A stretch of 64,000 nt of DNA, taken from positions 124,001 through 188,000 of the forward strand of contig AP026162.1 in the NCBI GenBank assembly GCA_030295235.1, in the 5' to 3' direction. Positions within the stretch are counted from its first letter, which is position 1; each line of letters opens with the position of its first letter. Shown one piece after another: positions 1 to 64,000 of the stretch. The notes below the pieces were generated by a model. That model saw only the letters and a program-made list of their open reading frames with translations, ran no database searches and had not been told where the DNA came from. The DNA is from Fistulifera solaris (lineage: Eukaryota > Bacillariophyta > Bacillariophyceae > Naviculales > Stauroneidaceae). A program made the translations under genes and the position numbers.

Positions 1-3000
1 CATTTCTCGTTGAGCTACCGTTACCATTGACACACAAGCGAAGGCAATGGGGAAGAAGAAACTTTTCCACATATATAGCCAGTTGCGCAATACCTGGGAC
101 GGTACAGCTCGGAAGAGCTGTCACAATTCGTTGCCTGAAGGACTCTTGGGAGAAAGCGCTGTGGGACTGGCTGTCAACAGCGACCCCAGAATCCCTACTG
201 AGGTCTTCTAGAAACGTCGGGTTGACTTTGGCTTCATCTGACTTCAAAGGAAAGCCGAGAAACAATACAGCGACGCAAATCGTCGCTCTCAATTCAACGT
301 TTGACAAGAAAACAGATGGAATTCGATTGGTGGGGTCAACACCTTCAAACTTCCTAGCCTTTTCAATATCAGTATCCGGCTGTGAACCAGAAGATTGGGT
401 CTTCTTTTCTTCACCATTCAAGTCAACTTCCCGGCTCGTCATTCGTGACGCGCTCTGGACGTCTTCGGCACCATAGTAACGGAGATTTTCATTAATAAGC
501 AATTCTGCTGCGCAAGCTTCCCGAGCATGCACAAGTCCAGTTATAGCATAACGGGTTAAGTTCATAGGGACACCAATAGCGCGAAGATAGCGTGGAGCGT
601 CTGTTCCGTAGGCAACCTGGGATAGGTTGACACTAGCTGGACCGTAGCCATAGTCAGAACCGTCGTTTAAAGTACGGTGGGATGACCCAGATTGGTTGCT
701 ACCAATACCAATGCCTGAAAACTCGGGTGCGATTTCGGCGAGCTCAGGAGCAAACTCCGTGATGGCATCCTTATGAACACTAATCAAAGTCATTATATCT
801 GGCGATGTACTCCACAATGGATCAGATGAGGGCTCGTCCCACACTTGGGGATATACATTATCAGAGTAAGCCTCCTTTTCGACTGCATCAAGAATACAGC
901 GCAAACGAAAATCAAGTATTCTCGCATCAGGCATTGATAACAAGCGCTCTTCTTCTTCTTCATTGTCATTTTTGGAACCATCGACTTCGTCTGGCGCCAA
1001 GTCGCCGTCCGTCCTAGACGATTCTACCGGAACACGTCCTCGAGACAAAACCTTGTGCTCCTTGACAACCAGATCAGATTGCTCTTTCACAGCATCGTGG
1101 ACGCGCTTAATCAAGCGCGGGAGAGTTACAAAGTGGGAATCCGTCCCGTCAAACGCGAATGCATCTTCCACTTGTGTATCAGGCATTTCACTAATGACAG
1201 CTTCGGCTTCCGCCCCACCCTTACGTAGTAATGCGGCGTCCTCTTCGCGTTTTGACGCCGCTTTTGCCGCGGCAGCAACGGCAGCTTGTACTTCGAGCTC
1301 CGCTTTGATGCGAGCGGCTTCCAACGCATTATCAAAGACCCCTATGGCTGCAGAAGATGCTGTTCGGAAAATTTCTGCAGCGTCAATACTCGCCGCATCA
1401 GATTGGGAGACACAAGCAATTCGCTCCAAAAATGATAATTCAAAATCGTTGCGCATAGCTTCGTAATTTCCAAGACCATGGATAAACGAACCAACCAAAA
1501 GACTGATGTCGCAATCTCTGTCCCACCACGTAGCTGGTTCTTTGAGATTCAAACCCTTGTAGAAAGTCCCTACGATGAGCGAAAGCTCCTCAGTTGTAAC
1601 AAAGCGGGCTTTAAGGTCTGCATCGAGAGTTGCCAAATCTGACGAACTACATCCTCTTTTTCCGAGCGCTTCGTGACCTAGGGTACTTAAAATTGAGTCG
1701 AGACAGTCATTTATGAAGCAATTCAATCGCGAAAGTATCCCGATCCTCCTCAGAGAACGTAGAGCGGCGCCTTGGCGAAGCTCGGCAACAAAGGCTGGCT
1801 CCGTAATTATTAACGGTAACCTTAACTCCCGTTCAAGGTTTTCCACCTCCGATTGTGTTTGCAATGCTGTGCACACGGCATCGCAAACCCAATTCATCTC
1901 TTGAGCACTACTAAAGCCAAGCCACTCTCTCAGCAGCAAGCGTACATTTGAAGGAACATTTGTTCGCGAGTGAATGCTCAAAGCGACGGCGACCTGCAGG
2001 CCCAGTTGATATATAAACGCCCGCAGAAAGCTTTCAAGATCTTGAAGAGGAAGACCAGACAGGTTGGACTCGCTTCGCAATTTACAGAATCGAGCAAAAC
2101 CAAACCGTATCGTAGCGGCGATGGCGCGATTGCGCTGGGGAACTTCCCAAGCTTGTTTTAATCGTTCTAGCACAGGGTTCGCGTTCTCAGCTCTTTTCAA
2201 AGCCTGCAATCTCTCGTTCTTCTTTGATTTCTTAGGCTTTGGCTCAATAACCTCCTTGTCCTTGGCCTCCTTTGATATTCCAAGCGGAAGCCGCTTGATA
2301 GGCAAGGCGGGTTTGCTCAGCGAAACTTGTTGCTTTTCTGAGTTGATGATTTCCTGTTTCTTTTTGTCGCGTCGTTTCCTCTCCTTAATTTCTTGTTTCT
2401 TTATTTTCTGCTCAAGGCGGAGTCTCTCCTTTTCCTCCTTTTCCAATAATTTTTCTAGCGCTATCATATCCTTCTTTCGTTGTTCCGCTTCGGCTGTGTC
2501 TGCATGCGGATCGTAGACTTGGACCTGCTTTCTGCTTCTTTTGACTCCGTCGTCGAGCATCTGAGCGATATCCTCAGGGGTTTCTTCTTGTACCTCTAAG
2601 CCTACTGCTTTTGACCAAAACTCGGGGTCGTCGAGGTCGACGTCTTTCGTGCCATCATCAGTGTTGGCCACAAAACTTGCCTTGCTGAAACTTCCAAGTC
2701 CGCTACCCAAAGATGAAGTGGCAGAAGCTCCATACGTAACTTTACTCGAATGTTCAAGAAGCTGATCAATATCTGTTTCCATGAATCTTTCTGCTTCAGT
2801 GTCATCTTCATCTCGAAACACATCATATGCTCCTTTTTTCAGCAGCTCGTCAATCTGCTTCGCTTGTGCTTCCTTGTCACTTTTCTTTTCGATTTATCTT
2901 CGCCCTCTTCGCTTTGTTCTCTACTTTGGGACATAACTGCCCTTTCCAATCCAAGCTTTAAACTAGCGCTGTGAAACATGTGCATTTCGTACGTTTTCGC

Positions 3001-6000
3001 GGTCAACAGTCTTTTCAAAATGCATACATTAGTGGGAGGCATTACGTGCACGTCTAATTGGTGATGACGGGCAACTTACCGGTACACACGAACAGCCCTC
3101 GTTTGGCCGATACGATGGGCTCTCGCCATAGCCTGCAAATCGTTTTGACTTTCGAAAAGAGTGTACCTGTCAGTCTCTGATCGCTTGATACGGTAAATAT
3201 GCGTCGTTCACTTACGGATTCCAGTCGCTGTCAAAGATGATTACTACATCAGCAGCAGTAAGATTCAAACCAAGTCCACCAGCTCTTGTGCTCAGCAACA
3301 TGACAAAGCGCTGAAAAGATTTCTTCGTAAATCTATCCACGGCGTGTGTGCGAGATGAAGATGAAGTTGAACCATCGAGTCTCTCGTAGCGATACTTCTT
3401 TATTCTTAATAGCTCCTCCAATAAATCAAGCACGCGGACCATCTGGCTGAAAATCAATACTTTGTGACCGCCGTCGAAAAGTTTTTGTAAAAGTTTTTCC
3501 ATTAGAACCATTTTCCCTGATGACTTTATCAGTTGCTCCCCAAAAAGGCGCGAATAGTCTACAATAGTCGGTTCTCCGTCATTGTCGGCAGCGCTCTTCA
3601 TCTTCGCCGCAGCCTCTGCCAGAATGCGGTCTTCTGCTCCTTTGATCAGATATGGGTGATTGCAGCACTTTCTTAATTCCATCATCACATTCATCAGGCT
3701 AGGAGCGTTACTAGGTTTTGCCCCTCGGAACAAAAAAGATGTGTTGCGCTCGTAGATCGCCTTGTAAAACGTCTTTTGAATCGGTGTTAGCGACACTTCC
3801 AGAATTGTTTCTTCTTTTGGTGGAAGTGATTTCTCTACATCCTCTTTTACGCGACGTAGTAAATACGGCTTGAGGAGCGAGTGGAGTTCATTGACTTGCT
3901 CTGCATCCGTCATTTCTCCAAACTTTTCAAGAAATGATTCCTTATCAGAGAAAACGTCAGGATTTGCAAAACTAAGGAGCGCCCATAGCTCCTCTGTCGC
4001 GTTTGCGATCGGAGTGCCTGTGAGCAGAAGGCAGAAATCGCGAGGCACATTTGCGAGCTGTTCAAACAAACGAGATTTTGAATTCTTCAAGCGGTGAGCT
4101 TCATCCACAATCAGTGCTTTCCACTTGATTTTGGATATCATATGTACGTCTTTCAGAATCACTTCGTAAGTTGTAATCAAAACATGGAACTTTGTGACAT
4201 GTTGCTTTTTCAGTTTTATGGCATCCGGACGGGGAATGAACTGGTCGGTGAAATAAAACTCGTGCGCTACCAAAAACTCTCTAGCGTCAGCTGATCCATG
4301 GTACAATAAAACATTCAAATCGGGTGCCCAAGACATGAGCTCAGATTGCCATTGACCAACCAAAGACAATGGCGCAACAATCAGGAAAGGAGCGCGGACC
4401 TGCGTTGCAGACTGAGTCTGTAATTCACGGAGAAACGCCGCTGACTGAATCGTTTTTCCAAGACCCATCTCGTCTGCCAAAATGCAGGATCTTTTGTTCC
4501 ACCAATTAAACAACAGCCAATTAACGCCTTCAAGTTGGTATCCTCTCAATCTGAACCCCTTACTAGTTCCATCGTCTTCGTCGTCGGCTGGTTTCAATAT
4601 TGTACCGTCATTATTCATAAGCAGTCTCGGTCGGCTTGAAATCCCATATTCCGCTGATTCTTGAAGTTTGCGGAACTCGCGAATATGAGGATGAGGTAGC
4701 TCTCTGTAGTCATTGGGTGGCTTTTGACGATACCAAAAGTCTTCGGCTTCGTCTACAGCATCGCGCTTGATGTCACGCCAATACTCCCACGTCATTTCAG
4801 TAAAAGGCATTCCTTTCCACTTGACAACATACCTTACATTGTCTTCTGGATCCCAAGGGATGTCGTTTTCTAAATCTACGTCCTTGACCAAATGTTGGTA
4901 AAGAGTCTCCTCGGACACTTTGATCGCTTCGGAATCTTTCTTTTGTAAAGTCTCTTGCTCCTCGATCAAATTTGCTGCGCGTTGTTTAGCTAGAACACTC
5001 ATGTCCATCTCATTTTCATCGCACGCGGTGATCCGTTCAATCTCCAAACAGTCTCCACCAAAATATTCTTCGGCAGGTTCCAAAAACTGACCATGCATCT
5101 GTGTTGTCGATTCACGATCCGCTAGCATTATCGATTTCCAATTCAGACCAATGCTTGCTTCTTGTTCCTGGTAATAGCGACGAATCTTGTTGCGAGCGGT
5201 ACTGTTGTTGGATGAATCCAGCCGTATCACGTCGTCAGCCCGTTCCCACGAACAATGCAAATGAGAACGTCCGCGCCACTTGATGAGAAGGACTTCCTCC
5301 TTCTCGTCCGTCACCTCATACGTCCAATGACTTGGGTCTTGTGCAGCTTTCAAAGCTTGCAGAACGGGACAATGTGTAGGGTTGATTCGCGACAACTCCA
5401 TCCGTTTCGCAGGATCCGTCCAAATCGATTTGGCCTGAAGCGCACGAGTCTGGAGAGCGAGCGCATCCGAGTGCTCAAACAATACGGTCGGTTCCGGGGC
5501 TTTGAGAGTGGTTTTCCGCCGCACTTTGAATCCACACACTTTGTCCAGTACCCATATATGCAGGAATGATTCGTTGGAGTACCATAGCGTCGAGGGTATT
5601 CCGGGCGGCGGGGCATCCGTTGCAGGATCAAGTGCGGGCACCACTGTGACCGAGACAGACGATCCTTCCATAGTTGGATCCAGAGAAGCCGCTTTTGGTT
5701 TTTTCGGAGGAAGCAGTTCCATCATGGCTTGCTCTTCTTCTGAATCGGTGTCTTCCAGATAAATGGAACGAGGACGTTTTTGATTTGTCGTCCGCACAGT
5801 GTTTGTGCGCGCGGCTCGGGATCGACTCGCAGCATCTATTGACAAAGAAGGCGAATCGGATCGAGGGAATCCTTCACTCAAATTCAATCCTTTCGTTCGT
5901 ATGACTAATATCAAAGGCTGCTCACTTTTCACACGAATCCGCTTGGGTGGTTTGCGTGGTTCTTCCTCCAGTAAAGAACTCGAATTCGAGGTACGTCTCA

Positions 6001-6307
6001 CGACGGGATCATTCGAAGCACTGGACTCAGGTCGAACCACTTCTGCGGCCCTGCTTTGCAATGCATTATCGAACGATGAGGAAGGACGTCGAGGAATGGG
6101 TGCCTCTAAACTGACTGTACTTCTGGATGGGTTCATCTGTGGTGGTCGGCTAGAAGTCGACGTTGAAGTATGACGAGGTATCGGAGCATCGATAGCTGCC
6201 GAAGCAGACGGTCTGCGCGGGATGGGCACGTCTAGATTAGGCGGTGGGAGACGTTTACGAGGGATGGCGCCCATCATGTCGGAAGACTTGCTTTCGTCTG
6301 GATTCAT
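1..6307 (-). CDS. CHD-family chromatin remodelling ATPase (CHD6-9/kismet-like), cut by the left edge
   Basis: Nuclear SNF2-type helicase that moves nucleosomes. The start is taken at 6307 (MNPDESKSS); the upstream Met at 6373 only adds a hydrophobic stretch. The N terminus repeats a P-I-P-R-R-type motif four times. A split chromodomain pair follows (about residues 330-400 and 490-545; key stretches IKWRGRSH and VVKWKGMP). The ATPase has DEMGLGKT (about 613), VDEAH (about 734) and the C-lobe STRAGGLGLNL. Two GT-AG introns, 3149-3215 and 3011-3079, rebuild the DWNPQNDLQAMARAHRIGQ block. Downstream come IDELLKKGAYD and SLLVGSFIHGLGNYEAMRND, which match the post-helicase region of CHD6-9. The frame changes near 2893-2895, where one more base in a T run (A on the coding strand) restores it; the frame then stays open to base 1. 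CHD family is secure from motifs; the CHD6-9 subgroup is inferred from the C-terminal blocks. Confidence 0.9.
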
Positions 6308-7361
6308 CTTGCCTTTGATGCACGAAAACAACGTGAGCGCGACGTTTGTAAAGCCTATCAGCCAGAGCAGCAAGTTCTACGGAGCAACAACAACCGCAAC
6401 AACTCACCGTGACGTGATATTTGTCTGCGCTCTTGCTAGCAAGCAAAGGTGACTGCAGAATCGATGATCAAGGCACAAGTGAACGAATGAGGAGTCGTCG
6501 ACAAAAAATGATAATTAGAGAGCAACAATGTCGAATCTTAGGAATTGAGAGAGCAGCTTCTCCTCAATAGCGTAAGGATGCATGTGATCTGCATTGCTGC
6601 GGACGTTCGCCGCTGCGTATCTGCCGTACATGTTTTACGAAGAAGATTTTTCTCTGGGCATCCGTCATGGTCGCCGAGGCCCGAGGCTGGGCGGCGTTTT
6701 GTCCGCACGTGAAATCCGGAAAAAATGCTCTCAATCAATCAGTATAGTATGACCCAGCGGTACTTATTGCAAATGACGTGGATACGTTTCGTACTTAATG
6801 AATAAGTAGACACTTCGACATACTATTATTTACTATCTTGCGAAATGTTAGATTACGCGGCAGGCGGCTGGATGACTGGTGACTCATCTCTAATGCAATC
6901 CCGGAAAAGCCCTTATCCTTATACGGAGTAAATAAATAATCAACTTTAGTATTGGGCCAGCTAGTAAAATACTTTCGTCGTGAATTCCTGCTAAATCGTT
7001 ATGCGTGCATTCTGATTTCACTGGTCCTGTCATTTTTCATTATTGGTTACTGATGTTGGTGCATTTATTGAAATGAGAAACGGGCCGCCAGGATTTCAGA
7101 AAGCGAGGATATCACAACACTTTTCCGCCTCACCGGCGTGCGCATTATCAAACTCAAAACCTTGCTCAAGGTCAATACGATGTGATAAATACGAGAAAGA
7201 TAGAAAACGACAAGGTACGCTTCACAATGTTATGTTTACATTATCGACAACACCCTCCGGACTTCAAGGCGGAAATACCAACCTTGTCAAGCTTGTAAAT
7301 GCGTGACAACTGCTGCACGGCAGCACAAAGCAAATTCTGAATAATTATACATCTCGTAAGA
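6308..7361. other. Intergenic region, no gene recognised
   Basis: This holds the 5' region of the CHD gene and the 3' flank of the ankyrin gene. A GT...AG pair just upstream of 6307 could be a leader intron of the CHD gene. Only short, unconvincing reading frames occur, and no RNA gene or repeat was seen. Confidence 0.5.
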
Positions 7362-8054
7362 TCACGACGTCTCATTCTCCACCTGCTCATTATCTCGGAA
7401 ATTGTATTCAACTTCCATGCCATTTTCCATGAATACCTGCATGATCTTCATATTTCCAGTCCGATAGGCGACAGAAATTGGAGAGTACGCCTGGTAATTT
7501 CCACTTTCATCCTTCCACTTATCTAGATCATATCCTTTCTCCAATAGTTCTTTCACTTTATCCAAGTCACCCTCTCTTGTCGCTTTCATCATGATTTCAT
7601 CTTCATCACCCTCCAAATTTTTGTATAAATCCATGCTTTGCATGAGAAACTCGACAACTTCCTTGTGTCCTCCTTCTCTTGCCAAGTCCAAACCATCTTG
7701 ACTAGGAGATGCGCCCAGGTCGACCAGTGATTTCACCAAATCCAGCTGGCCGGTCCAGCCCGCCCAATCCAGTGCCGTGTATTCGCTGTCATCCTGTTCG
7801 TTCATGCCCCAGCCATGATCGATAAAAGTTCGAACCATATCACTGTAACCGAAATCAACGGCAATAAATATGGGAGCATTCTTGCATTCTTTCCCGTCCT
7901 TGTCGTTCCAAGTAATAGGTATTCGAAAATCGTACCCGTTCTTTAACAGTTCATTGACTGCGTCCAAGTCACCGCCGACGCAGGCTTTTGCCATGGCGAG
8001 TTGATGCTCTGGTGTTGTCATGATGTTAGTTGCGATAGATTCAGTGGATTTCAA
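7362..8054 (-). CDS. Ankyrin-repeat protein
   Basis: A single-exon protein of 230 aa made almost entirely of ankyrin repeats, probably five or six. Repeat-like helices are visible as AKACVGGDLDAVNELLKNG, IFIAVDFGYSDMVRTFIDHG, ALDWAGWTGQLDLVKSLVDLG, REGGHKEVVEFLM, KATREGDLDKVKELLEKG and SVAYRTGNMKIMQVFMENG. There is no signal peptide or membrane segment, so a cytosolic or nuclear protein-binding role is likely, with no partner apparent. A second Met at 8021 (MTTPEHQLAMAK) is an equally good start, because the first repeat begins just after it. The protein is very acidic and lacks any fused catalytic domain. The fold is clear; the specific function cannot be told. Confidence 0.8.
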   Translation of the reverse strand: MKSTESIATNIMTTPEHQLAMAKACVGGDLDAVNELLKNGYDFRIPITWNDKDGKECKNAPIFIAVDFGYSDMVRTFIDHGWGMNEQDDSEYTALDWAGWTGQLDLVKSLVDLGASPSQDGLDLAREGGHKEVVEFLMQSMDLYKNLEGDEDEIMMKATREGDLDKVKELLEKGYDLDKWKDESGNYQAYSPISVAYRTGNMKIMQVFMENGMEVEYNFRDNEQVENETS

Positions 8055-8191
8055 TGATAAAATAATTAATCATCCCCTGCGAGAGAAATAATCGAAAGAT
8101 CAAAAGGAGGAGCTTTTCGAAAACGATCGTTCTATTTTTGCGGTAATCAAGGGGGCGCGCGAAAAGTGCGCGCGACGGTCGACAGATCCCG

Positions 8192-8240
8192 GACTGAAAT
8201 GCAGTCGTGAGAAAAAGTAATCTACACTTTCAGCTAAAGT
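8192..8240 (+). repeat. Dispersed palindrome-headed repeat, copy 1
   Basis: It starts with the 5-bp inverted repeat GACTG/CAGTC around aaatg, then gtgagaaaaagtaatc and a tail resembling acactttcagctaaagtaa. The same order of head and tail recurs at 8400 and 14746. Confidence 0.6.
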
Positions 8241-8399
8241 AAATACGGACGAGAGCGATTTGCAAGGGCATTTGATAAGCAATCGAACATTGCTGCTGAC
8301 AATAATATTATTTTCTCAATCGCTCATACTTGTGCGGAAGAAGCGAATGGGCATGAAAGATAGTATTGGTCATCCGATTGCGAAGAAATACTAATTCAT

Positions 8400-8450
8400 G
8401 ACTGAAATGCAGTCGTGGATAAAGCGGATAACACTTTAAGCCATAGTGGT
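8400..8450 (+). repeat. Dispersed palindrome-headed repeat, copy 2
   Basis: The GACTG-aaatg-CAGTC head is followed by gtggataaagcggataaca and a ctttaagccatagtgg-like tail. It is about 210 bp from copy 1 in the same orientation. Confidence 0.6.
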
Positions 8451-8613
8451 TAGTGTTGTTGACGACCATCAAGGCTTTTCGACAGCTGCAGAAGATGTAG
8501 GATGTACGTTCTTGATAACCTTAATTTATGTACAGACTGAAATCTCGAGTAACATGTAGTATCAACAGAACCCGCAAACTCCTTGCTTCGTCACACGACA
8601 ACTGAGTATCTTT

Positions 8614-10673
8614 TTACAATTCCAATTGGTCCTTTCTCGGCTCTCCACTCAATAGTTTATCTTGCATTTGTAGCAATTCCGCGTATCGACCACCTTTCTG
8701 CACCAACTCAGTGTGGGTACCGTGCTCGACGACTTGTCCTTCGTGCATGACCCAGATCTCATCACAATCCTGAATGGTACTGAGGCGATGAGCAATCAAC
8801 AAAGTGGTTCGACCTTCAGCGGCTTGCTTGAGATTCTCCATAATATCCCATTCCGTTTGACTGTCCAACGACGAAGTCGGTTCGTCGCACAAAAGAATCG
8901 GTGCATTGGGTTTCAGAATGGCCCGCGCAATAGCCACCCGTTGTTTTTCACCTCCACTTAACTTCAAGCCACGCTCTCCAACTATTGTATCGTACTGGTT
9001 GGGAAACTGCATAATCGTGTCGTGTAAATGTGCTTTCCGTGCAGCTTCCATGACCTGTTCATGCGTTGCCTCCAAATTGCCATAGTGAATATTGTAGTAA
9101 ATGCTTTCATGGAAGAGCACCGTGTCTTGGGGAACTACCGCAATGGCCTTTTGCAGCGATGCGCGCGTCAATTCGGTTTGCACATTGTATCCACCGACTG
9201 TAATATTCCCTTGTTGGGGATCGTAAAACCGATAAAGGAGGCGTAGTATGGTACTCTTCCCGCAGCCGGAAGACCCGACAATGGCCACAGTCTTGCCTTG
9301 CGGAATTTCCAGCGTAGCACCTTTCAAAATGGCGCGATCTTGGCTACTGGGATACTGAAAATGAACATTCTCAAATCGAATGGTGTGACCCATTTGCAAC
9401 GGATTATATTCTCGAGCGCTCTCATGATCGGGAGCAATAGACGATGGTTTCGTATCCGCCAATTGGAACATGGCTTCCATATCAATGAGTGATTGTTTGA
9501 TTTCTCGATAAACGGAACCAATGAAAAGAGCGGAATCGACAATTGAAACAACAGTCCGTTCACCAAAACCAAATCTCCCACGGAAGCCGTTCCATCGACA
9601 ATTTGCTGGGATGTCAAGTACATGACACCACCCAATCCTGCACTGAAGATTGCCGCCTGACCGAAATTCAATAAGCTCAATGACGTTTGTGCCTGTAAAG
9701 CAGCTTTTTGATATCCGCGCAAACTCTCTTCGTAGCGTTCTCCTTCTCGTTTGGCGTTGTTAAAGTATTGCACCGTTTCGTAATTCAACAAACTATCGAC
9801 AACTCGACCGGATGCTTGACTTTCCAATCGATTCATATCCCGACGAAATTGTGTTCGCCACGATGTGACACCCACGGTGAAGGCCGTATACGCCGTGACG
9901 GTGCCCAATGCGACGATCGCTTGGGCACTCCCAAACTGATAGGCCAACAACCCGGTGACCAAGCTGACCTCCAACAAGGTCGGTATGACATTGAAGACAG
10001 CCGCATTGAGTAAAAATGAAATACTCCGCTGTCCCCGATCGAGTATTCGACTAAGTTGTCCGGTATTTCTCGACAAATGAAATTGCAAATCGAGTTGTTG
10101 ATGAACGTGATCAAAGACGGTGCGTCCCGTGTGTCGAATGGCATCTTGTGCGACAACGGCAAAAACCGCATTCCGGAACTCCTGAAATCCCACCGCCGCA
10201 GCACGACTCATCCCGTATCCCAGCAACAAAGAAATAGGGACGATGGCGACATCTCCCGTGGCTGCTGTAGTCGTCACATCAAGGGCATCGACCAAGTGCT
10301 TGAAAAGATAAGGAACTTGAATATTGACCGCTTTTCCAGCGACCATGAGCCCTAACGAAATGACTACTCGTCGCTTGTTCTCTTTGGAACGTTCAGGATC
10401 GTCTGTAGGAGTAATATTTTTGGAAAGCGTCTTCCATATTCTCCATTGCAAGTTTCGTTCCGAAGATGATTGTTCTTCAATCTCTGGTTTGATGACGGTA
10501 GACGGTTGCGTTGTATTTGTGGTGGTGGCTGAAAACGCGCGTGTTGCGTATTTTAAGATGCGAAAGTCGCCTGATAGCGTAGAACCAAGAGGTTGTCGCG
10601 AAGGAAGCGAACGCATCCATGAGAAAGAGGACGCACGGCACGAACGAATCGCTATCATTCTTGCTGTTTCCAT
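8614..10673 (-). CDS. Mitochondrial ABC half-transporter, ATM1/ABCB7 type
   Basis: Inner-membrane exporter of the glutathione-linked sulfur species used for cytosolic Fe-S assembly (known role of the family). The N terminus, from [13 protein letters not shown] to about residue 45, is basic and lacks acidic residues, like a mitochondrial presequence. A transmembrane domain follows that carries the family hallmark [10 protein letters not shown]. The nucleotide-binding domain shows GSSGCGKST (Walker A), [12 protein letters not shown] (Q loop), [16 protein letters not shown] (signature), [12 protein letters not shown] (Walker B) and IAHRLSTI (H loop). The total of about 686 aa is normal for a half-transporter. 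The frame breaks at 9524-9527 between the two domains; one extra base in that A run (T on the coding strand) gives [19 protein letters not shown], the expected junction. The gene is divergent from the unknown gene at 11160. Confidence 0.92.
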
Positions 10674-10835
10674 AACTAATCTTTCAGTCCGCCAGTCAAT
10701 GAATCAGTTTGATCATTTCTTGTCTTTCGTATGCTTTATCGTTCGATTGCGTTCGCACAATTTTGAACAGTTGCTGAACATTGAGAGGAAATGCTTCGAT
10801 GCTGTTCCTTTTCGCAGTGCAGATTGCGGAGATAA

Positions 10836-11032
10836 GCGTACCCAGAAAATGTGGGGGAGGGTTGTTTACACGTAACCAGAAAATGTGAGCGAGTGGTGTT
10901 ACACTTACCCAGAAAATGTGTGTGTGTGGTGTTACACGTACCCAAAATATGTGGGAGTGTGTTGTTTACACGTACTCAGAAAATGTGGGGGTGGGGTGTT
11001 TACACGTACCCAGAAAATGTGGGTATGTGGTC
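10836..11032. repeat. Array of short palindromes, about 33-34 bp period (array 1)
   Basis: About six tandem units of the form acgtacCCAGAAAATGTGGg followed by a GT-rich spacer and tttacac, beginning near 10839, 10872, 10905, 10939, 10973 and 11007. Each core pairs CCCA with TGGG around GAAAATG. It lies between the divergent starts of the ABC transporter (10673) and the unknown gene (11160). The core is shared with the arrays at 13141-14235 and 56395-56605. Confidence 0.85.
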
Positions 11033-11159
11033 AAGCTATCATAGGAAATGTGTGCTGGGTGCTGGGCATGCGGCGTCGTCTCGTCGTCCTTTTATAGAGG
11101 CCGGATGATGCATCCCATTCATCGACTGCTACAAACACACCACACAAGCACACTAAACC

Positions 11160-12062
11160 ATGGAAAACAAAGCCGCGAAAGAACTCTGGAAGCAACCCAT
11201 TCAAGAAACAGGAAGCTTCATACCCGATAGCAAGACGGCAACGGGGCCTTCGTTCGTCACGACGGCCGAAACGACCGCGATTGCGGCCAAATACAACGGC
11301 ACTGTGTTGCAATTTCTGGACAGTAACAACAATAGTGAGTTGGTATTCGAAGATACGTTCGCTCGGAAAGTGGGATATACGGGAAGAGCACCGGATGGGA
11401 CGTTTGTTCGACGTTGTCAACAAAAACACGGTAATGGGTTGAATGTATGGTATTTGTATCGGACGACTCCCATCCTAGACAATCAAACTCCATCTTTCAT
11501 TGTGCCGGCGAGCGAGTTGGCCGTTAAAGAGAAGTCCGAAACATCATCGGCGGCTACACCATCCACAGAAAACGTCACCGAAAGTGAGGAAGGAACGACG
11601 GAGGCGACCGATAACGACAAGGAGACTGCAGCCAACGATATCACCACCACAACAGCCGAAGACGAAATTATCAACCTGTACTTGTACGCACGCATCATTC
11701 CAGTCCGTGGAACAAGTGGAACGGCATCGTATGTCATTTACAGTACGGTCAAAGGCATTGACGCGGATTGTCGCGAATCCGGAGCTGGCTTTCTCTGGAA
11801 GGATGTTTACAAAGTCGTCAAAATCCCGCAATTTCAGTACGCGGCGCTCATTTTGGATATTTCGGAATATTCCAGCAAAATTGTAGGCAAATCTCAACAA
11901 ACGAGTGCACTCGATGTGCGTCCGACATTTACATTGGCCGCCGGAGTCGATGTGCCGGCCGTAATTGCCTCGTGCGTGCCATTGTTGCCGGAAGGTTCGA
12001 AAGTGTGGCTGGGAGCGAGCTTGGCATCGGATCTATCTGGTATGTTGGCGGCGGCCTTGTGA
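11160..12062 (+). CDS. Uncharacterised 300-aa protein
   Basis: An intact single-exon gene whose family I do not recognise. It has two structured parts joined by an acidic Ser/Thr-rich linker (about residues 120-165, many E, T and D). The N-terminal part includes VLQFLDSNNNSELVFED and NVWYLYRTTP. The C-terminal part includes INLYLYARIIPV, YVIYSTVKGID, YAALILDIS and DVRPTFTLAAGVDVPAVIASCV. The alternating beta-strand pattern and the DVRPTFTLAAGVDVPA ending faintly recall tubby/LURP-one-like barrels, but this is only a guess. No signal peptide or membrane helix is seen. The ATG at 11160 is the first in frame and follows an A/C-rich leader. The neighbouring ABC transporter is divergent and may share a promoter. 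Confidence 0.7.
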   Translation: MENKAAKELWKQPIQETGSFIPDSKTATGPSFVTTAETTAIAAKYNGTVLQFLDSNNNSELVFEDTFARKVGYTGRAPDGTFVRRCQQKHGNGLNVWYLYRTTPILDNQTPSFIVPASELAVKEKSETSSAATPSTENVTESEEGTTEATDNDKETAANDITTTTAEDEIINLYLYARIIPVRGTSGTASYVIYSTVKGIDADCRESGAGFLWKDVYKVVKIPQFQYAALILDISEYSSKIVGKSQQTSALDVRPTFTLAAGVDVPAVIASCVPLLPEGSKVWLGASLASDLSGMLAAAL

Positions 12063-12261
12063 GTTGACAAAAATGTGGGAATGATAGATACGGGACTTGG
12101 CGATGAATACTAAAGATGCTAGAATACATGACATAGAAGTAATTTAAGACACGGCAGCTCTAACCGACAACACATGAGTCTTTTATGAAAGTAGTGGCTT
12201 TCTTGTAGTCTAACAAAACTGCACGTGATAGGTTAGAAGATCTCACCGTTATTCTTTACTC

Positions 12262-13049
12262 CTATTCTAAAGCATCGTAGTAGTCCACATGCTGTCCACT
12301 TTTGAACTTTTGATAGAACAATATATCCACAAGTTTGGCTGCAGAATCATCCGGATCCACCAATTGCTTTTGATAGTGCGGTCGGAGGGAACTATCGAGC
12401 AATGGAGCTAGTCGAATTTGTTCCGTCATGTCGGTTTCCAAAGGACCCGGCGCATAATTCAATACCAAAACATCCTCTTCTTCTTGCGCCAAAGCCGCAT
12501 GAAACATATCTCGAGCCGCTTTGCCGGCCGAATACATACCAAGGAAGGAAAGGCTTGTATCGCCACGAGCGAAGAAATGTTCACTATTACTGTTTTCGGA
12601 CAGTTCATCGTTTCGTTTGCCCATTGCACGAAACGTGCCGACAACCAACATGCACTGGTAATGTTGAAATCAAAATTACTTTGCATTGTTTGTAAATTCG
12701 TATTCCGACAAGGACCGATCGGTCCTAAACTACCGGCATTGTTGATAAAATAGAGTTCTGATACGCTTTCGGAGGATAATTCTGCCAGAAAAGATTCGAT
12801 GCGATCGGATAAATCGTCGATTTGACCCAAATCAATTCCATGACAGTTGACTGTAATATTCTGATTGGAAGGCAGTGCCTCATGAATGAATTGTTGTGTG
12901 ACTTGTAGGGCTGCTTGATCTCGAGCCAACAAGCAAATCTTCCACGTTTCCTGTGCCGTCGGAGTGAAAGAACAAAACTGTTTCACAAACGCCAGAGCGA
13001 TCGATCTTCCCAAGCCCCGCGAGGCTCCCGTAACGATCAAAACTTTCAT
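12262..13049 (-). CDS. Sepiapterin reductase-like short-chain dehydrogenase
   Basis: NADPH-dependent reductase of the SDR superfamily; sepiapterin reductases complete tetrahydrobiopterin synthesis. Visible motifs are VTGASRGLG (cofactor loop), FINNAGSLGPIG, VNISS (catalytic Ser) and YSAGKAARDMF (catalytic Tyr and Lys), then VLNYAPGPLETDM and the terminal SGQHVDYYDALE, closely matching animal sepiapterin reductases. The start is put at 13049 (MKVLIVTGASRG); the longer frame upstream runs into the hairpin array and is not protein-like. The frame changes at 12549-12551, where one more base in an A run (T on the coding strand) gives IQAFSFLGMYSAGKAARDMF. Length about 262 aa, as expected. A biopterin role in this organism is inferred, not shown. 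Confidence 0.88.
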
Positions 13050-13140
13050 AATACTGACTATGAATGCTAATACAAGGGAGTTTCCGCTTTGTAGGTATAC
13101 AATAGTATTTGAAATTACCTGTGGGCGGTTTATTTCAACA

Positions 13141-14235
13141 AGGAAACAGGTGGTCCAGAAAATCTGGACCAGTTGTATTTTCACGCCCCTAGAAAATCTG
13201 AAAGTGCGGCATTTTTACACGTGGTCAAGAAAATCTGGACCACTATAAATTTCAAGTTCCCAGAAAATCTGGGAGAGTGGTGTTTACACGTGGTCCAGAA
13301 AATCTGGACCAGTTGTACTGTATTTTCACGTTCCCAGAAAATCTGGGAGAGTGGTGTGAAGATGTGGTCCAGATAATCTGGACCAACAGTATTTTCACAC
13401 TCCCAGAAAATCTGGGGGAATGATGTTTACACGTGGATCTGGACCAATAGTATTTTCATGCCCCAGAAAATCTGGGTGATCTGTGTTTACACATGGTCCA
13501 GAAAATCTGGACCAATAGTATTTTCATGCCACAGAAAATCTGGGAGAGCGGTGTTTACACATGGTCCAGAAACTCTGGACCAATAGTATTTTCATGCCCC
13601 AGAAAATCTGGGAGAGCGGTGTTTACACATGGTCCAGAAACTCTGGACCAATAGTATTTTCATGCCCCAGAAAATCTGGGAGAGCGGTGTTTACACATGG
13701 TCCAGAAAATCTCGACCAGTTGTAATTTCACGTTCCCAGGAAATCTGGGAGATCGGTGTTTACACGTGGTCCAGAAAATCCAGTTGTATTTACACGGTTC
13801 CAGAAATCTGGGTTTACCCGTGGTCCAGAAAATCTGGACCACTTTTATTTTACGTTCCCAGAAAATCCGGGAGAGTGGTGTTTACGCGTGGTCCAGATAA
13901 TCTGGACCAGTTGTATTCTCACGTTCCCAGGAAATCTGGAAGAGCGGTGTTTACACGTGGTCCAGAAAATCTGGACCAATTGTATTTTCATGCCCCAGAA
14001 AATCTGGAAGAGCGGTGTTTACACGTGGTCCAGAAAATCTGGACCAATTGTATTTTCATGCCCCAGAAAATCTGGGAGAGCGGTGTTTACACATGGACCA
14101 ATAGTATTTTCACGCCCCCAGAAAATCTGGGTGAATGATGTTTACATGTGGTCAAGAAAATCTGGACCAGTTGTATTTTCACGTTCCCAGAAATCTGGGT
14201 TTGATGTTTTACGTACCCAGAAAATATTTGGGTGA
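13141..14235. repeat. Long array of alternating short palindromes, about 70-bp period (array 2)
   Basis: About 16 units, each with two different palindromes: GGTCCAGAAAATCTGGACC and CCCAGAAAATCTGGG, separated by roughly 15-25 bp of sequence such as agttgtattttcacgtt and gagnggtgtttacacgt. Some units have paired or single changes (CCAGATAATCTGG, CCAGAAACTCTGG) and two are shortened (near 13430 and 14094). The last unit (about 14210) reverts to the array-1 type. It starts about 90 bp upstream of the sepiapterin reductase start codon. Open frames through it are by-products of the repeat. Confidence 0.92.
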
Positions 14236-15542
14236 GAGCTGTAAGCTGTAACCTGTACCAGGTACGCAAGTAACCCAAAGCTTTAGTGTAACTGTAACCA
14301 TGTATTGTGTACGTATTGATGATTCATGACTTATGACAGATAATACAGTCGCGGTCTCCAGTAAATACCTGGTATGGAAGACAATGATGTTTCGCAGGCT
14401 CTATTGGGTGCTATTGGCACAAAGGTCAAAGACTCTGGCTTGTCATGCAAGCGCTGCTAGTGGCTATTACAATGCAACAACGACAGAGGGAGCTTCAGTA
14501 GGCAGCATTGTTGGCTCGAAAGAACATCGATTCATGACTAGCGTGCAGTCGTGGCGAATTGGCCCACAGTAAATTAGCATACCAACGTTTTGCGAGGCTC
14601 TCCGAGGTAAAATATAATGGCTTGTTGTGAAAACTCTGCTAGTGACTATTCCAATGCAACAACGACAAAGGGATTCCAGTTATTGTGGTAAAGGAAGGAT
14701 TTTTAAGCAGCATTGTCACTCGAAAGTATACAGGTATTGATACATGACTGAAGTGCAGTCGTGGATAAGCTCGCTTACACTTTCTACTATAGTAATACAG
14801 TTGTTCTTCTTTTGAATCAGTCGGAAATTCTGTAGCTCTGTGTCACTCCCCGCACCTGTACCAGGTAAGGGCTGGTTACACGCATGGACGCCCTGTCGCG
14901 ATAGCACCGTGAAAGTACACTTTGTGCTACACTAACCGTCGGAACGAAAATCTCACCATGGAAAAATACCGCACAAATCCAGGCTAAACATGGTGGGGCA
15001 CCGATCGATTAAATAAAGCTCGATTGATATTCTTTTTACTTTTATTATATAATTAAGGAGAGGCGGTTCCAAGAGATGTTTAATTTTCATCAGAGGCGAT
15101 CGGGTTGCGGAGAAAAGGCGTGAATTGATTCTGCCCGTGCTTTTTCACCATAGAAAATCAACTCGAAAGCGAGTATCTCAGCAACAGAAGCGTCAAAATT
15201 GTGGATATCGCACAATAAGCCTTCTATAGCTAATAGCTATTAGATGGCCCAATTCCCACAATTTTGCAGGTCCCTGAACGAAGTTACAGCCTCATGAATC
15301 CTATTTCGCCATGGTCGTCGTGTTTTTATCGCGGTGGAGGTTAATCAATCAACGATAATTCGACTATACGCGTATAATGTAGTTACGTATAAATTCGTAC
15401 CATTTGAACGAGGGGACGGTCGAAAAAGTAACCAGCCCTTACTGCGTATGCACGTATCATCATTCATGCAACAGCGAGGCTTTTTTATAATAACATTGCT
15501 TACAAAGCAGTCTATCATCTTTTCTATCAACAAATACCACAA
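14236..15542. other. Intergenic region with degenerate repeats
   Basis: No gene recognised. It contains a good copy of the GACTG/CAGTC-headed dispersed repeat at 14746-14800 and degenerate copies near 14331 and 14534. Two similar blocks include gctgctagtggctattacaatgcaacaacgaca (near 14453) and ctgctagtgactattccaatgcaacaacgacaa (near 14636). The right end holds the promoter of the YxxGD gene. Confidence 0.5.
14746..14800 (+). repeat. Dispersed palindrome-headed repeat, copy 3
   Basis: Head GACTGAAGTGCAGTC, then gtggataagctcgcttacac and a tttctactatagtaa tail, matching the copies at 8192 and 8400 in order and orientation. Confidence 0.6.
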
Positions 15543-16490
15543 ATGAAACTATCTTTGCTTTTCCTTTCCGCCTTTGCAGCAGCGCAGCCATCACTGGCCT
15601 TTGTGGTGTTACACCGACCCACAAGTCACCGTTCACAACAACGACTCTTTCTTTCGTCCGAGCCGACCAACGAACAGAAAGTCGGCAATTTAGTTGCTGA
15701 CGATGAGTGGAATGGTTTGAGTCTCGAGTTGGCGGAAGTGGTGCGATTGGCGGTGGTAGAAGACTTGAAAAAGAATACACGGGAATTTCTGGGAAAAGAC
15801 GATTACAAAGTAGGAGATTTGAGTAAAGAAATTGACTCGCGTGTCAAACAAGGAGGTGCGTCGTCTGACTGAATTTTGTACATGTATCTGCATACTCCGT
15901 CGGTGATGCCTCAATCATTTCTCGTTATACAGTGGCACAAATGAGGAACAAAGAAGATTACGAATTGGGCGATTTTGTTCTGGCCATGGATGAAATGGCC
16001 AAGAGTATGACCGAACAAATGACGGGCAAAGAATACGAAGCGGGCGATTTATCTTTGGAGTTGGACAAACGGATCAAACAAAAAGTTGCCGATTGGGCCG
16101 GTAAAGAGACGTACGAAGTAGGGGATTTGTCACGTGAAATGGTGAAGCGTGTACAGGTGCGTTGCATCAAAGGTTTCACACGGGTGCCAGTCAAACGAAT
16201 CAATGCTCATCATTTTATTGGTTTACTTTTAACGTTGCATGTAGAGCCGTGTGGAAGAATTTACAGGCAAACCGTACGAATTGGGTGATGTGGCCCGCGA
16301 AATTGAGAATCGACGCCGTAATTGGATCCGTGATTATCTCGGTGCGGAAGCCGCCGATAACTATCAATTTGGGGACATTACGAAAAAGGCCGTTTCACAA
16401 TTTACAGGCAAAGACGAGTACGAGTTTGGCGACATTACGAAGAAAGTCATTGGTGGATTGTTTTCGGGAAAGAAAAAGAAGACGGACTGA
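15543..16490 (+). CDS. Plastid-targeted YxxGD-repeat protein of unknown function
   Basis: Three exons: 15543-15855, 15933-16156 and 16245-16490, with GT-AG introns 15856-15932 and 16157-16244. The N terminus is a signal peptide (KLSLLFLSAFAAAQPSLAF) followed by VVLHRPTSHRSQQRLFLSS, a diatom bipartite plastid leader with cleavage expected before the Phe. The mature part is a series of about seven 25-35-residue repeats with consensus GKxxYExGDLxxExxxRV, for example DDYKVGDLSKEIDSRV, KEYEAGDLSLELDKRI, ETYEVGDLSREMVKRV and DEYEFGDITKKVI. It ends in a Lys-rich tail. The repeats look helical and charged. I do not recognise the family; soluble stromal scaffold or binding roles are both possible. Splice sites were chosen because they keep the repeat register. 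Confidence 0.82.
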
Positions 16491-16615
16491 TCGACAACGC
16501 TATTTCGGCTAGGTAGGAGAGATACATAGGCATAGTTAGAGCAGAAGAAGATAGCTAGTAAAACAAAACCTATATTGTTATGTATTGATGCCAGACCTTT
16601 TTCCCGTACATGTTT

Positions 16616-17281
16616 TCAAAACAGGAAACGGATTAGCCCCAGCGATTGTGCCAACGTCGACGACCCAAGATACCCCGTGCACAAGTGTGTTGCTGACGAT
16701 GTCGGAATACCACTCGTGTTGGACACGACCGGAGGAATTGTACCACCGTCCGTTTGATTGGTTGTAATGGAAATGGTGGGTGATGCCGTTATCAGAGTAG
16801 GAAACTCCGTGACGATCGAAGGTTCCGAGGATGAGATCACCGGAGCAACACTCGGTGATTCCGTGAATATCACTGGACTTCGCGTCGGGCGAAAGGTCGG
16901 CAGAGTCGTCGGAACACACTGATCCAGATATGGTTGAAAGTCACATTTCAGTTCGCATGTATAATTCAATGTTTGCAACGAAAAAGGATCGACTGTGCAA
17001 GTTTGATACCATGCTAATGCTTCCGCTTCACAGACGGAACAACAGCGTACTAATCCACAAAAGATTCTTTGTACATCATCACAGCTTTCGGGTTGGGGAG
17101 TGACCAAATTGGGCGTTCCGTCGGTCGGATCTGGATCGCAGGCTCCACAGGGACAGGGAGAATTGTTCAAGACGCAATCGCGATAAGGTTGCAAGCCGGC
17201 TGTGGAGCATTCCTGGCCTTGTAGTGTTCTAGGCAAGACGAAGATCCATGAAAGAAGCAAATAGTAGTGATAGAATGCCAT
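16616..17281 (-). CDS. Secreted Cys-rich protein with a Ser/Thr/Pro-rich stalk
   Basis: A 221-aa protein starting with a signal peptide (MAFYHYYLLLSWIFVLPRTLQG). A Cys-rich domain of about 100 residues follows with about 16 cysteines, including NSPCPCGACDPDP, RIFCGLVRCCSVCEAE and YTCELKCDFQPYLDQC. The last 100 residues are a Thr/Ser/Pro-rich stalk, likely O-glycosylated, with TFRPTRSPVIFTESPS-type sequence that is common in diatom cell-surface proteins. The weakly hydrophobic end (STLAQSLGLIRFLF) could be a GPI or membrane signal, but this is uncertain. No enzyme motif is seen. It converges on the YxxGD gene (125 bp apart) and is divergent from the TDP2-like gene. Confidence 0.68.
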   Translation of the reverse strand: MAFYHYYLLLSWIFVLPRTLQGQECSTAGLQPYRDCVLNNSPCPCGACDPDPTDGTPNLVTPQPESCDDVQRIFCGLVRCCSVCEAEALAWYQTCTVDPFSLQTLNYTCELKCDFQPYLDQCVPTTLPTFRPTRSPVIFTESPSVAPVISSSEPSIVTEFPTLITASPTISITTNQTDGGTIPPVVSNTSGIPTSSATHLCTGYLGSSTLAQSLGLIRFLF

Positions 17282-17678
17282 TTGTGAAAAGTAGCAAGTA
17301 ATATTAGGAAGAAGAAAGAGAAATTAGTAGCGGCATCGTCGTTATTGTCGTCATTCATCTTTCATCTTGTTGCCGAGATGCCGATCTCCATCCATTCGTC
17401 CGTTCATTCGTGTTTCGTTCGTTTGCGTTTTGGCAATACGTCCTTACTTCCGTTGGATTGTGCTGCGACACGTTTTAACTGTTGAAAGTCTGCCCGCCGC
17501 CCGCAGCCACTGCGAAGAACAATGACATTGCCTTTTGCGCGATCTTTCGTCAACATCGCAGGATGCTATAATCTATAATTATTTTTTCATCCTTCATTCC
17601 TCTCATTGTTGCTGTAGTCTACTTCTTGACACCGATTTCAAGAAAGGACGTGTGTGTTAACTGGCGATTTTTCCGTCA
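17282..17678. other. Divergent promoter region
   Basis: 396 bp between two divergent start codons (Cys-rich gene and TDP2-like gene). It is T/C-rich on the plus strand with no distinct motif identified. Confidence 0.4.
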
Positions 17679-19076
17679 ATGCGCTTTGAGAAATTCTTGT
17701 CATTCGCCATTTTGAGAATTCCTGCCGTCATGACATTTACGATACGACCGATTTCTTCACGAACAACTACTACTACTTCCTCAAGAGACTCACAAGAACA
17801 AAATAGAATGGATACTATTAATAGCACAGGGGCTGCGCTGGGTGGTACAACAACAACTCAAGCGTCACGAGAAGAAATGCGTCGACGAAGACTGGCGGCT
17901 CTCGGACAAGCTGAATCTTCTACCGCAACGTCCGCTGTTGCTGCTGCGTCTTCTTCCAATCGATGCGCTGCGCGTCATCCTATTTATGACCTTTGTGATA
18001 GCGACGACGATGTTAAAGATGACAATCCACGAACACCAGTCGCTAGCAATGAAAGCGATAGTGACGATGATGATAGTGTCAATCTCTTGGATTATGCTAC
18101 CGTTCCGCCATCGCAGAGCACACTATCTGCTTTGTATGCGTCTTCCAACTCACGAAAACGTCCGGCGGCAGCGCTCTCGTCGATAGATCCCACGTCCCCG
18201 GCGAACTTTCAGATCGTCACCTACAATCTATGGTTTCAAACGGTTCATCCCACCGAACGCATGGAAGCCATTGCACAAATTCTGGCGCAATGTCATCAAC
18301 CCGACAGTCCACTCGTCATGGTAGGGTTCCAAGAGGTCATACCACCGCTGGCGTCCGTGTTATTTCCCGCTCTGGAACGCCAAGGATATACCATCGTGCA
18401 ACAGCCCATTAAATGGGTTCCGTACGGATGTGCCATGGCGATTCGCAATGACGTGGCTACCATCTTGGACTCGGGATTTCGACCCTTCCGACATTCAAAT
18501 ATGGACCGTGGTATCTTGTACGCGCGAATTCGATTGTCGACGGCGCAGGAAATCTTGTTAACTACGACCCATTTGGAATCATGGGCCGGCGAAGACCATC
18601 CTGGATCGACGCAGCGTCAAAGTCAAATTCTCGAAATGGAAGCGTTTTGCGTGCAGACCGTATCCAAACATCCGAATGTACATTGTGCAGTGATTACGGG
18701 TGATTTGAATTGGGATGATGAGCGAGCACGTAGCGCTGGACCGGATCCTGTGATGTTGGGGCATTTGAAAGAGCCATGGAAGGACGCTTGGGTGCATTTG
18801 CACGGCGACAACAAGAAAGCGGTTGGTTACACCTACGACTCCAAGTTAAATCCTATGCTGGGAGGTAATCTTCGGCGACGATTCGACCGCATACTATTGT
18901 ACCCCGACAATGCGTCTCAAGTAAAACACACCGAGTTTCTGGGGAAAGAAGCATTACCGGGCCTTTCGTGGGAGAAGACGAATCCGTACAACAATTCCGT
19001 ACGATCGGTTCCCATTACTCCTAGTGATCATTTTGGTTTACTTGCGCAAATTACCGTCGAGGCGAATCTGAAATGA
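17679..19076 (+). CDS. TDP2-like endonuclease/exonuclease/phosphatase-family phosphodiesterase
   Basis: An intact 465-aa protein. The N-terminal half (to about residue 170) is low-complexity, with poly-Thr, poly-Asp/Ser and a REEMRRRRLAALGQ stretch that may be a basic nuclear signal. The C-terminal half is a metal-dependent EEP domain with the expected motif order: TYNLWF (about 185), GFQEV (about 225), TTHLES (about 288), GDLNWDDE (about 342) and SDHFGL (about 452). This set best matches tyrosyl-DNA phosphodiesterase 2, which removes topoisomerase 2 or viral-type 5'-tyrosyl adducts from DNA. Human TDP2 uses GDTNLRD where this has GDLNWDD, so a related EEP activity remains possible. The first ATG gives a slightly hydrophobic start; MTFTIRPISS or MDTINSTG are alternatives. 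Confidence 0.8.
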   Translation: MRFEKFLSFAILRIPAVMTFTIRPISSRTTTTTSSRDSQEQNRMDTINSTGAALGGTTTTQASREEMRRRRLAALGQAESSTATSAVAAASSSNRCAARHPIYDLCDSDDDVKDDNPRTPVASNESDSDDDDSVNLLDYATVPPSQSTLSALYASSNSRKRPAAALSSIDPTSPANFQIVTYNLWFQTVHPTERMEAIAQILAQCHQPDSPLVMVGFQEVIPPLASVLFPALERQGYTIVQQPIKWVPYGCAMAIRNDVATILDSGFRPFRHSNMDRGILYARIRLSTAQEILLTTTHLESWAGEDHPGSTQRQSQILEMEAFCVQTVSKHPNVHCAVITGDLNWDDERARSAGPDPVMLGHLKEPWKDAWVHLHGDNKKAVGYTYDSKLNPMLGGNLRRRFDRILLYPDNASQVKHTEFLGKEALPGLSWEKTNPYNNSVRSVPITPSDHFGLLAQITVEANLK

Positions 19077-20153
19077 ATTTGGGGTCTACTGCGACGAAGC
19101 CATTTTAGCTGTTAGCTAGTCATTCACACACCAAGTTATTCACAAGTCATCTCCTAGCTTCGTAGTTCACAGCTTTAGATTTTAGCTGTCATCCGCCACG
19201 GGTGACAAGTGACAACTTTTAAAGGTCGAAAGTCGAAAAGGACAACTAACTGTTCTTCCGGAACGTTTGGTCTTCGTCCATTAAATTAATTCGCTAGGAT
19301 TCGATCTTCTTTGTACCAAAGTCAAACGTTCCAAGTTTCAAGCCATCATGTGCAGCTGCAAGGGATATGCCAGGTAGATCACATACGGCGGACAGCTAAC
19401 ACATACACTCATGTATCGTAGATCGTAGCTAAGGTTTCTCACTGATCTAAGCTAGTTTACGGGCTACTGGTGATTGATGATTGTGCGTCTACCGTCTACG
19501 GTCGACCGTCTACCACTGATGGCAAATGGCAATACAATATACAATGCTTCAAGTCTTTAAGCGTTGTTAGTTGTTAGGCAAAGGGCAAAGTCTTTGAGCG
19601 TTGTTAGTTGTTAGGCAAAACCAATAACCAATGAGCTGGTCGAAAATCTCTTCCAAGGAACCACGAACCACGAGTCGATAGTCGATCTACTCGCTCCACT
19701 CTTCAATGCAAAAGCTTCAAGCGGGGAATGCGGAGCACATGAAAGACGAATGACCGTAATGACAATGTGCTTGTACATTTTACAACGGGCAAAAGGGGCA
19801 AAGGTCACGGGCAATCGGGTAAATTGAACAATGAATCGTTTTACGAGCAACGAACGGTGGATTACGATCAAGGATCAATATCATCGTAAACCCTACTGAA
19901 ATTGTCATTGTCCGGATTATGGAAAGGAATTTTCTGGTCATAAGTCATAAGTCTTTGCATGTGCTACTTCGTTACAAACAGTGTAGAAATGCTTCGAATT
20001 CGAAGGTCGTACATGAAAACGAGTGTCGCTGTTTTGGGCTTTCCCCGAAGTCCGATTACAGAGATTGGGGACGCAAATACACTACCAGGTACTGGTACTT
20101 TGTTGCCATAAAACAAAAATTGACTCCTCATTCAGCAACATCTTTCACAAAAC
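19077..20153. other. Intergenic region
   Basis: No gene recognised. It holds an imperfect direct duplication around 19556-19618 (gcgttgttagttgttaggca twice, 39 bp apart) and many short tagct- and tcgac-rich stretches. The last 100 bp are the promoter of the first protease gene. Confidence 0.45.
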
Positions 20154-24854
<4,701 letters not shown>

Positions 24855-26164
24855 CTATCCATGCTCTTCATAACGAAGGTCACAATCCAGTAATTTCGTG
24901 GCCAACACTATTCATAACTCCTCGCATAATCAATCAATTATTGCGTAACTTCTGGGTCTCTTTCGTCTAGTGCATGCGATAATTCATTATCAAATGAGTG
25001 AGTTTTGTCTGCCGAATCCATAATAAGATAGCTGGTTGACACAAAAAGCAAGAATGGCAGCACAAAACGGTTCGTGTCTTGTTCTCGTTGCATCAAAACG
25101 GCAAATTAGAAATTCAGAAACAAAAGCAGGGTACATCGGCGTGGTAGTCTCTTGAAAAGGCAGTCAAGAAACGTATTTTTTCGCCGACCTGTAACTCTTC
25201 AACGTCATCCATCGATTCAATGAAGGTACTACCTTCTTTCGATTACGGATTATCGTGATTTCTGGCTTCTCAACATCTGCCTGTTTTTTTAAATGAATTG
25301 TGGTTTTGAATAGTCGTCCTTTAAATCACAAATGACTGTATCAATCATTTTTGAGACCGAAGCTCATGCAAAGTACAATTCTGCGATTTCGGCTGTCCGC
25401 TGCAAGTCCTCCAGAAAAATTGTTTGATTTTTATTGCAACTGCTTCAAACGTCGCGCATTTGAAAGTGACGAAGTCAGTGTCATTGTCATACTCAAGTCT
25501 TATTCATCCTAGAAAAGGACAATACGTATTGTGATACCGACGCGGCTCATCATTGCTGAACATAAATAACGCGGCAACGATCGATCGTCACTAACTTTTC
25601 CAGAGAGAAACTGAAACTCATTTGTAACTGACGCTTGAGACAACAGAAAATGCGAGCTTGTCTAATGAAATTACTGTAACTTCTGGCTTAGCTCTTCTAA
25701 TTAAACCTTCTTATGACAACGACAACATCACAGCAACAGCACACGCAGCCGCAGCTTCGTTCGTCGTGACAAAAACGAAGTAGTCCCGCGAAGTTAGTCA
25801 CGAGTTTCGCATTCTACAGCAACTTCCCGCCGTATACGTAATAACTACGTAGCACGTTGACCGATCCCATGCCTGTAGAAACTAGGAACGCCGTCGCCTG
25901 CGGAACGCTTGTAGTTGACCGAATAAAAATTCACGAGTCCTTCTTGTTCTCAATTACACTGTTTCCTGGTAAGCTGTTGGTCGTCGTTAATGGCCATCAC
26001 TATGTCAATTTGATACCGGGTATTCCTCCCTTGAAGTTTTATGTCGGAAAATAATCAAGGAAGAATGAGGCGAGTGAATGCTTTAAACCTTAGCAACCAA
26101 AGATTCCAGATCCAAGTTTTTATGCTGAAATCGCCGTCATTTCCTTTCTGAAACTTGACGCAGC

Positions 26165-26245
26165 TTGATGCTTCAGGCTTCAGACCTCAGATTCCCAAGC
26201 TCAGGTCTCCGACCTTTGAAGCTGAAGCCTGAAGCCTGAAGTACT
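26165..26245. repeat. Imperfect inverted repeat of CTTCAGGCTTCAG-type units
   Basis: gatgcttcaggcttcagacc on the left arm is answered by gaagctgaagcctgaagcct on the right arm, so the stretch can fold on itself. There is no sign of a mobile element. Confidence 0.55.
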
Positions 26246-26394
26246 TGTAGCTTGGTGGTAATTGGTAATTACTCCGTATCACAAAAGACCGGATTACTGC
26301 TTAATGCAGACACTAAAATAAAGAGAAAGTAGGCGCGGTTTACGATCAATGATCTGAGTCATGATCATGGTCATAGTTACGGGTCATTGGTCGA

Positions 26395-26466
26395 CGACCG
26401 GCGATCGGTGGTCGGTGCTGGTCGGTGGTCGGTGGTTGGTGGTCGGTGGTTGGTGGTCGGTGGTCA
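26395..26466. repeat. GGTCGGTGGT minisatellite
   Basis: Seven or so tandem 7-14-bp units of ggtcggt/ggttggt. Simple tandem slippage; the G-rich strand could form a G-quadruplex-like structure. Confidence 0.7.
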
Positions 26467-27025
26467 TCGAGTAGTTATTGTCACTGTCGTTTTGTCGTCA
26501 GTTCGTCATCTCATTTAATGCAAAGTGTAGAAAAGAAGTAAAGATAACGTGCAATCAATTCCGACTAACTTAAACCGTTTTCAGGAGCCTTATGTCCCGC
26601 TTTCGTAGAAGAGCAAATTGCATTCTCTTGTTCCTTCCTTAGATATGGATATTTGATATTTATGTTAAAGGCAACATATGACACGTATGGCTAACGGCTA
26701 TCGCTAAATAATGACCCATTTTGTCCGAATAAAATAAATTCGGCATTTTCGGATTTCGGAGAAGGCTCTTGTTTCCATCCAACTAAGATACCTAGATACC
26801 TACTTCTTTCTCGTATAAGGTATGGGCTGTGAGCTGTGAGCTGAGCTGCTAACCTACCGGTACTTTACCTGGTTAATGTCCTGATTGGAGATCTCTAGTA
26901 CTTGTAGAGAGTTCTCCTTCCAGGTCATTGCTCTAGAATTTCTCCGAGGATAGTATCATGTGGACGTATCGGTCTCAATCTCATGTCATAATTTCGACTC
27001 CGTAGCAACTGAAACCAATTCGAAG

Positions 27026-28594
27026 ATGCTTGCTTTCTGTTTACTCTTCTTTCTTTGTAACTTGGCTTCTGCACAAGTGCTTGAAAAGATTGGGGACATC
27101 TTTCCAATTCAGTTTCGTTCGAATGGGGTCTCAGATATTGAAGAAAAGGACACGCCTCTCGGTAAATTATACATCTTCACTCATCCTGGGGCTACGTACA
27201 TCGCATTGCACTTTGCTGAGCTTGATTTGCTGGAAGGGGATAGCATCGAAGTCACAGATGCGAACGGCGGTCAAGCATATACACTTACTGGAAAAGGCAA
27301 AGGACGGGGCGCCGCATTTTGGTCTCAACATGTCAAAGGTGACACGATCATCTTAAACACATTGAAAATGAGCCACAATTTTGACAAAAGCAGTCTGTTT
27401 GTGGTTGACGAGTACGCTGCTGGGTTCGAGAGCCTTTCCGAGACTATATGCGGGACTGATAACAAAGAGAATGCTGCCTGTTATCAATCGTCATTTCCCA
27501 CCGAGTACAACAAGTCCAGGGCTGTGGCAAGATTGCTTATCAACGGTAGCAACCTTTGCACGGGCTTTCTGGTGTCGGGATCAAACCACTTGCTGACTAA
27601 TTATCATTGTATCAAAACAGCGGCTGACGCATTGAACACCGACTACGAGTTCATGAGCGAGGCTCCTACCTGCATTTCTTCCAACTCACAACTGAGCCAC
27701 AAAGGAGCGATGTTCGATGGGGCTGTCTTGATCAAGACCAGTGCTGAGCTAGATTACACTTTGGTTCAGCTAAGCAACGGAAATCCATCAAGCTTGTATG
27801 GCTTTCTGGAACTAGACGAGCAACTAGCACCTGTCGGTGGCCAAGTCTACATTCCACAACACCCCGGAGGCAAGGCCAAACAGCTGGCGATTTTCAGTTC
27901 CCATGCCGCGGATGCAAGTGACGGCTTCTGCCACATCAATAACGTTGGTAACACTGGATGTGGTGGAAGCTTTAGCACTAATCTCTTTTATTACTGTGAT
28001 ACGGAAGGAGGCAGCTCTGGATCTCCAGTCATATCAAGATTAACAAACAAAGTCGTCGGGCTCCACAAGTGCGGAGGATGTACAAATGGAAACCACGCAG
28101 CTAGTTCCCACGTCCTTATGAAAGAATTCGGTTCAATCATTGTGTCTCCGCCAGTTCCGGCACCTGTGATCACTCCTGCCCCCGTGGAAGCTCCGAATCC
28201 AGTCGCTACTCCTGCCCCAGTGGCAGCACCAAGTCCGGTCGCCACTCCTATCGGCAGTCCAACAGCGTCTGCCCCTGTTCCAACTCCCACTTCTCCGGTT
28301 GCTACACCCACGATTGCAACTTCTGCCCCCGTGTCCGCCCCAAGTCCAATCGCAACTCCCATCACCGCCCCGACGGCCTTTGCCCCTGTTGAAACGCCGA
28401 CTCCACCGGTCGTCACACCAACGGCTCCTATTCCTGCCCCCGTGGCAGCTCCGAGTCCAATCGCAAAGCCGGTTGCCAAACCGGTCGCCAAGCCTACTCC
28501 AGCAAAACCTAAATGCTTGGTTTCGGGAACACGGTGCTCCGGCCCTTCTAAATGCTGCAGTGGATTTTGCCGGGCCAATCGCAAATGCAGATAA
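27026..28594 (+). CDS. Secreted trypsin-fold serine protease with knottin-like tail (paralogue 3)
   Basis: 522 aa from the ATG at 27026 (MLAFCLLFFLCNLASAQ, a good signal peptide); an in-frame ATG at 26960 would bury the signal and is not used here. The pro-domain and S1 domain match the other paralogues, with the triad motifs LLTNYHC, ELDYTLVQ and GGSSGSP. The linker is longer and less regular, built on ATPAPVAAPSP and TAPVSAPSP units with some Lys near the end, rather than pure Pro-Val. The tail KCLVSGTRCSGPSKCCSGFC followed by RANRKCR keeps the six-cysteine spacing. It is well diverged from paralogues 1 and 2, so it was not part of the recent conversion. Intact. Confidence 0.88.
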   Translation: MLAFCLLFFLCNLASAQVLEKIGDIFPIQFRSNGVSDIEEKDTPLGKLYIFTHPGATYIALHFAELDLLEGDSIEVTDANGGQAYTLTGKGKGRGAAFWSQHVKGDTIILNTLKMSHNFDKSSLFVVDEYAAGFESLSETICGTDNKENAACYQSSFPTEYNKSRAVARLLINGSNLCTGFLVSGSNHLLTNYHCIKTAADALNTDYEFMSEAPTCISSNSQLSHKGAMFDGAVLIKTSAELDYTLVQLSNGNPSSLYGFLELDEQLAPVGGQVYIPQHPGGKAKQLAIFSSHAADASDGFCHINNVGNTGCGGSFSTNLFYYCDTEGGSSGSPVISRLTNKVVGLHKCGGCTNGNHAASSHVLMKEFGSIIVSPPVPAPVITPAPVEAPNPVATPAPVAAPSPVATPIGSPTASAPVPTPTSPVATPTIATSAPVSAPSPIATPITAPTAFAPVETPTPPVVTPTAPIPAPVAAPSPIAKPVAKPVAKPTPAKPKCLVSGTRCSGPSKCCSGFCRANRKCR

Positions 28595-28787
28595 TATATT
28601 ATTACCCTTCAAAACGACCGGCCAATCTATTTTGGTACATTGCAAAGCCCGTTCATAATCACCCTCATAACGCCAATTAAAATCCCATTTTCGTAAAACA
28701 ACTAGTCTGTTCGACTAGACCGTCAATTTCCTGCATGCTAGCTCGTACATCGACTTCGAATTTGCCCGTGCCAATCGTCACATTCGT

Positions 28788-30232
28788 CTATGATCGCAAA
28801 GAAGATTGTTCGATATCAGCTGTCATGCGCATCGCCATTCGCCTTGCTTCGTCAATATTGGCGGGCAGAACTTTGCGACACGGCGTCCCCTCTGGAAGAC
28901 CAAAGGTAAAATAGAAATGATTTGAAACGCGCGCGCTCACTTTTTCGGGTTCCGTCACCCAGGCTTCAACTTCGACCATGATCAGAGGCATCATTTGGTG
29001 ATTCTCCACATAATCTCCGAGAAAGCCTCCTTCTGGTTTCGTATACAAAATCCGTGAATTGAAGACCAGCAAATCACCAACATCCACCGGCGCATCGAAG
29101 CTAATGTCGTCCACCTCTAAGAAATGCGGCCGTTTCCCTCCAAACAAGTAAGCATTCGCATAGGCCAGCTCGAATGCTCGCCGCATCAAGAATCCGCCAA
29201 AGATACGATTGTGAAGATTGCGGACTTGTGGCTGCGCGGTCATGGCGTTCTGCATCAAAGTCCGATTCATGAGAATGGAGTGAGGATCGGCCAAGGACGG
29301 CATTCGGAGCAACGGTCCAGCTTCTTGCAAAAGAGACGCGGCCAACTGATCGACTTTGAGTGAATCTTCGGAAAGAGGCTGCCCTACTTGCAGTCGATTT
29401 TTCCGGCGAACTCTTTGGCTTGTGCCTTTAATGCTCCCAGTTCAAATTGTGCTCGTTCTTCATTGGTGACTGGAAGTAACGGTGGCATCGCGACCGGCTT
29501 TTTCGATTGTGGATCCAAAGTTACGAACGTAAAGTATGCTTCCAGCCATTCTTCTTGTGTATCTACCTCAGTGCATTGCATGCGAATCTCCATACTACTT
29601 TTGCCGACCCAAGTGACTTTTCCTGACAAACTGAGATCTTTTTTGGACCGAAGCGCGGTTTCGGGTGCGAATGCGATCCACCGCGGCTGTTACAATTAGC
29701 GGATTACCAAAGACATGATTGAATGCAATATTTCCAGCCAATGCATCAAGATCTTCCATGATCTAATAATCAGATGAAATGAGTTGAAAAACAAACGTCC
29801 AGGTCTATCATCCCCCAAAATACTTACCTTTCCTATTCTCATTTCACCCCACGGACTTTGGTAGGCTTCCCGCAGAATGAGATCGTTCGAAAATGGGTAC
29901 ATGATTTCGGTGGCCGATTCGGAAGGAGTACGACCCCGCCGTTCCTCGGACGAGGAACGTCCTTCCTCTAAGACCGCTGCCGCGGCGCGGCTCACATCGG
30001 TACTACTCGTCGATCCCGTGTCGCTCAAACTCAAGCGCTGCTTGGCTTCTTGACGAGCGGCCCATAATTTAGCGACAATGGGATTTTTGAATTGCGCTTC
30101 TAAGGGAATTTCGTTCGTCGTCTTGGACGAAAAAAGGTGCACGCGCAAGAAGTGAAAAGATGCTGCTTTATTTCTTTCTTTTCCGCATAAAGCGTTGCAT
30201 TTCAGTAGTCTTGGTAAGTTGAATGCGCTCAT
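28788..30232 (-). CDS. Mitochondrial acyl-CoA thioesterase, ACOT9 type (double hotdog)
   Basis: Hydrolyses acyl-CoA esters, probably in mitochondria. The start at 30232 gives MSAFNLPRLLKCNALCGKER, a basic leader; the Met at 30316 is possible. Exon 1 ends at EMRIGK; a GT-AG intron of about 60 nt (around 29768-29827) leads to IMEDLDALAGNIAFNHVFGN, the first hotdog helix. The second hotdog contains RNLHNRIFGGFLMRRAFELAYANAYLFGG and VDDISFDAPVDVGDLL, very close to animal ACOT9. Two frame changes occur at homopolymers: 29639-29644 (T run; one more gives VQKKDLSLSGKVTWVGKSSM) and 29388-29389 (one more T gives GKIDCKVGQPLSEDSLKVDQ). It is divergent from the tRNA ligase gene, 374 bp apart. Confidence 0.88.
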
Positions 30233-30606
30233 TGAGAGTTTAAAAGTGAAAGATCGTAAGGAACTTGTTTCAATGTGTTCTAATGGCTTTTTTAGATCAA
30301 AGGTCACACAAGACACAAAAGCAAAAGGTTTTTAGCGCTCCATTTCGTCTTTCCTGCGATACGGACAGACGACCGGATTTCGTAGTATAGGCCAAAGTGT
30401 TGTCTTGTGCGACATAGGATGAGACACGATGAGACACACAAGACGTCGAACGGGTCAAATCAAAACCCGCACCCCGCACACACCTCATAACCACGCAAAT
30501 CATTTGACGACAAGACTGTAAAGTAATAAGCTTGCAATAGATCCAATAAACCGGCTGGGAAGGTTCGTTTTGATTCCAGACGTGTAGCTGCTTGTGTGCG
30601 GGAGCA
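30233..30606. other. Divergent promoter of thioesterase and tRNA ligase
   Basis: 374 bp between two start codons on opposite strands. No clear motif identified. It holds a tandem gagacac-type stretch near 30420-30435. Confidence 0.4.
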
Positions 30607-33600
30607 ATGGAAGATGGACAATCGAAGAGAGGATTACAACAAGTTGATCCAGACGATACAATAGAAACAATGGCGAAACGCTCTCGCGCGAAGAAGAACA
30701 AAAGCAAGGATGATCATGACGCATCTGCTGCTGAAGATCCTTTGTGCCTTCGCCTTCTACTTTCCCTGAAATAGCAATCGACGTTCCTAAAAAGTTTAGT
30801 CGCATGCGATTAGAAGCCATCTTTTATCCGAAATTCGAAAACGAACAAAAGGAAAATCAGCGCATTCGAGAACAAATGAAGGAGTGTGTCTTGAACCAGC
30901 AAGGATATCTTGAAGCCTCCATCAAGCATTCGGGAAGTTTGATTTTGTGGTCGGGTGGGGAACGCTTTTATAGCAAAAACTCCACCAACAATGTCTTTAC
31001 GGACTGCGCGGAAATTTTGTTGCGACAACACTTTGTGAGGGCATATTGGAATGACGACAACAATGATGGTGAACGTATGTTTCGCGAATGTAGTGAATAC
31101 GTGCAGCAAAATCGATACACACTTGCTTTTGAAGTCGTCACATCCTTTTGGGTGATCATGGGGATCGACCGAATCGAGATTTCTTGATCTTGACAGCTGT
31201 CGCTGTCAAATCCGCGTCACCCTATTTTATGCCCACCTTAGAGCTTGTCGAGCTAGCACAACGGTTTCGATTGCCTCACAATGATGCGTGGGTCTTTTCG
31301 ACTCCTGCCGCTGTGGAATCCCTTTTCAGTATTTACGATAACAGTCGCGAGACGGGTCTAGCATCCACCATCAACCCAGCACTGTCCGAGGCGGCGGATG
31401 TTCATGTTTCGAGCATGTATCCACATGAGATATTCCAGGGTGATATTATGGAAGGTATCGTCATTCGTTATGTAGCCTCTCCGGGCGACTTAGCTGCTAC
31501 GCTCGACCGTGTGAAGGATCTATCGAAGAAATCGATTAATATACTCGAAAGCATCGTTCCTTCTACTCTGGCTGCGTGTCCAGACCTTGTGAAGCAGAAG
31601 TCAGATGAAAACACGCAGCGTTCTGTGATCCGGGCTGATCTTCGAAAGATTTACACGGCATCGCAACTTTGTGATGAGAGAGCGTTTGATTTGGAGGTGA
31701 AAAACTTATTGGAAAAAAAGCCAGAAAGAGCGACAAACGGTAAAGGCAAAGCAATTCACGAGTAGCGACATTACACAAATAGTCGAAACATTGCAGCAAT
31801 CATCGGATTCGGAAACAAAGCGGATTGCTGGAACAATATCACTGCTGGCTTCTTTGAAAGATCGAGTTCAATATGCTTTGTTTCGGGAACAAACATCGGA
31901 CACAAATCGTTGGCTCTGCATTGTGCATGTCTTGTTTGATCGGACATTTCCCAAATACCGTGAACGAAACAAAGACTCTCTTAGCATGGAGCTTTTTCGT
32001 GGATTTTGCATTGAGCTAATGGAACATGCAAATGAAGACGAGAATATTGACGACGCGGCGATTTTACATAGCTCGACTCAAAAACACGAAGAGCCTCTCA
32101 TGCTCAAAATGAAACTTCTTCCATATATGATTCGCACTTTTTGCTGTCGGAATGGACTGGCGACCATAAAGTCGGGTGGTCCGTCTGCATTTTCTTTTTA
32201 TTGCCAAAATCTCCTGTCGAAATGGGGTATTTCTCGACAAGGAATAGAGGCATGGCAACCATTTCTGGACGCTTGGGGCGTGTATGCTGGCGCTGTACTC
32301 GCTGGTAGTTCTGTGATCCCAGATGGCAGAGAAGACTTTTTTAGGAGACGGCCCGCCAAAAGTAGTACTCAACAGTCGAAACTTCTTGGACCACGTATTT
32401 TACTTTACAAAACTCTACGACGCTGGTTTTTATTCTGAGTTGTCTCATCGGCCGGATGAATCGGGATCTTTCAGAGGGTTATTTATTGTGGTCGGACCTG
32501 ACGCTGTTTCGGCCTCCGCAGTTGCTGACTTTCTGGCAAATCAGTGGTGTAGTGCAAAACGTCTCGACGATGTATCGGAGCTGGATAAAGCTTTCATGGA
32601 ACGCTCACTTATGCGCGGAGGAGGGCATGTTCTTAGTGTAGGTCTACTCGACAATTATGGGGGCTCCGGGAAAGTCAGAGAATTAGTGAAAGAGTATAAA
32701 GATGTCATTATGATGGTTTTGTTTGACGTGGTTGGCAATTCAGACATTATGAAAGAACCGAAAACAAAAGGACTCTTGAACTCTTGGCAAAAAATTGATT
32801 GTGGAAAAGTGTTCACGTTGTCGGGAAAATCTTTATTTCGAGAGGACGGATCCCTTGAAGCCGATGAAAATATCGAAACAATGGTTAACGAATGCACCTT
32901 TCGTAACTCATACGAAAGGCCTGGTATACTGGTATTCTTCCCGCAAATTCCTGGCTGCGGTAAATCGTGCTTGACGAGCGACGAACATCGCATACGTGCC
33001 GCGATCGAAAACAGTAGCGTTGCTGAAAAGTCAAGAAAGGTGCTTGTGATAGCTGGTGATCAAACGAAGGACAAGTATTGGCCAAAAGTAAGACACACTC
33101 GACTTCGCGACACCTCGTCAGTGGTTTTAGCGGACAAAAATGCTCCTACGCCATCGTGGGGAACGATTGGCGAGGTTTGTGAGTTCACTCAAGCTGTTGC
33201 GGTTCCGGTTCTTCCCAAGATGCTTTACAAACAACGGAAATTGTCGGGGTCCGTTCCCTGCACGGCGACGACGGAGCTGACAAGTTGCACGTATATCCTT
33301 ATTCTCTAGCTTATCTTGCTGTTTGCATGGCTCGCGTTCTTGACCGACCACCAGGAAGTCACCAGGGAAAGCTAGATTGTGGAACCAAGCGTGCCTGTAT
33401 CATTGTGTTGCAATTTTACAGCCTGTACCGCAATTTGACGGCAGAGCAGTTTGAAGAAGTGATGAAATCTAAATTTGAGAACAGAGGAGCAACATTTTCG
33501 GCGTTGCCTATCAACATTCCATTCTTTCGAACCGGTGCGGTGGATGAAGATCTTCCAATCGACTTGCAGGAAGTATTGATGGACGGGCTCAAACTAATGG

Positions 33601-34477
33601 TAAGAGATTGACTGTCTCCTTGAAATTGCTTTCTCTTTGTCTTAATCCTCCTTTTGTAGTTTGGCAATGAGCTTGACAGAGAGAAGATAAAGGTAAGCGA
33701 CACGCAAGCTATGAATAATATAGTGCGTTTTCTTGGCTAACATACGCATATCAGTCTTTGTCAGAAGCAGAAAAGAAGGATGCAAAACGAATTGAAAACG
33801 AGGCTCTGGATGAAATGGATCGTCGACTTCAAGCCGTCATATCACTTCATCGGGATTCTATTCTTGCGCTATCCATCGAGGAAGAAACAACAAAAGAAAA
33901 GTTTGTGTCTCAATTGAAGGAGAAAGTAGCCGCGTGCGATGAGATGAAATCTTATGATTCGAAACCTACAAAGTTTATCAAGTTGGCGTCTTTAGATGTG
34001 AATCGTGAGGACATTATGAGCATATTTGAATCGTTCCAGAGTGAAGCTCACTTGCAGGAGGTCTTAGCGAATGTTGTGGGCGACCGCGAAATTGGAGAAG
34101 TCTTTAACGGTAGCGATCGTCGGATCGTGACCAAGCCTCACGTGACGCTGGCTCACTTTAGTGATATGACACAAGATGAGCTTCGAAAAACTTTTGATCA
34201 TTTGTTTGGACGTAAAGTGACGCTGTCTGTCGTGGCCGTCTATTGGAGCAGTGAAAATGTTGCACTCGAAGTGAAAGTCGACAGTACAACGACTTGCGGT
34301 ATCGAGCTGCCGCCTTCACGAAACGAATTTACTCACATCACAGTGTGGGTTCATGACAAGAGTTCGGCGGTCAAATCGAATCAGCTTCCGAAACTGGTTG
34401 AGAATGAAGAGGCATCAAAGTTTGACTTTCATCAACCTTTCTTACTGGAAGGATCTGTTTCATTGTGGGAGAGTTAA
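30607..34477 (+). CDS. Plant-type multidomain tRNA ligase (ligase-kinase-cyclic phosphodiesterase)
   Basis: Joins tRNA halves after intron removal (and, in plants and fungi, the stress mRNA of the unfolded-protein response). The N-terminal ligase shows SGSLILWSGGERFYSKNSTN, YVQQNRYTLAFEVVT and RLPHNDAWVFST, matching plant RNL. The kinase P-loop is IPGCGKSCL (about 32945-32970), followed by VVLADKNAPTP. The phosphodiesterase has its two HxT motifs, KPHVTLAHF (about 34138) and EFTHITVWVH (about 34331). Two introns (33600-33659, 33693-33754) flank a 33-nt microexon encoding FGNELDREKIK. Frame changes at 30741, 31146, 31713, 32337 and 33214 all fall in homopolymers; correcting each gives the expected block (for example SFLGDHGDRPNRDFL, VPVLPQDALQTTE). 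About 1,250 aa; plant RNL is about 1,100. Confidence 0.87.
33660..33692 (+). other. 33-nt microexon of the tRNA ligase gene
   Basis: It is bordered by cttttgtag on the left and gtaagcg on the right and encodes eleven residues in frame with both neighbouring exons. It joins LQEVLMDGLKLM to SLSEAEKKDAKR. Confidence 0.75.
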
Positions 34478-35120
34478 TATTGCATCAGTTTTTGAAGCGT
34501 TCCCTCTCAGATCTAGATTCCATTGTTTATCATCCCACGAAAGCCTAGTAAAATATTTTTTGAGCATCAATCGCTGCTTCTTGGGCATTGTTGGAGAGTC
34601 AGTGTGATGCCAGACATCACAGAATATCATCATGCTCCGACCTCCATTCTGCTTGATCGCTTCGATTCCGCTTTCGAACTTTTCTCGCTGCTAATTGAAT
34701 TGCTTCTATGTCCTTTCTCTCTCGTATTTGCTCTTTCTTTGCGTCTTTTGCAACGGAGTAGTTGCCAAGCAACAGCAAGAAATGCCATCATCGGCCGTAC
34801 TGGTAAATCCGAATTGCACATGAACCGTGCACGAGTCGATCCAAAAAAAATCATAAATAATCTAAATTATTGCAGTCATCTGGCCCAGTAGACCATACAC
34901 CATAAATCTTGTGCACACGATACTCCATACAGAGTATTCACAGGTCATATCAAAGCCGGTCATTTCGGTCATTCTTGCATTGCGAAGTCATGGACATCGA
35001 TGAAAAGATGTCGAGCCAAGGTCAAAGCGTGACGAAAAACGAAAAACGACAACCGCAAAAATTTGGCGACCTTTCATCAGCAAGATCCAACACCATAGGC
35101 TATCCAACTAAGAAATACCA
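34478..35120. other. Intergenic region
   Basis: 640 bp between the tRNA ligase stop and protease paralogue 4. No gene or repeat recognised. Confidence 0.45.
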
Positions 35121-36499
35121 ATGAAAGCAATCTACTGTTTATTCTTTCTTTTGGTTCATTTCGCGTCATCGCAGACGCTCGAAAAGGTTGGAGATGTCTT
35201 TCCGATTCAACTTCGTTCGAATGGAGTCTCTGACATTCAAGGAACGGATTCTCCGTTGGGCAAAACCTACGTCTTGACGCATCCGGGAGCCACGTACATT
35301 GCCTTGCACTTTTCGCAACTCAAATTACGGAAAGGCGATAGTATTGAAGTCAGTGACGCGGAAGGCGGTCAAGCTTACACACTGACGGGGAGCGGCAGAG
35401 GAAACGGAGCCGCCTTCTGGTCGCAACATATCAAGGGCGACACGATTGTGTTGAATACGGTGATCAAAAGTAGATTTTTCCTCAGGAGAAGAAGCGTCTT
35501 TGTGATTAATGAATATGCCGCTGGATTCGAACCATTGACCGAAACAATTTGTGGAAGAGACAACAAGGAGAATGCAATGTGTTATGCGTCGACGTTCCCA
35601 GAAGAATACAACAAATCGAGAGCCGTGGCGAGGTTGTTGATCAACGGTAGCGGTCTTTGCACAGGGTTTCTTGTGTCAGCGTCGGGACATTTGTTGACCA
35701 ACCGACACTGTATCGAGTCGGAATCGGACGCGCTCAACACCGACTACGAGTTCATGAGCGAAGCGCCGACGTGCGATTCTCCCAATTCACAGCTAGCGCA
35801 CAAAGGAACCATCTACTCCGGTGCTACACTTATAGGCTACAGCTCATCTTTAGACTACGCTCTGGTTAAAATCAGTAATGGCAATCCAGCGAGCTTATTC
35901 GGATATTTGGAATTAGACGATCAGTTGGCTGCTGTGGGGGTCAAATTTACATTCCTCAACACCCATATGGCTGGGCGAAGCAATTGGCTATTTACAGTTC
36001 CCTGGCTGTGGATGAAATCGACGGATTCTGTCATGTCAACAAGCGCGGAACGTTCGGTTCTTGTTCCAGCGGTTCTAACATCGACTTGTTCTACTATTGC
36101 GACACGGAAGGGGGCAGTTCTGGCTCGCCCATTATTTCGCGAGCAACAAACAAAGTGGTTGGCCTCCACAAGTGCGGCGGGTGCTCCAACGGCAACCACG
36201 CTACTAGTGCTCACCTTATTCGAAATCGAATAGCTCCGCACATTTCGCCACCACCAGCTCCTGTGCCGGTGGCTCCGCCAGTTGAGACGCCAACGACGCC
36301 GACCGCGCCTAGTCCTGTTCCTCCGCCAGCTGTTGAACCAACAGCTCCTATTGTCACGGAAACCCCACCCGCTCCGGCACCGGTGGAAGCCCCACCAGTA
36401 CCTGCTCCGACCCCAGTGTGCTTGAGAAGAAGGTCACGTTGCTCGTCGCATTCTAGATGCTGTAGCGGCTTTTGTAGGTCCAGTGGAAGATGCCGATAA
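35121..36499 (+). CDS. Secreted trypsin-fold serine protease with knottin-like tail (paralogue 4)
   Basis: About 460 aa. Signal peptide MKAIYCLFFLLVHFASSQ; pro-domain; S1 domain with triad motifs LLTNRHC, SLDYALVK and GGSSGSP. The linker is shorter than in paralogues 1-3 (about 50 residues, with VETPTTPTAPSPVPPPAVE-type units). The tail VCLRRRSRCSSHSRCCSGFC followed by RSSGRCR keeps the six-cysteine spacing and is very basic. The frame changes at the G run 35936-35940; one more G gives AAVGGQIYIPQHPYGWAKQL, the block seen in all the paralogues. Since both halves are otherwise conserved and open, this is probably a consensus error and the gene is probably intact. Confidence 0.82.
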
Positions 36500-37342
36500 A
36501 AATGCATACCCAACTCTTTAGATATGATATAAGATACAAACAATAACCTAATAGCGATTTTTTTGAAGAGATGAAGAAAGGGACCGTCTTTGCGCTCTAC
36601 GTTAGTTCTTTACTTGAGGTCGACGCCTTGGTCTGTTCTTCGTCGAAAGAAGTCATTAAAATATCATGCTGCATTAAGAATACTGCGCCTCTTTTCTTCG
36701 ATTGTTTGCTCGTCTTCTTCCCGACGCGCCGACATTTTATTCAGCGCACCATTTGATGAAGGACATTGATTCCAAATGGAAGAAAATTCTCAAGATTAGA
36801 AGCGTTGTCGAAGAATCCTTCTTATTCGTAGACCTGGTTGCAGCGTTCTGCTAGTTCAAGATAAAGGATGTTGTAATGTTGGCAATGGAGAGGAACGGAT
36901 GAATGTTGTGAGCGCGATGGTTTTTTGGTTGAGATTGTTCCGTACTCGTGAATCACTTGTTCCTTGTTCGTGTTCGACAACAGTCGACACTGCAAAGTGT
37001 CCTGATGACCGCGAGGTACAAAGAGAGTGATACATAAACAAGGGGTTAAATAAATGAATAGGAATGCAAGTAGTAAAGATATTGTCACAGTCTTGTTTGT
37101 TCTTATTCCTGGTCGTCGTTTCCGAAGAGACTACATTCTCGGCCTAAACTCGGTTGATATCTTCAACATTGCGCTCGATTACGTTTCTATACATGAAGTA
37201 ATAAGTTTCTGGTTTGGGGATTGGACGACCAAGCCATTTTTGTTGTTGGCCGTCAACAAAGGTCGCAAACAGAGTTTTGTGTCATAATTTCCAACGCGGG
37301 CAATAATCGTCAACTTGGAAGCCTCATTGAATCGAAATCGAT
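36500..37342. other. Intergenic region
   Basis: 840 bp between protease paralogues 4 and 5. No gene or distinct repeat recognised. Confidence 0.45.
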
Positions 37343-39024
37343 ATGATTGCTCTCTATTTACTTTTCCTTCTCTTGGGTCTCGTCGGCCCAGACTGCTGAA
37401 AAGGTCGGCGATGTTTTCCCTATTCAGTTCGCTTCGAAAGGCACCTCCGATATTGTGGGAACCGACACGCCTCTGGGAAAACGATATGTGCTCACCCATC
37501 CAGGAGCTACCTACATTGCTTTGCACTTCTCCAAGCTTGCTTTAGTAAGAGGTGACGCGATCGAAGTGAGCGACGTAGACGGTGGACAGGCGTATACGCT
37601 GATTGAAAATGGCAAAGGGAAAGGAGCCGCGTTCTGGTCCCAACATATCAAAGGCGACACGATCATCTTGAATACATTCACTTCCGGTCGAGACCGAAGC
37701 TTCTTTGAGATTGACGAATATGCTGCTGGCTTCGAGTCGTTCTTTGAGACGATTTGTGGTATCGACGACAAAGCGAACGCGGCGTGCTACTCGTCGTCCT
37801 TCCCCAACGCTTACAGTACTTCGCGTCCCGTGGCAAGGCTACTCATCAACGGAAGAAACCTCTGCACAGGCTTTCTCGTTTCGGGCGCGAATCATTTGTT
37901 GACGAATAATCATTGTATCCAAAATACCACCGACGCGCTCAACACCGACTACGAGTTCATGAGCGAAGCGCCGACGTGCGATTCTTTGAATTCACAGCTG
38001 TCGTACCGAGGAACCATTTTCGATGGCGCTACATTCATCCAAACCAATGTTGCACTCGACTACACCTTAGTCCAGATTAACCTCGGGGATCCGGCGACTC
38101 TGTATGGCTTCTTGGAATTGGATGATCATTTGGCGGCCATTGGCGGCCAAGTGTACATCCCTCAGCATGCCATGGGCAAGGCAAAACAGTTGGCGATCTT
38201 CAGTACCGAGACTGCCGATGCTATTGATGGATTTTGTCATATTAACAAGAGCGGCAATTACGGCTGTGGTGGAAGCGCTAGTACGAATGTCTTTTATCTC
38301 TGCGATACGGAAGGAGGCAGTTCTGGTTCCCCCGTCATATCGATGGCGACAAACAAGGTTGTGGGTCTTCACAAGTTGCTCCAGTGGCAATCACGGAACT
38401 AGTGCGCACATCATCAGGAATGAAGTAGCTTCTTTCATCCTGCCGCCCGCGACTCCTATGCCTATCAATGCGGCGACTCCCATGCCCGTCACTGCGCCTA
38501 CAATTGCAGTTCCACCACCAACCGCAGCGCCGGTTTCCGCTCCAATTCCAGCTCCAGTCTCTGCTCCTGCCCCAGTTGGCACAACGATTTCCTCTTTCTG
38601 CGGAGACGGAATTTGCGACATTTTCTCCGAAAACTGCGTGACTTGTCCTTCCGATTGCAATGGTGTACAAGACGGTAAACAAAACTCTCGCTTTTGCTGC
38701 GGTTGTGGAGGAATCAATCCGGTCGGATGCGCGAACTCGGCTTGCAATAGCGGAGCGTTCTTCTGTGATACAAGCAAGCAATGCACGGCGAGTGCTCCGG
38801 CACCGACACCCATCGCATCGCCTGTTCAGGCCCCCACGCCTATCGCATCTCCCATTCAGGCACCTGTCTCTGTGGCTGCGCCTATTCAGGCACCTACACC
38901 CATCGCTTCGCCTATTCAAGCACCCGTGAAGCCGCCTACATCTTGTTTGGCGTCCGGAACGCGCTGCATCTCAAACTCGGAATGCTGCGTCGGCGTTTGC
39001 AAGGCCAACGGTACATGCAAATAG
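37343..39024 (+). CDS. Secreted trypsin-fold serine protease with an extra Cys-rich module and knottin-like tail (paralogue 5)
   Basis: This has the family architecture, with ATG at 37343 (MIALYLLFLLLG). The triad is LLTNNHC, ALDYTLVQ and GGSSGSP. Between two Pro-rich linkers it carries a module absent from the others: FCGDGICDIFSENCVTCPSDC followed by RFCCGCGGINPVGC, about 70 residues with some 13 cysteines. The tail is SCLASGTRCISNSECCVGVC plus KANGTCK. The frame changes twice: in the signal peptide near 37378 (two bases short relative to paralogue 6) and near 38375, where about eight bases coding for the CGG-C segment after VVGLHK are missing. Neither is a simple homopolymer slip, so this copy may be decaying or allelic, though all domains are still recognisable. 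Confidence 0.72.
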
Positions 39025-40022
39025 CTCTTTCATTCTGTCGGAATTTATCTGAATTTTAACCAGTCAAGTTTCATAAACGGATCCGCTGCATCGATTGCAC
39101 GTTAATAATGAGATCCGAGAAAGTCATAATTTTTAAAGGGTCAGTTGCTTTGTTTGTTGTTCTACCGTTTGTTATCATGTATGCGCGCACCAGAAGGGTG
39201 AATGATAATGATATCAAGGGTGAATGGGATGCAGTTGAGCAGGTTGTTTATGTTCTTGAAAGTTGAATTATACTAGTTGTGTGTTGTGAGTTGAGCCGCA
39301 ATCCGCAATGAACATCATGCACAACAAACAACAAAACCTTTTTGCGCGAAAGAAGTGCACGGAACACGCAAGAGGAACACGGGTGCGCGGAGTGCGGCGG
39401 AGGCGGAGAAAGAGGAAAACCAATCAAAAATCATCAGAAAATCAGAAACCACTCCAAAACAGTGGACACTCGATAATGAAGTACATTGTACATTGCATTT
39501 TTCAATAAAAAAAATTGTCTATGGGTACAAAATACTATCGAACGGACAATTTACCAAAAAAGTATCTACCATAATGTAGACAATTTGTAAAAGGAAAGAA
39601 GGACTTAGTACTTCCGATAGTCACAAAACAGGGGTTAAATCTCTGCTGGATGAGTTCTGCTAAATAAAAGTCCTTTGATACAGGAGAGTAGCGTCCTGTT
39701 GTCACAGTGTATACAGTAATCGGTAGACTTCAATTTTCTACTTAAAGGATCGAGTACCGGGTGACGTGTTAGTGACATTCGGCTCTCAACACACCGCCAA
39801 AATTCAAATTTAGCTTCATTTTTGATCACGAACATCCACATTTACAACTTTAGCTCTTCGCTCTTGGCATTCAATTCTTTCATGCCAGTTTATTACAAGA
39901 TTGCTATTGTAAACAAAGCCCCACGTGCGCCGCGTATCCTTCATATGAATGATAAAAGCACAACGCCTTGCATTGGTAGCTTCTCGTGTTTTCCTCAACA
40001 ACTTGCACAATCTTGAATCGTC
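39025..40022. other. Intergenic region
   Basis: About 1 kb between protease paralogues 5 and 6. Several short Arg/Lys-rich frames occur around 39308-39580 without family resemblance. No repeat recognised. Confidence 0.45.
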
Positions 40023-41360
40023 ATGATTGTTTTCTATCTGCTTTTCCTTCTCTTGGGTTTCTCATCGGCACAAACACCCGCAAAAGTCGGCGATCTTTAC
40101 CCCATTCAGATTCGTTCGAGCGGTGTCTCTGATATTGAGGGCGTCGAGACGCCTCTTGGTCAAACGTACACCCTCACTCATCCGGGCGCAACCTACATTG
40201 CCTTGCACTTTTCCAATCTAGCTCTCGCGAAAGACGACATCATTGAAGTGAGTGATGCGAACGGAGACCAAGCTTATACGCTCACTGGAAGCGGAAAAGG
40301 AGGCGGATCCCCCTTCTGGTCGCAACATATCAAGGGCGACACGATTGTGCTCAACATGCTGACTCGGGGAAAAAGTCGACGTAGTTTCTTTGAAGTAAAT
40401 GAATATGCTGCTGGCTTTGAATCCTTGTTTGAAACAATCTGCGGACTGGATGATAAAGTGAATGCCGTTTGCTACGCCTCCTCGTTCCCCACTGCGTACG
40501 ACAAAGCTCGTGCAGTAGCACGATTGCTCATCAACGGCAACAGTCTCTGCACCGGATTTCTCGTGTCGGGCTCCAATCACTTATTGACGAATAATCACTG
40601 CATTCAGAATGCAACTGTTGCATTGAATACCGATTATGAATTCATGAGCGAGGCTCCCTTGTGTTCATCTGCGAATGCACAGCTCGCGTATCCAGGAACG
40701 TTTTTTGACGGTGCTACATTCATTCAAACCAGTGCGGCGCTCGATTATACCTTGGTGCAGATTAACAGCGGAAATCCATCCAGTTTATATGGCTTCTTAG
40801 AGCTGGATAGTCAACTAACGGTTATTGGTGAACAAATTTACATCCCTCAACACGCCGGCGGTAAAGCAAAACAAATTGCTATCTATAGTACGGAAGCGGT
40901 TGATGCAACCGACGGCTTTTGTCAAATCAACAACGTGGGAAACACGGGCTGTGGTGGAAATCTAGGCAGTACAAATGTGTTTTACTTGTGCGACACGGAA
41001 GGTGGCAGTTCTGGATCCCCAGTTATATCCATGGTGACAAACAAGGTAGTGGGCCTCCATAAATGTGGCGGATGTTCAAATGGCAATGATGGTACAAGTG
41101 CCCATCTTGTTTGGAATCAAGTGGCTTCAATCCTATCTCCGGTAGCACCTGTCCCCGTCCCTGTGCCCGCCCCTTCACCGGTCCCTGTTCCTGTTCCCGC
41201 GCCGTTGCCTGTCCCCGTTCCAGTTCCTGTACCCATCCCTGTCCCCGTGCCTGCCCCGGTCCCAGCACCCGTGCCTTCGTGCTTGCCTCGAGACGGACGT
41301 TGCACGTCTGGGTCTGAGTGTTGTAGTGGTGTATGCAAGCGCAATGGTCGCTGCAACTAA
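40023..41360 (+). CDS. Secreted trypsin-fold serine protease with knottin-like tail (paralogue 6)
   Basis: An intact 445-aa copy. Signal peptide MIVFYLLFLLLGFSSAQ; pro-domain with THPGATYIALHFSNLAL and FWSQHIKGDTIVLN; S1 domain with triad motifs LLTNNHC, ALDYTLVQ and GGSSGSP. The linker is the shortest (about 45 residues, Pro-Val and Pro-Ala). The tail SCLPRDGRCTSGSECCSGVC followed by KRNGRCN keeps the C-x6-C-x5-CC-x3-C-x5-C spacing. Its signal peptide is closest to that of paralogue 5, suggesting these two are sister copies. The pro-domain probably keeps the protease inactive until secretion, which is inferred from its position only. Confidence 0.88.
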   Translation: MIVFYLLFLLLGFSSAQTPAKVGDLYPIQIRSSGVSDIEGVETPLGQTYTLTHPGATYIALHFSNLALAKDDIIEVSDANGDQAYTLTGSGKGGGSPFWSQHIKGDTIVLNMLTRGKSRRSFFEVNEYAAGFESLFETICGLDDKVNAVCYASSFPTAYDKARAVARLLINGNSLCTGFLVSGSNHLLTNNHCIQNATVALNTDYEFMSEAPLCSSANAQLAYPGTFFDGATFIQTSAALDYTLVQINSGNPSSLYGFLELDSQLTVIGEQIYIPQHAGGKAKQIAIYSTEAVDATDGFCQINNVGNTGCGGNLGSTNVFYLCDTEGGSSGSPVISMVTNKVVGLHKCGGCSNGNDGTSAHLVWNQVASILSPVAPVPVPVPAPSPVPVPVPAPLPVPVPVPVPIPVPVPAPVPAPVPSCLPRDGRCTSGSECCSGVCKRNGRCN

Positions 41361-41545
41361 GGCTTCTGTCTTGAAAGACTCATACGAAAACATGAGTCGT
41401 CTGCCAGGATGAAATGATGGTATGTATGTTTTTAATTGATTCGTTACTTCTAAATCGGATATCCGTTAAACACGAAACTTTCAAGCAAAATTGTGTCCAC
41501 ATAACTTAAATTCTACATCAAAGCAAGTTATGGCGAGTAGGAGGC

Positions 41546-43088
41546 TCACTTGGGGTCCATGAGGGACGCTAGGGCAGCGCCAGTTGCAACCGCGGTACCA
41601 ACAGTAGCGAAAAAGAATGGCGTCCGCTTTTTCTTTTGTTCCTTTCTCCGTGCTTCTTCCATCTCTTCGTGTTTCAACTTGTCGCGTTGGTTCTTTTCGG
41701 CCATTTGTTTCGCGAATTCTTCCGGTAATACGGACGAATGGTGATGCACTATTTTCCATACTCCATTTTCGCACGCGTAAATGAACGAGTATCGAGCAAC
41801 GGCTTTGGAGCCATCCGCTCCCATGGTGAATTCATAGATCCCCGTATCTTGAGCCCAATTGGCTCCGACGGTAATTCGTCCTCCTAGAATCTCTGCTCGC
41901 GGAAGAAACTCCAAAAATGTGTCATAATAGTCTCGAATTTCGCCGGGCGTGATACGCGGTGGCCCGGATATCGTTGGAATAAAGCTCGCTTTAGAGGAAT
42001 ACAGATCCATGACTCTGGAGGAATCCAGTGTCGCCAGAGCCCTGTTCCATTGATCAAAAAGTGCCCGTACTTGTTGTGGATTGATCCGATTGGCGACAAC
42101 ACCATCTTCTGGCATGATTGACGAATGATGATGCGCAATTTTCCATCGCCCGTGGGTATATACATAAATGAACGAGAATCGGCCCCGTAGCCTCTCACCC
42201 GTAGCTTGGAACACGAATTCGTATATTCCACTGTCTTTGGCCCAATTGGTACCGATTTGGACGTTCGAGCGGAGAATTTGACATTGTGGTCGCAGACGGA
42301 GAAAAGCACGATAATAGTTGCGTATGCTGTTCGGATTGGTCAAAGGCGCATCGGATGCCGTCGGAAGTACGACGGCGTCTTCGGTATATCGATTCAACAC
42401 AGCTTCTGCATCTCCTGTCATCAATGCATCATTCCACAAATTAAATAGATTGCGAACTTGAGCCTCCGAAATGCGTTGCTCGACGACGACTGATTCGGGC
42501 ATGAAGGATGAATGATGATTGAGAATCTTCCATGTTCCGTTTTCTTTGACGTAAAGAACGAATAACGAGCCATCATGCTCGTCCCATCATCTAGGAATTT
42601 AAATTCATAGATTCCTACATCCTTGGCCCATCCATCTCCTATTTTAATCCGTCCTCCGACAATTTCGGCTTGCGGTTTCCGACGCAGAAAAATGTCAAAA
42701 TAGTCGACAATACTTTGTGTGGTATTACGAGGCTCGTCGCGAATGGTAGGAATGAGAATGGCTTCACTAGAATAGCACGCCGCAACCTTTTTTGGGTTTC
42801 CGGTAGCCAACGCTTGATTCCATTTATCAAATAGCTTTCGAATTTCTTCGGGAGAATTTGGTTTGACTTTTTCCACCAATCGGGCATGTTGAAGGATGCT
42901 AAGCTACCAAATGAATTCTCCGTGACAGCACTGTATATTGTAGTGACGGGAGAATTTTGTGTTGCGAAAGAACGACCGTGCATCCATGATTGTGTTATTT
43001 GTGACGGCGCTAAGAACGCCACGGTAAATTGAACCGTCCACAGAACGCAAGAAGCACAGCAAAGCGAATAAGACAGCGAACTTTTCAT
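41546..43088 (-). CDS. Iota-class carbonic anhydrase-like protein, plastid-targeted, with C-terminal membrane anchor (gene A)
   Basis: Iota-CAs interconvert CO2 and bicarbonate; in diatoms the founding member is the low-CO2-induced LCIP63. The leader MKSSLSYSLCCASCVLWTVQ plus TVAFLAPS is a signal peptide with an ASAF-like plastid motif. Three SnoaL/CaMKII-association-type domains of about 130 aa follow, each with LFxxWNxAL, GxxWAxDxGIYEF and a closing motif: NHHSS in domain 1, HHHSS in domains 2 and 3. A Lys/Glu-rich stretch and a hydrophobic helix (TPFFFATVGTAVATGAALAS) end the protein, so it may be anchored in a plastid membrane. Two frame changes, at 42868-42872 (T run) and 42553-42555 (A run), are each repaired by one base. 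It is divergent from gene B. Confidence 0.82.
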
Positions 43089-43657
43089 CTCGAACTCGTC
43101 AATGCGCGACTGTTTAATTGTGTTTATTCTTTAAATCATAAACGTTTTGGGCGTGAAAGGCATATCAGGAAGAGCAGATCGCTTCCAAAGTGACACCTTT
43201 CGTTTTCTTTCTCAATCTCCCTCCGACCTCCGAATAAACTGCAAGCAAAGAACTGCACCGCCCCGCCGCAACCGAAGCGACGTTCTCGCTTCTCGTCCAC
43301 GTCATCAGGAGCCAATACCGTTCAGACACAGGCCTACGGACAGACCATCGCTTCCGCGCAGTGCGCACGAACTTGAAGAACGGAAATCGACACTTTCGCT
43401 ACTTTAAATCCTATACTCTTGGAATTGAGAATGCAAAAGAATGTAAACGTTGTATGACGTCAACCCCCCATAAAATCACAGTCGAACCACGTCACACCTC
43501 TCTTGGTTTCACGTGTGATCCTACGTGCGTTCTGGTACTGAGAGCACGAGCTGACGTTCGGCGACGTAAAGCATGACGTCCGTTGTTTTTTGCCTCCTCA
43601 CGCGTCTCATAAATTTCATTTTTGTGACTTTATTCTCGCAACATCACATCCATCAAG
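43089..43657. promoter_or_regulatory. Divergent promoter of iota-CA genes A and B
   Basis: 569 bp between start codons on opposite strands. It carries five TGACGT/ACGTCA cores: one at 43299-43304, closer to gene A, and four grouped near gene B. Diatom CO2-responsive carbonic anhydrase promoters are known to use these cores. Confidence 0.65.
43455..43579 (+). promoter_or_regulatory. CRE/CCRE-type site cluster upstream of iota-CA gene B
   Basis: Four sites in order: TGACGTCA (43455-43462), ACGTCA within cacgtcacac (43489-43494), TGACGT (43552-43557) and TGACGT (43574-43579), at about -203, -169, -106 and -84 from the ATG at 43658. They match the CO2/cAMP-responsive elements (TGACGT, ACGTCA) described for the Phaeodactylum PtCA1 promoter, bound by bZIP factors. 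The same order recurs upstream of gene C. Confidence 0.72.
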
Positions 43658-45572
43658 ATGCGCTTCTCTGCTATCGCCCTTGCCAGTGCTGCTCTCCTCT
43701 CCAGCGAAGCGTTTGCCTTTGTGCAACACCCTCGCGCGGTCTCCAAGGCGGCTATTCACTCCGAAGCCGCCTTTGTTTCCCCGTCCTTCTTACGCCAAGA
43801 TCTGGGAACCTCTCTTTTTGTCGGCCGTCGCTGAAGACGAAAAGACAGTTGTCAAGTCTGGTAAGGCTGAACTCACCAAGGATGAAGAAGAGATTCGTTC
43901 TCTCTTTTCTCTCTGGAACAATGCCCTTGCCACGGGAGATTCGCGTCTTGTTGCGGCGCGTTACGCCAAGGATGCCGTCCTTCTTCCGACCGTGTCCGAC
44001 ACTCCGCGCACGACGCCCGAATTAATCAAGGACTACTTTGATGCTTTCTTGAAGCGAAAGCCTCAGGGTGTCATTACCGAGGGATACATCAAGATTGGTG
44101 ATGGATTTGCCAAGGACTCGTAAGTTCACTCACTTGTGTGTGTCGTCGAAAGCCGTCGTCGGTCGTTTACGTGCGTCATGACATCTAACACTCGACTTCT
44201 TTCTTTCAATCAACGACAGTGGTATCTACGAATTCACAATGGGTGATAACAACAGCAAGGTAGAAGCCCGATACACCTTTGTCTACGTCAAGGAGAATGG
44301 AAAGTGGAAGATCTTGCACCACCACTCTTCGGTCATGCCGGAAGGCATCAGCGTCGCCCAGAAAATCACCGAGAACGAAGTTCGAGGACTCTTCAACTTG
44401 TGGAACGACGCCTTGGCGACTTTGGATTCGGATGCCGTGGCCAGCCGATACGCCAAGACGGCCGTCTTGCTCCCCACCGTGTCGGACACGCCCCGCACCA
44501 GCTACGAGCTCATCAAAGACTACTTTGACAACTTCCTCAAACGCAAGCCTCAGGGTGAAATTTTGGAGTCCTACGTCCAAATTGGTACCAACTGGGCCAA
44601 GGACAGTGGTATCTACGAATTCACCATGGGTGACACCGGCGACAAGGTGAAGGGTCGTTACTCCTTCATCTACGTCTACGAAGACGGTCAATGGAAGATT
44701 TCGCACCACCACTCCTCGGTCATGCCCGAAGGCATTACCGTCGGACAAAAGATTGAAAAGGAAGAGGTTCGCAAGTTGTTCAACTTGTGGAACGATGCTT
44801 TGGCCACCAAAGACTCCGCCAAGGTCGCGGCTCGTTACTCGAAAAACGCCGTCCTTCTTCCCACCGTCTCGGACAAGCCCCGCACCAGCAACGAATTGAT
44901 TGTTGACTACTTTAACAACTTTTTGAAGTTGGAGCCCCAGGGTGTCATTGATGAGGGTGAGATCATTGTTGGAACCAACTGGGCACAGGATGCTGGTATC
45001 TACACTTTCACTTTGGGAGCATCGGGCAAGAAGGTCCAGGCTCGTTACTCGTTCGTTTACGTCTACGAGGACGGTGAGTGGAAGATCTCTCATCACCATT
45101 CTTCGATGATGCCCGAGAAGGTGACTGTCGCTGAACCCATCACCAAGGAGCAAGTCCGTGACTTGTTCGGATTGTGGAACGACGCTCTCGCCACCAAGGA
45201 CCCCAAGAAGGTCGCTGCCCGCTACTCCAAGAACGCTGTTCTTCTTCCCACCGTGTCGGACACTCCTCGTACTTCTCCTGAATTGATTGAGGACTACTTT
45301 GAGGCCTTCTTGAAGAAGGAACCCCAGGGTGTCATTGACAGTGGAGATATCACCATCGGAGCCAACTGGGCCCAGGATGCTGGTATCTACACCTTCACCA
45401 TGGGCAATGACGGATCCAAGGTTCAGGCCCGATACTCTTTCGTTTATGTATTTGAAGATGGTGAATGGAAGATCTCTCACCACCACTCCTCGGTCATGCC
45501 GGAGGCTTTGCTAAACCCCCAAAGGCCGAAGCAAAGAAAGAGGAAGTTGCGGAAGAGAAGGTTGAAGCATAA
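43658..45572 (+). CDS. Iota-class carbonic anhydrase, plastid-targeted, four domains (gene B)
   Basis: Probable CO2/bicarbonate enzyme of the carbon-concentrating machinery. The leader MRFSAIALASAALLSSEAFA|FVQHPRA shows signal peptide plus ASAF motif. Exon 1 ends at GFAKDS; the GT-AG intron is 44120-44219; exon 2 begins TGGTATCTACGAATTC. Four repeats of about 130 aa follow, with consensus VRxLFNLWNDALA, VAARYxKxAVLLPTVSDTPRT, NWAxDxGIYxFT and WKIxHHHSSVMPE. The C terminus, AEAKKEEVAEEKVEA, is charged and has no membrane helix, so a soluble stromal or pyrenoid-associated protein is likely. Two frame changes occur: the T run 43815-43819 near the leader (joins TSLF to LSAVAEDEK) and the C run 45516-45520 near the end. 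The iota-CA family is recognised by the repeated domain with HHHSS; the activity is inferred. Confidence 0.87.
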
Positions 45573-45692
45573 TCAAGTTATATCATGCATATAATTTTGT
45601 CCTAGTATCATCGTGAAAATTTAGTGTTTATTTACTAGCTAGAGAAAAGCTAAGTGTATTTGTCTGGTCCGTACTAAATCTACCACATCCAG

Positions 45693-47345
45693 TTTGCCTC
45701 TGTCGATCAATTTCCTACGAGCTCTAGGTAGACGATCGAAGTGTTGCAACTTTGTACTGCTTCATGTTTCAGAATCAAATCAAGCTCGATTATTGTTTCA
45801 TGCAATGTATTAGCGATGTTGGGCAAAGTATTGTTGACATTGGCGTCGAAAAGATGCGAAAAATGGTGTGATCGAAATTGCGCAATATCCGGGTATCCCC
45901 TCTGTCGATAAATTTCCTTACCAGAGCTACGTGAAATTACGTAGGCATTCGAAGCGTTGCATCGTTCGTTCAATAAATGTTTTGTTACTCGCTCAAACGC
46001 GATTATTGCTTCTCGATACGATGCGAATGCGGTTTGCAAGAATACGCTGACTTTTCTGCACTGGAGAGCCATGAATTGGATGATGGAGAAAAAGAGATTA
46101 TCCGGGTACCCCTGCAGAGATAAATTTCCTACGGCGGCTACGTACTCTGCGTGTAGACATTGGAAGCGTTGTATCTTTTTACTTTTTCATGTTTCACTGT
46201 CAAATCAAAGTCGATTATTGTTTCCTGTCGTGCATAGGCGATGTTGGGCAAAGTATTGTTGACATTGGTGTCGAAAAGATGCGAAAAATGGTGTGATCGA
46301 AATTGCGCAATATCCGGGTATCCCCTCTGTCGATAAATTTCCTACGAGAGCTACCGGTAAGTGAAAATACGTAGACATTCGAAGCGTTGCATCATTCGTT
46401 CCATCAACGTTTTGTTTTCAAATCAATAGCGATTCTTGCTTCTCGATACGAAACAAATACGATGCGCAAGCAAACGTCGACATTTAGGCACTGTAGAGTC
46501 AAGAATGGGATGACGGCGAAAAACAAAATATCCGGGTACCCCTGCAGAGATAAATTTCCTACGGCTGCTACGTACTCTGCGCGTAGACACTGGAAGCGTT
46601 GTGTCTTTGTACTGTTTCATGTTTTAGTGTCGAATTAAGTTCGATAATTGTTTTATGCAATGTATTAGCGATGTTGGGCAAAGTATTGTTGACATTGGTG
46701 TCGAAAAGATGCGAAAAATGGTGTGATCGAAATTGCGCAAAATCCGGGTATCCCCTCTGTCGATAAATTTCCTTACCAGAGCTACGTGAAATTACGTAGA
46801 CATTCGAAGCGTTGCATCATTCGTTCCATCAACGTTTTGTTTTCGAATCGAAGGCGTTTATTGCTTCCGGATACGAAAAAAATACGATGCGCAAGCAAAC
46901 GTCGACATTTAGGCACTGTAGAGTCAAGAATGGGATGACGGCGAAAAACAAAATATCCGGGTACCCCTGCAGAGATAAATTTCCTACGGCGGCTACGTAC
47001 TCTGCGCGTAGACACTGGAAGCGTTGTATTTTTTTTGCTTTTTCATGTTTCACTGTCAAATCAAAGTCGATTATTGTTTCATGTCATGCATACGCGGTGT
47101 TGGGAAAAGTATTGTTGACATTGGTGTCGAAAAGATGCGAAAAATGGTGTGATCGAAATTGCGCAATATCCGGGTATCCCCTCTGTCGATAAATTTCCCT
47201 ACGAGAGCTACCGGTAAGTGAAAATACGTAGACATTCGAAGCGTTGCATCATTCGTTCCATCAACGTTTTGTTTTCAAATCAATGGCGATTTTTGCTTCC
47301 GGATACAATGTCAATACGGTGCACAAGAAGAAGTTGACTTTTCTG
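45693..47345. repeat. Higher-order tandem satellite, about 427-bp dimeric unit
   Basis: The unit marker gcgatgttgggcaaagtatt begins at about 45813, 46238, 46668 and 47094 (spacing 425, 430, 426). Each unit is a dimer of two related halves of about 210 bp: one with atccgggtatcccctctgtc and one with atccgggtacccctgcagag, both followed by gataaatttcctac and then tagacattcgaagcgttg-like sequence. A more diverged half unit heads the array near 45693. It fills the gap between iota-CA gene B and the dynactin gene. No gene was recognised in it. Confidence 0.9.
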
Positions 47346-47361
47346 CACTGAATGAATACAC

Positions 47362-48858
47362 ATGACAAGCACGAAGAAAACACACGTTTTATATGTCGAT
47401 CATCAAGGCCATCCGGCTCCCTTAACGGAATGTTTTCACGCCACTGCGTCGCGTCGGCTTTCTTCGACACTGCAGCGGTTTCCTCCGTCTTCCGTCACTT
47501 CCATCGATAGTGCTTACTGCCCGAACTGCTTGACTTCGCAAGATCTTGTTCAATATTGCAATCGCTGTCAGCGTTGTTCAGTTTGTGTGCACTCGATGCT
47601 GCAAATTATGGTCCGTGACAATCACTGTGTGTACGAGTGTGCGACGTGTCAATGGCGCAGCGCTATTTCGGTACCCGTGGTCGAAAATGCGAGTAAAGTA
47701 GAAATAGCACGAGCCGCAGAAGATTTATGCTTACAAGTAAAAGAAGCGAGACAAGTGGCGGATCACAAAGATTTATTTTCCGAACGAAAGATACGTCGTG
47801 GAATTCAGTCACTGCGTTCGTTTGATCGAGACAAGGATTGGTCGTTGGAGATTCTCGAAGCAACGCTGGAAACGAAACGAAAAGAAAAGAGTATTCGTCC
47901 GGAAGAATCAAAAGTGGAGAGTAGTTTATCGATTCAACGCCTCAATCTAGAAGACGATGAGGATAGGACACCGACAAAGTTCGAAGGTACGATAGGAGCA
48001 TGGCAGTGGCAGGCCTTGGTTCGTGGTGTACATCGCAATGATCTGCTACCCTTACCGGTTCCTTTACGTGCTCGTCGAAGTCGTCGGTGTCGTGCTGAAC
48101 TTGCCTCGGGTCGTCCCGGAATTTTGGTCAAACCGAAAGTCAATCCTTTGGAGGGCGATAGCAGTTTACGAACCGGGCACGGTCAATGGTGGAGAAAGGT
48201 ACGCCAGTCAACTCAAGGTGAATTATTCTTTCAACTATGCAATATCTCACATGGCTTTTCATTCATTTTTTAGGATTCGAGCGCCATTCACGTAATACCG
48301 CGTGTACGCGTGGTAAAGACGGTCTACCAGGAAGCATCCATCCATTTTCTATTGCAGGTTACGAACCCCACTTTAGGTCTAATTCGAATGCGCTGGGGCC
48401 CTAGTCCTTATTGTGGAGAAGAGGATTGGGATGGAAATGTGACGTTGTTGTTACAGCACCTATTGGTTGACACCATAACACAGGAGCATTGGAACGTACG
48501 ACTGCTCGAAGCGGAAGAGAGGCAATTCGAGACAACCAAGATCATAGAGCTCGCGTCAGCCGAAGATACCTTGCTGGAATTAAATCACAATAGTGGTAAT
48601 CAAGTTCCAGAAGCTATATCCCGTTGGAGTGGTACCAGCGAACAGACTCAGTGGATCGGTCAGCAGCAACAAGACGCCTGGCTGGAAGTTGTCGTTGAAA
48701 TCAAATCAACAATAAAGAACAATGAGCATTTGGCGATTCCACTTCGGATGCAAGTCGAGCTTGGCAATGGTTCATGGGAATCATCGCTGATCGAGCAGGA
48801 TACTTCTAAAGAAACAGATTGGGTCGATATTGACGTGGTATTGACGTGGGAGTCATGA
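47362..48858 (+). CDS. Dynactin p62 subunit (DCTN4-like)
   Basis: A subunit of the pointed end of dynactin, the dynein activator. Two exons: 47362-48198 and 48274-48858, with a 75-nt GT-AG intron joining QWWRK to DSSAIHVIPRVRVVK. The N-terminal half has the family's zinc-type cysteines: YCPNCLTSQDLVQYCNRC, then QRCSVCVHSML and YECATCQW. A helical charged middle (KVEIARAAEDLCLQVKEARQ) follows. The C-terminal half starts with LPLPVPLRARRSRRCRAELA, matching the DCTN4 signature around LRNKRSKRCR, and ends in a beta-rich region. Total about 474 aa, near the 460 aa of the human protein. Presence of dynactin implies cytoplasmic dynein transport. The start is just after the satellite array. Confidence 0.88.
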
Positions 48859-48916
48859 GAGGCTTACTGTGGAACACGATGTTGATGTTTATTTCATGCA
48901 TTGAATTTTAGTTTGA

Positions 48917-50860
48917 TTATTCAATTTCCTCCATCGAATGATCATCAGGCGCGTCAATATCGCTGTCAGTCTTCTTTTCTTCATCGTGAATTGTGTGCCC
49001 CTCCGCTTCGCAATCGTTTTCTTCCTGGTCATGGTAATTGCTCGAGACTGGACTAACTGATCCCAGGATGTGGACCTCCACGTGCTCGTTCTCTACTTTT
49101 GAGTTGGACGTGAGCGCAGAATGCGAACGCTTGCTTCCGGACCTTTGCAGTTCCATGGACAAAGTCATGGAGGCAATGACCTGATTTTGGGCCGTCACAT
49201 CATCCTCACCGCAATCGCCATGATCCCCTTGCAAAACTGTGGACAAGGCGTATTGTTCACTACGTCCTGGTCGTAATAAAGCCACAAGGCTTGATTGGTT
49301 TTTGTCTTCGTCGACATCTAGCCATACCTTAACCACAAAGGATGAAAGATAATTATCGTCGAACGCCCAACTATCATAATGCAAGACCAAGTTCGATAAT
49401 GTGAGAGCCAATCCCGGACTAACGTGGAATTTGTGAGGCTCGCCTTCTCTGAGAATAGCAGTTGCTACTCCGGGAGCATCATAATGATGGATCCAAGGTT
49501 GGAGACAGGAATTGGCCAATATTTCTGCTCTGTCATTGCACCGATGGTATCGATAACGTTTCATTTCAAAGTCCGTTAGAAGGCATTGGTCGAGTGATTT
49601 GGTAATATCGCCTTGTTTCAAACCGATTCCAATGAACACAATTTCTTGTCGACGGTCACCATACGCGCCTTCAAATTTGGCTCGAATGCGTTGAATGTCA
49701 GCTTCGTCATCGACGCCCCATTCATTTTTAGGCAAGGTAACATACCAAGGAGTCATTGGGTGGATCATAACAAGTCTGCCACTATGAGCCCATCCACCGA
49801 TGTTTGCGTCGCGGCCAGCAATCCAACAGAAGCCTTTGGAGCGAATGATATGACCATACGTGCCACACATGTGTGTGAATCGGTTATCAAGCTCGCTCAT
49901 AAAGCTTGGCTGGTGGATTCTGTCACTATTCCAATCATGTGAAAAGCACAGAATTTGATTTACCCACTGTGCCAGACGACCAGAATGAAATGGTTTGCGA
50001 GCGCGATACACGAACGATGTAATGCCATATTCTTCGGATTCACTGATCATAGTCTTGTCTGATTGCATGGAGACCAACCAGCCAGGACTTTCTTCTGCAT
50101 CCTTCATGGTGAACATTCTTGTGTTAAGAATGAGATTAAGGTCGACGACGCCAAACTTCGTAGGGATGACGGTGGCTTTGGGGTTAAGTGTTCGAATCAT
50201 TTCTTTTGTTGCTTGACAGTCTTGTTCGGATACCAGATCCGTTTTGTTTAGCAGTATGACATTGGCAAACTCCACTTGCTCAATCAACAAATCAGCAATA
50301 CTCTTTTCGCCTTCTTCATCTGAGTCTTCCCCGAGACCATCCTTGAACTCATCTTTGAATCGTTTGAGGGAAGAGAGATGACGAGGGAAATCATTCGTGT
50401 CAATAACCGTGACACAAGTATCCAGTCGGGCCACACTCCAAAGCATCTTGGATGGATCGTCGGCGAGTACAGTTGTTTCAGGGTCTGCACAAAATCCTTC
50501 CGCGACTTGTTGGGGTTCGGCAATGCCCGTTGATTCAATCAAGATGTAATCAAACGTACCGATTTCTCGGATACGATTGATTTCACGGATCAAATCCCCT
50601 CGCAAGGTACAGCAAATGCACCCATTGGACATGGAAATCAGCTCCCTCTTCGTTTGCACGAGGCCACTTTGTTCAACTACAGCAGCATCAATATTGAGTT
50701 CGGCCATATCATTCACAATCACGGCAACTTTCATGTTATGGTCGTGCCACTTGAGGATATACTGCAGTAGCGTAGATTTTCCGGACCCTAGAAATCCCGA
50801 GATGACTGTTACAGGAATACGGACATCCTTTGCTTCCACTTGTCTATTCGTTTCCATCAT
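48917..50860 (-). CDS. CobW/COG0523-family GTPase (putative metallochaperone)
   Basis: A G3E-type GTPase of the family that loads metals (zinc or cobalt) into client proteins. The start is at 50860 (MMETNRQVEAKD); upstream codons are probably leader. Motifs: VISGFLGSGKST (Walker A), SNGCICCTLRGD (CxCC metal site), YILIESTGIAEPQQ (switch/Walker B) and LLNKTDL (guanine specificity). The C-terminal CobW domain holds FVYRARKPFHSGRL, SKGFCWIAGR and IRAKFEGAYGDRRQEIVFIG, typical of large eukaryotic members. An acidic Asp/Glu/His-rich tail of about 100 residues is unusual and could bind metal or be a spacer. There is no targeting leader, so it is probably cytosolic. It is intact at about 647 aa and divergent from iota-CA gene C. 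Metal identity is unknown. Confidence 0.9.
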   Translation of the reverse strand: MMETNRQVEAKDVRIPVTVISGFLGSGKSTLLQYILKWHDHNMKVAVIVNDMAELNIDAAVVEQSGLVQTKRELISMSNGCICCTLRGDLIREINRIREIGTFDYILIESTGIAEPQQVAEGFCADPETTVLADDPSKMLWSVARLDTCVTVIDTNDFPRHLSSLKRFKDEFKDGLGEDSDEEGEKSIADLLIEQVEFANVILLNKTDLVSEQDCQATKEMIRTLNPKATVIPTKFGVVDLNLILNTRMFTMKDAEESPGWLVSMQSDKTMISESEEYGITSFVYRARKPFHSGRLAQWVNQILCFSHDWNSDRIHQPSFMSELDNRFTHMCGTYGHIIRSKGFCWIAGRDANIGGWAHSGRLVMIHPMTPWYVTLPKNEWGVDDEADIQRIRAKFEGAYGDRRQEIVFIGIGLKQGDITKSLDQCLLTDFEMKRYRYHRCNDRAEILANSCLQPWIHHYDAPGVATAILREGEPHKFHVSPGLALTLSNLVLHYDSWAFDDNYLSSFVVKVWLDVDEDKNQSSLVALLRPGRSEQYALSTVLQGDHGDCGEDDVTAQNQVIASMTLSMELQRSGSKRSHSALTSNSKVENEHVEVHILGSVSPVSSNYHDQEENDCEAEGHTIHDEEKKTDSDIDAPDDHSMEEIE

Positions 50861-51071
50861 GATGTATTTTCTCTGGAGTGAAATTTTGTGAATGGGAGAG
50901 AAAGTGTTGATGGTTTTGCAAAAGAAAAACAAATGCAATAGGCCATACCTGATACCTTTCTTTGGTCTAACTTTTACCTTTTGACGTTAGGGGAAGTTGA
51001 TCTAGGCTGCTGTATATAAACTTCTGGCTAAAAGAAAAGGTCGGAAGCTTTAAAAGGGCTTTTTAGTTAAA

Positions 51072-51198
51072 TCGTATTAGACCTTCCTATGCACCTTGTC
51101 CTCAAGCTGTTTCGTTTTCGGCCTTGCTCTATAATAAAATCGTATTAGACCTACCTATGGTACCTTGTCTCTCTAGCTGTTTCGTTTTTGGCCTAATT
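51072..51198 (+). repeat. Imperfect direct duplication, about 60 bp
   Basis: Two copies share aaatcgtattagacctnccta, ccttgtc and agctgtttcgtttt-ggcct; the second adds short insertions (gta, tct). Confidence 0.7.
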
Positions 51199-51374
51199 TT
51201 TTTTTCCAAAAGAGCAAACGTGAAAAAGGCCACAATCCAGCAACCTGCAAGGCCATAACGCCATCCAAGATTCGTATAGGTTAGTCCCACTCGAGATTTG
51301 GCGACAAGCAAGAAGCAAGTGCCAAGTGCCAAGTCGAAGTTGCGATCCGGTATTTAGGCGCAAAGATCCATGGG

Positions 51375-51493
51375 TGACGTCAGATCTTTGAAATAACACG
51401 TCACACATGCGACACGAGGTCCACAGTAGGAAGTAAAAGTAAAGCACGCCGAATGCGAGGTCTCTTTGTAGTTTCGTGACGTGCCTGTGACGT
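51375..51493 (+). promoter_or_regulatory. CRE/CCRE-type site cluster upstream of iota-CA gene C
   Basis: Four sites in the same order and orientation as for gene B: TGACGTCA (51375-51382), ACGTCA within cacgtcacac (51398-51403), TGACGT (51477-51482) and TGACGT (51488-51493), at about -225, -202, -123 and -112 from the ATG at 51600. A CO2/cAMP-responsive role is inferred from known diatom carbonic anhydrase promoters. Confidence 0.72.
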
Positions 51494-51599
51494 ATGCGTA
51501 CGTGGTTGATCGTTGGTCTGATTATTCCGATCGTTCAAAAAAGCATTCATTCCTTGCATCACAAAAACGAAAAGCGCCGTTTCATTCATCCTTATCACA

Positions 51600-52969
51600 A
51601 TGTTCACCGCTCGTGCTGCCAAATCTCTTCCTGTGTTGCGACAGATTCAGTCCAAGCAGCTTTACGCCGCTGGATCTAACTTGCGACCCTTTTTCAGCTT
51701 CTCTGGCGGTGACAAGGGACCGAAAGACGACGAAGTCCGAGCTCTTTTCTCCGTCTGGAACAACGCTCTCGCTACAGGAGACTCCGCTACCGTTGCTTCC
51801 TGCTATGCCAAAGATGCCGTCCTTCTTCCTACCGTGTCGGATACTCCTCGTACTTCTCCGGCTTTGATCAAGGACTACTTTGATGCCTTCTTGAAGCGAA
51901 AGCCTCAGGGTGTCATTACCGACGGATACATCCGATCGGGAGAAGGATTCGCCAAGGACTCGTAAGTACTTTATAAGTAGCTCATGTAAGAGCGAAAAAT
52001 CTGTCATACTCACACGCTTCTGTTTCTCTTTCGTTCAGTGGTATCTACGAATTCACCATGGGTGACACCGGCGACAAGGTTAAGGCCCGTTACAGTTTCG
52101 TGTACGTCAAAGAGGATGGAAAGTGGAAGATCTTGCACCACCACTCCTCTGTCATGCCCGAAGGTATTACTATCGGAAAGAAGATTGAAAAGGACGAAGT
52201 TCGCAGCTTGTTCAACTTGTGGAACGACGCTCTTGCCTCGGGAGACTCGGCCAAGGTGGCCGCTCGCTACTCAAAGAACGCCGTCCTTCTCCCCACTGTC
52301 TCCGACACACCCCGCAACAACAACGATTTGATCGTTGACTACTTCAACAACTTCTTGAAGTTGAAGCCCCAGGGTGTCATCGATAGTGGCGACATCCTCA
52401 TCGGAACCAACTGGGCCCAAGATGCTGGTATCTACACCTTCACTTTGGGTGCGAACGGCAAGAAGGTCCAAGCTCGTTACTCTTTCGTCTACGTTTACGA
52501 GGACGGCGAGTGGAAGATCTCCCACCACCATTCTTCTATGATGCCTGAAAAGATCGTCGCACCTGAACCCGTCACCAAGGAACAAGTGCGCAGCTTCTTC
52601 AACTTGTGGAACGATGCCCTAGCCACTCTTGACCCCAAGAAGGTCGCGGCTCGTTACGCAAAGGATGCTGTCCTTCTTCCTACCGTGTCGGACATCCCCC
52701 GCACTTCTCCTGATTTGATCGAGAACTACTTCGAGGCTTTCTTGCAAAAGAAGCCCCAAGGTGTCATTGACAGTGGTAATGTCAAGATCGGAGCCAACTG
52801 GGCGCAAGATGCTGGTATCTACACTTTCACCATGGGCAACGATGGATCTAAGGTGCAAGGTCGATATTCCTTCATCTACGTATTCGAGGATGGTGAGTGG
52901 AAGATCTCTCACCACCACTCCTCGGTCATGCCGGAGGCTTTCTTGAACCCCAAGGCCCCTGCTCAGTAA
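51600..52969 (+). CDS. Iota-class carbonic anhydrase with mitochondrial-type leader, three domains (gene C)
   Basis: Paralogue of genes A and B, and the only one free of frame changes. The leader MFTARAAKSLPVLRQIQSKQ is rich in Arg, Lys, Ala and Ser, lacks acids and has no hydrophobic core or ASAF motif, so it looks mitochondrial rather than plastid. Exon 1 is 51600-51961, the intron 51962-52038 (GT-AG), and the rest runs to 52969. The intron position and phase (inside GFAKDS|GIYEF of domain 1) equal those of gene B, which shows common descent. Three domains carry VLLPTVSDxPR, NWAQDAGIYTFT and WKIxHHHSSxMPE. It ends FLNPKAPAQ with no membrane helix. Likely role: CO2/bicarbonate exchange in the mitochondrial matrix, recycling respired CO2; this is inferred. 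Confidence 0.88.
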
Positions 52970-53194
52970 ACGTTCGCACGACTCTGACAACTAGCCATAA
53001 TCATCTGTCTAAAGTGCCTTATTTATTTTTGTAACGAATCGTTGCAACTATAATTGTAGGTGTCATTATTCTTTCTGATCAAAAGATCATCGTGTCCACA
53101 TTTCTGTGCCTTTAATAATGCGTAATCCATTGTGTTGTTTTGTCGGTAACACTCTCTAATTATTTCCTCTACTAATTAGTGTTTACCTACGAAA

Positions 53195-55980
53195 TCAAGG
53201 TGTCCATGCTAGTGCAACATCGTAGACTTTCTGATAATCGTCCGCGTATTCCACATGCAATCCTTCCTTCAAGTATTCGGGAATTTCGTCGAAGTCGCGC
53301 TGGTTAGCTTGTGGCAATATCACACAAGTTATTCCGGCTCGACGAGCCGCCATAATTTTTCACGGATACCTCCCACTGGGAGCACCTTTCCTGTGAGACT
53401 GATCTCCCCAGTCATGGCCAAATCATTTCGAACTGGTTTACCCGTTGCCAGCGACAGCAACGATGTGACCATTGTAATCCCAGCCGATGGACCATCTTTG
53501 GGAGTTGCTCCTTCCGGTACATGCAAATGGATATCCGCCGTATCGAAATAAGAATTTGCCGGATCAATTTCGTGCAGCCTTGCACGCGCCACAGTGTAAG
53601 CTATGTCGGCACTTTCTTTCATAACGTCTCCGAGTTGTCCGGTTACCTTAACGTGACCGCCTCCTCGTGGCTTTCCTTCGGCGTCAGGCGCACGTTGAAT
53701 GCCCTGCGTCTCAATATACAAAGCTGATCCACCCATTGACGTGTATGCAAGACCCATCACGATACCATTCGGCAAAGGTCCGTCTTGATACAGACGATCG
53801 CTTGTGAAGATTTGTTTGCCGACGTAATCGACCAGATTGCTCTCATCAATCGTCCATGAATCTGACTTTCGCTTTGACTTTTCCCGTAGTACAGCCCCCT
53901 CTTGCTCAGCAACAATCTGCAAAGCCAGTTTGCGAGTAATTCGGTCAATATACTTGGCAAGATTACGAACACCAGCTTCACGGGCATACCACCGAACCAA
54001 ACTCTGAATTGCTTCACGGGAAATGGCAACACCCTCGGGAATTCCTGGTGCATGAACGTATTTTTCAAGTGGCGTCGTTTTGATATTTGCTCCGTCCGGA
54101 TCAGAATCGTCCATTTTCTTCTCTTCCGAATGGAGTTCGTCAATAGTCTCGCTTTCCTTTTCTACCATTAAGCCGCTCTCTTTGAATGATTTGGGGACCA
54201 AGTAGTTTTCAGCGATCGTCACCTTTTCAGGAAAGTCGTATCCAGGCAGCCGAATAATTTCCATACGATCGAGCAGAGGTCCAGGAATGCGATCGAGCTC
54301 ATTGGCTGTACAAAGAAAAAGAACCTGACTGATATCCACTGGAACGTCTAAGAAGTGATCCCTGAAAGTAGAATTTTGGCTCGGATCCAATACTTCTAAC
54401 AAAGCACTGGCTGGATCACCGCGAAATCCCGACCCAAGCTTATCAATTTCATCAATGAGAATCACAGGATTACTAGTTCCGACTGTTTTCAAACTTTGAA
54501 TGACTTTTCCGGGCATGGCGCCGATGTATGTTCTTCAAGGAACGTTAGAGACAATAAAAAGATGACAGGTAGATATAGAAACGCACCTTCGGTGACCTTT
54601 GATCTCGCTCACATCACTCAAACCACCCACACTGAAGCGGTAAAACTCCCGGTTGAGAGCTTGCGCGATCGACTTTCCAATACTGGTTTTACCGGTGCCC
54701 GGAGGCCCCGCCAAACACAAGATTTTGCCTTCGACGGTCCCTTTCAGCTTTCCAATGGCAATGAATTGTAAGATAGCATCCTTGACATCTTCCAATCCGT
54801 AGTGATCTTGGTCTAGTACGCGTCTCGCTTTGGCGAGATCAAAATTCTCTTCGCTCATGACGCCCCACGGAACTCCCAACAACCAATCCAAATAACTGCG
54901 CGTGACCTGATACTCGGGTGAATTCTTTTCGAGCGTACTGAATTTTTCCATTTCTGCTTGAATGACATCGTTAACTTCCTTGGGAACTTTATCACCATAT
55001 TCTTCCAACTTCTTTTGATACTTTTCAATCAAAGCATCCTTATCATCCCGTTCCATCCCCAATTCCTTCTTGATGGACTTGAGTTGTTCCATCAAAAAGT
55101 ATTTTCGCTGCGTCTCGGTCATTTTCTCTTCTACTTTTTGATTGATTTCTTTTTGTAACTGACTGACGGACAATTCCCGATTGAGCAAGACCAACGCCAA
55201 ATGCAAGCGCTGTTCCGGATCGCGTTCCGCCAAGACGGCCTGCAAATCCGCGGACGCCCCGCCACTGGCACTGATGCTGGCCGCAAAGTCCGCCAATTTG
55301 AACGGATCATTCGCATCAAAGCGCATGGGAAACAAATTGAGTGATTCACGAAAGAGTGGATTCATTTGTGCAATTTGTCGAATGGTGCTGATGATTTCGT
55401 TCGATAAAGCCCGGATGGTGATATCTTGATCGGGTTGGGGTGCATATTCAAGTCGGGGCCAGTGTTTGACATTGACACGGAGGGGAGGACCCAATTCATC
55501 AATCGAAAGCAAATCGACACGACGATGCGCCAGAAGAGTCAAGGTGGCGGTCGTTTCTTCTTCGACTTTGTGAAAGCGTTGTATTTCGGCGAGAGTTCCA
55601 GTTTCGTACAACTCGAGAGGATCGGTTATGATTTCGGGTACTTCGACTACAGTTCCGTGTCCTTCGGTTGGTCTGCGTAGAAAGCAGGAAAGAAAAGCTC
55701 GATCTTGATTCCACAGTTCTTCCATGGCTTGAATGGTCGGCGGATCCGTCAATGTAATGGAAGTGATGAGACCGGGAAAGATGGGGCGTGTTTGCAGCGG
55801 TAGACCCAGTGTATGCGGCATGCGAGGTGCTGCTTCACCAAAGGGGATTTTCTCCGGTACAACAACGACTTTGTTGTCGTCGGAGGAGGAAGACGAGGAA
55901 GAAGAGAACCATCGAGGAAGAGGCGCTACACGAGGCCGTCGACGAGCGGATCGCACCGCCATGAATGAGGCCGCTATCAT
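53195..55980 (-). CDS. lon: Mitochondrial Lon protease
   Basis: ATP-dependent Ser-Lys protease for matrix protein quality control. The N terminus ([20 protein letters not shown] plus poly-Ser) is a mitochondrial presequence. The substrate-binding domain begins with [18 protein letters not shown]. The ATPase shows [17 protein letters not shown] (Walker A) and [12 protein letters not shown] (Walker B). The protease domain has [11 protein letters not shown] (catalytic Ser) and [15 protein letters not shown] (catalytic Lys). A 54-nt GT-AG intron, 54533-54586, joins EIKGHR to [10 protein letters not shown]. The frame changes at the T run 53356-53360; one more base (A on the coding strand) gives [20 protein letters not shown] and extends the protein to a stop at 53195. 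About 910 aa, as expected. Confidence 0.94.
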
Positions 55981-56394
55981 TTCGATGGGCGACTAATTAT
56001 GAAGCGCAGCGACCTTTTCTTCTTAAGAAAATAGATGTTACAACTTCCAGGAAGATGGCTTAGCGACTGAGCAAATGCCCTTTGACGCGCATCACAAAAG
56101 AACATGAACGAATGCGTATGAACCATTCGCGGTCGATCCTCTTCCCTTTATTTCGCGATAATAATGCGCCTCATTCTCCGGGTTCTATATGTAAAAACCT
56201 GTCCGACGAAGAGTTACTATGAAGCTTTTAGTCAGTTCAAGGAAGTCTCATGACAACATCCAGTCTTAGCGAAAACGGACAACACTTTGACCTAATAGTA
56301 AATTCGGAAATGCAGCCTTGGGGATGATTATCAACATAGTAAGACGAGGGATGCAGTAAAACAGATCTCATATTCACAATCATGGTTCATGACT
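55981..56394. other. Promoter region of Lon and upstream flank of the palindrome array
   Basis: No gene recognised. A partial relative of the dispersed repeat head (catgactgaaattcgagtgg) occurs at 56387-56406, just before the array. Confidence 0.4.
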
Positions 56395-56605
56395 GAAATT
56401 CGAGTGGTGTTTTCACGTCCACAGAAAATTTGTGTGTGTGGGTTTTCAAGTTCCCAGAAACTCTGGGCGATTGGTGGTTTCACGTCCACAGAAACTTTGT
56501 GCATGTGGTGTTTTCACCTTCCCAGAAAATCTGGGGGTGTGCTGTTTCCACTTTTCCAGGAAATCTGGGCGATTCACGTCCACAGAAAATTTGTGGGTGT
56601 AGATG
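56395..56605. repeat. Array of short palindromes, about 35-bp period (array 3)
   Basis: Six or so units alternate CCACAGAAAATTTGTG-type and CCCAGAAAATCTGGG-type cores, spaced by gtgnggttttcacgt-like sequence. Same CAGAAAATnTG core as arrays 1 and 2 but with CAC/GTG arms in half the units. It ends about 50 bp before the likely start codon of the SRR1-domain gene. Confidence 0.85.
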
Positions 56606-56655
56606 ACACTCTTCGCGATGATGATTTATTTCTGGTACGAGTTGCAAGATGCAAG

Positions 56656-57509
56656 ATGCACAGCGCAACAACTAGTGATACAACAAAGTGTGAGAAGAAT
56701 TGTGATAATACAAGACAGAGAATGGCACAGATTGATACAGAATGGAAAATGATTTCGCGAAACGACAAAAAGCGGGTCATGAGACGAAGAGGTCGTCCGT
56801 CTTTGACAGGAAATAAGGCACAAGAACATCAATCCCTCAATCAAACAAGTCAGCACGTTGAAGATTCTGATTTGTTGCGTTCCTACATTGAAACATGTCA
56901 AGAGTCACTGTCGATACTTTTGGAGCAAATCATGGCTTTAGTTGACGATGACATGACAATACAGGAAATTGTTTGCTACGGCATTGGGAATTTTTCGCGA
57001 ACGTCGGGACACTATTTCTCGGCGTCTTTCTGGCAACTAGCCCTCGTCTTACGTCTTCGATCTACTTTCAATGTTCCGCTACTGTACTATGACCCGTGTA
57101 CCACCCAGTTCGAAACAGAATTTCTCGAGCAAATGGGTGTTCAAGTGATATCGAGGGATGAAAAGGGCGTCCGAACATCGGCGCATACACTCTTTTCATG
57201 CCTCACTGTCCCAGTGGTCTTTATGAAAATGTGTTATGGTCGAACTGGCGACATTTAAAGTCTATTTTTATCTTCGGAAATTCACTGAAGTCGTACAGTG
57301 AAGGTTTGCAATTTGATGGACCGTGTATCACCGCGATCCAACCCTGGCTGAGAGAAGATGTGATTCGATGGAGCAATATGAATGCATCTGGCGACGTAGA
57401 GGGTGCGTTCAATGATACATTCCTCAGTCAAATCAAATCTGGTGAAAAGGACGACTTTCCTGAACGTCCTTATGACAATTTGCGTGAGGAGATAGCGATA
57501 CGCGACTAG
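56656..57509 (+). CDS. SRR1-domain protein
   Basis: SRR1-like proteins act in circadian input and light responses in plants and in growth control in yeast and animals; the biochemical role is unknown. The start is put at 56656 (MHSATTSDTT), the first Met beyond the palindrome array; MAQIDTEWKM is an alternative. The N-terminal part is basic (RNDKKRVMRRRGRPS). The SRR1 domain shows IVCYGIGNFSRTSGHYFSAS, FWQLALVLRLR, LLYYDPCTTQFETEFLEQMG and FMPHCPSGLYENVLWSNW. The frame changes at the T run 57193-57196; one more T gives HTLFFMPHCPSGLYENVLW. It ends IREEIAIRD-like at 57509. About 284 aa. Family assignment is firm from the PHCP and WSNW motifs. Confidence 0.85.
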
Positions 57510-57718
57510 GAATATGGTCGTTAGTTTGTAGTTGATTGTTGGCGTCGCTGTCGGAGCATAAACGAAGCATAATCTTCAACGAACACTACTAAGGGTTACG
57601 GAACGATTTGTTCAAATAATGGGGTGGACCCTGTCGACAACCAATGAAGGAACCTTTCCTCGCTGACATTGAGGGCATTGCGAAAACGGTTGCTAGTTGT
57701 TGATGATGTTACATTTCT

Positions 57719-60700
57719 TTAGGTTCGCTTTATCAATGTTGTCGGCTGACAATCGATACCTTTTGATGAATCGTCGTCACTTGTACCCCACTCACCGGAA
57801 ACACCAAAGCCGCTATCATCATCACTTCCGGAAACAGAAACAGAAGCATCGTCATATCTTTTTGCGATATTTGATTCCTCATTGTGCTTACCCTTGTCGA
57901 GACGCTGATTCCCTTCGGTCGCAATAGCAATACGTTCAAGCTTCGGTAGACTTCGAGGCAGTAAAGTAGGCAATGATAAGTTGTGGACAGCAGCTATCTT
58001 TCGGATATCACGGCCCGCTTTTTCTACGATAGCTCTCAAATTTGTCCGCTTGAAGGGAAAATATGGGCCGTCGCTTCTCTCCACAAAAAAAATCACAAAG
58101 AGACGATAAATCACCAAGAATTGGAGACATGTGCAAATGAATCAGATCGTCGAGATAGGAAAGGGAGCCCACGTCAATCGCGCTGGTTTTTTGAGCGACG
58201 TCAAGAATGGGTTGCTGATTACGCCAATGAACACACTGACGAAGTTTCAACATCATCACTCCAGTGAAATCACGAGATAAATTTGACAGTATTCTTGTAC
58301 TGCGGCTCGGGAAAATTGCAAAGTGGTCTCGAAATATGTTTACAAGGCGTCGGAACACACCAAGGGTGAACTTCAATGGCTGATGAGGCCCTTCCTGAGT
58401 TGGCGCAACTTTTGTAGGCTCGATGCCTCCCATCAGAAGAGTTGTCAGTGAAACAAGGGTGCTAAGGAAATCCGGAAGCGTTGTTGAGTTGAGAAAAGGA
58501 AAACATGAAGCTGGGATTGCTCGGGTAGTTCGTTGTTTTCCGTCGAATTCGACTTTTTCGCCCCTGATTGTTGCATGAAGAGCTCTAGCCAAAGAATCAG
58601 CTTCTTCTACAAGTTTCACCACATGGTGAGAATATCGCGACAGCTGGTGTGGGGTGTCTGAAATCAGCGCAAAGTGTCTGATTATCGACAAAGAATACGG
58701 TGCAAAGGCTTTGACAGAGATGTCCCAACAAGACGCAGCCGCCGCTTTCAACAATGATTCCAGGGGTTTCTTTACTTCTGGAGAAGCTTTTGTTTTTCCT
58801 GTTTGCACGATACGAGAGAGGTGCTTTTGCCAATCTCCAGAGACTAGTTCGATTGATCCGCAGTACACATCGTGTAAAGAAGACCAGCTTATCTCGATAA
58901 TTCTGTCTCGGCGTCCAACGTCGCTTCGCTTTACTAGGCATGAAATTATATCCAATTGAAAATGAGCAACACCAACGTCTTCTATCTCTTTGAGTTGGAG
59001 AGCGACGAGCTCAAGCAACTCATTCTTATTGCGTCCTCCATCTACCCTCTCATTAGATTCCAGAGCCTGGGACTCTGTCAGAACTACCGCAAATAACTTA
59101 CAATAGGCCCTGGCCAAGTGCACTACAACGTCCAGGACTTGAGCATCAACTGCAAGGCTTGCATTTGCTTTTCGAATATGGATATAAAATTCAACAATCG
59201 TTTTCATCGATTGAAACAAACTTTGAACTGTCAAATCGACTTCATCGTACAAGAATGATGTACTCAGTGCAAGCTCTTTTAGAAACTTGCAATGGAAATA
59301 AAACATCGCCAGGTCGAAGGGCGTAAATTGTTTTCGTGCAAGAACTTTTTCTTTCAATATCCGAAGAATACTGTGGTTTGAATCGTTTCGCTGAAGGACC
59401 TTCCATAAGGTTCTTGGCGAAAGGTAGGGATCGGAGAAGAGGAGCGCATGAATCTTATCAACTTCTATCGCCGCGTTTTCTACAGGGGATGACAGCTGCA
59501 ACGCACCCACCTCTGGGAAACTTCGCGTTCCATTACTTGGAGACGATGTGGTTTGTTTTCGCTTTACCTCGGATATGTTTTCGCTGCTCTGCCGCTTTCG
59601 CTTCGAAGATACTTTCAGTGCACGAAACAGCTTCAAGATCTTACTTGATTTCGACTTCAGATGAAATATTTTCATCATCTGGTAGAGCATTAGCCGTTGA
59701 CGAGAAATTTGCTTCTCTGGGGCAAATGTCAGAGTGAAATGTTCAGACGCGTTTTTCAATACTGCCAAGGATAAAGAGATTCCTACCAACAAAGCTATTT
59801 CGTATTGGCAGAGCATCAGAACGAACTCCTCCGCAAGTTTTTCATTGAGTTGGTCACCTTTAAATGACATAATTTGTGAATGCAAAGAGTAGTCGTTCGC
59901 ATCCCCGAGAGCCGTATCCAATGCGCTCGATACAGACGGAAACGAGAAATTCGAAAATTCAATGGAAGCCTGTAACCACCCTTCCGCAGCCCAGTCCTTC
60001 ATCGCATTCTTACGAGCGAGTGTGAGGTACATGTCAGTTAGCTCGAAAACCCATAGACATGTGCATTTCCATCGTGTGGGATCCGTCACGGTGCTTATCT
60101 TTGTGAAGTAGTCGACACAAAATATAATGTCCTGGGGAGAGAACTGGTCGTCTTCATGTCCAGCCGTGTATGATGCTAGCTCTGGAGGAACGTTCTGGTA
60201 CGCAATGATATTATGTTTTAAGCTGTTGCGACCGACCTTGTATTGGGATAGCTTTTGAATGAGACCAGTATTTGCTAGAATCATTTTGAAGTGCTCAAAG
60301 TAGGCTTTCGAAGCGCTTTCCGAAGTCTCCCGATTTGCTAGAGCCTGAAGAACCATCAACGACGCGCTCCCCACCTCTGGAGCAATGGTTCGACGAGTTG
60401 AAGGTAGCATGATTTTTGCACCCATTCCTCGATCTGTTTTAGTTCCATTTCCGACACTGTCGAAGTGCCTACGATAACTCTACTGAGTGTAAGGCCACAA
60501 ACGACCCGAATTGAATCGTTTGACGAAAACGAGTATCCACCCGTCGATAAAAAGAGCAACCGTTGCAAAAGCTCCATTAGCTCCCCGTAACCATTCTGCG
60601 ATGCTTCAACTATAGCTACCAGGACGTAACATATATATTCTGCTGAAATGCGCAATGTCGAGCGATGGGTCCCAGTATCGCAGCACAATCGTCTTATGAA

Positions 60701-61883
60701 TGTCTCTTTGAAAGAAATGAGTAAATCTGGGGAGCATTGAGCAATTTGTAACAAAAGGTCGTTCACAGGCCGACAAATAGCGTTTTCCCGTTCTGTACTT
60801 GCTGACTCTTCTATAGCTAGGCCATCCACTTCCTCACTCAAGTGGACCAGACTTGAAAGTAAACTATTCCGATTTGCATCATCCAGTAGATTGATCATTT
60901 GAAATACCAACGTCACGATTGATTGCATCTCACAAGTTGGGACACGGGCGGGTGTCAAGAAAAGGAATATTGCAAGTCGAAGGAGGCCATCAACGACGCG
61001 CTGATAAAATGACGACGACAACTTTTCTCGACTCGAAGAACAAATTCGTTTCATAACAGCTTCACAGAGTGCATAAGGAAAGCACTCACGACTCAACCAA
61101 GTATCGAATATCTTGTCAACTGGATCTTCGTGTTCATTCGAAAGACCCAGCAGAAGAATGACGTCGAGCGGATGCGCAACATCTTCACTCTCGCTAACGC
61201 TATACAAATATGTCGTTCTTAACAGGTCCCGCTTCTGATCTTGACGAAATCTATCAAGAATATGCTGCACAGCCATCATAAGATAATCATTCACTTCGAA
61301 ATCGTTGCCTTGCACCCGAATCGTCGACCACAACATCATTGCCTCCCCTCTGTCGGACACGATACGCAATAGAATACGGAGAAGAGACGGCCATTCCGAT
61401 TCTTTCACCAATGCAAGTGACTTGAAGGCTTGTTGGAATGATAATTTTCGTGCTTCCCCCTGTCAATGGTAGCACCGAGAGACATTCTAGAATCGGTAAG
61501 CGAGAATCTGGTATGCGTTGACAGCTATCGAGCAAGATAGATACGACCGGCTCAGAAGCGCTCTCAATCTCTTGATCTTCCATCAATGAGGGAAGAAATC
61601 TGAGTAGCATTTGCAGCGTTTCTTGCTTCTGCGCTCGAAGTATCATGTCGAGCACTTGTTTTGGTGAAAGTGAATTGCTGTAAATCATCGAGGACAGTAT
61701 CTTGCGTATCATGGCTAACCGTGCAGCAGTTTCTTCCTCATCTATATTCGTTTCGATCGCTTGCAAGCAAGCAATGATCCTCTCGACCATTCTGGCTTCC
61801 GACCCTTGCCCAGCATTTAGATCTTGTAAACATTTTTGAAGAGCCGTCTCAAGATCCGACGCGAAATCTTGTTTGTCTGCCAT
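57719..61883 (-). CDS. FANCD2-like helical solenoid protein (Fanconi anaemia ID complex)
   Basis: A long helical-repeat protein of about 1,380 aa; human FANCD2 has 1,451. FANCD2 is clamped on DNA with FANCI to start interstrand crosslink repair. Similarity is by pattern: WPSLLRILLRIVSDRGEAM and HPLDVILLLGL...DPVDKIFDTWLSRECFPYAL line up by eye with the FANCD2 blocks FPSVVKFILHSVTAMDALEV and [20 protein letters not shown]. The C terminus is acidic and Ser-rich (ASVSVSGSDDDSGFG), as in FANCD2. The gene has no intron that I could place. Frame changes lie at 61456-61460 (or 61445-61448), 60413-60417 and 58085-58092, all homopolymers. The ubiquitinated lysine could not be located. FANCI or another solenoid is the alternative. 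Confidence 0.6.
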
Positions 61884-62270
61884 TTGTCACACAATTTCAT
61901 GTAGCGGGCTGACTAAAAGCTTTGTGATCATATGAACGTTGACCTAACATGTGAGCTCATTGTAAGCACCGCTGTATTTCTTTGAAAAGAGGTGTTTATT
62001 ATAGCGAAGTAATAATCAGCGCATCTCGTCGTTGCTGGTAAAACGGGTTGCAGTTTTTGCGTTGCGACGTAAGTAAAAGCAGCACGGTCGTCTTGCCGTC
62101 GGCCAGAGCAATTCACAAGAGCTATGGTTATCTGTTATCTCCAACATAATTATTCATGATATTCATTAATATTCTATGCCTTGCTCCTACATTTTTGTAA
62201 GCAACTTGTTATCTATCACTATCAATATGAAGATAAAAGATTGTTTTGTTTACTATTCATTCATTCTTGT
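61884..62270. other. Intergenic region
   Basis: 387 bp between the FANCD2-like start and the HemB stop. AT-rich, no feature recognised. Confidence 0.4.
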
Positions 62271-63548
62271 TTAGTAAAGACCATCGTCTTTCATCCATTG
62301 GGCCGCCTGCTTGGCGTAGTAAGTCAAAATAATATCGGCACCCGCCCGCTTGAAGCACATAAGTGTCTCCAAAACAACATCTTTTTCGTTGAGCCATCCC
62401 TTTTCGCAGGCTGCCTTAATCATGGCGTATTCTCCCGACACATGGTATGCGGCAATGGGCAATGGCGAATAGTCCTTCAATCGTCGAATGACATCCAAAT
62501 ACGGCATACCCGGCTTGACCATGAGCATGTCAGCCCCTTCCGCGGCATCCAAGGCTGCTTCAATGAGTGCTTCTCGTCCATTGGCGGGATCTTGTTGGTA
62601 CGTCTTTTTGTCTCCAAATCCCGGATGACTGTCCAAGGCGTCACGGAAGGGTCCGTAGTACGCCGAAGCATATTTCGCCGTGTAAGAAAGAATCGAAACA
62701 TCCGTAAAGCCCTCAGCATCCAGCGCATCTCGGATGGCCTTGACACGGCCGTCCATCATATCCGAAGGAGCGACGACGTCCGCTCCAGCCCGGGCTTGAC
62801 AAACGGCCTGTTTACAAAGCTGGTGAATGGTGACATCGTTCAAAATCTTTCCGTCCTCAACAACACCATCGTGTCCTTGATCCGAGTACGGATCCAGAGC
62901 GACATCCGTGCACACAATCGTATCCGGATAGGCCGCTTTGATCATGCGAATGGCCCGAGGCACAATGCCTTCCGGATTGTACGCTTCCACTCCCATATTC
63001 GTTTTGAGTTCGTCCGGAACTTTGGGGAACAAGACAAAGGTTTTGACTCCCAACGCGTACGATTCTCCGACTTCTCGCAACATACTATCGAGGGAGTGAC
63101 GCTCACAACCGGGCATACTGGGGATGGGTTGGTTGAAATCTTCGTCATGAATGAAAAGAGGGTAAATGAAATTGGAAGGAGTGACAATGTTTTCCCGGAC
63201 CATGCCTCGCATCGCGGGAGATTTACGGTTGCGGCGGGGTCGTGCGCGCTGTCGAGAGTTTTGTGAAGGAGAGAATTTGTGAGAAAGACAAGAAAACGAG
63301 TAATTTATCGGAACATTCTTTGTGCGTACCTGAGGAAGCCAAACTTCATTTTTGTTGTTGCGCTGAAGGGCAGCGTTTTCTCCTGCAGTAGGATCGAATG
63401 CATTGGTTTCCTTGGGAAGACTAGTCATAGACTTGTCGACTGGGTCGACGCTCGGCGCCGTCTTGGCCGCATTCGGAGCGACCGCTGAAAATGCATCTGT
63501 CGTGGTCAAAGACAAGCAGTAAAAAGCTGTTGCTAAGTAAAACTTCAT
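62271..63548 (-). CDS. hemB: Plastid delta-aminolevulinic acid dehydratase (porphobilinogen synthase)
   Basis: Condenses two 5-aminolevulinate molecules to porphobilinogen for chlorophyll and haem. The start at 63548 gives MKFYLATAFYCLSLTTTDAF|SAVAPNAAK: signal peptide plus ASAF-type motif, so plastid. The catalytic lysines lie in LSYTAKYASAYYGPF and MLMVKPGMPYLDV. The aspartate-type metal site VALDPYSDQGHDGVV is the plant/algal magnesium form, not the cysteine zinc form. An 81-nt phase-0 GT-AG intron, 63249-63329, lies before RARPRRNRKSPAMRG. It contains no stop and is a multiple of three, so unspliced RNA would still read through. After splicing the protein is about 398 aa. The gene faces away from the partial gene at 63908. 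Confidence 0.94.
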   Translation of the reverse strand: MKFYLATAFYCLSLTTTDAFSAVAPNAAKTAPSVDPVDKSMTSLPKETNAFDPTAGENAALQRNNKNEVWLPQVRTKNVPINYSFSCLSHKFSPSQNSRQRARPRRNRKSPAMRGMVRENIVTPSNFIYPLFIHDEDFNQPIPSMPGCERHSLDSMLREVGESYALGVKTFVLFPKVPDELKTNMGVEAYNPEGIVPRAIRMIKAAYPDTIVCTDVALDPYSDQGHDGVVEDGKILNDVTIHQLCKQAVCQARAGADVVAPSDMMDGRVKAIRDALDAEGFTDVSILSYTAKYASAYYGPFRDALDSHPGFGDKKTYQQDPANGREALIEAALDAAEGADMLMVKPGMPYLDVIRRLKDYSPLPIAAYHVSGEYAMIKAACEKGWLNEKDVVLETLMCFKRAGADIILTYYAKQAAQWMKDDGLY

Positions 63549-63907
63549 TGTGTGTCGACTGCTGTTTGAAAAGAGTAAATTTGTCGGTAAGAAAGTGAAT
63601 GATTCGACGCAGATACTTCGTTTCAATCAACAACAACAACAAGGATTGCGTGTCGTCAGTGGGTCGATCTCTTTTTGTTGCTGATCGGATGTTTTTGCTC
63701 CTTCCTCCCTCCAAACGTCAAGTTCAACTTCCGGGTTAGTGAAATGTCGCATTACGTCGTTCTCGTGAATAAAAAGACATCGCTGCTGTCACGGGAACGG
63801 AAAATGACTTTTTCCGGAACGAACGCGATGTTGTAGCTTTGCATTCAGTCCAACATATCCCTTCGACTGCTTGTTCATTATTTATTTCTTTTTCTTTGAG
63901 CTACACC
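63549..63907. other. Divergent promoter region
   Basis: 359 bp between the HemB start and a likely plus-strand start at 63908. Contains a caacaacaacaacaa stretch near 63631-63643. No other feature seen. Confidence 0.35.
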
Positions 63908-64000
63908 ATGTTAAGAAGACACCATACGCCTACGCAGCCGACTTCCACGTCCTCCCGGACGGCCAAATCACGCATTACGGCACGCACCCGTCGACCGGGT
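63908..64000 (+). CDS. Probable 5' end of a gene cut by the right edge
   Basis: An ATG after ctacacc starts a frame that stays open to the window end (31 codons): MLRRHHTPTQPTSTSSRTAK and then more Arg/Thr. The sequence is basic and Ser/Thr-rich and could be a mitochondrial leader or a disordered N terminus. Too short to name. Confidence 0.35.
   Translation, partial: MLRRHHTPTQPTSTSSRTAKSRITARTRRPG

Follow-up and report, generated by a model that had tools for sequence, protein, structure and literature searches.

Two predicted iota-carbonic anhydrase (iota-CA) genes of the oil-rich diatom Fistulifera solaris, genes B and C below, lie in a 64-kb window (the whole stretch of DNA that was analysed), and each is preceded by a cluster of four CRE-type sites. 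The locus raises the question of whether the two clusters represent one CO2-responsive switch, or whether they are due to chance, to common descent or to regulation by light. To our knowledge, the transcriptional control of iota-CAs has been little studied.

Four-site clusters upstream of genes B and C

The genes and sites are given below, with distances counted from the first base of each site to the ATG of gene B (43658) or gene C (51600). Each of the eight module sites is identical in the homoeolog on contig C2.

41546..43088, minus strand: gene A, a divergent iota-CA paralogue, candidate first ATG at 43088
43299..43304, plus strand: extra ACGTCA 5' of gene B, outside the module, at -359; found in contig C2 too
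43455..43462, plus strand: B site 1, TGACGTCA (full CRE palindrome), at -203
43489..43494, plus strand: B site 2, ACGTCA inside CACGTCACAC, at -169
43552..43557, plus strand: B site 3, TGACGT, at -106
43574..43579, plus strand: B site 4, TGACGT, at -84
43658..45594, plus strand: gene B, predicted iota-CA, four CaMKII_AD domains (first intron-split), signal-peptide-like N-terminus
51375..51382, plus strand: C site 1, TGACGTCA, at -225
51398..51403, plus strand: C site 2, ACGTCA inside CACGTCACAC, at -202
51477..51482, plus strand: C site 3, TGACGT, at -123
51488..51493, plus strand: C site 4, TGACGT, at -112
51600..52969, plus strand: gene C, predicted iota-CA, three CaMKII_AD domains (first intron-split), N-terminus mitochondrial-looking by eye

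The coordinates confirm the first-pass annotation in that four sites stand in the same order upstream of B (-203 to -84) and C (-225 to -112). The spacing between successive sites is unequal, 26/57/16 bp at B and 15/73/5 bp at C.

Both genes are predicted to encode iota-CAs of the LCIP63 type, judging from repeated CaMKII_AD domains (PF08332) and an HHHSS motif in each translation, in agreement with the (H)HHSS signature of this type. The main exon holds four PF08332 stretches in B and three in C, the first of which is in both genes the end of a domain started in exon 1. The product of gene C is 98% identical to F. solaris FisN_1Lh074; a protein of 86% identity (P0004) is encoded on a public 25-kb contig. 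The first exon of gene B is frame-shifted on the window copy, where the frame from ATG 43658 stops after 58 codons; in the homoeolog the frame is open through the end of the first exon. The putative plastid and mitochondrial addresses of the B and C products come from N-termini judged by eye.

The ATGs of genes A and B are 570 bp apart on contig C1 and about 7.7 kb apart on contig C2, which weakens the idea of a single bidirectional switch for the two genes. No three-site cluster within 145 bp was found in the 10 kb around each of the iota-CA loci on contigs C46, C5 and C6 and gene A on C2, and the module was rejected as a mark of all iota-CA genes because the C46, C5 and C6 loci lack it. A search of the genome for beta-CAs by PF00484 gave no candidates.

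Clustering, chance and descent

The chance rate in the first-pass annotation, 0.06 hexamers per 125 bp, agrees well with the 0.07 derived from the window's own count. Across the window the hexamers are as frequent as chance predicts (36 observed vs. 37.4 expected), so that the enrichment at B and C is one of local clustering. When the 300-bp promoters were dinucleotide-shuffled 5000 times each, four sites within 145 bp arose once for B and never for C. In a background of 114 kb not selected for the motif (the window plus L017-L021), at least three sites in 145 bp were encountered solely at B, C and their homoeologs; whole-genome pattern counts served as a further background.

The genome of F. 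solaris consists of two homoeologous subgenomes, and the second has kept every one of the eight sites. Identity between the subgenomes is 88-96% per 50 bp in the site-bearing blocks and drops further upstream, to 58% at -350 and 40-46% at -650 to -401 for B, and to 26-46% at -450 to -301 for C.

A search of the whole genome (51.7 Mb) for TGACGTCA-ACGTCA-TGACGT gave 6 matches vs. about 0.16 expected, a figure that combines a count of 1081 palindromes with the hexamer density of the window. The matches fall at three loci, each in both subgenomes, namely the iota-CA genes B and C and a gene for glycolate oxidase (92% identical to the P. tricornutum protein of that name), where the sites lie at -275 to -185 from the ATG and match those of B and C in order and strand. 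The backwards version of the pattern has no match in the genome. That the clusters are chance groupings of a common hexamer would agree with the frequency of lone hexamers in the window; the shuffles, the persistence of both clusters in the second subgenome and the genome-wide rarity of the three-site pattern nevertheless make this highly improbable.

The shorter pair TGACGTCA-ACGTCA gave 58 matches in the whole genome vs. 19 for its backwards control, and the context-extended pattern TGACGTCAN{5,35}CACGTCACAC gave 5, comprising B and C on both copies plus one place on C12 with no nameable gene beside it. A control with flipped half-sites yielded 2 loci vs. 3 for the real three-site pattern; the claim that the four-site order matters was thus not borne out, and the functional importance of strict order at B and C is unproven. 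The downstream triple occurs at 5 loci in addition to B, C and glycolate oxidase, which weighs against a CO2 regulon. In the following, C9/C10 and C19/C20 are treated as homoeologous places, as assumed from contig pairing.

C19:996549/C20:903221; C35:101994: loci of the flipped pattern
C9:444379/C10:454945 (dense TGACGT cluster); C11:213587; C14:797467; C16:1107276; C21:614637: extra loci of the downstream triple

The module might also have been inherited through duplication of one ancestral iota-CA promoter of which the sites are the only survivors, either as a relic or as a switch conserved by descent. B and C are paralogues, their sites have identical order and orientation, and the shared CACGTCACAC context around ACGTCA is longer than a hexamer. 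Outside the sites, however, comparison with shuffles revealed no detectable similarity between the two promoters (the alignment score was reached by 180 of 1000 shuffles, and by 940 of 1000 with the sites masked), the gaps between sites differ, and three of the four sites recur in this order at the non-paralogous glycolate oxidase gene, an indication that such sites were gained more than once. Intact descent of the module from one ancestral promoter was therefore not upheld, and inheritance as the full explanation of the clusters appears improbable; as to how B and C came by their sites, separate acquisition and common descent are equally open on the sequence comparison. Orthologous loci were also looked for in one scan of viral contigs, and no relative emerged.

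Genes beside similar site patterns

In addition to B, C and glycolate oxidase, the pair TGACGTCA-ACGTCA occurs at a bestrophin gene and at the genes for the glycine-cleavage T protein (GDC-T) and P protein (GDC-P, one copy). Among the 12 non-retroelement pair loci present in both subgenomes, five adjoin carbon genes (B, C, glycolate oxidase, GDC-T and bestrophin); the other seven have no visible carbon link, which speaks against a CO2 regulon. Leaving out B and C, carbon genes make up 3 of 10 conserved pair loci (binomial probability from 5e-5 to 2.5e-2 for a narrow vs. a wide gene class), and, with GDC-P included, 4 of 33 non-retroelement loci (1.2e-4 to 0.17, not significant for the widest class), in a classification of neighbours that was non-blind and in which Pfam was applied to chosen ORFs. 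Bestrophin_2 has 64 exon-wise matches in the genome, of which none but the C3/C4 gene pair is close to a pair match, a further point against the regulon. Each copy of this C3/C4 bestrophin carries one palindrome and one half-site.

Ten other carbon-concentrating (CCM) promoters were inspected over 300 bp from the candidate ATG, one homoeolog each (two PF01062 bestrophins, three theta-CAs and five SLC4 genes). Only one, of a theta-CA, combines a palindrome with a half-site, three have one half-site, six have none, and no promoter of the ten has three sites. With at most one half-site in nine of ten, the module was rejected as a general mark of CCM genes. The candidates for a common regulon that do bear the pattern are B, C, glycolate oxidase, GDC-T, GDC-P and the one bestrophin.

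The clusters at the two iota-CA genes and the similar ones at photorespiration genes suggest one shared low-CO2 switch, and B and C are best read as probable members of the known CRE-type low-CO2 regulon. We assign a probability of roughly 0.6 to the reading that the clusters are putative CRE-type platforms for a PtbZIP11-like bZIP factor in a low-CO2 regulon with photorespiration genes. A CREB/ATF-like factor of the PtbZIP11 kind would bind the clusters at B and C; at high CO2, cAMP signalling would keep the genes repressed, and at low CO2 they would be turned on. The regulon would comprise two or more iota-CAs, one bestrophin, glycolate oxidase, GDC-T and GDC-P, so that inorganic-carbon supply and photorespiratory salvage may be switched jointly. 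We infer bZIP binding, cAMP dependence, CO2 response and co-regulation of B, C and their partners from sequence. Of the CO2-responsive module in the first-pass annotation there thus remain clusters that are less frequent than chance would predict, that both subgenomes have kept and that have similar counterparts beside carbon genes; its strict order and its role as a general CCM mark do not stand.

Aureochromes are blue-light bZIP factors that bind the same TGACGT hexamer, and the clusters could be targets of these or of other light or clock bZIP factors, with light co-regulating photosynthesis-linked genes without CO2 sensing. The TGACGT core expected for aureochromes is present at B and C and, being shared with CCRE, is non-discriminating; genes for URO-D and a chlorophyll-binding protein likewise adjoin pair matches, as light control would predict. 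On the other hand, glycolate oxidase and glycine cleavage follow photorespiration and not light harvesting. The PtCA1 and PtCA2 promoters respond to both light and CO2 (PMC7378808), and TGACGT occurs in papers on Aureochrome 1; a word search for ACGT in an Aureochrome 1a promoter-target paper found none, which is neutral. The presence of bestrophin, GDC-T, GDC-P and glycolate oxidase among the neighbours matches the published diatom CO2/cAMP regulon (PMC7378808), and since the gene list is closer to that cluster, control by light instead of CO2 seems rather unlikely.

Known CO2/cAMP systems and significance

It is possible, if still doubtful, that in F. solaris the CO2/cAMP switch acts on iota-CAs that replace the beta-CAs of P. 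tricornutum, with dense CRE clusters linking two iota-CAs, one of the plastid and one of the mitochondrion, to glycolate oxidase and glycine cleavage. If true, diatoms would have conserved the regulon and exchanged the class of enzyme that it controls. Part of the cluster recurs at photorespiration genes, and neither of the two diverged subgenomes has lost any of its sites. B and C allow a cheap test of whether diatoms retained a regulatory code but replaced the enzyme under it. Among diatom transcripts from the ocean, iota-CA ranks with the most abundant classes of carbonic anhydrase; iota-CA transcripts are reported to be generally poorly correlated with carbon chemistry, which counts against a CO2 regulon (PMC8119650). 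Genome editing of F. solaris was reported in 2026 (PMC13276009), and a defined cluster in two iota-CA promoters narrows down which sites to mutate and which genes to follow in an editable diatom.

In P. tricornutum, the PtCA1 and PtCA2 promoters carry CCRE1-3, bound by PtbZIP11, all three elements lying between -86 and -42 relative to the transcription start (PMC7378808), and cAMP represses genes carrying CO2/cAMP elements (PMC5067629). B and C resemble them in having several TGACGT and ACGTCA in both orientations in a proximal carbonic anhydrase promoter; they differ in being of the iota and not the beta class, in the full palindrome TGACGTCA at the head of the cluster and in the number of sites, four spread across about 120 bp as against three elements. 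From the first site to the ATG, both promoters lack TGACGC (CCRE3) and GCGTCA and are therefore not classed as strict CCRE1-3 promoters.

In P. tricornutum, both strands of the PtBST1 promoter carry TGACGT/C motifs no further than about 300 bp from the start codon (PMC11142338), and the C3/C4 bestrophin of F. solaris bears such motifs, with a second nearby half-site on C3 only. A CO2-responsive cluster of CCM and photorespiration genes was described in T. pseudonana (Hennon et al. 2015, via PMC7378808 and PMC5067629), in which glycolate oxidase and CCM genes come under the cis-elements of P. tricornutum (PMC7378808). The candidate F. solaris set shares with it the same elements 5' of CCM genes, bestrophins and glycolate oxidase, and differs in containing two iota-CAs, GDC-T and GDC-P and in being known here from DNA alone; the iota-CA of T. 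pseudonana is itself produced only at low CO2 (PMC6776030).

Clustered sites upstream of two iota-carbonic anhydrase genes

Re-reading of the sequence bore out the position and order of the eight sites placed by the first-pass annotation upstream of B and C, two iota-carbonic anhydrase (iota-CA) genes with start codons at window positions 43658 and 51600. Each promoter carries a full CRE palindrome followed by ACGTCA, TGACGT and TGACGT, spanning -203 to -84 relative to the ATG in B and -225 to -112 in C. Over the 64-kb window TGACGT is no commoner than expected (36 observed vs. 37.4 expected), so the signal lies in the clustering: four sites in 145 bp arose in 1 of 5000 dinucleotide shuffles of the B promoter and 0 of 5000 of the C promoter. 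At least three sites per 145 bp occur exclusively at B, C and their homoeologs (the same genes in the other subgenome) in 114 kb of motif-independent sequence, comprising the window and five further stretches (L017-L021) picked irrespective of the motif.

The score of the best local alignment between the 300-bp promoters of B and C was matched by 180 of 1000 shuffles and, with the sites masked, by 940 of 1000, i.e. it was worse than most. Since these alignments are no better than shuffles, the sites and their CACGTCACAC context are all that is detected in common. Either descent with loss of all else or separate gain of the sites could account for this.

Four CaMKII_AD domains are encoded by B and three by C, an intron interrupting the first domain of both, and C shows 98% identity to FisN_1Lh074 of Fistulifera solaris. 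Judged by eye, the N-terminus of B is signal-peptide-like and that of C is basic and mitochondrial-looking. On C1, the contig that holds the window at 124001-188000, the reading frame of B is broken after 58 codons (window 43658-43860), while the homoeolog on C2 is open through the end of exon 1. The divergent iota-CA paralogue A (window 41546-43088, minus strand) is frame-broken inside its first domain relative to C2. These breaks are either assembly slips or signs of one homoeolog decaying. The start codons of A and B lie 570 bp apart on C1 (window 43088-43658) and about 7.7 kb apart on C2 (148705-156367), an insertion or deletion adjoining the conserved B promoter. Further features of the neighbourhood are:

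48917-50860, minus strand: CobW/CobW_C GTPase gene, divergent neighbour of gene C
20154-41360, plus strand: several ORFs resembling one another, 370-522 aa long, which by eye are trypsin-like and have tails rich in proline and valine

The ORFs suggest secreted proteases of one tandem family. A CobW/WW factor is described as repressing the carbon-concentrating mechanism (CCM) of Chlamydomonas (PMC12891040); Pfam found no WW domain in the CobW gene of the window. Between B and C lies an apparent tandem repeat with a unit of about 427 bp (AAGATGCG at window 45851, 46276, 46706 and 47132), and the stretch 45667-47350 is shrunk to about 270 bp on C2.

Conservation between the subgenomes

PMC5935921 describes F. 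solaris as an allopolyploid that has 42 pairs of homoeologous chromosomes and 9007 gene pairs, the sequence homology being 75% overall. Its two subgenomes therefore serve as a built-in comparison. In the genome of 51.7 Mb and 61 contigs, C1 and C2 share long matching blocks of 86-91% identity across the window region, and C2 carries each of the eight sites of B and C without change. Over the 300 bp next to each ATG, C1 and C2 are identical at 52/52 site positions and 488/548 other positions; at the identity of the block, 52 unchanged positions have a chance of about 0.04 (0.94^52). Site conservation by itself is weak evidence of the selection suggested earlier, because the entire proximal block is well kept, at 88-96% per 50 bp from -200 in B and from -250 in C down to the ATG. 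Further upstream, identity in B is 82-84% (-300 to -201), 58% (-350), 78% (-400) and 40-46% (-650 to -401), and in C 82% (-300) and 26-46% (-450 to -301), then rising toward the neighbouring CobW gene. The footprint is the proximal block as a whole, in which the sites are intact in both subgenomes.

Genome-wide matches and their neighbouring genes

The pattern TGACGTCAN{5,35}ACGTCAN{50,80}TGACGT has six matches in the genome, namely B and C in both copies (C1 and C2) and a further locus on C11/C12, against none for the backwards control (the reversed pattern) and an expectation of about 0.16 by simple arithmetic from 1081 genome palindromes and the window hexamer density. The gap ranges were set after inspecting B and C, so the third locus is the sole independent find. 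There, an FMN-dependent hydroxyacid oxidase gene has three sites between -275 and -185 relative to its ATG, which match B and C in order and strand. The protein shows 92% identity to a P. tricornutum protein named glycolate oxidase and 99% to FisN_3Lh083 of F. solaris; this putative glycolate oxidase is hit by models and structures of lactate oxidase and lactate dehydrogenase as well. The orientation itself is not clearly special, because the flipped control TGACGTCAN{5,35}TGACGTN{50,80}ACGTCA also has two loci (3 matches). The downstream triple ACGTCAN{50,80}TGACGTN{3,20}TGACGT gave 19 matches vs. 1 for its backwards control, at eight loci, three of them B, C and the glycolate oxidase. Six overlapping matches of this triple form a dense TGACGT cluster adjoining a gene at C9:444379-444493, with a presumed counterpart at C10:454945-455035.

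The looser pair TGACGTCAN{5,35}ACGTCA gave 58 matches at 51 distinct places vs. 19 for the backwards control, and at least one copy per locus was read. Judged from similarity of the inter-site stretch, 14 loci occur in both subgenomes, two being retroelements by eye; at 7 of the other 12 the comparison extended to the flanks of both copies. Five of these 12 adjoin genes of the CCM or photorespiration (carbon genes): B, C, the glycolate oxidase, a Bestrophin_2 gene whose N-terminus is plastid-type, and glycine-cleavage T protein. Three of the remaining loci adjoin genes for a CMS1-like protein, a CobW GTPase and uroporphyrinogen decarboxylase, and four loci have a neighbour without a Pfam name or no gene found. 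Besides the CobW gene of the window, one adjoins the pair match at C17:642779/C18:545980, and glycine-cleavage P protein adjoins a match on C22 alone. Pfam was run on 20 ORFs, i.e. 19 chosen neighbours and the CobW gene of the window. Without B and C, carbon genes make up 3/10 conserved loci (binomial 5e-5 to 2.5e-2) and 4/33 of all non-retroelement loci (1.2e-4 to 0.17); the lower bounds assume a carbon class of 70 in 9007 genes and the upper ones a class of 300 with the genes to either side of a site included, and the sorting of neighbours was not blind to the hypothesis. At C30:172218-174253, two full palindromes 36 bp end to end, found on C31 too, precede a short ORF that by eye resembles the start of formate-tetrahydrofolate ligase, with no Pfam match.

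Other CCM promoters and known CO2-responsive systems

For ten other CCM genes, comprising two PF01062 bestrophins, three theta-CAs and five SLC4 genes, the promoter of a single homoeolog was read, with start codons inferred from open frames, so that some true promoters may sit further upstream. A theta-CA on C42 has a palindrome at -117 and a half-site (single hexamer) at -228 from its candidate ATG; within 300 bp of theirs, three of the other nine have one half-site and six none. Four hexamers lie about 390-780 bp upstream of the candidate ATG in the C30 SLC4 stretch. The stretches read around gene A on C2 and around the iota-CA loci of contigs C46, C5 and C6 contained no cluster of three sites per 145 bp. 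These results argue against clusters as a general mark of CCM genes.

Most likely, the B and C clusters would bind a CREB/ATF-like bZIP factor that, as at PtCA1, acts as a repressor when CO2 is high, and the iota-CAs and photorespiratory enzymes of F. solaris would be switched together. The sites, their clustering and conservation and the identity of the adjoining genes are read from the sequence; bZIP binding, the role of cAMP and the CO2 response are inferred. Aureochromes bind the same hexamer, and the clusters could conceivably be their targets instead. For control by a bZIP repressor, with cAMP as the probable signal, there are published parallels.

In P. tricornutum, TGACGT, ACGTCA and TGACGC are described as controlled by CO2 via cAMP, and a T. 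pseudonana cluster with the same elements includes delta-CA3, transporters and glycolate oxidase (PMC7378808). Such motifs are reported on both strands at PtBST1 (PMC11142338). The T. pseudonana iota-CA is described as plastidial and expressed at low CO2 only (PMC6776030), and chloroplast-targeted iota-CA copies as widespread in diatoms (PMC6723447). Among the open-access matches listed, no report dealt with CRE clusters upstream of iota-CA genes, or with any in F. solaris. The CO2/cAMP switch of P. tricornutum is described for beta-CAs, whereas the whole F. solaris genome gave no hit with PF00484, the beta-CA family. The kind of system is already known, and the iota-CA genes of F. solaris would be new members of it.
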